A DNA stretch of 35,459 nucleotides from a virus: IMG/VR virus record IMGVR_UViG_3300037119_002493, positions 1 through 35,459 of that record. One strand, given 5' to 3'. Positions 1-35,459 of the stretch are shown one piece after another. A program made the translations under genes and the position numbers. Position 1 is the first letter of the stretch. The number at the start of each line of letters is the position of its first letter. The notes under the pieces are model-generated. The model worked only from the letters and a program-made list of their open reading frames with translations, did not search any database and was not told the origin of the DNA.

Positions 1-725
1 AAGGCGAGTTCGAGAAGCACATCGCTACCCTCGAGCGCATCAACCACACCATCCTGCAGCGCATGATCATCATTGCGTTCCAGGCTTTCCGCCAGCGCGC
101 AGTCAAAGGCGTGCCCAACACAGATGAAGACGGCGTTGAGATTGACTACTCGGATATTTTCAAGAGTGACCCGGGTGCAATCTGGCTTTTGCCGGAAGTC
201 GCCGAATTCTGGGAGTCGGGCCAAGCTGATCTTGGTCCGGTGCTCACTTCCGTCAAGGATGACATTATCCATCTTGCAGTGTCCTCACAAACACCGCTGT
301 TCAGTGTGGTACCTGATGCTGCCAATGGCTCGGCGGAAGGGGCCGCTCTCCAGAGGGAAGGCCTTCTGTTCAAGGTTGATGACTGCATCTCTCGTGCGGA
401 TCACGCGTTTGCTGCGATGATGGCTGATGCCTTCGCGGCTGAAGGCGATTCCGAACGTGCAGCGATTGAGGATATCGAAGTCATCTGGGCTTCGCCACGT
501 CGATCCTCGCTCACCGAACGTGCCGTGTCTGCTGTGCAGGCAATGGCTGCAGGTGCTCCGTGGCGCACGACCATGTCCAAGTTCCTCGAGCTCACGCCCG
601 ATGAGATTGCGACTGCCGAGAAGGAGCGCATGGATGACATGTTCCTCCAGGCAGCAATGGGTCAGGACCCGAACAACAAGGTCAACTCGCTGCCCGGCAC
701 CACGGATATCGCTAAGCTGAAGTAA
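1..725 (+). CDS. Portal protein, C-terminal part (5' truncated)
   Basis: The frame is open from base 3 and gives 240 residues up to a TAA stop. The window begins inside the gene, so no start is seen. The visible part opens with a long helix rich in charged residues followed by a hydrophobic stretch, the type of stem/wing region seen in actinophage portal proteins. The end is polar with a Met/Glu-rich helix. The portal is the dodecameric ring at the packaging vertex through which DNA enters and leaves. The identification rests mainly on position: directly before a MuF-type protein and a scaffold/decoration/capsid trio. The TAA stop overlaps the next ATG (TAATG), implying translational coupling. 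Confidence 0.75.
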   Translation, partial: GEFEKHIATLERINHTILQRMIIIAFQAFRQRAVKGVPNTDEDGVEIDYSDIFKSDPGAIWLLPEVAEFWESGQADLGPVLTSVKDDIIHLAVSSQTPLFSVVPDAANGSAEGAALQREGLLFKVDDCISRADHAFAAMMADAFAAEGDSERAAIEDIEVIWASPRRSSLTERAVSAVQAMAAGAPWRTTMSKFLELTPDEIATAEKERMDDMFLQAAMGQDPNNKVNSLPGTTDIAKLK

Positions 726-1744
726 TGGCGAACACACAGAGACTCCTCATGCTGCTCGAGGCACAGACTCGTGGATACGCCACTGCTACTGCTTTCCTGC
801 TTCGTCAACTCGCTGCTCTTTGGGCTGCGCCGAATGACGCGTTCTACGATGGCGACCTCGTGCTTGCTCGTGCAGCTCGTTCTGCAACGCTCGTCGAGTC
901 GGGACAAAAGGCTGTACGTCAGCAAACGCTGAGCTACATGAAGTTCGTGTACCAGCAGTTCGATGACTTGCAGTTCCCGACCGACGAGGAGCTCGAGGCC
1001 ATCAACGATGACTTGCTCGAACGTGCGATCCAGCCTCTCGAGGAATGGAACCGCCCTGCCGAGCAGTATCGTTATGCGCGTTCGCTCGGTGCTACTGAGG
1101 AGGAAGCTGCACAGATCGCTTTCAAGCGTGTGGATGAGTTGGGGGATCTTGATATGCAACTTGCCATGCGCAAGGAAGCTAACAAGATATTGTCGGCCAC
1201 ACCGAAGGTCACTGGGTACCGACGCATTCTCCATCCTGAACTCGCTGAGTCGAAACAGTCGTGTGGTCTTTGTATCGCCGCCTCGACTCGCGTGTACAAG
1301 AAGAAGAAGCTCCTGCCCATCCATGATCACTGTCACTGCGGCATCATGCCCATTGTTGGTGACGAGGACCCAGGCGACCAGTTCAATCAGGATGACCTCA
1401 ACGCGCTCTACGAGCTCGCGGGGGGCAACTCAGGCCAGGCACTGTCTCGCGTGCGTTACCGCATCGACGAGCACGGCGAGCTTGGCCCGTACCTGGTTGA
1501 ACAGGGTGCGAAGAACCGCTCCGCTGGTCGACCGCTTCCCAAGCCAGGCTCAACGCTCTCACGCAGCGAGTCGATCCAGGCACAGATTACATCGCTGTAC
1601 GAATCACTGCCCAGGCTTCGTGCCCGCAGGGAATCGGGCGAGGATGTAGTCGACGCCATCAACTGGCAGCAGGAACGTCTTCGCATCCTCTCGGCTGAGA
1701 TGGATGATCTGCTTCGGCCCAAACCACGCAGGAGGAAACGATGA
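725..1744 (+). CDS. MuF-like minor capsid / head morphogenesis protein
   Basis: A protein of 339 residues starting at the ATG overlapping the portal stop. The N-terminal 170 residues are helical and charged. The middle carries C180-x2-C183 followed about 20 residues later by an HDHCHC cluster (residues 200-205), the Cys/His pattern typical of phage Mu F-like head proteins. The C-terminal third is basic and ends in an Arg/Lys run. MuF proteins are present in few copies inside the head, are sometimes ejected with the DNA and sometimes carry C-terminal toxin domains. No recognisable toxin domain is seen here. Its place between portal and scaffold is the usual one. The gene overlaps the next by ATGA. 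Confidence 0.8.
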   Translation: MANTQRLLMLLEAQTRGYATATAFLLRQLAALWAAPNDAFYDGDLVLARAARSATLVESGQKAVRQQTLSYMKFVYQQFDDLQFPTDEELEAINDDLLERAIQPLEEWNRPAEQYRYARSLGATEEEAAQIAFKRVDELGDLDMQLAMRKEANKILSATPKVTGYRRILHPELAESKQSCGLCIAASTRVYKKKKLLPIHDHCHCGIMPIVGDEDPGDQFNQDDLNALYELAGGNSGQALSRVRYRIDEHGELGPYLVEQGAKNRSAGRPLPKPGSTLSRSESIQAQITSLYESLPRLRARRESGEDVVDAINWQQERLRILSAEMDDLLRPKPRRRKR

Positions 1745-1998
1745 GCGGTATGGGTGACAATCGTGAGACCTACCAGGCATTGCAAGATGCCTTCCAGGCT
1801 TACGCCAAAGAAACTTACGGCGACGAATACGTAGTTCAGGACTTCGTGATGATCGGCTATGTTGTCTCAATGGAAGGCGACACTGATATGGCCGAGTACG
1901 TCATGGCCACCAGCTCATGTGCTCCGCACATAATTGAAGGGCTGGTTCACCAAACAGTTCTCTTCGATCCGGCTAACAACCCGGACGGCGACGACTGA
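1741..1998 (+). CDS. Small hypothetical protein of the head operon
   Basis: An 85-residue acidic protein whose ATG overlaps the preceding TGA (ATGA). It has no signal peptide or membrane helix. The sequence is an amphipathic helical N-terminus, a short beta-like middle (QDFVMIGYVVSM) and an Asp-rich end. I do not recognise the family. It is the last gene before the promoter and hairpin that precede the scaffold gene, so it belongs to the portal/MuF transcription unit. Codon use matches the neighbours and the coupled start makes it a convincing gene. Confidence 0.7.
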   Translation: MSGMGDNRETYQALQDAFQAYAKETYGDEYVVQDFVMIGYVVSMEGDTDMAEYVMATSSCAPHIIEGLVHQTVLFDPANNPDGDD

Positions 1999-2009
1999 CC
2001 CCCTAAGCC

Positions 2010-2038
2010 TTTCGGATTACCACCTCTTATGGTATAAT
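2010..2038 (+). promoter_or_regulatory. Predicted extended -10 promoter for scaffold/capsid genes
   Basis: TATAAT at 2033-2038 matches the -10 consensus perfectly and is preceded by TGG at 2030-2032, giving an extended -10 element. A -35 hexamer (TTCGGA, 2011-2016) is weak, as is usual with extended -10 promoters. It sits 49 bases before the scaffold start, in a short gap of a late operon where high capsid-protein output is needed. Prediction from sequence only. Confidence 0.6.
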
Positions 2039-2047
2039 CCGTTGGAA

Positions 2048-2062
2048 GCCCCGGCATGGGGC
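2048..2062 (+). other. 5' UTR hairpin upstream of scaffold gene
   Basis: GCCCC (2048-2052) pairs perfectly with GGGGC (2058-2062) around a five-base loop. There is no T-tract after it, so it is not a terminator. It would form near the 5' end of an RNA started from the adjacent promoter and could protect the capsid message. Inference only. Confidence 0.4.
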
Positions 2063-2087
2063 ACCCCCTTCCGACAAGGAGAAAACA

Positions 2088-2720
2088 ATGGCTATGCGCA
2101 AACCCTACTACCTTCGCTTCATCGAAGGCGACGACCCGGACAATAAGTCGGGTGCCAACGGTGGTGGCTCGGGTGGTGGCAGTGGTTCCGACAAGGACCA
2201 CGGGTTCCCCAAGGATACGCCGCTGGCGGAAATGACCGTCGAGCAGCGCGAGGCTTACTGGAAGTTCCACGCACGGCAGCATGAGGGTGTTGCCAAGTCC
2301 CGTGGTGATTACGACCAGCAGAAGGCCGACGCTGAGAAGTGGCGCAAGCACCAGGAAGACAACAAGGCCCCGGACCAGAAGGTCGTCGATGCGGCGGCAG
2401 AGAAGGCTCGGCTTGATGAACGGACCAAGCTCGCGCCTCGCCTCGTTGCGGCTGAGTTCAAGGCCCTGTCTGCTGGTGACATTCCCAAGGACCTGCTTGA
2501 TGGTTTTCTGGAAGACGTCGACTACACGAAGTACCTGGACGCCAATGGCGACATTGACACTGCGAAGGTCCAGAAGCGTGTGGATGCACTGAAGCCTGCG
2601 AAGAACCAGCAACAGCGCAAGTCAAATCACCAAGGCTACCGTCCGTCGGACGGAGCAACATCCGTAGCGGTGGGGCGCGATCTGTTTGCCTCCCGCAACA
2701 ACAAGAATCAGAAAGGTTAG
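2088..2720 (+). CDS. Capsid scaffolding protein
   Basis: A 210-residue, highly charged and soluble protein directly upstream of the decoration and major capsid genes, the standard place of a scaffold. The start ATG follows a good ribosome site (AAGGAG, about 8 bases away). After a short N-terminal segment there is a Gly/Ser linker (residues 24-34), a long helical and probably coiled-coil middle rich in Lys, Glu, Ala and Gln (about 45-120), and a basic polar C-terminus that could contact the capsid protein. Scaffolds direct assembly of the procapsid and are then removed. No protease domain is visible in it or beside it, so how it is removed is unclear. Assignment is by position and composition. 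Confidence 0.75.
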   Translation: MAMRKPYYLRFIEGDDPDNKSGANGGGSGGGSGSDKDHGFPKDTPLAEMTVEQREAYWKFHARQHEGVAKSRGDYDQQKADAEKWRKHQEDNKAPDQKVVDAAAEKARLDERTKLAPRLVAAEFKALSAGDIPKDLLDGFLEDVDYTKYLDANGDIDTAKVQKRVDALKPAKNQQQRKSNHQGYRPSDGATSVAVGRDLFASRNNKNQKG

Positions 2721-2723
2721 ACA

Positions 2724-3137
2724 ATGCCTCGTTTTCGCACTGAGTCGGAAATCGTCACTGGGGACATGTCATGGCTGGGCTCGGGTCACGCGATCCGAAA
2801 CGCCCGGACTGAAATCCTCGACATCTCGACTTTCACCGCTGCCACTCACTACCCGAATGGCTACCTCCCGTCCGGTCTGCCCGTTGCAAAGGTCGGTGGC
2901 GTTCTCGTCCCCTACGACGCAACGGAAGGCACCGTGACCAACGCTGGTGTCCTCGCCGGCTTCCTCCTCACCGATCAGCCGCTGTTCGTCGCACCCGGTG
3001 CAACGGCCAACGCCGCGGACGACATTAACGTCCCGCTGATGGATCACGGCCGTGTCAAGGTAGCCAAGCTGCCCATCACGTTCGTCAAGCCCACGGCGGC
3101 TGCAAAGTCCGCTGCCACTACGATCGTCTTCATCTAG
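2724..3137 (+). CDS. Head decoration protein, lambda gpD-like
   Basis: A 137-residue protein with the pattern of the lambda gpD-type head decoration family: a polar N-terminal arm, a beta-rich middle containing YLPSGLPVAKV and a later LLTDQPLF segment, and a C-terminal beta strand ending in aliphatic residues. Such proteins bind as trimers on the expanded capsid and stabilise it against internal DNA pressure. It lies between scaffold and major capsid gene, as expected. The gap to the scaffold stop is three bases and an AAAGG element precedes the ATG. Confidence 0.75.
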   Translation: MPRFRTESEIVTGDMSWLGSGHAIRNARTEILDISTFTAATHYPNGYLPSGLPVAKVGGVLVPYDATEGTVTNAGVLAGFLLTDQPLFVAPGATANAADDINVPLMDHGRVKVAKLPITFVKPTAAAKSAATTIVFI

Positions 3138-3152
3138 GAAGGGGTGTAAACA

Positions 3153-4166
3153 ATGCCTACACTGTGGACCGATGTAATCGACCCCGCCACCCTTTCCGGG
3201 TACATGCGGGAATCACTCGCTGCTTACGAAGCTCGTCAGGGCTCGCTTGAGCAGTTCCTCAACAACGAGAACGTCCCGGACATTTCCGTGTCCTTCGACG
3301 TTGGCGCCTTCGGCCTTACCCAGACTGCTCGGTTCCGTGCGTTCGACGCCGAGCCCGAGTACGGTAAGGAAGAAGCCGGTAAGCGGGTCATGATCGAACT
3401 CCCGGCCATCGGCCAGAAGATCGCCATCTCCGAGTACCGCGCTCTCCGTCAGCGCAACGCCTCCAACCAGGCAATGCTGGACTCCATCCTCAAGACCGCC
3501 GACCGCGTCGTTCGCGCCGTGGCCGACCGGATGGAACTCCTGCGTGGTGTGGTACTGGATACCGGTATCGCTACCGTCAACCAGTCCAACTTCCGTGTCG
3601 CCGACAACTTCGGTCGCCCGGCAGGCCACACCGTCACGGCTGCGGCTCTCTGGTCCATCGCGGCCACCGACCGCATCTCCGACCTGCTGGCTTGGCAGGA
3701 CACCTACCGTGCGACCAACTCGATCAACCCGGGTCGCATCCTCATGTCCTCGACTGTGTACGCACAGTTCCGTAAGGGCACGCAGTTCCAGAACACCGTC
3801 ACGGGCCGCCCGATGACGCAGTCCGAAATCCAGGCCATCATGGCCGATGAGGGCCTCGCCCCCATCCAGATCTTCGACCGCCGCGTCAACTTCGAAGGCA
3901 CGCTCACCCCGGTTGTCCCGGCGAACAAGGTCCTCCTGCTCCCGACTCCGGAGGAATCCGAAGCCCTGGGCAAGACCTACTGGGGCACCACGCTCACGGC
4001 GACCGACCTCGGTTGGGGCATCGCTGATGACGAGCAGGCAGGTATCGTCGCGGGCGTGTACCGCAACGAGCAGCCCCCGGTCATCGCGGAGGTCATCTCC
4101 GACGCAATCGGCATGCCCGTCCTGGGCAACGCGGCTCTGTCCTTCTCGGCACAGGTCCTCGCGTAA
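3153..4166 (+). CDS. Major capsid protein (lambda gpE-like, HK97 fold)
   Basis: A 337-residue protein following the decoration gene by 15 bases, with an AAGGGG ribosome site. The sequence resembles the lambda gpE-type capsid family: an N-terminal helical region with a short acidic arm, a central segment with PAIGQKIAISEYRALRQRN, a long helix (residues about 105-130) and a C-terminal beta-rich P-domain with IADDEQAGIVAGVYRNEQPP. It would form the icosahedral shell. Its codons are strongly biased to C-ending forms, more so than flanking minor genes, consistent with very high expression. A terminator immediately downstream separates it from the neck genes. Confidence 0.88.
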   Translation: MPTLWTDVIDPATLSGYMRESLAAYEARQGSLEQFLNNENVPDISVSFDVGAFGLTQTARFRAFDAEPEYGKEEAGKRVMIELPAIGQKIAISEYRALRQRNASNQAMLDSILKTADRVVRAVADRMELLRGVVLDTGIATVNQSNFRVADNFGRPAGHTVTAAALWSIAATDRISDLLAWQDTYRATNSINPGRILMSSTVYAQFRKGTQFQNTVTGRPMTQSEIQAIMADEGLAPIQIFDRRVNFEGTLTPVVPANKVLLLPTPEESEALGKTYWGTTLTATDLGWGIADDEQAGIVAGVYRNEQPPVIAEVISDAIGMPVLGNAALSFSAQVLA

Positions 4167-4177
4167 CTCAACCAGCT

Positions 4178-4211
4178 GTGTGGGGTCCTCTTCGGGGGGC
4201 CCCACACTTTT
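4178..4211 (+). terminator. Intrinsic terminator after major capsid gene
   Basis: Arms 4178-4190 and 4195-4207 form a 13-bp stem with one G-U pair, capped by a TTCG tetraloop closed by C-G, and followed by TTTT (4208-4211). The T-run is short, so partial readthrough to the neck genes is likely. This would step expression down after the capsid gene. Confidence 0.8.
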
Positions 4212-4226
4212 GAGAAAGGTACTACC

Positions 4227-4631
4227 ATGGGAAAGAAGTTCAATGCTCATGTCGCGGTTCACAAAGACCCTGCTGAGACTGTTTGGTTCGCGCCGGGTGA
4301 CGACGTTCCTGAGTGGGCTCTGGATCTTGTTGGCGATCACGTTATCGGGGATGCTGAGGAAGCTGAAGACGTTCGCCTCACCGACCCGGAAAACGAGGAA
4401 GATGACGACGAGACCAAGTGGTCGACCGTCAACACACTTCCTCCGGCAGCCGAGACCACACCAGACGTGGACGAGGATTCCGACGAGGACCTCGGATACG
4501 AAGACCTCTCGAAGGACGATCTGAAGTCGCTGCTCGAACAGCGCGACCTGCCGGTCTCCGGCAACAAGGCTGAGCTCATCGCCCGTCTCGAAGAGGACGA
4601 CGCAGCCGACGAAGACGACGACACCGAGTAG
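4227..4631 (+). CDS. Acidic protein with SAP/HeH-type motif
   Basis: A 134-residue, very acidic protein. Residues 1-50 form a small predicted beta-rich domain, 50-92 is an Asp/Glu-rich linker, and 93-123 (LSKDDLKSLLEQRDLPVSG followed by a KAELIARLEE helix) matches the SAP/HeH-LEM helix-extended-loop-helix motif, which often binds nucleic acid. The tail is again Asp/Glu-rich. Such proteins commonly occur between the capsid and adaptor genes of actinophages but their role is not established. It may act at the DNA-filled neck or as a minor head component. It starts after an AAAGG site just beyond the terminator. Confidence 0.65.
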   Translation: MGKKFNAHVAVHKDPAETVWFAPGDDVPEWALDLVGDHVIGDAEEAEDVRLTDPENEEDDDETKWSTVNTLPPAAETTPDVDEDSDEDLGYEDLSKDDLKSLLEQRDLPVSGNKAELIARLEEDDAADEDDDTE

Positions 4632-4639
4632 GAGTCACC

Positions 4640-5056
4640 ATGGCCAACGTCCTCGGTTATGTTTCGACTGACCTGGAAACTCCGTATGAGGGTGAGTTGG
4701 ACCTGGAAAATCTTGACGAGTGGTACCAGGACAAAATCGACGAGGCAGTCCGACTGCTTCTTCGGAAGGCTCCCACCATCGTCTCGCGCATGGCTGCTTA
4801 CGACGCCGAAACTGGGGTGGGTCTTGACCCGGCCTTTGTGAAGGACAAAGTCATCGGCGCTGTGTTGCGCGTACTGCGTGACCCCGAAGGAATGCAATCA
4901 GAAACAGAAGGCAACTACTCCTACAAGCGTAACCCAGTTGTAGCGTCAGGCAACATCTGGTACACGAAGGACGAACTTGCTGACCTGGGCATCCTCGCCA
5001 CAGCGACCGTCAGGCCGCGAACGGTGTTTGCCTCGAATCGGTATGGTTGGCCGTGA
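4640..5056 (+). CDS. Head-to-tail adaptor
   Basis: A 138-residue protein in the neck cluster. The helical N-terminal half with an acidic start and WYQDKIDEAVRLLLRKAP, the middle KVIGAVLRVLRDPEG, and the short beta segment before the C-terminus match the Gp15/Gp19-like adaptor proteins that bind under the portal ring. It starts with an ATG nine bases after the preceding stop, with TAGGAG as ribosome site. Its stop codon overlaps the likely start of the next gene (GTGA). Confidence 0.75.
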   Translation: MANVLGYVSTDLETPYEGELDLENLDEWYQDKIDEAVRLLLRKAPTIVSRMAAYDAETGVGLDPAFVKDKVIGAVLRVLRDPEGMQSETEGNYSYKRNPVVASGNIWYTKDELADLGILATATVRPRTVFASNRYGWP

Positions 5057-5409
5057 GCGCCCTCACCTCCGGCCCAGATACCGTGACTTGCATCCCACGG
5101 GTTATCATTGGTCAAGACCGAACAGGAAGCAACAAGCTGGGCCCCGGGACACCTGTCACCTATCGTGGTGTTAGCGTGCAACCCGCGGGCCTGGCTGCTT
5201 TCGGTTCTGCTGAAGACCCCGGCTACATCAACGCTGACTACGTTGTCCTCAAGGCTGACAAACCCGCATGGGTAGGCGGCCCTCACTCCACGGTCATGTG
5301 GAACGGGGATGAATACGACCAGGTTGGTGTGGTCAAACGGTTTGGCCGTGGTCGACGCACCAAGCACGAAGAAATCAAGCTCAAGGCACGAGGGACGGCG
5401 GTGAAGTAA
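5053..5409 (+). CDS. Head-to-tail stopper
   Basis: A 118-residue protein, chosen to start at GTG 5053 because this gives a GTGA overlap with the adaptor stop, a junction type used elsewhere in the window (25778, 31261). A TTG at 5047 is the alternative and adds two residues. Neither start has a clear Shine-Dalgarno site, so translational coupling is likely. The product is a small beta-rich protein with a basic C-terminus, fitting the stopper that closes the neck channel after packaging. Assignment is mainly by gene order. Confidence 0.65.
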   Translation: MSALTSGPDTVTCIPRVIIGQDRTGSNKLGPGTPVTYRGVSVQPAGLAAFGSAEDPGYINADYVVLKADKPAWVGGPHSTVMWNGDEYDQVGVVKRFGRGRRTKHEEIKLKARGTAVK

Positions 5410-5756
5410 TGGCTGAGGTATTTGGTTGGGTTCCCAACGGTGTCGCTCGCATGGCGGGCAATTCCGAAGAGATGGACACAGTCGCCATGCAGCTCATGTT
5501 CATCGTCAAGCGTCGTGCCCGGGCTCACCAGCTTACGGGTGACTACATCGGCAAGCTGTCGCTCAAGAACGTTCCCGGCAAGAAGGGCGTTCGAGACCGC
5601 ATGGTCTTTGCAGGCGACAAGGCTGCTTACTCCATCGAGTGGGGTCACTTCTCCCCACGCAAGGGTGAACCTGGTGCAACCTGGGTTCCCGGCCAGCACA
5701 TCCTGGGTGGCGCTGTCGCCCAACTGCCTGGCCCCTGGGTCCGCGGGAAGTTCTGA
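5409..5756 (+). CDS. Neck / tail-connector protein (HK97 gp10-like position)
   Basis: A 115-residue basic protein whose ATG overlaps the previous TAA (TAATG) and whose stop overlaps the next ATG (TGATG). The central helix QLMFIVKRRARAHQ followed by a GDYIGKLSL strand and a VFAGDKAAYSIEWGHF segment is typical of small neck proteins between stopper and tail terminator in actinophages (DUF5403 or HK97 gp10 type). These help join head and tail. The exact family is uncertain. Confidence 0.6.
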   Translation: MAEVFGWVPNGVARMAGNSEEMDTVAMQLMFIVKRRARAHQLTGDYIGKLSLKNVPGKKGVRDRMVFAGDKAAYSIEWGHFSPRKGEPGATWVPGQHILGGAVAQLPGPWVRGKF

Positions 5757-6196
5757 TGGTTTACGAACGAATGACCGTGGATGTTGAAGAGCTCTTTACC
5801 CTGGTGCTCCGTGACGCTCTTGAAGAAATCGCTGAAACGTTTGGCACCGCCGACATGGAAGTAATGGGCCAGCAAGACGTTGATGCCATAGAGCATGTAC
5901 CCTTTGTGGTAGTCAATGCCCAGAATGGGCGCATGCTCGGTGGACCCAACGCTTGGGAATGGGACGTGTACGTCTCAATCATCGGCAAGACACGCGACAC
6001 CGCTGCAGACATTGCAGACATGGTGTATCGCGCCATGCATGAATCGCACGATAACAATGCGCGCTACCCTGGTGTGGGCGCTGTGACGTCTGTCGATGAC
6101 GTTTCAATGCCCAGCCGCACGAGTACGACCCTCACGCCGGCAGGCGACCTTACCCAGTACGATGGCCATTTCCATGTCATCGTTCGCAAACTCTAA
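5756..6196 (+). CDS. Tail terminator
   Basis: A 146-residue protein directly before the major tail protein, the usual position of the terminator that caps the growing tail tube. It has an acidic N-terminal helix (VEELFTLVLRDALEE), a beta-alpha middle with VPFVVVNAQNGR and WEWDVYVSIIGKTRDTAADIADMVY, and a C-terminal beta strand YDGHFHVIVRKL, the alpha/beta layout of terminator proteins such as lambda gpU. The start ATG overlaps the previous stop. Confidence 0.72.
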   Translation: MVYERMTVDVEELFTLVLRDALEEIAETFGTADMEVMGQQDVDAIEHVPFVVVNAQNGRMLGGPNAWEWDVYVSIIGKTRDTAADIADMVYRAMHESHDNNARYPGVGAVTSVDDVSMPSRTSTTLTPAGDLTQYDGHFHVIVRKL

Positions 6197-6213
6197 ATTC
6201 GGAAGGATTTACC

Positions 6214-7017
6214 ATGGGCTTCAACGCCAATGCAACAACCATTCCGGGCAAGGGCACCGTGCTCGTCGCTCCCCCGGACACTGCAGCTCCCGACTACGAG
6301 ACCGTTGACCCGACCGGCGCACTGTCCGGCGGATGGCAGGCTCTCGGCCACACCTCGCGTGACAACAACGTTTCCCTTTCCAAGGGCGGCGGCGATGCCA
6401 CACAGCGAGGCTCATGGTGGGACGACGCGCTGCGTTCGACCTACGACCCGATCACCTGGTCGGTCAACGTCAACTCCATCCAGATCGACAAGCTGACCCT
6501 GGGTCTGGCTTTCGGCGATGGTACCCACAACGGGACCCTCGGCACCTACGACGTGGGCGGCTCCATCGCTCCGCAGAAAAAGGCGCTCTTCATCCTGATC
6601 GTGGATGGCACCTCGCGGATGGGTATCTACATCCCGAACACGACCATCACCATCGGTGACGCCCCGCAGCTCGCTGTGGATGCGTTCTTCGAAATCACGC
6701 TGTCCGCTCAGATGCTCAACTCCGAGACCACGGGCAAGCGGTTCCGCTTCTACCACCCGGGTCTCATCGACACGGCTCCGGTCATCACGACCGCGCTTCC
6801 GTCGGGTCAGGGCACGGGCCAGGTTGTGAACCTGGTTGGTACGGGCTTCGTCGGTGTCACTGCTGTGACCGTGGGTGGCGTCACCGCTTCCTACACGCAG
6901 GTCAACACCAAGAGCCTGAACGTCACCCTGCCCGCAGGGTCGGCAGGTTCCGCGCCGATTGTCGTTACGAGCGGCAACGGTGTTTCCAACTCGCAGGCGT
7001 ACACTCGCGCTGCATAA
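6214..7017 (+). CDS. Major tail protein with C-terminal Ig-like (IPT/TIG) domain
   Basis: A 267-residue protein. Residues 1-185 form the beta-rich tube domain. Residues about 186-267 form a separate immunoglobulin-like domain of the IPT/TIG type, with the repeating pattern VVNLVGTGF, VTAVTVGG, LNVTLPAG and APIVVTSGNGVS. Such domains decorate the outside of siphovirus tail tubes and may help weak binding to cell-surface sugars. It is preceded by AAGGA and has strongly C-biased codons like the capsid gene, fitting an abundant protein. A long hairpin follows the stop. Confidence 0.87.
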   Translation: MGFNANATTIPGKGTVLVAPPDTAAPDYETVDPTGALSGGWQALGHTSRDNNVSLSKGGGDATQRGSWWDDALRSTYDPITWSVNVNSIQIDKLTLGLAFGDGTHNGTLGTYDVGGSIAPQKKALFILIVDGTSRMGIYIPNTTITIGDAPQLAVDAFFEITLSAQMLNSETTGKRFRFYHPGLIDTAPVITTALPSGQGTGQVVNLVGTGFVGVTAVTVGGVTASYTQVNTKSLNVTLPAGSAGSAPIVVTSGNGVSNSQAYTRAA

Positions 7018-7021
7018 CAAC

Positions 7022-7060
7022 CCTGTGCGGGAGTCTTCTGCGAGCCGGCTCCCGCACAGG
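7022..7060 (+). other. 12-bp perfect hairpin after major tail protein gene
   Basis: Arms 7022-7033 and 7049-7060 pair perfectly over 12 bp around a 15-base loop. No T-run follows, so it is unlikely to be a simple intrinsic terminator. It may stabilise the 3' end of the tail-protein message or slow RNA polymerase. The loop contains GCGAGCC (7040-7046), complementary to two downstream copies of GGCTCGC. Confidence 0.7.
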
Positions 7061-7068
7061 CATTACCA

Positions 7069-7097
7069 GGCTCGCTACTTTAGAAAGGTAGGCTCGC
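7069..7097 (+). promoter_or_regulatory. Repeated GGCTCGC elements before tail chaperone start
   Basis: AGGCTCGC occurs at 7068-7075 and again at 7090-7097. The second copy lies between the ribosome site (GAAAGG, 7083-7088) and ATG 7099. Both are complementary over seven bases to the loop of the upstream 12-bp hairpin, so either could form a pseudoknot. Pairing of the second copy would cover the ribosome site region. A regulatory role is inferred. Confidence 0.4.
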
Positions 7098-7098
7098 A

Positions 7099-7467
7099 AT
7101 GACTACTTCCAAGAAAACCCCCCAGGATCGTAAGCCCAAGGCTGAGAAGATCGTTCGCCCTGAGGAAACTCCGGGCTTCAATCTGATGAAGTCGATTGAC
7201 GAAGTACCGGTGTGGGATCAGGCCCCGCTGCTCGGACTCGTCGCTGAACTTCTCGGTGATGCTGAGGAAGGCTCGACCATCTCGCTCAGCGATTCGGAAG
7301 CAATCCCGCTTCTGGGCAAGATCGGCAAGGCAATGCTGCCCTGGGCCAAGGATCAGGCCGAGTTCACCAAGTTCTGCACTGGCAAGGATGCGCTCCAGCG
7401 TATCGCTGAACTCGCCGTTGCTTGGACAACCGTCCTGGGGGAAGGCGAGAGCTCCGACGACAGCTAG
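7099..7467 (+). CDS. Tail assembly chaperone, short form (lambda G-like)
   Basis: A 122-residue acidic protein between the major tail protein and the tape measure, the invariant place of the tail assembly chaperone. It is helical, starts with a polar Lys-rich segment and ends at TAG 7465-7467. In lambda-like phages the short form (G) and a frameshifted long form (GT) bind the tape measure and recruit tail-tube protein. The ATG follows a GAAAGG site by ten bases. A -1 shift at GGGGGAA (7437-7443) produces the longer form. Confidence 0.85.
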   Translation: MTTSKKTPQDRKPKAEKIVRPEETPGFNLMKSIDEVPVWDQAPLLGLVAELLGDAEEGSTISLSDSEAIPLLGKIGKAMLPWAKDQAEFTKFCTGKDALQRIAELAVAWTTVLGEGESSDDS

Positions 7468-7868
7468 AGGAGAACCCGGACTGGGAATCCGACCTGCTTG
7501 CTCTATATGGCTTTGACATATGGGATGCAATCGACGGTCGGGTTCCCATGCGCCAGGTTTATGCTCTGCTGGACCGCTTGCCTCACGAGTCCAAATCTCT
7601 ATGGCGTGCGAAATCCCTTGGTGGTCCGGAGCTCAAAGACTACTCGAAGTTCCTGGGATGGGACGCTAATACTTACGTCATGGCTGACATGATCGACGCT
7701 GTGAACCAAAGCACCGCTATCTTTGTGGGTGCAAACAACGAGAACAATAAGGTGCCTGACATTACGCCTTATCCTCGCCCGGGCCGTACGCCCGACAAGC
7801 CCACCGAAACGCTGGCTGACTTTGGCACAACACTCAAGAACTTGTTCGGCAATGGTTTAGCATCCTAG
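7099..7868 (+). CDS. Tail assembly chaperone, frameshifted long form (lambda GT-like)
   Basis: The second frame has no good start or ribosome site of its own but is open from before the end of the first frame to TAG 7866-7868. In the overlap the zero frame reads G GGG GAA at 7437-7443. A slip of one base back there continues as RRELRRQLEENPDW and gives a fusion of about 256 residues: 115 from the short form plus about 141. The T part is helical with a WDAIDGRVP segment and a Pro-rich basic end. Slippery heptamers in this overlap are a conserved feature of siphovirus tail genes. The P-site GGG re-pairs perfectly, while the A-site pairing is imperfect. Confidence 0.8.
7437..7443 (+). other. Probable -1 ribosomal frameshift site GGGGGAA
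   Basis: The heptamer is read in zero frame as G GGG GAA, within the short overlap of the two tail chaperone frames, and the shift direction needed is -1. A short AGCT/AGCT pairing (7450-7453 with 7462-7465) lies downstream but is too weak to be a convincing stimulator. Confidence 0.7.
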
Positions 7869-7877
7869 GAGGTTGCC

Positions 7878-10800
7878 TTGGCTACAAAATCCGCAGGCCG
7901 GGTATCAATCCGTGTCCTGCCCGACTCGTCGCGCTTCCGCGAAGATCTGAAGGTCTCGCTCGAGCGTATCGAGAAGACAATGAAGGCGACCATCCCGGCC
8001 GAGCTCGCGGTGACGCGAGAATCCGTCCGGCGACTCAAAGAACAACTGCGTGAACTCGAAGTCCGCATCAAGGTTGAACCGTATGTCACCCAGGAACAAC
8101 TCCACGACTTGAAGGAAAAGCTCGAGGATATTGATCCAAACATTCGCGCCAACCTTGATGCGCTTCGAGCACGTCAGCAACTGGCAGTCCTTACACGCGC
8201 CCGTACAGTCCCGATATTCGTTCGGGTGAACGCCGCGTCGGTAGCCGCTGCTGCACAAACTCTCGCCGCTCTGTCGGGTGCCCGTTTGCTGGGCAACGTG
8301 TTCGACTCCTTCTGGAACTCGATCAAGAACCTCGACAAGAACGCACCGAAGCTGGGGCTCATCTCCTCGGGTATCCTGGGCTTGAGTGGTGCGGTACTCG
8401 CACTCATCTCGAACTTCGCTACCCTGGGTGTATCGTTCGCCCAGCTGGGCCAGATCGCTGTACTGCTGCCCGCGCTTCTCACGGGTTCGGCAATCAGCAT
8501 CGGTGTGCTCATCGCTGCATTCAAGGACACGAAGAAAGTCCTCGCTGACCTGGGTCCTGCGTTCTCTGGACTGCAGAACATCATCAGTGACAAGTTCTGG
8601 GGCCAGGCTGCTGCGCCCATCCGTGAACTCGTGCAGACTCTGCTTCCCACGATGCGGGCCACACTGGGTGACCTCGCTCGTGCCTGGGGTAATCTGTTCG
8701 GTGAGATGTCTCGCGAAATAAAGGCGAACGTCACACCCGACAAGCTCACGTTTATGATGGGCAACCTCACCAAGTCCATCGACATTGCTGCCAAGGCCAT
8801 GAAGCCGATGGTCGCTGCATTCACCACACTGGGTTCCTTCGGTTCCGAGTATCTGCCCAGGCTTTCGACCTGGCTGGTGAAGCTCAGCGATCAGTTCAAC
8901 AACTTCATCCAGGCTGCGGCTTCTGATGGTCGACTCGCCATCTGGGCTGAGAACGGCATCCAGGCGTTCAAGGACCTGGGTCGTGTGCTCCGGGAATCGG
9001 GCCGTGTGTTCGCTGCACTGGGTCGCGCTGCTCAGGCTGCAGGTGGCTCCACGTTCGCTGGCCTTGCTGACGGTCTGCGTAAACTCGCTGACACCATGAA
9101 CACCTCGAACTTCCAGGTGACGTTCGCAACCATCTTCGGTGGTGCACACAAACTCATGGACGGTCTGATCGACGGACTCAACCGACTGGGTCAGGGCCTC
9201 GCGAACTTCGCTCCCACGCTGTCTACCATCTTCGACACGGTGGGCAAGATCCTGGGACAGCTGCTCGAGAACATTGGGCTGCTCGTTTCTGATCCGACAT
9301 TGCAGACGGGCCTGAAGAACTTCTTCTCTGGGTTCCTGACGTTTATGACTGACCTGAAGCCTGCGATGGCTCCTCTGGGTCAGATCATCGGCACGCTCGC
9401 TTCGGCTCTGGGTCTGCTGTTGTCTCAGATGGGCCCCGTGCTCACTGAGGCTGCCAAGCAGCTTGCTCCGATCTTCGTCGAACTCTTCGAGGCTGTCAAG
9501 CCGCTGATTCCCGAGCTGACCTCACTGCTGCGTGATGTGCTCAAGGAACTCGGGCCGGTTCTGCTTTCATTCGTGAAGGAAGTTCTTCCCCCGCTGATCC
9601 CGCTCATCGCTAAGCTTGCTCCTCTCGTCGTCGAGCTTGTGAAGGCTGCTGCGCCGGCAATCGTGGTGTTCTTCGAACAGCTGGGCAACGCGCTCAAGGT
9701 TGCAACGCCGTTCGCTCTCGCTGCTGTTGGCTGGCTGACCGACATGGTCAAGGTTATGAACGACTTCCCGAAAGCCTTTGCTCAGCTGAGCTTGGGCGAC
9801 ACAGAGGGTGGCCTGTTCACGATCATGCGGCTCGCTATCGAGAACCCCCAGATTCCGGGATTCTTCACTGCGCTGAACACTGCGCTTGGTGGGGTGCTTG
9901 ACCGGATCGCTGGTGCTGGCTCTGCTATCGAAAGCATCACAGGCTTCGTTGAAGCAATCGGTTGGTTGACTGATCCTGCCAAGGGTCTGCCCTCGCTGAT
10001 CATTGCGTTCAACAACCTGTTTGGTGTGGTCGACAAGTGGTCCATCTTCTGGGCAACGCTCGGGCAGGCGGTCACTGGGTTCTCCGCGATCCCTGGTGTG
10101 GTGGGCACAGCCATTGCACTGATCATCGCTTCCATCAACACGCTGTTCCCAACCTCGGGTTCGTGGACAACGTTCTGGTCGGGTCTGCCCACACCAGCTA
10201 GCCTTGCGCTCAGCATGGTGACTGCAGCAATCAACCTGAACATCCCTGCGATGGTCGCCCAGTTCCTCGGGTTCTTTGCTAACGCGAAGATGCAGTGGGA
10301 CATCTTCTGGCGCAACGTGGCTATCAACGCCGCGGTGGGCTTGAGGAATATTGCCGCGGGTATCACCAACGGTATCCCGGGCATGCTGCTTGCGGTGATC
10401 ATTGGCATGGCTCAACTCTGGGCTCAGTTCGCTGCGGGATTCCAGACCATCATCGGTGCTGTTCCCGCGTGGATGGCTCGAGTGGGTACGGGCCTTGTCA
10501 TCGGTGTGGCATCGCTTGTCGCCACCGCTCGTGGTATCCCGAGTCAAATCTCAGGTGCCCTGATTAGCCAGACCTGGCAGTTCTTCCAGGCTGGTGGTGC
10601 TTTGATCGACGCGTTCGCTCGAGGCATTGGCGCAGGCATCCGCACGGCTGTCGCTGCTGCAACTACGGTCATCGCTGCGGTCAAGGGCTTGTTCCCTCAC
10701 TCGCCGGCAAAGTATGGTCCGTTCTCAGGTCGTGGTTACACGATCTGGTCCGGTCGTGCGTTGGTCGATGACTTCGGCAAGGGCATGGCACAGCGTGCAG

Positions 10801-11039
10801 AGGCGCTACAGAAAACAGCACGCGGTGTTGTTGCATCTGCCGATGTGTTCAACGGTACCTCCTCATTCACGTCTGCAGCGTCTGGCGTGAGCGGTACGTA
10901 CTCGACGCCGAAGGATCGTGCGCTCGTCAACATCGAAGGCGACTACTACGGGGCTACCCCCGAGAAGGTCGCTGACGAATTCGACAAAAAAGCACGGCGT
11001 GCAAACCTCGTAGCTCAAATAGGTAAGGTAGGTAAGTAA
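7878..11039 (+). CDS. Tape measure protein
   Basis: A 1053-residue protein, the longest in the window. It starts at TTG 7878, chosen because a perfect AGGAGG (7867-7872) lies five bases upstream. The N-terminal 110 residues are charged and coiled-coil-like. Several hydrophobic segments follow (for example residues about 150-225, 470-600 and 700-900), typical of tape measures that insert into the host membrane. The C-terminus has the common LFPHSPAKYGPFSG motif followed by DDFGKGM. No peptidase or lysozyme motif was seen. Using the usual 1.5 Å per residue rule, tail length would be near 160 nm. The stop overlaps the next ATG (TAATG). Confidence 0.93.
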   Translation: MATKSAGRVSIRVLPDSSRFREDLKVSLERIEKTMKATIPAELAVTRESVRRLKEQLRELEVRIKVEPYVTQEQLHDLKEKLEDIDPNIRANLDALRARQQLAVLTRARTVPIFVRVNAASVAAAAQTLAALSGARLLGNVFDSFWNSIKNLDKNAPKLGLISSGILGLSGAVLALISNFATLGVSFAQLGQIAVLLPALLTGSAISIGVLIAAFKDTKKVLADLGPAFSGLQNIISDKFWGQAAAPIRELVQTLLPTMRATLGDLARAWGNLFGEMSREIKANVTPDKLTFMMGNLTKSIDIAAKAMKPMVAAFTTLGSFGSEYLPRLSTWLVKLSDQFNNFIQAAASDGRLAIWAENGIQAFKDLGRVLRESGRVFAALGRAAQAAGGSTFAGLADGLRKLADTMNTSNFQVTFATIFGGAHKLMDGLIDGLNRLGQGLANFAPTLSTIFDTVGKILGQLLENIGLLVSDPTLQTGLKNFFSGFLTFMTDLKPAMAPLGQIIGTLASALGLLLSQMGPVLTEAAKQLAPIFVELFEAVKPLIPELTSLLRDVLKELGPVLLSFVKEVLPPLIPLIAKLAPLVVELVKAAAPAIVVFFEQLGNALKVATPFALAAVGWLTDMVKVMNDFPKAFAQLSLGDTEGGLFTIMRLAIENPQIPGFFTALNTALGGVLDRIAGAGSAIESITGFVEAIGWLTDPAKGLPSLIIAFNNLFGVVDKWSIFWATLGQAVTGFSAIPGVVGTAIALIIASINTLFPTSGSWTTFWSGLPTPASLALSMVTAAINLNIPAMVAQFLGFFANAKMQWDIFWRNVAINAAVGLRNIAAGITNGIPGMLLAVIIGMAQLWAQFAAGFQTIIGAVPAWMARVGTGLVIGVASLVATARGIPSQISGALISQTWQFFQAGGALIDAFARGIGAGIRTAVAAATTVIAAVKGLFPHSPAKYGPFSGRGYTIWSGRALVDDFGKGMAQRAEALQKTARGVVASADVFNGTSSFTSAASGVSGTYSTPKDRALVNIEGDYYGATPEKVADEFDKKARRANLVAQIGKVGK

Positions 11040-11956
11040 TGGCTTACTTGAGAGGCTCTCTCCTTGCTCCGCCAGAACCCCCGCCGATTTACAACCCATG
11101 GAAGCGTGTCAAGCACATCTTCCATGGGTGGGATGGTTCTCGCTGGGATGTGACCGATGGTCGCAACGGGGTGTTCCTCATGCCGGAAGGCATCGAGGGT
11201 ATGGGCATGCCGGCCATCGAGCAATACACCTTTGACTCGCCAGTCGTCCACGGCTTTGAATGGGAGGGCTGGCGAGCCTCAGGTCGAGACGTTCACTGGG
11301 TCATCGGAATCTTCGAGGACTCGAGTGAAGCCTGGGTCGCTCAGAAGACTGCCTTCTGGAAGATCTTCCGGCCGGGCCAAGTGATGCGCTGGGAGGTCAT
11401 ACTCCCAAGTGGTGACAGCTATAGCATCAACGTCCGGTTCAAGAGTGACGACACTTCCGTGTACTCGCGAGACCCCGTCCGCTTGGGCTGGGCGATCTAC
11501 GGTATCACGGGAATGTGCGAGCAACCCTTCTGGGAAGGCAAGACTCAATCGCCCATCTGGTACCCGTCGACTGACAACGATTTCTTCGACGGTGGGTTCG
11601 CCCCCGACTTCATCATCGCTTCTTCATCGGACATTGGCAACGCGCTCATCACCAACCCGGGTGACGTTGAAGCCTATATGCGCTGGGTTGTGAAAGGGCC
11701 GTTTGATACGGCATCTGTTGGTATCAACGGCATGGTTGCGAATCTGGGCACAACGCTGGCGAATGAGACCGTGATCATCGACACTGATCCGCGGAACCTG
11801 ACGGCTACACGAGATGGTGTGGATATCATGGCCTCACTCGGGGCCTTTGAGTTCGCACCTGTGCCCCCAGGTGAAGATATCACGCTGTCGCTCGCAATGG
11901 ACGGTACTGGTTCAATCCAGGCGTACTTCACGCCTCTCTACCTGCGGAGTCTCTAA
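11039..11956 (+). CDS. Distal tail (Dit-like) minor tail protein
   Basis: A 305-residue protein immediately after the tape measure, the normal place of the distal tail protein forming the ring at the tube end. The N-terminal half has repeated aromatic beta strands (VHGFEWEGWRASGRDVHWVIGIFE) and a segment VMRWEVILPSGDSYSINVRF. The C-terminal half is a second beta-rich domain with GDVEAYMRWVVKGPF, as in Dit galectin-like domains. It is coupled to both neighbours by TAATG overlaps. Assignment rests on position and fold-like patterns. Confidence 0.7.
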   Translation: MAYLRGSLLAPPEPPPIYNPWKRVKHIFHGWDGSRWDVTDGRNGVFLMPEGIEGMGMPAIEQYTFDSPVVHGFEWEGWRASGRDVHWVIGIFEDSSEAWVAQKTAFWKIFRPGQVMRWEVILPSGDSYSINVRFKSDDTSVYSRDPVRLGWAIYGITGMCEQPFWEGKTQSPIWYPSTDNDFFDGGFAPDFIIASSSDIGNALITNPGDVEAYMRWVVKGPFDTASVGINGMVANLGTTLANETVIIDTDPRNLTATRDGVDIMASLGAFEFAPVPPGEDITLSLAMDGTGSIQAYFTPLYLRSL

Positions 11957-13074
11957 TGTCGTTGTTCCAACTCGACCTCTACAACAAGGGCAGGGTGTGG
12001 CAGGCACCCGTTGGTGCGTTCGTGTCGCTCGAGGGAACTAAACGGTTCGACAACATCTCGGACCTCTCGTTCACTGTCAAGGCCACACACAAACGCCTGG
12101 GTACAATGCTGACTCCCGGGACTCGTGTCCGCTGCCGGCTTCGGGGTGAGACCTTCATCGAGGGCCCCATCCGGGAGCATGCGGGATCGGGTCCCGGGGT
12201 GTCGGGCACATTCACCTTCGACGTGGAGGATAACTTCCGCATCCTGCGAAACCTGCTGATCTATCAGGTGCCCGGAGGATCTATGGCCGCCCAGTCGGGT
12301 GCGTACCGGTACGAGATAACCGGTGACATGGAAACGGTGCTCAAAGATATCATCGACAAGAATAAGTACCGGTCGGTTGAACCGATCATTCTTGCGCCGA
12401 ATCTGAATAGGGGGGGCACCGTCACCGCGCAGGCCCGCATGGCGAAGATCTACAACGAGGTATTCCCGCTGCTCGAATCCATGGGCTTGGGTGTCACCGT
12501 TGTTGCTTCGCCTGCGGGTCTGACCGTGGACGTGTACGAACCAGGCACCTACCCGAACCCATTGACCGAACAGTCTCGGGTCATCCGTAAGTGGAAGTCT
12601 CGAGTGATTGCCCCCGATGTAACCAACGTGGTCGTCGGTGGTTCAGGTGAAGGCACAGCTCGTACCTTCATCTCTCGTACCAACTCAGCAGCACAAGACC
12701 TCTGGGGTGACCGCATCGAAGTGTTCCGGGATGCCCGGGATGCAGACAGCCCGCTCACGCTCGAGGAACGTGCAGAAGAAACGCTCTTCGACGGCCGGGG
12801 CTCTGCGAGTCTTGAGGTTACGCTGGCTGAGGCTGGCAACTTCAAGTTCGGTGGTCCCAACGGGCTGAAGGTCGGGCAGGTCTGCACAGCGAAGGTTGCT
12901 AACGGCCTGGTCGAGGTCACCGACATTCTGCGTGAAATTGAGTTCTCATATGATGCAGAAAAAGGCCTGAAGCTCTTGGGAACTATTGGCAGGAAAACCG
13001 ATCCCAACGCCGCCGTGGTGAATGCTATCGCCACACTGGGTGGTTCGTTGGACAAACTGAAAGCGAGTCAATAA
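11956..13074 (+). CDS. Minor tail protein, ReqiPepy6 Gp37-like (Tal-like)
   Basis: A 372-residue protein beginning MSLFQLDLYNKGRVW and matching the layout of the siphovirus ReqiPepy6 Gp37-like family: an N-terminal beta barrel with FIEGPIREH, a middle helical domain, a VVVGGSGEGTARTF strand and a C-terminal helix. These occupy the place of the tail-associated lysin (Tal) hub, although no lytic domain is visible. It is coupled at both ends by TAATG overlaps, so it is translated with the Dit-like and next minor tail proteins. Confidence 0.75.
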   Translation: MSLFQLDLYNKGRVWQAPVGAFVSLEGTKRFDNISDLSFTVKATHKRLGTMLTPGTRVRCRLRGETFIEGPIREHAGSGPGVSGTFTFDVEDNFRILRNLLIYQVPGGSMAAQSGAYRYEITGDMETVLKDIIDKNKYRSVEPIILAPNLNRGGTVTAQARMAKIYNEVFPLLESMGLGVTVVASPAGLTVDVYEPGTYPNPLTEQSRVIRKWKSRVIAPDVTNVVVGGSGEGTARTFISRTNSAAQDLWGDRIEVFRDARDADSPLTLEERAEETLFDGRGSASLEVTLAEAGNFKFGGPNGLKVGQVCTAKVANGLVEVTDILREIEFSYDAEKGLKLLGTIGRKTDPNAAVVNAIATLGGSLDKLKASQ

Positions 13075-14030
13075 TGGCTGACCAGCACTATGGTTACCCA
13101 GGGTCGGTAAATGCCGCTGCTTGGGCAAGCCTGGCCCCGAACGTGGGTGCCGCACAATACTCCGTGGGTGGGGTCAACGACTGCAAAGTTGTAACCAGCG
13201 CCCACGCCGACCGGGGCATCGAAATCAAGCCCGGCACGATCACTGGCGATGGCGTCATGGACAAGTTCGACAACCCCACATTCCTGGCGCACTCGGCCGT
13301 TGCTTCTGGTGCTGACCGTTGGGACATGGTCGTTCTGCGACGTACATGGAACCCAACTCCCGGCGCCTCGACCTACGTCTACACCATCATCACTGGTGGT
13401 ACGAACAAGTCGCTGCCCGCCCGGAACAACACCAAGGGCGCGCTTGCTGACCAGCCCATCGCTCTGTGCCGGATCAAGGCAGGCTCCTCGGTCGTTCAGG
13501 AAATTGTCGACCTCCGAGTGTGGGCTCACAATGGGGGCGCTACTGCCAACGACGAACTGGTAATGACTTACCTGAATGACCCAGGCACCGTCATCACCAT
13601 CGGAACCACACAGTTCGACCGGGTCGAATGGCACCGTGAGGTTGACAAGGATGGCGCAGCCTACTGGCGACCCGGTACGGCTTCTCTTTATGGAATAGGG
13701 CCTTCTATCTTTGGAGGCTCCCCGCCTGCGAATGCCGGCATGCTCATTCAGGCTGGCTCCACCGTTCATCGAACCGACTCGGCCGGCTATGCCCGGATCA
13801 CCTGGCCCAAGCAGTTTCCGAACGGCCTGCTTACCGTAATCCTCACCAACGGCGACAGCTGGGCCACGGCCGGGGCGCACATGATCGTCGAAGGGAACAA
13901 CGGCTTCTGGGGCGTCTCTGGCAACGGCAGTAAATGGGACGTGGTCTACATGGTGCGCAACTGGGTCGGCTCGAACGAGATGGCCAGAAATACGTGGCAC
14001 CGCGTCAACTGGATTGCTATCGGCTGGTAA
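13074..14030 (+). CDS. Minor tail protein (baseplate/upper fibre)
   Basis: A 318-residue protein with an N-terminal domain typical of actinophage minor tail proteins that follow the Gp37-like gene: GVNDCKVVTSAHADRGIEI, then RWDMVVLRRTW and a VDLRVWAHNGG segment. The C-terminal third has INRNTWHR-like beta repeats rich in Trp, Gly and Asn (residues about 225-318), resembling a receptor-binding or collar domain with FPNGLLTVILTNGDSWA. It probably attaches peripheral fibres to the tail tip. It begins at a TAATG overlap. Confidence 0.68.
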   Translation: MADQHYGYPGSVNAAAWASLAPNVGAAQYSVGGVNDCKVVTSAHADRGIEIKPGTITGDGVMDKFDNPTFLAHSAVASGADRWDMVVLRRTWNPTPGASTYVYTIITGGTNKSLPARNNTKGALADQPIALCRIKAGSSVVQEIVDLRVWAHNGGATANDELVMTYLNDPGTVITIGTTQFDRVEWHREVDKDGAAYWRPGTASLYGIGPSIFGGSPPANAGMLIQAGSTVHRTDSAGYARITWPKQFPNGLLTVILTNGDSWATAGAHMIVEGNNGFWGVSGNGSKWDVVYMVRNWVGSNEMARNTWHRVNWIAIGW

Positions 14031-14053
14031 CAGCCTACACTTAGGAGAAAAAC

Positions 14054-15871
14054 ATGGCACGTTTTCATAGCCAGGTCGTCGTAGATGCGGGAGGTGCTCC
14101 GCTGGCAAATGCCGTCGGACAGATCTTCGCAATGGAGGACTTCGCTAACACAACCCCCCTGGCAATCTTCGACGCCTCTGGCACAGCTATCCCGCTGAAC
14201 CAGCTGATCGCAAACAACGATGGTGTGGTTCCCGAGTTCTCAACGAACTACTCGCTCGTCAGGTGGGTGTCCGGGCCCTACGCCCTCGGCATGATCGCTT
14301 ACGACCTTATCCCTGCTGGGGGTACCACGGGTCAGGCGCTGCTCAAGAAGACCTCCAACGACTACGACATGGAATGGGCCAATCCCGCGGGCTTCCCCGC
14401 TGGTGGCCTCGATGGTCAGTTCCTTGCCAAGGATGGCCTCGATCCCTATGAGACGCGTTGGGAAGACCCACCCATGGGAGGTGGGGGTAGCGACCTGGGC
14501 GTCAAGGCCTTCGGCGCTGTTGGTGATGGTGTGGCTGATGACACCTTTGCTATCCAGCAAGCTCTCAACGAGGGTGGGGCGGTGTACTTCCCCCCAGGCG
14601 ACTATAAGATTTCCGCTCCTCTGCGTGTTGAGACTGAAGCCATGTTCCTTTACGGGCGTGGGACGGGCAACCGCTCAGGTGCCTACCAGCCGGCTCTTGG
14701 GTCTCGGATCGTTGCAGCGCCGGGTATGATCGGTGAGGCCATGATCCTCGTCCAGCCCGCTGCGAATGACCGGCCCATCCAGGGTGTGGTGATCCAGGAC
14801 CTTGCGATTGATGGTGGTGCTTATGGCACCAACGTTGATGGCGTTCTGTTCCGGGTCAGCCAGGGAAGCATGCACAACGTCCACATCTGGCGAACCTCTG
14901 GTGTGGGCCTGCACATCAAGGGCTACGGGGCACCTGCTCCGTGGGACACCTATGACACTCGCTTCACCAGTCTGCTTGTTGGTGACTGCACCGGCTCGGG
15001 TGTATGGCTTGATGAAGGCGCAACTGACATTCACATGTCGCACAGCATCCTCTTCCGGAACCAGGACAACATGCTTTTGACCGGTGGTGGTAGCGCACAG
15101 GTGACTGGCGTCCACTTCTACGACGCCGCTCGGAATGACATTCGGTTCGCGGGTTCGGGCTCACGTTCGAAGTTCAGCAACTGCAAGATTGAGGGTGCGG
15201 CTGAACACCTCGTGCTGATTGACTCGACCGTCGCTGGTTACGCGGACATCCAGTTCACGGGCTGCGGCTTTGCGAACATCAACCAGGGCTCAGCTACCAA
15301 CACCTGGGACTACGTCCATGTGATGGGCCCCACCGGCAATGGCATCTCGCGCAATACATTCATTGCCAACAACTTCAGCCTCAAGGGAGGCAGCACCGTC
15401 AAGGCGCGCTATGCCATCAACATTGCGAGCACTGCCTCGCAGGGAACGATGGTCCTAAGCAACTCCTTTGGTCCCACCTCGAGCTGGGGTACCGGGCCGC
15501 TGAACAACGCGTCGAACAACGCAACCCTGCAGAACATCAAGGGTAACGGAGGCCTGTCCGACGTTGTGCTGCCTGTTCCGGTGACAGCGAACTACACACT
15601 CCTTCCGAGTGATGCGGACACTGCTCGCGTTGTCGAGGTGACTTCCGCGACTGGCGTCACGGTCACAGTTCCTCCGACTTCATCCGGGGGTGTCTTCAAG
15701 GGTTGCGTCTTCAAGGTAGCTCAGATGGGGGCGGGTCAGATTACGTTCGCTCCGGGCGCGGGTGTCACATTGCGGACGCCGCGTTCACTGACCACACGAG
15801 TTCAATGGTCCCAGGTTACAATCCGGTGCACTGGAACCAACTCGTACATTCTGGAAGGTGACCTGACATGA
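14054..15871 (+). CDS. Tail spike with pectate-lyase-type beta-helix
   Basis: A 605-residue protein. Residues 1-95 form an attachment domain. Residues about 96-145 carry the tail-fibre motif GQALLKKTSNDYDMEW and a Gly-rich linker. At about 148 begins VKAFGAVGDGVADDT, the entry signature of the pectate lyase 3 (right-handed beta-helix) superfamily, followed by repeated short strands with Asn, Gly and Asp turns to about residue 500. A small C-terminal beta domain (about 505-605) ends the chain. Such spikes bind and often cleave capsular or cell-wall polysaccharide. The substrate cannot be told. The ATG follows TAGGAG and the stop overlaps the next gene by ATGA. Confidence 0.82.
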   Translation: MARFHSQVVVDAGGAPLANAVGQIFAMEDFANTTPLAIFDASGTAIPLNQLIANNDGVVPEFSTNYSLVRWVSGPYALGMIAYDLIPAGGTTGQALLKKTSNDYDMEWANPAGFPAGGLDGQFLAKDGLDPYETRWEDPPMGGGGSDLGVKAFGAVGDGVADDTFAIQQALNEGGAVYFPPGDYKISAPLRVETEAMFLYGRGTGNRSGAYQPALGSRIVAAPGMIGEAMILVQPAANDRPIQGVVIQDLAIDGGAYGTNVDGVLFRVSQGSMHNVHIWRTSGVGLHIKGYGAPAPWDTYDTRFTSLLVGDCTGSGVWLDEGATDIHMSHSILFRNQDNMLLTGGGSAQVTGVHFYDAARNDIRFAGSGSRSKFSNCKIEGAAEHLVLIDSTVAGYADIQFTGCGFANINQGSATNTWDYVHVMGPTGNGISRNTFIANNFSLKGGSTVKARYAINIASTASQGTMVLSNSFGPTSSWGTGPLNNASNNATLQNIKGNGGLSDVVLPVPVTANYTLLPSDADTARVVEVTSATGVTVTVPPTSSGGVFKGCVFKVAQMGAGQITFAPGAGVTLRTPRSLTTRVQWSQVTIRCTGTNSYILEGDLT

Positions 15872-16290
15872 GTTTGAAAGGCCTGCTTATGCGAGCAGCA
15901 CGACACGGAACTGCACAGGTGCTCGGCGTCATCCTCTTTCTGGGTGGCGCCGGCATCGGCCTTTCGCTGTTGTCCGCCCCGGACACGTTCTTGAATTATC
16001 AGATGCTGGCTACGAACTTCCTGTACGTGTCGCCGGTTGCCTGGGGTGTGATCTTCCTGGTGGCAAGCACTGCGCTTGTCATCAGTGTCCTGGTTGAACC
16101 AAGCTACGCGCAGTTACCCGCGCTCATGCTCGGGGGTGTCTTCATTGTCTTCGGCTTGCTGTCGTTGGCAAATGGAATCAGCCCCCTGGTGTGGGCATTC
16201 GTTGCGCTGGGTTGGATTTCAATCTTCACTCAAGTCATTTGCTGGGCGGAGGAGAAACGTGAAACCCTTTACCATTACCAGCCCCACTAA
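15868..16290 (+). CDS. Four-helix membrane protein
   Basis: A 140-residue protein with four predicted membrane segments, at about residues 14-36, 48-73, 78-98 and 103-124, and short charged ends. The ATG overlaps the spike stop (ATGA). It is not holin-like in position, since the lysis genes lie 6 kb downstream. I do not recognise the family. Together with the next gene, also a four-helix membrane protein, it may form a membrane complex during late infection, possibly blocking superinfection or altering the envelope. Function unknown. Confidence 0.75.
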   Translation: MSLKGLLMRAARHGTAQVLGVILFLGGAGIGLSLLSAPDTFLNYQMLATNFLYVSPVAWGVIFLVASTALVISVLVEPSYAQLPALMLGGVFIVFGLLSLANGISPLVWAFVALGWISIFTQVICWAEEKRETLYHYQPH

Positions 16291-16696
16291 CTCCCTCGCC
16301 GTCGTCATCTACGTACTGCTGGCGTTCGCTGGGTTTGTCTACACTACGAACCTGAGCCCGAACGGAACAGTCGACAATGTGCTCGGTAACCCGCTGAGTG
16401 ACGTATGGTCGACGCTGTTATTCCTTTCGTCGTCTGCAGCGGTGTACGCGACTCTGTCGGCGCCTCGGCGACGTGACCCTGATACATCACTCGTCATCGA
16501 ATTTTGGGCGTGCATAACGCTCTGTACGCTTCTTAGCTGGTTCGAGTATCTGCTGCTCGGGTATCGTCCCGAGGGTTCGCTGCTGACCAACACCCTTGGG
16601 TTCAGTAGCATCTTCCTTATTGGCTTCGCCTTCCGAGCGGGCCAGATTTTCTACGAACGCCGAGCTCTCCGTCGATTCCGAGCCTCCCAGTCGTAG
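16259..16696 (+). CDS. Second four-helix membrane protein
   Basis: A 145-residue protein. GTG 16259 is chosen because GGAGGAG (16248-16254) lies five bases upstream and it yields a membrane protein from near its start; an upstream extension of the frame encodes a Ser/Arg-rich shadow of the previous gene. Four membrane segments are visible at about residues 14-32, 46-65, 74-98 and 107-126, followed by a basic C-terminus. Its coding region overlaps the previous gene by 32 bases. Similar size and topology suggest partnership with the previous protein, but sequence identity is not obvious by eye. Function unknown. Confidence 0.72.
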   Translation: MKPFTITSPTNSLAVVIYVLLAFAGFVYTTNLSPNGTVDNVLGNPLSDVWSTLLFLSSSAAVYATLSAPRRRDPDTSLVIEFWACITLCTLLSWFEYLLLGYRPEGSLLTNTLGFSSIFLIGFAFRAGQIFYERRALRRFRASQS

Positions 16697-16702
16697 GGCG
16701 TC

Positions 16703-16990
16703 ATGGAATGGGAAAAGTGGGGACTGTTCGTCAGTCTTGTAACCCCACTAATCCTCGGTGTGGGGGCCTGGATCATCGACGCCCTGAACAAGAGGAAGAA
16801 GAAAAAGCCGGAGCCCGAAGTCTTACAGGGTTTGCCCGTCGATTACGAGACAGACTATGTAAACTTGCTGAAGCGTAACCTCGCTGACGCTCGTAAAGAT
16901 AACAACGAGTTACGAGCTCGCATCCGAAAACTAGAACAACAACTCTTTAGGAGTGACAATGGCAATTCAGACAACCGCCCAGAAAAATAA
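16703..16990 (+). CDS. Single-pass membrane protein with coiled coil
   Basis: A 95-residue protein with one N-terminal membrane helix (about residues 8-27), a very basic stretch KRKKKK just after it that predicts the C-terminus lies in the cytoplasm, and a C-terminal coiled coil (about 52-81). The start ATG has only a weak ribosome site. The layout resembles small cytoplasm-facing anchor proteins, and a holin or antiholin accessory is possible. No family is recognised. Its end overlaps the start of the next gene. Confidence 0.68.
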   Translation: MEWEKWGLFVSLVTPLILGVGAWIIDALNKRKKKKPEPEVLQGLPVDYETDYVNLLKRNLADARKDNNELRARIRKLEQQLFRSDNGNSDNRPEK

Positions 16991-17303
16991 CCTGGCGACC
17001 GACTACGGGGTTGACGCTACTCACGGAGCAATCTACACCACGGCCCCCGGAGCAACCCAGGGCACTGAGCCCTCGGGTGGCTCGCCGGCGTATGCACGAA
17101 AAGCGCTGAGCTGGTCTGCGCCCTCCAATGGTACAATCACAGCGACGGCGACGTTCGACGTTCCCTCGGGTGCAACCATTGTTGGCATCGGCGTTCACAC
17201 GGCACTCACTGCAGGCACGTACCTTGATGGTGCGACCATCACCAGCCAGGCCTTCGCCTCCCAGGGCACGCTGGCTGTTACCTTCACCTACACACAGAGC
17301 TAG
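16959..17303 (+). CDS. Small beta-rich tail-like protein
   Basis: A 114-residue protein starting at ATG 16959 behind TAGGAG (16948-16953). A GTG six bases upstream is possible but overlaps that site. The sequence MAIQTTAQKNNLATDYGVD followed by a Thr/Gly/Ala-rich beta-sandwich pattern (SAPSNGTITATATFDVPSG, IVGIGVHTALTAG) is common among small actinophage tail or fibre-associated proteins. It has no signal peptide. It overlaps the preceding membrane-protein gene by 32 bases and lies just before the secreted phosphoesterase. Confidence 0.65.
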   Translation: MAIQTTAQKNNLATDYGVDATHGAIYTTAPGATQGTEPSGGSPAYARKALSWSAPSNGTITATATFDVPSGATIVGIGVHTALTAGTYLDGATITSQAFASQGTLAVTFTYTQS

Positions 17304-17310
17304 GAAGTCA

Positions 17311-18858
17311 ATGAAGAAACTGTTTGCGGTGCTCGCAGCACTCGCACTCCTCCTCGCTGGTAGCATCGCCCCCATGGCGTTCGCTGCCGGAACTACGGTG
17401 TTTACTCCCACCGCCGATACCTACGTGCAGTACGACAAGCCCACTGAGAACTTCGGCGCAAGCGTCCGATGGTCCACTGAGGGTCGAACCGACATTTGGC
17501 GTAACTCACTGATTCGATTCAACGTAGTAGTTCCCGCAGGCGAGAAGGTGGTCTCCGCAAAGCTTCGTGCTTACTCGGAGTCAGCAACGACCTCAACTGA
17601 ATTCGTAGACGTCTATGGCACCAATGGATCATGGACCGAAGCTGGCGTCAACTGGAACAACGCGCCCGCTCGTAGCACCTGGCTCGGTAAGCAGGGGAAC
17701 TTCGCTGTCGGCTCATGGGTTGAATGGGACGTGACGACTTGGGTTGGCGCGAACGGCGGGTACACCAACTTCAAGCTCGAATCCAACGCACAGAAATGGA
17801 TCGGCTTCAAGTCCAAGGAAAACACCGACCCTGCGCTGAAGCCCCAGCTCGTCATCGTCACTGAACCCGATGGCACCCCGACCCCGACACCCACGCCCAC
17901 TCCGACGGAAACGACCCCTCCGCCCACCGGCGGTGACTGGGACTTCGCCATCGTTGGTGACATGAACCCGTCCGGGCACAGTGCAGCTACCACCGAGTCG
18001 GGCAAGAACGCCATCAGCATCAAGAACGCGCTCGCGTCCGGTGAGGTTGATAACTTCTTCGGTCTCGGTGACTTCCAGTACAGCATCGGTCACTGCGGAC
18101 TCTCCGGTTCATCCAATCCCGCAAACGACCACTACTCCAAGTACCACACCCAATGGGGATCGTTCAAGGACAAGACGTACTGGACTGCCGCACCGAACCA
18201 TGACTACCAGCCGGGTCGCAACACTGACCTCGACGATTACATGGACGGAGGCTGTGTCGATACGGTGAAGTCCGCGACCAGCACCGACCCGACTCGTAAG
18301 GGTCCCAACCCTGCTGGCACGTTCCAGGAGAACCAGAACTGGTACTCCTTCGACAAGGGGAACTGGCACATCCTGGTTGCTCCGTCTGCGCTGTGGCGTT
18401 ACGACGTGCCCAAGGCGAACGCGATCACTTCCGAAATGGATGCCGACCTGATGGCCGCTAAGGCTGCGGGCAAGCACCTCGCCGTTGTGTACCACGAGCC
18501 GTACTTCACTTCGAAGACCAGCTCCCACGACCGGGCGTTTGAACACAAGCCCTGGATCGACATGTTCTGGAAGAACCGGGTGAAGGTTCTGTTCTCCGGA
18601 TCACAGCACAACTACGAACGCAGCTGCCCCGTGAACAACGCGGATCAGTGTGTGGCCGATGGGATGCAGCAGTTCCAGGTATCCACCGGTGGCATTACCC
18701 TCCGTGCGTTTACCGACAACCCTGCGTACATCCAGAATCGGTTCTCCGACTCCTGGGGTCACCTGCGTATGAGCCTGAAGTCCGATGGTTCCTACAGCTG
18801 GAACTTCGTTCCGACCTCGGGCAACATGACCAACACCGATAGTGGTACCCGCCCGTAG
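17311..18858 (+). CDS. Secreted metallophosphoesterase with DNRLRE/CBM-like domain
   Basis: A 515-residue protein. ATG 17311 is chosen because it opens a textbook Sec signal peptide: MKK, a hydrophobic core and an AFA cleavage site near residue 25. Residues about 30-185 resemble the DNRLRE (CBM96-like) beta-sandwich, including DTYVQYDKPTENFG and SLIRFNV. A Thr/Pro linker covers about 188-208. Residues 210-505 resemble actinobacterial calcineurin-type phosphoesterases: GD217MN, GLGD254FQY, PNH297DY, VVYH395EPY and GSQH433NYER. The usual first His of the GHxH motif is Ser431, so metal binding or activity may be altered. The protein should be exported from the infected host or become surface-bound. 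A terminator follows the stop. Confidence 0.82.
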   Translation: MKKLFAVLAALALLLAGSIAPMAFAAGTTVFTPTADTYVQYDKPTENFGASVRWSTEGRTDIWRNSLIRFNVVVPAGEKVVSAKLRAYSESATTSTEFVDVYGTNGSWTEAGVNWNNAPARSTWLGKQGNFAVGSWVEWDVTTWVGANGGYTNFKLESNAQKWIGFKSKENTDPALKPQLVIVTEPDGTPTPTPTPTPTETTPPPTGGDWDFAIVGDMNPSGHSAATTESGKNAISIKNALASGEVDNFFGLGDFQYSIGHCGLSGSSNPANDHYSKYHTQWGSFKDKTYWTAAPNHDYQPGRNTDLDDYMDGGCVDTVKSATSTDPTRKGPNPAGTFQENQNWYSFDKGNWHILVAPSALWRYDVPKANAITSEMDADLMAAKAAGKHLAVVYHEPYFTSKTSSHDRAFEHKPWIDMFWKNRVKVLFSGSQHNYERSCPVNNADQCVADGMQQFQVSTGGITLRAFTDNPAYIQNRFSDSWGHLRMSLKSDGSYSWNFVPTSGNMTNTDSGTRP

Positions 18859-18868
18859 TACAACAGTG

Positions 18869-18907
18869 ATGGGGTCCGGTGTCTTCTGATGCCGGGCCCC
18901 ATTCTTT
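18869..18907 (+). terminator. Intrinsic terminator after phosphoesterase gene
   Basis: Arms 18869-18879 and 18892-18902 form an 11-bp stem with one G-U pair and a 12-base loop, followed by TCTTT. The T-run is short and interrupted, so termination may be partial. It separates the membrane/secreted insert from the LamG-repeat gene. Confidence 0.7.
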
Positions 18908-18918
18908 AGGGAGGAACA

Positions 18919-21309
18919 ATGGCTCTAACTCTTACAGCGGGCACCTCCGTCGAATCTACGGGCAGCGTGACCAGCACGACTGTCACATTGCCCGCTGGCC
19001 TGGTCGATGGCGACTACACCATCATCTTCGTTTCATGTAACGCCACCAACTCTACCGTCACCACTCCTGCAGGCTGGACTAACATCCTGGCAGACACGAA
19101 CTCTGTCAACGGCTCTACGTCCATGTCTCACGCTATCTTCTACCGGAAATGGGTCTCAGGCGATGGGAGCGTTGCTGTCACCACCACGAGTGGACGTGTG
19201 GCTGCCACCCCCGTCAAGGTGTCGGGCGCTGACCCTGGAACTTTCGTCAACACAGCGGCATCTGTCACGCAGGCCGCCTCGGGCGCAACCACGCTAATTG
19301 CTCCGACGATCACACCCAGCAGCACGCATCTTGTCTGTGTATTCACGGGCCGCCGCGCAACCAATGGTGCGTACCTGACACCTTTCTCTAGCTTGTCAGC
19401 TGGAATGACCACGGTCGCCGAAGCTAATGGCAAGGCTACTGGGGCAACCAACGCTGGCCACCTGATTGCCTATCAGGCTGTGACGGCTAACTCTGCTACA
19501 GGCACCCGGCAGGCCAACCCAGCGGGCTCTACCACTGGTGCGTTCGGTGTGTCCTTCGCACTGAATGAAGCCACCGGGGGTCCGGCCGTAATCACCACAA
19601 TGCTCGAGACTTTTGAATCGAGCTTGGGAATCTGGACTCCCACGACTGCTGGCGCGGGCACGGCTACTAACTCAGCCGCCGACACGTACCAGTCCATCCT
19701 GGGCATCGGTGCTACCGTGCCGTCAACCTCGATAGACAAGGCTGGGTTCTCATACACCATCAGTCCTGGTGTGCAGCAAGTCTCCATCGAAGGCTGGTGG
19801 AAGGTAAGCGCTGAGGGTGTCGTTGATTCCAACGTACCCTTCTGCCGCTTCGACTGGGGCAGCACCCGGGTCGCTGACGTTTATCGGCAGAACCAGATCG
19901 CTTCGGGATTCAATCTCTGGCTTCGGGTAACCAAGGCTGACGGCATTGGCTCCTGGTACATCCCGTTTGGGCTGAGGCTCGAACTAAACCAGTGGGTCTA
20001 CATGAAGGTTGTGTGGGGCACCAATGGTGTTCCGCATGTGTGGGTCGATGGTGTCCAGTATCTTGACGCCAGTGACGCACCCGCCGATTATCTCATAACT
20101 ACAACCATCAACAATGTGTGGCTAGGTTCGCCGGAAGCTGGCAATCAAGGCACGTGGTCGATGGATAACGTCACCCTGACAACCATCTCAACACCCATCA
20201 CGCCCCTGGGGGCTAATGGTGCCTATGGTCAGTTCTCTAGCTCGGGTACGCTGGCCCCCACACAAACGGGGATGTCAGCAAAACCCACGGCTGCTTTCTC
20301 AGGCTCGGGCACGTTGTCATCTACTCGGGTCGTAGGGTTCGCTCGATCTGCTTCGCTGTCCGGCTCGGGTACATTGACTGGGTCGGCTACCCCTGGGTTC
20401 GCTCGGGCTGCGTCGCTGTCTGGGTCTGGCACTCTTACGGGAACCTCGACGCCGGGTTACACGCGGTCGGCAAGCCTGTCAGGTTCAGGTACGCTCAGCT
20501 CGACACGCGTTGCTGGCTTTGCGAAGACTGGGTCGCTGTCAGGCTCAGGCACACTCACTGCGACTGCGAGCAAGCATGTCGCCGTCACATCAAACCTGTC
20601 TGGCTCAGGCACACTGACCAGCACACGAGCTCCCGCGGCTAACGCTAGCGGCACACTGTCCGGCTCGGGCACGTTGACTTCAACGCGCATTGTTGGGTTC
20701 ACCAAAACAGGTACACTGAGTGGAACAGGTACACTGTCTGGTGTGGGAGTACCCAGCTTCGCACGTACGGTCAACCTGTCCGGGTCGGGCGCACTTACTG
20801 CATCGACCACACCGAGTGTCTCGCGCACAGGTAACCTGTCGGGTGAAGGCACACTGTCTGCAACGGCTGACGCATCAAGCGCCGGCAGCGTCTCGGTGAA
20901 CCTGGACGGCGAAGGCACGCTGACTGGCACAGCTAAACCTGGCTACTCACGCGCCGTGTCGCTCAGTGGTTCAGGCACGTTGTCTGGCACTGCATCAACA
21001 GCCAAGACAGCAACAGGATCGCTCAGCGGTACTGGCACTCTGTCGGCGTCTGCTACATCGTCGATCACTGCGACAGGCACACTGTCAGGCGTCGGTACGC
21101 TAAACGCTGCAGCGGTGTCTGAGATGTCTGTCATCGTCGAACTCTCGGGTGCTGGCGTATTGACAGCGACGACGCATAATGAGGCTATGCCCGACTTCAT
21201 ATTGGGCTCGCTTGGAATGGCACGCTACAACGCTGACCTTGTCACTCGCGTAGGACAATGGGACGCATCACTTCCCCGACGATGGAACGCTGACTTAGGA
21301 GAGTCGTAA
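18919..21309 (+). CDS. Minor tail/fibre protein with LamG-like domain and 20-residue repeats
   Basis: A 796-residue protein with a GGAGG ribosome site. Residues 1-220 form a Thr/Ser-rich beta domain. Residues about 228-430 have the strands of a concanavalin/LamG-like carbohydrate-binding fold (VSIEGWWKVSAEG, WVYMKVVWGTNG, VWVDGVQYLD). Residues about 438-760 consist of sixteen units of about 20 residues built on LSGSGTLT. The last 36 residues (RYNADLVTRVGQWDASLPRRW) look like a conserved end signal. There is no signal peptide, so it is probably a virion surface fibre. Its stop overlaps the next ATG. Confidence 0.75.
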   Translation: MALTLTAGTSVESTGSVTSTTVTLPAGLVDGDYTIIFVSCNATNSTVTTPAGWTNILADTNSVNGSTSMSHAIFYRKWVSGDGSVAVTTTSGRVAATPVKVSGADPGTFVNTAASVTQAASGATTLIAPTITPSSTHLVCVFTGRRATNGAYLTPFSSLSAGMTTVAEANGKATGATNAGHLIAYQAVTANSATGTRQANPAGSTTGAFGVSFALNEATGGPAVITTMLETFESSLGIWTPTTAGAGTATNSAADTYQSILGIGATVPSTSIDKAGFSYTISPGVQQVSIEGWWKVSAEGVVDSNVPFCRFDWGSTRVADVYRQNQIASGFNLWLRVTKADGIGSWYIPFGLRLELNQWVYMKVVWGTNGVPHVWVDGVQYLDASDAPADYLITTTINNVWLGSPEAGNQGTWSMDNVTLTTISTPITPLGANGAYGQFSSSGTLAPTQTGMSAKPTAAFSGSGTLSSTRVVGFARSASLSGSGTLTGSATPGFARAASLSGSGTLTGTSTPGYTRSASLSGSGTLSSTRVAGFAKTGSLSGSGTLTATASKHVAVTSNLSGSGTLTSTRAPAANASGTLSGSGTLTSTRIVGFTKTGTLSGTGTLSGVGVPSFARTVNLSGSGALTASTTPSVSRTGNLSGEGTLSATADASSAGSVSVNLDGEGTLTGTAKPGYSRAVSLSGSGTLSGTASTAKTATGSLSGTGTLSASATSSITATGTLSGVGTLNAAAVSEMSVIVELSGAGVLTATTHNEAMPDFILGSLGMARYNADLVTRVGQWDASLPRRWNADLGES
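20230..21186 (+). repeat. Sixteen tandem 60-bp (20-codon) coding repeats
   Basis: The repeats encode units of about 20 residues starting LSGSGTL, with variants SGTG, SGEG, SGVG and SGAG. The first and eleventh units have two extra residues. Conservation is at the amino-acid level in the first seven positions, while the last 13 vary and the DNA differs between units, so the array is old or diversified by selection. It lies inside the LamG-repeat protein gene. Confidence 0.9.
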
Positions 21310-21590
21310 TGACCAACGCTTACATATTCGGCTCGAATGAGTTCCAGCCAATCATTGTGACTAAGACGGTTGATGAGGTGGTTACTCCTGTGACCACTGG
21401 AGTCCAGTACGTCATCGTTCCAAAGGGTGAGGCGTTTCTCGACGCACTGCCCCAGGACGTGGCTACGCTGGATGGCCAGATTGGGTTCTTCACCGAAGGG
21501 CTCACTCGAGGCTACTGGCATGTCGGGGTTCGTCTTCAGGCTTACCCCGAATCGCCGCTTGTCCATGCGGGATTCATCCGCATAGTTTAG
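21309..21590 (+). CDS. Small minor tail-associated protein
   Basis: A 93-residue protein coupled by TAATG to the repeat-fibre gene and followed after nine bases by the endolysin gene. It has no signal peptide or membrane helix and is beta-rich (VQYVIVPKGEAF, GYWHVGVRLQAYPESPLVH), as in small head- or tail-fibre-associated proteins. Family not recognised. Given its coupling it probably binds the preceding fibre or helps it fold. Confidence 0.65.
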   Translation: MTNAYIFGSNEFQPIIVTKTVDEVVTPVTTGVQYVIVPKGEAFLDALPQDVATLDGQIGFFTEGLTRGYWHVGVRLQAYPESPLVHAGFIRIV

Positions 21591-21599
21591 GAGCAAGGC

Positions 21600-23057
21600 A
21601 TGGCTTACGATTTCATCTGGCCCTGGCCGAAAGGCAAAGTGGCTAGTCAAGAGTTCGGTACATGGCCCGGGGGCGTAAACCCCGCAGGCGGGCACACTGG
21701 TATCGACGTACCACTGCCAGTTGGCACTCCCCTCCGCGCACCTGCTGATGGTGTGGTCGAGGCTGCTCGCTGGTTCTACACGACTGATGGTTCTGACAAC
21801 CCCTGGCTGCTGACTGCAGGCGGAGGCATCTGTCTCGTCATCAATCACGGCAAAGGTCTGCCGACCACGATCATGTGCCACCTCAACGAGACGAAGCTCA
21901 ACCCGGGCGACAAGGTCAAGAAAGGCCAAGTCGTTGCATGGTCGGGCAACACGGGCAAGTGGACCACTGGTCCGCACTGCCACTTCGAAGTGTTCCTCGA
22001 CAAGTACAACATCCGAAGCTCCACGTATGGACGCTCGAACCCCCGACTGGTATGCACCTTGTACTGGGAGGACGTTCTCGCCGTTCAGCCGCAGGGAGAT
22101 ATCAGCACTCCCATCATGGGCTTCCAGCGTGACAGCATTGTGGAAATCCGTCAGCGTTCAGCTCCGGATCACAACTCCACGCTGATCAAGTCCTGGGCTG
22201 CTGACACCCGGTTCGACTTCGGTGGGTTCACGACCAAGGGCACCGACCCGTACGGCGACGGCAACCGTCTCTGGTTCAAGGGTCGTTACTCTGACACCTG
22301 GTTCCACTCCTCGGGCTTCGGTGACAAGGGCACTCACGATCTGCAGAACTTCACGCCTGCCGATCCGACGCCTCCGCCCGTAGTTGTGACGCCACCCACA
22401 CCGACGGCTCCCAAGTACGAGTTCACGCAAGACATCTTCAAGGTTGGAGATATCAACGTCGAGAAGATCCCTGCACACTGGGACAACTACGGCGAGGAAT
22501 TTCCGACGAACCCCTCGGGTGTGGTGTGGCACTGGTGGAACAACATTCCGAACAGGCCGTCGATTGCTTCGGTGATCAACGAGTTCTGCAACGTGTCCAC
22601 CTCCAAGTCGCCGCACTTCATCGTGACGCATGATCGAGTCATCCAGTGCGTGTCGCTGAACGACCGGGCATTCCATGCGGGTCCTGCCGGCAATGACAAG
22701 GTGGGCGTAGAGGTTGATCCTCTGGCGAATGAAAAGAACGCTGATGGTTCCTACACCGAACTCGCTCTGAAGATTCAGGCGAACGTCCGTGCTCTCGCGG
22801 CTGAGCTGCGTGACTTCTACGGACGCAAGCTCAACGACCATCTGCACAAGGAATTCATGGCAACCGAATGCTCGGGGTTCGACCTGGCACGCTTCAAGGT
22901 TGCTGACATTGTGGTTGACGAACCCAAGGTTCCCGACCCTGTCGTTGTCCCGGTGACACCCCCGCCGCCAATCGTTGTTCCACTGCCTGATGAAGGCACT
23001 GTCTTGCGGAACTTCTTCGACTGGTTGATCAAGATGTTTCTGGAACGCACGAAGTAA
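21600..23057 (+). CDS. Endolysin: M23 endopeptidase plus N-acetylmuramoyl-L-alanine amidase
   Basis: A 485-residue protein with AGGAG ahead of the ATG. Residues about 15-165 are an M23 (LytM-type) peptidase with H32-x3-D36 and the HxH pair H126/H128, expected to cut peptide crosslinks. Residues about 175-245 resemble a small SH3-like wall-binding region. A Pro/Thr linker (about 257-275) leads to an amidase_2 domain (about 280-430) with predicted zinc ligands H311, H416 and C424. A second Pro/Val linker ends in an amphipathic helix FFDWLIKMFLERTK. There is no signal peptide, so release needs the downstream holin. Two catalytic domains attack two bond types in peptidoglycan. Confidence 0.9.
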   Translation: MAYDFIWPWPKGKVASQEFGTWPGGVNPAGGHTGIDVPLPVGTPLRAPADGVVEAARWFYTTDGSDNPWLLTAGGGICLVINHGKGLPTTIMCHLNETKLNPGDKVKKGQVVAWSGNTGKWTTGPHCHFEVFLDKYNIRSSTYGRSNPRLVCTLYWEDVLAVQPQGDISTPIMGFQRDSIVEIRQRSAPDHNSTLIKSWAADTRFDFGGFTTKGTDPYGDGNRLWFKGRYSDTWFHSSGFGDKGTHDLQNFTPADPTPPPVVVTPPTPTAPKYEFTQDIFKVGDINVEKIPAHWDNYGEEFPTNPSGVVWHWWNNIPNRPSIASVINEFCNVSTSKSPHFIVTHDRVIQCVSLNDRAFHAGPAGNDKVGVEVDPLANEKNADGSYTELALKIQANVRALAAELRDFYGRKLNDHLHKEFMATECSGFDLARFKVADIVVDEPKVPDPVVVPVTPPPPIVVPLPDEGTVLRNFFDWLIKMFLERTK

Positions 23058-23062
23058 CGAAC

Positions 23063-23314
23063 ATGAAAGACATCCCATCGAAGGTTTTCTACGTGCTTAG
23101 TGCTGAGGCCGGCTTCATGGTCGGCATGGGCATCATGTTGTTCTACACGCTGAGAACCGTACACAGAGTCACAGTAGATCACCGTTGGGGTGACCTCAAC
23201 CGAATTGATGAAGGAGTAAAAAAATGGCAGACCATGAAGCACCTCCGGCTGCGAGCAGCATCAAGCTCCTTGATGCACTCGACCGCGCATGGCGCACGTT
23301 CTATGCGGCGGTAG
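23063..23314 (+). CDS. Small lysis-region membrane protein overlapping the holin
   Basis: An 83-residue frame with one membrane helix near the N-terminus (about residues 8-30) and then a basic, polar tail. The first 50 codons look coding. The last 30 overlap the holin frame by 91 bases and read as a basic shadow. The start has no clear Shine-Dalgarno site and lies five bases after the endolysin stop. At 23218-23224 this frame reads A AAA AAA just before the holin start, so a -1 slip would fuse it to the holin. It may be an antiholin or second holin component. Confidence 0.5.
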   Translation: MKDIPSKVFYVLSAEAGFMVGMGIMLFYTLRTVHRVTVDHRWGDLNRIDEGVKKWQTMKHLRLRAASSSLMHSTAHGARSMRR

Positions 23315-23520
23315 GCGTTGACCTGCTGCTGGCAATCGGCCTGGGCATGCAGCAGCTGATGCTCGAGTCCGACCCGTTCACATCCGCCTTCTGGTGGACG
23401 TTGCTGGTCCTGATCGTCAAGTCGATCCTCGCTGCTGTCGCATCGTTCTTCCTGCGTTACGCGAAGCAGCCCAAGGTACCGACGGCAGCCGAATCGCCGT
23501 TGCTTGAATTGAATAAATAA
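23224..23520 (+). CDS. Holin
   Basis: A 98-residue protein with two predicted membrane helices (about residues 23-48 and 55-80), a polar Ala/Pro-rich N-terminus and a short Lys-containing C-terminus, the class II holin layout. It sits just after the endolysin gene and before a strong terminator. The ATG is preceded by AAGGAG (23211-23216). Holins permeabilise the membrane at a set time to let the endolysin reach the wall. The family is not recognised by name; the call rests on topology and context. Confidence 0.75.
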   Translation: MADHEAPPAASSIKLLDALDRAWRTFYAAVGVDLLLAIGLGMQQLMLESDPFTSAFWWTLLVLIVKSILAAVASFFLRYAKQPKVPTAAESPLLELNK

Positions 23521-23549
23521 ATACACAATTAAATACGCGTAAATAAAAG

Positions 23550-23586
23550 AGGCCCCCGGTTGATAATTCAGCTGGGGGCCTTTTTT
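23550..23586 (+). terminator. Strong intrinsic terminator after the holin
   Basis: Arms 23550-23562 and 23569-23581 form a 13-bp stem with two wobble pairs and a six-base loop (ATAATT), followed by TTTTTT (23581-23586). This is the end of the late operon. Confidence 0.92.
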
Positions 23587-23813
23587 AGTGGGTGCGTCAG
23601 ATGCGAGGGGTTATGCCCTACCGTGCCTGCGGTGCTGTGTTGTGAACGATACTTCAATCGAAGACGAACGTAATCGTATCACATGTATAAAAATCACATC
23701 TAGCCCTCCCGCGTGTTGCAAGCTTCGCAGCAAAGCGGGGGTATCTCGGAGGTACGGTGCGGGCGAGTACTAACCCCGTGGGAAAGAGGATTTCAAAAAA
23801 GAATCAATATGCG

Positions 23814-23843
23814 TTGTGCCCGTAAAGACCATGTGACATGATC
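23814..23843 (+). promoter_or_regulatory. Weak promoter-like pair before a possible leaderless gene
   Basis: TTGTGC (23814-23819) and CATGAT (23838-23843) are 18 bases apart. Transcription would begin close to ATG 23849, giving a leaderless message, which is common in Actinobacteria. No Shine-Dalgarno site is seen before that ATG. Both hexamers match the consensus only partly. Confidence 0.3.
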
Positions 23844-23848
23844 GTTAT

Positions 23849-24193
23849 ATGAACGCACAAACGCCAGAAGATCTGTTTGATCTTATGTCACGCTGGGATG
23901 AAGAAGCTCGCAACATCCCAACGTACCTCCTTTCACAGGGGCACAAGCTGAACGCCGCTGATCGAAGGAACCTGCTTGTGCGCCACGCACTCCTCAAGAA
24001 ACTTGTTGTGGAACTACGTGACGCACTCGCGGGTATGGCCGTGCGATACCGGGGGACTATCGACGGTGTGGTGTACATCGAATCCGACAACGAAGACGAC
24101 TGCTGGGCCCGTGTGGGTGATAGAGGAACAGTCGAGTTCACGTTACTGACCAAATGGCTACCAACCGACAGCGCCATGGCGCACGGGAAATAG
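23849..24193 (+). CDS. Hypothetical early protein
   Basis: A 114-residue protein with a helical, charged N-terminal 60 residues (EDLFDLMSRWDEEARNIP, NLLVRHALLKKLVVELRDALAG) and a beta-rich second half (VRYRGTIDGVVYIESDNEDD). No membrane helix or known motif is recognised. It has no ribosome site, so it may be translated from a leaderless message. It stands alone between the late terminator and the promoter-like sequence before the histone-like gene. Codon use fits the genome. Confidence 0.6.
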   Translation: MNAQTPEDLFDLMSRWDEEARNIPTYLLSQGHKLNAADRRNLLVRHALLKKLVVELRDALAGMAVRYRGTIDGVVYIESDNEDDCWARVGDRGTVEFTLLTKWLPTDSAMAHGK

Positions 24194-24229
24194 CCACTCT
24201 CACCTCTGCGCGACACACAAAGTCTGTGT

Positions 24230-24235
24230 TATAGT
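24230..24235 (+). promoter_or_regulatory. -10-like element before the histone-like gene
   Basis: TATAGT lies 73 bases upstream of the start of the basic winged-helix gene and matches the -10 consensus at five of six positions. No good -35 hexamer is visible at the expected distance. The gene's strong codon bias suggests it needs a good promoter, and this is the best candidate. Confidence 0.35.
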
Positions 24236-24302
24236 TTAGACGTAACGCTTTGAAACAACGCTTCACACGAAGCAAACACCCACCAACAAGGAGATGACCG
24301 AC

Positions 24303-24788
24303 ATGGCAACTCGCAAGACTGCAACCGCAACGAAGGCACCGGCAAAGGCCGCCAAGGCTACGCCGGCCAAGGCAAAGGCTGCTGCCGCACCGCCCGTCAA
24401 GGCCCCCCGCGAATCCATCGAGTACGGCTCCGCCTGGCTCGTCGAACACGTCAACACCCAGGCCGGCACGTCGTACTCCGCCTCCGCGCTGCGCATCCTC
24501 CTGCGCAAGCTCACCAAGGACGGCGTACTCGAACGCGACTCCGAAGGCCGCCAGCGCTACAACTTCCCCAAGGGCGCCAAGGACCCGCAGGTCGTCGCCA
24601 TCGTCAAGGCCGTCAAGTCCGGCGCCGGCGAGAAGGCCAAGCAGGAACGACTCGACGCGCTGAAGGAACAGCGTGCCGCCTCGAAGGGCAAGGCCAAGGC
24701 AGCGCCGGCCAAGAAAGCCCGTTCGAAGAAAGTCGTTGAGGTCGAAGAGGAAGACGACGACGACCTCGAAATCGACGACGACATCTAA
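24303..24788 (+). CDS. Histone-H1-like DNA-binding protein (winged helix with basic and acidic tails)
   Basis: A 161-residue protein. ATG 24303 is preferred to ATG 24294 because AAGGAG (24288-24293) lies nine bases before it and abuts the other. Residues 1-35 are a Lys/Ala/Pro tail, like histone H1 or HU tails. Residues about 36-90 look like a winged helix: two helices (GSAWLVEHVNTQAG, ALRILLRKLTKDG) and a wing LERDSEGRQRYNF. A second Lys/Ala segment (about 110-145) precedes a Glu/Asp tail (146-160). It likely coats or bends phage or host DNA. Codons are extremely C-biased, suggesting abundance. A structured RNA and terminator follow. Confidence 0.72.
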   Translation: MATRKTATATKAPAKAAKATPAKAKAAAAPPVKAPRESIEYGSAWLVEHVNTQAGTSYSASALRILLRKLTKDGVLERDSEGRQRYNFPKGAKDPQVVAIVKAVKSGAGEKAKQERLDALKEQRAASKGKAKAAPAKKARSKKVVEVEEEDDDDLEIDDDI

Positions 24789-24903
24789 CTTCGTGCAGGC
24801 TCCGTTGGGCGTCGGGTAAACGGGGATCAAGGAACTAAAGCGCATCTCCTCCCTGCCCTGCACGAACAGCTTGGGGTGCTTGAGACCCGCCCCAGGATGA
24901 AAG
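24789..24903 (+). ncRNA. Putative structured RNA downstream of histone-like gene
   Basis: TTCGTGCAGG (24790-24799) pairs perfectly with CCTGCACGAA (24857-24866). Inside that arm CCGTT (24802-24806) pairs with AACGG (24819-24823). A separate 7-bp hairpin follows (24870-24876 with 24890-24896, one wobble). An intrinsic terminator comes next. No open frame is credible here. It could be a 3' UTR element of the histone-like message or a separate small RNA. No known family is recognised. Confidence 0.5.
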
Positions 24904-24904
24904 G

Positions 24905-24940
24905 CCCGTGATTCATTCCCCCCGAATCACGGGTCTTTCT
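24905..24940 (+). terminator. Intrinsic terminator
   Basis: CCCGTGATTC (24905-24914) pairs perfectly with GAATCACGGG (24924-24933) around a nine-base loop, followed by TCTTTCT. It ends the histone-like gene unit and the structured RNA. Confidence 0.85.
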
Positions 24941-24946
24941 ACAGAG

Positions 24947-24976
24947 TTGCTACATGTATTTTCCATGATGTAATAT
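24947..24976 (+). promoter_or_regulatory. Predicted promoter downstream of terminator
   Basis: TTGCTA (24947-24952) and TAATAT (24971-24976) are 18 bases apart, each with four of six consensus matches, in a clearly AT-rich stretch right after a terminator. A short inverted repeat CATAC/GTATG (24991-24995 and 25001-25005) downstream could be an operator. It would serve the gene at 25029. Confidence 0.45.
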
Positions 24977-25028
24977 GAATGTATCAATTACATACGCTGG
25001 GTATGCATTGAAAGCATGAAGGGGACAC

Positions 25029-25313
25029 ATGATGGTTGAGGAACTATCCAACGCGCACAAAGCGCCACCAATTCCGGAAGGATTAGCTCGGGGAGTGAAA
25101 CTGCTTCTCGAGAAACGTCTTTCGTCCGCGGGATTGGACTTCGACTGCAAGGCATACATCGACGAACATGGCAAGCCATGCATCCAGGTGTACGTGGATA
25201 ATGGCGAAGATCCAAACGATTTCTTAGACCTTCACTACGAGGTAGATGATGACTCACCAGACGAACTTTACGCCATCGTCAAGGAAGATCTTGACCAGGA
25301 GTACGAACTCTAG
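25029..25313 (+). CDS. Small acidic hypothetical protein
   Basis: A 94-residue protein, preceded by GAAGGGG. ATG 25029 and ATG 25032 are both possible starts and differ by one Met. It is acidic overall, with one amphipathic helix (ARGVKLLLEKRLSSAG), a beta segment (KPCIQVYVDN) and an Asp/Glu-rich C-terminus, which could suit an inhibitor or DNA mimic. Family not recognised. It is flanked by its own predicted promoter and a second promoter before the next gene. Confidence 0.65.
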   Translation: MMVEELSNAHKAPPIPEGLARGVKLLLEKRLSSAGLDFDCKAYIDEHGKPCIQVYVDNGEDPNDFLDLHYEVDDDSPDELYAIVKEDLDQEYEL

Positions 25314-25321
25314 CAACCCGT

Positions 25322-25351
25322 TTGACTTAGGTAATACTTATTGTGTAGAGT
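25322..25351 (+). promoter_or_regulatory. Predicted promoter for the HTH gene cluster
   Basis: TTGACT (25322-25327) matches the -35 consensus at five of six positions, and TAGAGT (25346-25351) is a fair -10 at 18 bases. It lies 47 bases before the HTH gene in a non-coding, AT-rich gap. Confidence 0.55.
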
Positions 25352-25397
25352 TCACCACACACATTCACCGCAGTAATTCCCGCAAAGGATTATATAA

Positions 25398-25781
25398 ATG
25401 TACTCATCTATTGAGGCAGCCGCAGCAATTGACACAACCCCGCGACTTCTCAGGCGTTTCTTGCGCGACAACGACTCCTGGCACAACGCAGGTATCGGCG
25501 GACGTTACATGTTCACCGAAGAAGAAGTCAAGTCCCTGAACATTCAGTTCCACAAGTGGCACAAGTCGAAGCCCGCAAAGCCTTCGGTTGATCCGCTCGA
25601 TTACCTGGACCAGGATCCCGGCATCACGGTTGATCAGATGTACCAGGTGAGCAAGAATCCCGAACTCAAAGCCGACGTACTCCGTCGCCGGCACGAACGT
25701 CAGGCGCGGCTTGACAAGCGTATGCGCGAATGTGGCGTTCTGCCCAAGCCGCAGTATGTTGATGAAGAGGTCGACGCGTGA
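25398..25781 (+). CDS. Helix-turn-helix (MerR/excisionase-like) DNA-binding protein
   Basis: A 127-residue protein. Residues 1-48 fit a MerR/AlpA-type winged HTH: SIEAAAAIDTTPRLLRRFLR, then a GIGGRYMFTEEEVKSL wing and helix. The rest is a polar, basic helical tail. This type is common in actinophages as a transcription regulator or DNA organiser and can also be an excisionase, but no integrase lies in this window. The start lacks a clear Shine-Dalgarno site (AAAGGA is about ten bases upstream). Its stop overlaps the next start as GTGA. Confidence 0.72.
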   Translation: MYSSIEAAAAIDTTPRLLRRFLRDNDSWHNAGIGGRYMFTEEEVKSLNIQFHKWHKSKPAKPSVDPLDYLDQDPGITVDQMYQVSKNPELKADVLRRRHERQARLDKRMRECGVLPKPQYVDEEVDA

Positions 25782-26248
25782 GCACACACCACGAGTACCG
25801 CGCTGCATGGCCTGACGACACCTGGGTGTGGGATGAAATGGACAGCTCCCCCGCGTTCTTCCAACGGTTCGACAAACTGTGCCGGCACCTCAAAGGATTG
25901 GGTGTACCCAAGGCCTATTGGCCCGTTGTGCATGTGCGTATCGTCGAGACGACGAACAGTGCTTGGGTTACCTGGGAGGAGCACCAGCGACAGGAGCACC
26001 GTCGCAACAACACCCCCACAGTCGAACCTCCCATGGGCACCACGGCACTCAATCAAAGTGGGCCCAAGTCCTGGGGTGAGATTACCCCTCGTCAGGTTGC
26101 CCGCGTGCGTTCGAACCGACACAGCCTGTCTGATCCCTGCGTGATCTGCGGTTCTGACTTCAGTGAATGCCCACACTCGACTACCGACACTGAGCTGTTC
26201 ATCGCCTATGTCCGCCAGCACTACGCTCCCGTCCGGGGGAAACAATGA
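25778..26248 (+). CDS. Hypothetical protein with C-terminal Cys/His cluster
   Basis: A 156-residue protein starting at GTG 25778 (GTGA overlap). The N-terminal half is Trp- and Asp-rich (AWPDDTWVWDEMD) and globular-looking. Near the C-terminus is CVICGSDFSECPH, a C-x2-C-x6-C-x-H arrangement that suggests one bound zinc. Unknown family. It is coupled to the HTH gene before it and to the next gene by ATGA, so it belongs to the four-gene unit 25398-26660. Confidence 0.65.
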   Translation: MSTHHEYRAAWPDDTWVWDEMDSSPAFFQRFDKLCRHLKGLGVPKAYWPVVHVRIVETTNSAWVTWEEHQRQEHRRNNTPTVEPPMGTTALNQSGPKSWGEITPRQVARVRSNRHSLSDPCVICGSDFSECPHSTTDTELFIAYVRQHYAPVRGKQ

Positions 26249-26460
26249 GGGCCCGGTTCGTTGATGGGCCTTACAATGAGGCCATCCTGCACGTCACACA
26301 GGTCGACCACATCCTGCTGCCCGTCACTATCACGCCCACGCTGCCCCGGCCTGATGAGCCACCAAAGGACACAGTCTTCCACTGCCAGGCACGCTACCGT
26401 CTCGTGATGATGAACGACTACGTAGCCACGTTCCAGTTCGAAGGGATACAAGCCCCATGA
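26245..26460 (+). CDS. Small hypothetical protein
   Basis: A 71-residue protein coupled by ATGA at both ends. It is beta-rich (ARFVDGPYNEAILHV, FHCQARYRLVMMNDYVATFQFEG) with a Pro-rich centre and no membrane segment. The pattern resembles short SH3/OB-like actinophage proteins but no family is recognised. Confidence 0.62.
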   Translation: MRARFVDGPYNEAILHVTQVDHILLPVTITPTLPRPDEPPKDTVFHCQARYRLVMMNDYVATFQFEGIQAP

Positions 26461-26660
26461 GTTTCACTCCTCGAGACTATGACTGGCGTCGGGACCACGC
26501 ATCACAGGTGTGGCTGGGCATTCTCCAATACGTTTTCTTCATCGCGGCTCTGGCGTGTATGATTGTAATTGTCTGGAATCTGTCTGAATGGATCCAGATT
26601 GCGGTGACTGGTGTACTGCTGCTTTTTGCGGGAGCAGCGTGCAAGTCAGGTCGACGATAA
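26457..26660 (+). CDS. Small two-helix membrane protein
   Basis: A 67-residue protein, coupled by ATGA. A basic N-terminal segment is followed by two membrane helices (about residues 19-41 and 46-61) separated by a short turn, with a Lys/Arg end. It closes the HTH-led operon before a terminator. It could be a superinfection or host-takeover membrane factor, but the sequence gives no specific indication. Confidence 0.65.
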   Translation: MSFTPRDYDWRRDHASQVWLGILQYVFFIAALACMIVIVWNLSEWIQIAVTGVLLLFAGAACKSGRR

Positions 26661-26676
26661 CCGTCTGACCCGCAGA

Positions 26677-26706
26677 GGCCCTCGAGATTGCGGCTCGGGG
26701 GCCTTT
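26677..26706 (+). terminator. Intrinsic terminator after the HTH operon
   Basis: GGCCCTCGAG (26677-26686) pairs along ten bases with CTCGGGGGCC (26694-26703), including one G-U pair, with a seven-base loop and a TTT tail. The tail is short, so strength is moderate. Confidence 0.75.
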
Positions 26707-26727
26707 GTGCAGCGTACAGAGCGTTTT

Positions 26728-26809
26728 GCGCGTCTCTTTATGTGCGCGTGTGTGTTTGTGCGTACGCGTACGTGATAGGCGCCCAGAGACGCGCCCAGTC
26801 TCTTCTGGG
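26728..26809 (+). repeat. Inverted repeats, palindrome and alternating Py-Pu tract
   Basis: GCGCGTCTCT (26728-26737) is the exact inverse complement of AGAGACGCGC (26785-26794). Between them, 26739-26774 is a 36-base run of pyrimidine-purine steps with one TT interruption, containing the perfect 12-bp palindrome CGTACGCGTACG (26761-26772). A CCCAG/CTGGG hairpin follows (26794-26809). No gene is present. It may be a replication origin or operator ahead of the replication operon. Confidence 0.6.
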
Positions 26810-26814
26810 ATGCG

Positions 26815-26820
26815 TATGAT
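26815..26820 (+). promoter_or_regulatory. -10-like element before the replication operon
   Basis: TATGAT matches the -10 consensus at five of six positions, 33 bases before ATG 26853. No good -35 hexamer is visible. The inverted-repeat region just upstream could hold a regulator site instead. Confidence 0.35.
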
Positions 26821-26852
26821 TGATCGTGACGCGAACAACGAAAGGAAACGTA

Positions 26853-27014
26853 ATGCCCGTAGACCTACTTACCTCTCAGCTGCTGCTGATTGAGGCTCTA
26901 TTCGAGATTGCCACCGAAAGCAATGAGGCAGACATTGTCCGCCGTGCCGTTGCTGGGCTGCAGGCAACCGAAGGTGGACGGGCCTACCTGTCACAGAATC
27001 CGCTCGCTGTCTGA
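26853..27014 (+). CDS. Small hypothetical protein, first gene of replication operon
   Basis: A 53-residue helical protein starting at ATG 26853 after GAAAGGAAA. An upstream TTG in the same frame would extend it across the ribosome site and is rejected. It consists of one long amphipathic helix, a short helix (IVRRAVAGLQATEGG) and a polar end. Its TGA overlaps the helicase ATG (TGATG), so it is translated with the helicase. Unknown family. Confidence 0.6.
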   Translation: MPVDLLTSQLLLIEALFEIATESNEADIVRRAVAGLQATEGGRAYLSQNPLAV

Positions 27015-28588
27015 TGCCCCACCTAAAGTACCGCTTCAAGACTAAGCCCTATGCTCACCAGCGTAAGGCTCTTACGAGATTGCTGAAGCAGGGCTGGGGT
27101 GGTGCGCTGTTCATGGAACCACGTACTGGCAAAACCAAGACAACCATCGACTGGCTGTCGTGCTTGAACCAACTGGGCTGGGTTGACCGCGTCATCATCA
27201 TAGCCCCGAACCGAATCCTCGGCACTTGGGTTCAAGAGTTCCACGCACATTGCCCACGCATCTTCCACATTACGGTGTGGGATGCTAAGGCCCGACAGGC
27301 ACCTCCGCCCCCAGTGTCAGGCACACACCAGCTCCACGTTGTCCTGGTGAACTTCCAGGCATTCTCGACACCAGGTCGCAGGACGAAGTCGGGTCGTGAG
27401 TCCAAGGCATCGGGTCGATGGAAGAACAGGCAGACCCTGCTCAAATGGGCGGGCGACCGTGAGAGGTCTGCCATGGTGATCGACGAGAGCCACTACATCA
27501 AGTCGCCGTCGGGCAAGGCATCAAACTTCATTGCCAACATGGGCCCGCTGTTCCCCTACCGATTGATCCTCACCGGGACACCCATCACGAAAGCGAAGCG
27601 GGCTTATGACATCTACATGCAATGGCAATTCCTCAACCCCTCGCGGTTCAAGGAGTTCGATACGGTTGCCAAGTTCAAGGCGCACTACGGCCGCTGGGTT
27701 GAGATTGAAATACCTGACCGAAAACGAGGCGGCCAGGCAACGCGCAAATTCCCGAAGTATCTTGGACCAAAGAACTTTGAAGAACTTCAGAATCGAATCC
27801 GCAAGGATGCTGTCGTGGTCAGGCGAGAAGATTGCTTCGACCTTCCACCTCGAGAAGACCTCGTGCGTTACGTGGACCTCAAGGCGAGCCGTCCGGTCTA
27901 TGACCAGATGGCAAAGGAAATGATTGCCCTACTCGAGAATGGCGAAATCAGTGAAGCAAGTATACAGCTCGTCCAGCAGCTACGGCTCACACAGATCACA
28001 TCCGGGTTCGTTGTCACAGATACGGGTGAGACAAGACGTATCGGTTTCGAGAAGGCGGACGCACTTGAGGAAATTCTCACTGAGGAATTTGAGAAGGGGC
28101 AAAAGGTCGTGGTCGCCGCTCGATGGAAAGCTGACCTGGATCTGATCGAAGAAATGGCCAAGACGATTGGCTTCAAGGTATGGGCCATCAGGGGAGGAGT
28201 CAAACGTGCAGATTCAGATGCCGCCATCATTGCATTCAAGAATGAGGATGACCCTTGCGTTATGGTGGTGCAACCTGCGGCTGCTGGGTATGGCATTGAC
28301 CTATCCACCGCTGCTCATATGGTGTGGTTCAGTCATACTCCATCCTGGGTCGACTTCACTCAGTGCTGTGACCGCATTGCTCTTAGCCGCAACTCTACTA
28401 CTTTCACTCACATCGTTGCCCGACATAGTGCAGATGAGGTACTTATGCAAGTCCTTGCTTACGACGGCGACATTGGAAAAGCGATCCTAAAGAATCCGAA
28501 CAAGCTGCTCACTGGTGTGGATCTACACGTCGGACCAAACTCAACGTTCGATGACATGATGAAAATGCAAACTAAACGAAAGAGGTGA
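27014..28588 (+). CDS. SNF2/DEAD-like helicase
   Basis: A 524-residue superfamily 2 helicase. It shows a Q-like motif near YAHQRKAL (about 13-20), Walker A in MEPRTGKTKT (GKT at 39-41), motif Ia VIIIAPNRILGTW, a DESH box (156-159), motif III LTGTP (185-189), and in the second RecA domain KVVVAARWKADLD, a motif V-like segment AAAGYGIDLSTA and a motif VI-like QCCDRIALSR (from about 450). This is the SNF2-like form common in phages, probably working at forks or remodelling protein-DNA complexes. It starts at a TGATG overlap and stands first among the large replication genes. Confidence 0.88.
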   Translation: MPHLKYRFKTKPYAHQRKALTRLLKQGWGGALFMEPRTGKTKTTIDWLSCLNQLGWVDRVIIIAPNRILGTWVQEFHAHCPRIFHITVWDAKARQAPPPPVSGTHQLHVVLVNFQAFSTPGRRTKSGRESKASGRWKNRQTLLKWAGDRERSAMVIDESHYIKSPSGKASNFIANMGPLFPYRLILTGTPITKAKRAYDIYMQWQFLNPSRFKEFDTVAKFKAHYGRWVEIEIPDRKRGGQATRKFPKYLGPKNFEELQNRIRKDAVVVRREDCFDLPPREDLVRYVDLKASRPVYDQMAKEMIALLENGEISEASIQLVQQLRLTQITSGFVVTDTGETRRIGFEKADALEEILTEEFEKGQKVVVAARWKADLDLIEEMAKTIGFKVWAIRGGVKRADSDAAIIAFKNEDDPCVMVVQPAAAGYGIDLSTAAHMVWFSHTPSWVDFTQCCDRIALSRNSTTFTHIVARHSADEVLMQVLAYDGDIGKAILKNPNKLLTGVDLHVGPNSTFDDMMKMQTKRKR

Positions 28589-28592
28589 ACCA

Positions 28593-28667
28593 ATGCGAAT
28601 CATGTGTTTGCGCCGACGGCGCCGCAGGCTTCGTTCGCTTCTCTATTGGATGAGGTTGATGAAATGA
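28593..28667 (+). CDS. 24-residue Arg-rich microprotein
   Basis: A short frame starting at ATG 28593 behind AGAGGTG (a good ribosome site seven bases away) and ending in an ATGA overlap with the next tiny gene. It contains six consecutive Arg codons (CGC, CGA, CGG, CGC, CGC, AGG) then hydrophobic and basic residues, so it could bind nucleic acid or membrane. It may also serve to couple or slow translation of the downstream genes. Unknown family. Being so short, its reality depends on the ribosome site and overlap. Confidence 0.45.
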   Translation: MRIMCLRRRRRRLRSLLYWMRLMK

Positions 28668-28735
28668 GGAAAGACTCAGTATGGGTACTCATAGGACTGA
28701 TCGTATTCATCCTGCTGATGATCGTGATCTTCTGA
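28664..28735 (+). CDS. 23-residue single-helix membrane microprotein
   Basis: The ATG overlaps the preceding stop (ATGA) and its TGA overlaps the next ATG (TGATG). After MRKDS comes a continuous hydrophobic helix (VWVLIGLIVFILLMIVIF), almost the whole protein. Such single-span peptides occur in phages as regulators of membrane enzymes or as small toxins. Function unknown. Confidence 0.5.
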   Translation: MRKDSVWVLIGLIVFILLMIVIF

Positions 28736-28956
28736 TGCCACCAAGCGGAGCATTCGTCCTGGGTATCATTGCCATCCTGCTCGCGTTCATCATCTTGCTT
28801 GTTGTCGGCACCATGCCCCAGAACAAGGCACGCGAGACGGTAGAGGAAACACATCTGCTCCGGGACGGCAGGACTGTTACCTGCCTCGTCATCCCGAGCG
28901 AGAAGGATTACTCAATCAGCTGTGACTGGATGACTGCATCGGTGCTGGTCAAATGA
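28735..28956 (+). CDS. Small membrane-anchored protein
   Basis: A 73-residue protein. ATG 28735 is preferred because it overlaps the upstream stop (TGATG) and opens directly on a membrane helix (about residues 6-25). An upstream frame extension would place His/Asp-rich sequence ahead. The rest is a small beta-rich domain with LRDGRTVTCLVIPSEKDYSISCDW, a pair of Cys that could be linked, as in proteins with an exported domain. It is coupled to the kinase gene by ATGA. Confidence 0.6.
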   Translation: MPPSGAFVLGIIAILLAFIILLVVGTMPQNKARETVEETHLLRDGRTVTCLVIPSEKDYSISCDWMTASVLVK

Positions 28957-29519
28957 TCATTCTCGAAGGCCCTGATGGTGGGGGCAAGACCACACTGTTG
29001 AATCACCTGACCCGAGCGACGGGCTTGCCGGCACACGAGAGGGCATCGCATTCCACCAAGGGGCCACGAACTGACCTGTATGAGTGGACAACCAACGACA
29101 TGCTTTCCTGGCACACTCAGCCACTCGCAATCTACGACCGTCACCCGTTGACCTCGGAGCATATCTACGGCCCGACTGTGCGCGGTGACGTGCGTCCCGG
29201 GTTCGAGATGAGCAACCGTGAACTGGCCTACATGCGCCGTCATCTTCGTCGGAATGCGTTGGTAATCATTTGTTTACCCCCACTCAACACGGTGCGCGAC
29301 AACGTGGCTGGGGAGATTGGTCAGATGGATGGGGTCCTGGAAAACATCGACCACATTTACGAGTGCTACCGGATGATGCTTCACATCTGGCCGCTAGACT
29401 CACACATTGCAAGGTACAATTACCTTGACGGCGAGCACGGACCCGACGGATACGCTGGTGTTCTTGCCGCTGCCTTACATCACAAGTACAGCTGGAGAGG
29501 CTCAGAATATGTCCACTGA
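28953..29519 (+). CDS. Deoxynucleoside/thymidylate kinase-like P-loop protein
   Basis: A 188-residue kinase with a P-loop GPDGGGKTT (residues 6-14), the DRH motif of thymidylate kinase-like enzymes (62-64, in IYDRHPLTSEHIYGP), and a later RR-containing lid-like region (MRRHLRRNALVIICLPP). It would phosphorylate deoxynucleoside monophosphates, possibly including a modified one given its neighbours. It is coupled to the gene before by ATGA and overlaps the dUTPase start by 11 bases. Confidence 0.72.
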   Translation: MIILEGPDGGGKTTLLNHLTRATGLPAHERASHSTKGPRTDLYEWTTNDMLSWHTQPLAIYDRHPLTSEHIYGPTVRGDVRPGFEMSNRELAYMRRHLRRNALVIICLPPLNTVRDNVAGEIGQMDGVLENIDHIYECYRMMLHIWPLDSHIARYNYLDGEHGPDGYAGVLAAALHHKYSWRGSEYVH

Positions 29520-30048
29520 TGGATTGAACATGAACAGGCCGAATGAGGGGTTGTACTTCGAAGAAGCGAAGCCCCCGAAGCCCGACCGCCTGGCGATCAT
29601 GCTGAACATGCAGCGCGAGTTGCAGGAGCGGTCATTCAAGACTGACTTCGAAACCATGAAGCAGGAACACCGGCTGCAGTTCATCAAGGACATGAGCATG
29701 GCGCTCAGTGCCGAACTGCAGGAGGCGCTCGACGAAACAGGCTGGAAACCCTGGGCCACGTCGAACCACATCAACACGGCTGCATTCAAGGGGGAGCTGG
29801 TCGACGCCTGGCACTTCTTTATGAACCTCATGCTGGTCGTGGACATGGACGCAGAGGAACTGTTCGAGCGATACATGCGCAAGCACCAGGTGAACGCCGA
29901 CCGTCAGGCTGCTGGGTACGACGGGGTGTCCACCAAGTGCAACGGCTGTAAGCGCGCACTCGACGACGAAGCGGTGCTGTGCCACGCCTCAGAGGTACAG
30001 GATGGCAAGCACTGCTGCCACTACAACACACCCGGGACGCTGTTCTAG
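29509..30048 (+). CDS. Dimeric dUTPase/MazG-like NTP pyrophosphohydrolase with zinc ribbon
   Basis: A 179-residue protein starting at ATG 29509, eight bases after GGAGAGG (29494-29500). The helical domain holds E69-x2-E72, K80-x-W82 and E96-x2-D99 followed by WHFF, the pattern of dimeric (all-alpha) dUTPases. These hydrolyse dUTP or related dNTPs to the monophosphate. Residues 144-170 (C144-x2-C147, C158, C169, C170, H171) look like an added zinc ribbon that may bind DNA or a partner. Frame extensions upstream cross the kinase gene. The next gene starts at the base after the stop. Confidence 0.75.
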   Translation: MSTDGLNMNRPNEGLYFEEAKPPKPDRLAIMLNMQRELQERSFKTDFETMKQEHRLQFIKDMSMALSAELQEALDETGWKPWATSNHINTAAFKGELVDAWHFFMNLMLVVDMDAEELFERYMRKHQVNADRQAAGYDGVSTKCNGCKRALDDEAVLCHASEVQDGKHCCHYNTPGTLF

Positions 30049-31005
30049 ATGTTCGCGAAAAAGTATAAGGACATTACCGAGCTGTCCTATGAGCTCACGA
30101 AACGATTGGTGTACGCGAAGCCCGAGGATATCGACCTGGCGAACAGCATGGACTTCCAGCTGCACAACGTTGTGGTCGAGGCTGAATCCTGCGATTACGA
30201 TTTTGACCTCAAGGATGTCTGGGTCACACACAGTCGATGGACCACACTGGTACGCCAGTACATCGACCCTGAAGCGCTCGAGGTTTGGCTCGATGTAATC
30301 GAGAAGAAACTGAAAGGCAAGAAGCGTGGATTATCTTTCATGCGGACTAACCAAGTGGCCAAACGAACCACGGCTAGTAACAATAAGGAATGGCGAGTAT
30401 GGGGCTCTTGCATGTTGGGCTTCGGATACCGGGCACTGCCACGCCCGCAGATCACACTCCATTCCCGGACCACTTACCTTGGTTATGTCGGACAGCTTGA
30501 TCTCGCTCTGGTTCACGTCCTTGCTCGTGAAATTGGAAAACGGGTGGGGCTCGAACCCAAAGACATCTCGTTTGTGTGGCATCTCGAAGCTGCACAGTTC
30601 CATAGCTTCAAATCGCTTGCCTGGTTTTACCAGCATGACCGTGACCGTAGATTTCTCGAGGAAAAGCCTCACACTGAAGAGCTCAAACTTAGAGCTCCTG
30701 TCCTATGGCGGTCGCAGATGCGGTACCAGGAATTTCTCGATCTGGATGAACGCGGTGTCCTCTACTGTGATATGTCGTTCTCCCAGCAGCTCCGTATACG
30801 ACGGAGGTATCACACTGAGGTACATGGCCCCACCTTTGGTAAGCCCTGGGAGGGTGGTACCCGACTCAAATCCGCAGGAATGGCGAAAGTTGCCCCGATC
30901 CTTCCCTCGATCCCAGCGACGAAACTGACCTTTGATTGTCTCAAGAAAACAGAAGGGGTCGGTTCCGACCTCTCCGGCTATATGGAGGATGATGACGATG
31001 CCTAA
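30049..31005 (+). CDS. Thymidylate synthase-fold protein 1 (atypical; possible dCMP-modifying enzyme)
   Basis: A 318-residue protein. By-eye alignment to E. coli thymidylate synthase matches C121 with nucleophile C146, R140 with phosphate-binding R166 (19 versus 20 residues apart), then YLGYVGQLDLAL with D151 at the place of N177 (11 residues after the Arg in both), and ISFVW near the FVW of TS. H207 and Y209 of TS correspond to Q183 and H185. Asp at the N177 position is what dCMP hydroxymethylases use to recognise cytosine. The N-terminal 100 residues and the C-terminus after 195 differ from TS. Activity is uncertain. It directly follows the dUTPase with no gap. Confidence 0.6.
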   Translation: MFAKKYKDITELSYELTKRLVYAKPEDIDLANSMDFQLHNVVVEAESCDYDFDLKDVWVTHSRWTTLVRQYIDPEALEVWLDVIEKKLKGKKRGLSFMRTNQVAKRTTASNNKEWRVWGSCMLGFGYRALPRPQITLHSRTTYLGYVGQLDLALVHVLAREIGKRVGLEPKDISFVWHLEAAQFHSFKSLAWFYQHDRDRRFLEEKPHTEELKLRAPVLWRSQMRYQEFLDLDERGVLYCDMSFSQQLRIRRRYHTEVHGPTFGKPWEGGTRLKSAGMAKVAPILPSIPATKLTFDCLKKTEGVGSDLSGYMEDDDDA

Positions 31006-31264
31006 GCATGAGACTGCCTTGACGATGGTTGATGACCAGATCGAGCGGGAAACAAAGTCGCGGAGCGAGGTTGAGGCCGAGATGCTCCGGGCGAAGGCCG
31101 AGTACGAACGCAAGGAACGCGAGCTCGCTCTCGTCGACTGGTCGCTCGGCGAACTGCACAAGAGCCGCAACGCCCTGCTTGTCGACCGCTCGAATCCCGA
31201 GGGTGAGCCGGCCGCACCCAAGCCCGGTCGGGGCAACAAGCCTGCACCCAGCGAGGTGCTGTGA
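30998..31264 (+). CDS. Coiled-coil protein between the two TS-fold genes
   Basis: An 88-residue protein starting at ATG 30998 behind GGAGGA (30984-30989). Residues 10-60 form a strong predicted coiled coil, nearly all Glu, Lys, Arg, Ala and Leu, followed by a Pro/Gly/Lys-rich tail. It overlaps the preceding TS-fold gene by eight bases and the next by GTGA. It could hold the two TS-fold enzymes together or act as a scaffold. No catalytic motif and no recognised family. Confidence 0.6.
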   Translation: MPKHETALTMVDDQIERETKSRSEVEAEMLRAKAEYERKERELALVDWSLGELHKSRNALLVDRSNPEGEPAAPKPGRGNKPAPSEVL

Positions 31265-32094
31265 CGATTCTTGGCTGGTCGGACGCGGGCGAGAATGGAC
31301 ACCTTGTCGTATCAGGTAAGGAAGACTTCCTGGAGGCACGTTCGTATCTCGCCCGCCGTCTGTTGAACACAACGCCAGCCAATCACGGAAAGTGGCAGAA
31401 GCTTGATATTTCAAAATCAAGCGCTCACGCCACATACGAACTTCTGAACACCACGTTCTGGTATGAGATGCCTAAATCCGAGGAAGCGGCTCAGGTGTTG
31501 ATCGAGCCAGACCTGCCCTGGGCTGAGGCGCATTTCCAGGAACGCATCGGGGGCCGACCCATCAACCCTGGTGTGGAACACACGAACTGGCCGTACCATG
31601 CGGGACAGGTTGAACTGCACCAGCACGGAGGCAAGTACGACCACAACTACATGGAACGTATGTGGCCGACCGACCTGAAACTTGAGACGGACCTCGAGTA
31701 CCAGGTAACCAATGGCAACCGATTCACTGGGTACCGTTTTCCTGTAGGAGATTTAGATGACGTTATTGCCCTACTCGAGTCCGACCCTGGAACTCGTCAG
31801 GCTTATCTACCGATATGGTTCCCCGAAGACACGGGCTCGACTGCTGGACAGCGAGTCCCTTGCTCGCTTGGGTATCACTTTATCCTCCGAGATGGGGTAC
31901 TACACTGCCAGTACAACCTGCGGTCTTGTGAAATCTACCGTCACTTTACGAATGACATCTACATGGCGACGCGCCTGGCCCAGCATGTAGCTGAGTCTCT
32001 GTCGTTTGATGTATCGTTGGGTCAGTTGACGACACACATAGTTTCACTCCACGGGTTCGTGGGGGACACCGCACACATCGAAGGGATGGTCTAA
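31261..32094 (+). CDS. Thymidylate synthase-fold protein 2 (possible dCMP hydroxymethylase)
   Basis: A 277-residue protein starting at GTG 31261 (GTGA overlap). It is the closer of the pair to thymidylate synthase: RVPC201 matches APC146 of E. coli, LHCQYNLR221SC matches LSCQLYQR166SC at the same 20-residue spacing, D232 replaces N177 at the same 11-residue spacing, and H259 matches H207. A TRQAYLPIW segment (178-186) corresponds to SRRIIVSAW. With Cys, Arg and His kept, chemistry on a pyrimidine nucleotide is plausible, and D232 predicts dCMP rather than dUMP. Y209 of TS is V261 here. Confidence 0.75.
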   Translation: MTILGWSDAGENGHLVVSGKEDFLEARSYLARRLLNTTPANHGKWQKLDISKSSAHATYELLNTTFWYEMPKSEEAAQVLIEPDLPWAEAHFQERIGGRPINPGVEHTNWPYHAGQVELHQHGGKYDHNYMERMWPTDLKLETDLEYQVTNGNRFTGYRFPVGDLDDVIALLESDPGTRQAYLPIWFPEDTGSTAGQRVPCSLGYHFILRDGVLHCQYNLRSCEIYRHFTNDIYMATRLAQHVAESLSFDVSLGQLTTHIVSLHGFVGDTAHIEGMV

Positions 32095-32250
32095 ATGGCT
32101 AATCACCATGACAGGCTCCGAGCCTTAGTCAACGTACGGAAGTACGTCGATGAGAACAGGCAGGTAGCCGACAACGAGGAAGTACTCCCAGGCGTCGAGA
32201 TGGCCGACCTGCGAGACATTGTGATGCCAACCACCCCGGAGGACAAATGA
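32095..32250 (+). CDS. Small hypothetical protein
   Basis: A 51-residue protein starting one base after the TS-fold stop, with AAGGGA as ribosome site. It is a charged helical peptide (RLRALVNVRKYVDEN) followed by an acidic, Pro-containing end (GVEMADLRDIVMP). It overlaps the next gene by ATGA. Nothing identifies its function. Confidence 0.58.
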   Translation: MANHHDRLRALVNVRKYVDENRQVADNEEVLPGVEMADLRDIVMPTTPEDK

Positions 32251-32558
32251 CACCCGACCACTACATCGAGAAGGCCAAGCACGCGATGCTGACCGGGCAG
32301 CCGAACCTTGCCATGCTCTACATGAAGCGGGGCATGGTGATCCTCGACCAACGTCGTCGGGCACACCTGATGAAGACTTGGGATGGCCAGCTCATTCTGT
32401 TCGGTGAAGCGATGAACGAGCTGGGTCGAGTCTTTGTCGAATCATTCACACCCGCCGTCAGGGCTGCCAACGTGGCGGTCGAGTCCTTCCATCGCCAGTT
32501 GCTCGAGGCCTTCGATCAGGAGTTGACGCAGATGGAATTTGCGCTGGTGTCAGAATGA
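32247..32558 (+). CDS. Small helical hypothetical protein
   Basis: A 103-residue all-helical protein coupled at both ends by ATGA. The first 30 residues (DHYIEKAKHAMLTGQPNLAMLYMKRG) have the look of a short helix-turn-helix repeat such as a TPR. The rest is two long amphipathic helices. No family is recognised. It lies between the TS-fold genes and the dCMP deaminase gene and may be an accessory to that pathway. Confidence 0.62.
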   Translation: MTPDHYIEKAKHAMLTGQPNLAMLYMKRGMVILDQRRRAHLMKTWDGQLILFGEAMNELGRVFVESFTPAVRAANVAVESFHRQLLEAFDQELTQMEFALVSE

Positions 32559-33001
32559 TCCGCCCTGACCGCGCCGAGATGATGATGGGCATTGCCCGTG
32601 CTGTGTCGCTGAGGGGAACGTGCGACCGGCTCTGGGTTGGTGCAGCAATCGCCCGCGACTCACGGGTCATCTCGACAGGCTACAACGGCAACGTCTCGGG
32701 TCAGCCGCATTGCCGGCACAAGGAATTGCCCGACAACACCCAGTGTGATTCAGCCGTCCATGCTGAAGCCAACGCCATCGTGTTCGCCGCTCGTCATGGT
32801 GTGGCCGTCGAAGGGGCTGAGCTCTGGTCCACACATCAGCCCTGCCTGTCATGCGCCAAACTGATCATCAACGCGGGTATCGTGAAGGTTTTCTACGAGA
32901 AGCCGTACCGCCTGCGCGAGGGGCTCGAGATGCTGATCCGTTCAAATGTCGAGGTGTTCCGTATCCAGGAAGACTATTCTGCATTTCAAGTGACACGATA
33001 G
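32555..33001 (+). CDS. dCMP deaminase (deoxycytidylate deaminase-like)
   Basis: A 148-residue protein with the full deaminase signature: H69-A-E71 and PCLSC (C97, C100) coordinating zinc and catalysis. A further Cys/His set (C23, H52, C53, C64) resembles the second zinc site of phage dCMP deaminases such as that of T4. It converts dCMP to dUMP, supplying dTMP synthesis. In a phage making modified cytosine it would also keep normal dCMP low. Its ATG overlaps the previous stop, and the polymerase gene follows after four bases. Confidence 0.88.
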   Translation: MIRPDRAEMMMGIARAVSLRGTCDRLWVGAAIARDSRVISTGYNGNVSGQPHCRHKELPDNTQCDSAVHAEANAIVFAARHGVAVEGAELWSTHQPCLSCAKLIINAGIVKVFYEKPYRLREGLEMLIRSNVEVFRIQEDYSAFQVTR

Positions 33002-33005
33002 TCAT

Positions 33006-35459
33006 ATGAAAGTTTCGTTGATGAATCCCGTGGTGCGGGATAAGGTACGTGATCCTGAGGGCTGCGTTGATTGCGCACTCTCGGCACAGGGTACCGACAA
33101 CTGCATCACGGCTGAAGGAAACGAGAAGGCAGACCTGCTCGTGCTCACACGACTGCCTCTGGGTCCACGTAATCGGGCCGAGCTTCACGAGTACTTGCGG
33201 GGTGCGGGTATCGACCCTGCGGCTGTAGCGATTACGTCCGTCACCAAATGTTCGACCTGGGGTACCGAGGCAAGCAAGGCTGACATGAAAGCTTGCCGTC
33301 GTCACTTGCTCGCCGAGATTGACGTGATCAAACCCAAGTGGGTACTGGCCCTCGGTGGTGAAGCATTGTTCACTGCCGCGGGTCGGTCCGGCATTATGAA
33401 GTACCGCGGACAGGTGTTCGATTTCAAGGAACGCCCGGACGTGAAGGTCATCGCAACCATCTCGCCGTCCATGGTGTTCCGTAACCCTGGGCTACGTGGT
33501 GGCTTCATGGCAGACCTCGCGTACATCAACAGGATGTCAAAGGGCGAAAAATCGTCTGACGCACTCGTGCCGAAGCGTGTTCGCATGTTGATGACAAAGG
33601 TGGGTCTCCAGGCGCTTGCAGACGAACTGAAGACGTGTGAGGGCTATGCGTTCGACATTGAAACAACGTCGTTCGATGAATTCAAACCCGACTCTAAAAT
33701 CATCTCGCTGTCACTGTCGACCTGGCGAGAGGGTGACACTGGTCCACGCGAATGCTGGGTCGTCCCGCTGTATCATCCCGAGTCGCCATGGAGGACACGC
33801 TGGAAGGAAGTGCTGCGTGCACTGGGTAGATTCCTGCGAATGCCCAAGCGCCGTGTCGCGCACAACGGTAAGTTCGACCTGCGTTGGCTGAGGCACTTCG
33901 GTCGTAGGTTCTCGCTGACGTTCGACACCATGCTGGCTGCACACCTGCTCGACGAGAACCGGCCCAAAAGTTTGGAATCACTGTCACGCGAACTCCTTGG
34001 TGTGGAACCCTGGAAGATCGACAACACCACGCTGATTGACCAGCCGCTGCGTAAGGTCGCACGCTACAACGGTATGGATACCTGGAACACGGCAGGCCTG
34101 TACTTCATTCTCCGCAAGCACCTCATGGAACAGCCCCGCCTTGCTGCACTGATGCAGCGAATGATGGTGCCGGCGTCCGAGGTGTTCACGGATATCGAAC
34201 GTCATGGTATCTTCGTAGACGTGCCGCTCATGGATGAACGCGCACACATCACCAAGTCCGAGCTGAAGGCGATCAACGACCAGCTGATGGAATGGGTGCC
34301 CGACAAGAGCGAGTGGCCACCGAACGTCAAGGAAGTCAACTTCAACGCGTCGAACTTCGCACGCTGGTGGATATTCGAATGGCTTGAACTGCCCGTGCTC
34401 GCACGTGGTAAGTCGGGTGACCCGTCGATGGCTGAAGGCCTTATGTCCAAGCTGCAGGCCGAGCATCCGCACAAGGTGATCGACCTCATGTTGGAACGAG
34501 TGAAGTGGAACAAGTATGACACATCTTTCTTTTCCGCGTATCAAGAACAGGTTGATGAGAACGACCGAATCCACACCACGTTCAAGCTCACGGGTACGGT
34601 CACTGGTCGACTGTCCTCGGGTAAAGGCGATCAGGATAAGGTTACCGGACGAGTACAAAATCGCGGTGTCAATCTTCAACAAGTCCCGAGAGACGCGTTT
34701 GTTCGCGGTATATTCGGCGCGGCGCCAGGCTGGGCGTTCATCGAATGTGATTACTCTCAAGTTGAACTTAGAGTTGCCGCCTTCTTAGCCAACGAAACAA
34801 CCATGAAGCACCTGTACAACACAGGCCAGGACATTCACATGACCATGGCTATGCGTATGACAGGTAAGCCCGAGCATCTCGTCACCAAGGACGAACGCAA
34901 GAAAGCTAAGGCCGTGAACTTTGGGTTCTTGTATGGCATGGGCTGGATGAAGTTCATCTCGACCGCTTGGGAAAACTACGGCGTCGTCGTGACGGAGGAA
35001 GAAGCGAAGGCGTTCCGTAAGGCATTCTTCGATGAATTCCCATTGCTGATGCGCTGGCACGCGAAGCAACGCATGATGGCGCACAAGTATGGACGTGTTG
35101 AATCACCCATTGGTCGCATCCGTCACCTCCCAGATATCAACAGCTCCGACTCTGGTGTGGTGAAGGAAGCCGAACGTCAGGCAATCAACTCGCCTGTGCA
35201 GTCGTTCGCATCAGACATGGCTGTCATGGCACTCGTACTGATCGACAAGGAACTGAAACGTCGCGGGCTGCGTGCTCGCTCGGTCGGTACCGTGCATGAC
35301 GCAATCAACTTCGAATGCCCTGAAGAGGAACTCGAGGAAGTAGTACCGCTGATCAAGCACTACATGGAAAACGTTCCTCTCGAGGAATGGTTCGGTGTAC
35401 ATCTTGATATTCCCATCATCGGTGACGTAAAGATTGGCCGTCGCTGGGGTGGCGCTGAT
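33006..35459 (+). CDS. Family A DNA polymerase with N-terminal UDG-like domain (3' truncated)
   Basis: A frame of 818 residues open to the window end. Residues 1-170 resemble family 4 uracil-DNA glycosylase: C20-x2-C23 and C82-x14-C97 fit its 4Fe-4S ligands, and IKPKWVLALGGEAL matches its fold. The catalytic HPS motif reads SPS (153-155). Residues about 205-370 are the 3'-5' exonuclease: D217-x-E219, N287-x3-D291 and Y354-x3-D358. The polymerase domain has motif A D582YSQVELR, motif B R631-x3-K635 with NFGFLYG (F639), and motif C VHD765A. The Glu usually after that Asp is Ala766. ATG 33006 has only a weak ribosome site but matches the domain start. Only a few C-terminal residues seem missing. 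Confidence 0.92.
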   Translation, partial: MKVSLMNPVVRDKVRDPEGCVDCALSAQGTDNCITAEGNEKADLLVLTRLPLGPRNRAELHEYLRGAGIDPAAVAITSVTKCSTWGTEASKADMKACRRHLLAEIDVIKPKWVLALGGEALFTAAGRSGIMKYRGQVFDFKERPDVKVIATISPSMVFRNPGLRGGFMADLAYINRMSKGEKSSDALVPKRVRMLMTKVGLQALADELKTCEGYAFDIETTSFDEFKPDSKIISLSLSTWREGDTGPRECWVVPLYHPESPWRTRWKEVLRALGRFLRMPKRRVAHNGKFDLRWLRHFGRRFSLTFDTMLAAHLLDENRPKSLESLSRELLGVEPWKIDNTTLIDQPLRKVARYNGMDTWNTAGLYFILRKHLMEQPRLAALMQRMMVPASEVFTDIERHGIFVDVPLMDERAHITKSELKAINDQLMEWVPDKSEWPPNVKEVNFNASNFARWWIFEWLELPVLARGKSGDPSMAEGLMSKLQAEHPHKVIDLMLERVKWNKYDTSFFSAYQEQVDENDRIHTTFKLTGTVTGRLSSGKGDQDKVTGRVQNRGVNLQQVPRDAFVRGIFGAAPGWAFIECDYSQVELRVAAFLANETTMKHLYNTGQDIHMTMAMRMTGKPEHLVTKDERKKAKAVNFGFLYGMGWMKFISTAWENYGVVVTEEEAKAFRKAFFDEFPLLMRWHAKQRMMAHKYGRVESPIGRIRHLPDINSSDSGVVKEAERQAINSPVQSFASDMAVMALVLIDKELKRRGLRARSVGTVHDAINFECPEEELEEVVPLIKHYMENVPLEEWFGVHLDIPIIGDVKIGRRWGGAD

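Follow-up and report, generated by a model that had tools for sequence, protein, structure and literature searches.

Two neighbouring genes of a siphophage-like virus, here called P1 and P2, encode a pair of thymidylate synthase (TS)-like proteins whose probable role is to supply phage DNA with a modified cytosine nucleotide. P2 is related to TS and carries Asp at the position that sets pyrimidine specificity, and P1, judged from its predicted structure, is a TS-superfamily member as well. On balance we favour, with some confidence, the view that the locus is a phage pathway making a C5-modified deoxycytidine nucleotide before replication, in which P2 would modify dCMP and P1 would act alongside it; we propose substrate, product, cofactor and partnership from the fold, the conserved residues, the obligate linkage and the operon content of the pair. 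A modified cytosine nucleotide had already been named as a possible product in a sequence-only reading of this DNA, and an Asp-type pair set in a nucleotide-metabolism operon agrees with it; from that reading we retain the fold, the Asp and the probable cytosine modification, and drop a coiled-coil partner.

The locus and its genes

The DNA analysed (the window) corresponds to one IMG/VR virus record, IMGVR_UViG_3300037119_002493, of 35,459 bases. It encodes a tape measure, a capsid and an endolysin (21600-23057), the last with its M23-like metallopeptidase part N-terminal and its amidase part C-terminal. On the plus strand, a P-loop nucleotide (dNMP) kinase (28953..29519; phrog_761, E 2e-14) is followed by a MazG-like all-alpha NTP pyrophosphatase of the dUTPase/dCTPase type (29509..30048, with a chosen start codon in a frame open from 29407; PF08761, E 1.8e-15; phrog_18650, E 1e-40), by P1 (30049..31005), by P2 (31261..32094; phrog_160), by a dCMP deaminase (32555..33001; phrog_174, E 1e-53; PF00383) and by a DNA polymerase I that runs off the end of the record (33006..35459; phrog_17, E 1e-163). 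Both TS-like reading frames thus lie where the sequence-only reading had placed them, and the family matches verify the nucleotide-metabolism neighbours that it had listed (kinase, dUTPase-type enzyme, dCMP deaminase and polymerase). The 88-residue coiled-coil gene that it had proposed as a partner of the pair is found at this position in no locus other than the window and L001, the nearest relative of the window (L009 being the same contig), and we therefore put this gene outside the P1-P2 system.

P2 carries a cytosine-type active site

P2 passes the Pfam Thymidylat_synt model (PF00303) with 26.7 bits against a cut-off of 24.3. The nucleophile C201 (codon 31861..31863), R221, D232 (codon 31954..31956, at the TS N177 position) and H264 are kept in every scorable sequence (C201 and H264 in 156/156), and position 232 is Asp in all 155 scorable relatives, Asn being found only in an extra canonical TS of Microbacterium phage Triscuit. 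C201, R221 and D232 were read correctly from the sequence alone, as were C121, R140 and D151 of P1; the conserved His of P2 is H264 rather than the H259 then named. Glu60, Tyr130 and Arg133 are kept in nearly all relatives, Ser or Thr follows the Cys, and the H147 position is Thr or Ser, as in T4 gp42, AfhB and MilA.

Asp at position 177 is a mark of cytosine-using enzymes (PMC5175136, PMC6400193): the corresponding Asp179 of the T4 enzyme protonates cytosine N3 (PMC6400193), and Asp at this position is associated with modified-cytosine contigs, the other residue that varies with modification being H147 (PMC8670742). The Asn177 of canonical ThyA is replaced in both proteins, by Asp in 155/155 P2 and 114/114 P1 sequences, eleven residues after the Arg in P2 and in every P1, so that the Asp that had been assigned to this position in both proteins is confirmed, and D232 and D151 are of the dCMP/CMP hydroxymethylase type. 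In PDB profile searches, the AfhB dCMP hydroxylase (9iqu/9iqc; E 2e-8) and MilA are the best matches to P2, and T4 gp42 is weaker (E 3e-4). The P2 domain, taken from the fused model described below, likewise superposes best on AfhB (9iqc; VIA Z 19.1, rmsd 3.1, 219 aligned), with MilA (18.5) and TS (17.8) in a near tie. P2 therefore combines a TS fold with a cytosine-type active site, as a dCMP 5-hydroxylase does, and has AfhB as its best profile and fold match.

P1 is predicted to share the TS fold

P1 lies below the reach of family profiles: its sequence matches neither PF00303 nor any other Pfam family, no NCBIfam family and no PDB profile, and finds only phrog_13667, a family of unknown function (E 1e-81). 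Its AlphaFold model (55 alignment rows; pLDDT 89.1, pTM 0.88) nonetheless folds like TS, and its Cys, Arg and Asp fall in register. The best PDB match is again AfhB (9iqu; Foldseek E 1e-6, VIA Z 14.2, rmsd 4.0, 188 aligned), the VIA Z being 13.2 for MilA and ~10 for L. casei TS, and all listed top structural matches belong to the TS superfamily. An unrelated fold, which the sequence-only reading had left to structure prediction, is ruled out by this model and by its Foldseek and VIA matches.

The conservation of P1 points the same way. Across 114 distinct proteins of the P1 superfamily, Y71, C121 (the presumed nucleophile; codon 30409..30411), R140 and D151 (codon 30499..30501) are the sole invariant positions, and the spacing of 11 residues from Arg to Asp, found in 114/114, is the same as in P2, T4 gp42, AfhB and one canonical TS. 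Because three of just four invariant positions make up the TS motif, its register is more than chance (p ~1.4e-4 for C, R and D falling at such spacings by random placement). Overall identity between P1 branches is 15-30%, and yet the catalytic residues do not vary. A profile of P1 alone does not match the P2 profile, whereas the wider P1-superfamily profile does so weakly (E 0.009), with C, R and D in register. P1 proteins share no conserved counterpart of the Glu that activates folate, nor one of the His/Tyr that binds the ribose.

Distribution and linkage of the pair

By tblastn, P1 occurs in 85 phage records (Gordonia, Mycobacterium, Streptomyces, Microbacterium and Curtobacterium) and P2 in 106 at 1e-10, with equal P1/P2 counts by host genus: 68/68 in Gordonia, 9/9 in Mycobacterium, 4/4 in Streptomyces and 2/2 in Microbacterium. 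The annotated regions, that of phage Muddy included, have one gene order in common: a kinase, a dUTPase/MazG, P1 ("hypothetical protein"), P2 ("thymidylate synthase"), a dCMP deaminase and DNA polymerase I, with small genes or a lysin B gene inserted in some operons; in two Gordonia phages (L005:10019-10858 and L006:10795-11598) the lysin B gene sits between P2 and the dCMP deaminase. In phages of Serratia, Pseudomonas, Brevundimonas, Yersinia and Desulfofustis, the gene for a P2-like TS is preceded by one for a protein of ~270 residues; this upstream family is phrog_34294, aligns with P1 and is called "pyrimidine hmase synthase" in one deposited record. The IMG/VR loci number 56 for the first (P1) group and 51 for this second one, and the two groups are one superfamily. 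An iterated profile of the phrog_34294 group recovers every first-group member at the same reading frames, and the third-best viral structural match of the P1 model is the PMBT14 member of the phrog_34294-type group (Foldseek E 3e-8).

The 114 distinct P1 relatives come from actinobacterial and proteobacterial phages. A search of bacterial genomes, made with the P2 profile, found P2 at 8 loci in bacterial or archaeal MAG contigs, and P1 is present at 7 of them. Two P1-P2 pairs (L206, with a weak P1 match of E 7e-6, and L211) are on contigs binned as Pacearchaeota and Aenigmatarchaeota that are probably viral. Some operons hold three TS-fold genes: phage Triscuit has P1, P2 and, directly after P2, a separate canonical Asn-type TS (L004:11257-12054), so that the pair is dispensable for dTMP there. 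A further locus, L088, carries tandem P1-type genes (3866-4714 and 4711-5472) and then one P2 (5482-6318), that is, three TS-superfamily genes running.

P2 lies close by in 112 of 114 scored P1 loci, and the two exceptions are contig ends. Among the best 80 P2 loci, 70 have P1 within 4 kb, 4 are cut by contig ends and 1 has its P1 elsewhere in the record; P1 went undetected at the other 5, all on fragmentary contigs. P1 was not seen without P2 on long contigs and P2 was sometimes seen without P1, and P1 is therefore the more dependent of the two. In 34 pairs the genes overlap by 4 bp, as is typical of translational coupling; starts were set at the first possible codon, and overlaps larger than 4 bp are perhaps artefacts. 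The order is reversed, with P2 before P1, in two pairs (L074:792-2194 and L107:2538-4678), both with a P2 of a more diverged group. One P1 relative (L203:1489-2217, in the record of L159) lies several kb from P2, and its matched stretch contains one in-frame stop. At two loci where P2 has no detectable P1 (L171:4744-5880 and L194:2881-4002), adjoining genes resemble, by eye, DNA C5-cytosine methyltransferases.

The module around the pair is nearly constant: among 61 long paired loci, polymerase I and dCMP deaminase are each present in 61, the phrog_761 kinase in 60 and the pyrophosphatase in 52. Tree congruence was discarded as evidence of partnership: in the mirror-tree comparison, P1 correlates with P2 (0.64) no better than with polymerase I (0.69), and no special co-evolution of P1 and P2 is seen.

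A putative pathway to a modified cytosine nucleotide

In the pathway that we propose, the MazG-type pyrophosphatase would convert dCTP (and dUTP) to the monophosphate. With cytosine favoured by the Asp at the N177 site, Cys201 of P2 would attack C6 of dCMP and allow a group to be attached at C5; P1 would act with P2, via a mixed oligomer or a second step. The phrog_761 kinase would phosphorylate the modified monophosphate upward and the linked polymerase I would incorporate the modified nucleotide, while the dCMP deaminase would divert unmodified dCMP to dUMP. Hydroxymethyl and hydroxy are about equally likely as the group added, and others (e.g., 5-methyl-dCMP) are also candidate products.

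The helper enzymes of the module are similar to those found in phages with modified cytosine, and AXL3 and Mosigvirus offer parallels. Phage AXL3 has an Asp-type TS, a phrog_761 kinase, an NTP-pyrophosphatase and a dCMP deaminase, and its DNA withstood the 35 enzymes tested whose sites contain G/C and was cut by just the 2 with A/T-only sites (PMC7504290); no recognisable P1 was found in AXL3, and its gp29, considered as a candidate, is a kinase. Mosigvirus DNA contains arabinosylated 5-hydroxycytosine, and these phages make 5-hydroxy-dCMP with a TS-superfamily enzyme (PMC13390438); in these genomes an Asp-type TS relative adjoins a phrog_761 kinase.

One residue that bears on the chemistry of P2 is the Glu that activates methylene-tetrahydrofolate (THF) in the folate enzymes, E58 in E. 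coli TS, E60 in T4 and E68 in MilA (PMC5175136, PMC6400193). Two alignments, at ~20% identity, place this column at position 84 of P2, which is Asn, Asp, Arg or His, or at position 91, which is His. Because neither candidate column holds a Glu, as in AfhB, P2 appears from these alignments, weak as they are in this region, to lean away from the classical folate route.

One tentative reading makes P2, together with P1, a dCMP 5-hydroxylase of the AfhB or 5-hodCMP synthase kind, with flavin and O2 taking the place of folate and 5-hydroxycytosine as the product. AfhB tops the P2 profile search and both fold searches, shares a [WY]AED..VSG stretch with P2 and, like P2, has a phrog_761 kinase nearby; the margins are small, however, with the Z of MilA within 1, and the R+3 residue (TS D169) is Asp or Glu in P2 but Asn in AfhB. 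Equally tentative is the reading that P2 is a folate-dependent dCMP hydroxymethylase of the T4 type and P1 its heteromeric or regulatory subunit, which was the view of the sequence-only reading. P2 keeps the Asp179 equivalent, the Cys-Thr/Ser of C148-T149, and the Arg, Ser, Asp (R+3) and His of T4 gp42, in an operon whose content resembles the hmdCTP pathway. Against this, besides the missing Glu, Gln takes the place of the second phosphate Arg (R127 position) and gp42 is among the weaker profile matches.

The role of P1

P1 and P2 are in the same frame, and the window could be read through, with stops as Gly, to give a P1-linker-P2 chain for modelling. Both domains of the fused AlphaFold model are well folded, but its pTM of 0.53 (14 paired rows only, with many unpaired) supports no P1-P2 interface. 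Since P1 retains the catalytic Cys together with the Arg and Asp that bind substrate, it is predicted that a cytosine nucleotide is probably still bound by P1, perhaps covalently. A purely regulatory or inactive P1 would be less likely on the same grounds, the Cys nucleophile being invariant and the Arg and Asp present in every member. P1 could quite possibly be the other subunit of a mixed oligomer with P2, and may, with a little less confidence on our part, be a second enzyme acting on the product of P2.

A more specific and rather speculative form of the latter role has the P1 Cys re-adding to C6 of the P2 product for a further change at C5, giving a hypermodified nucleotide without a glycosyltransferase. 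It accords with the Cys, Arg, Asp and Tyr found in 114/114 P1 proteins, with P1 never standing without P2 on long contigs while a few loci have P2 with no detectable P1, with the two P1 genes and one P2 of L088, and with the early regions of the phage records that we examined, in which no glycosyltransferase is annotated. A subunit role accounts for the same linkage, however, and in P1 no co-substrate site was identified and the ribose-holding His/Tyr of TS is not conserved. An ordinary thymidylate pathway, with dTMP as the product of P2 and P1 as a degenerate duplicate, is improbable: records do call P2 a thymidylate synthase and the deaminase and dUTPase of the operon also supply dUMP, but Asn177 has become Asp in every P2 and His147 Ser or Thr, Triscuit keeps its separate canonical TS, and catalytic residues that are invariant at such low identity between branches argue against decay of P1.

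Implications

To our knowledge, TS and its relatives are single-gene homodimers, and a near-universal companion that has the nucleophile and the specificity residues and yet is unrecognisable by sequence is unexpected. Our best reading of the pair is a two-gene dCMP-modifying system that would feed modified dCTP into phage DNA. We put forward more hesitantly a fuller picture of a two-component system: P1 and P2 would form one mixed enzyme or carry out successive steps, their two Cys-Arg-Asp sites would cooperate to add a non-methyl group to C5 of dCMP without folate, and the modified base would occur in actinobacterial and proteobacterial phages and possibly in archaeal ones. A function is thereby proposed for phrog_13667 and phrog_34294, both phage families of unknown function by annotation, and modified cytosine is predicted in several well-studied phages: Gordonia phages Cozz, Emalyn and GTE2, Streptomyces phage KimJongPhill and the therapeutic Mycobacterium phage Muddy. 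The prediction has a bearing on the way these phages cope with host restriction. We know of no phage with the P1-P2 pair that has been analysed for modified bases.

Comparison with known systems

Among the closest known systems is AfhB (9iqu/9iqc/9ir2), which from its PDB titles we take to be the dCMP hydroxylase of phage HY126, a riboflavin-dependent monooxygenase with FAD. We infer that it is the Mosigvirus 5-hodCMP synthase because an identical sequence stretch is found in Mosigvirus genomes and because of these titles. AfhB and P2 have in common the TS fold, Cys-Thr and R-x10-D, a phrog_761 kinase neighbour and, as aligned here, the lack of a folate-activating Glu; unlike the pair, AfhB is a single TS-like gene with Asn at R+3, arabinose sugar-modifying genes nearby and no P1. 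Its 299-residue neighbour was considered as a P1 and rejected: it belongs to phrog_3891, and neither PHROGs nor a PDB sequence comparison linked it to TS.

T4 gp42 shares with P2 the Asp at the N177 position, Cys-Thr, Arg-Ser and the His, and serves pre-replicative nucleotide modification with similar helper enzymes, but it is a homodimer from one gene, with the folate-activating Glu60 and no P1. The CMP hydroxymethylase MilA (5jnh, 5b6d), second-best structural match to both P1 and P2, is likewise of the TS superfamily, with Asp186 and Cys-Thr, and resembles P1 in its helical C-terminal extension; it differs from the pair in belonging to antibiotic biosynthesis, preferring ribonucleotides, keeping Glu68 and being a single gene. 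Canonical ThyA has the fold, Cys and Arg of the pair and the His of P2, but carries Asn177 where the pair has Asp and His147 where P2 has Ser/Thr, and works without a P1 partner.
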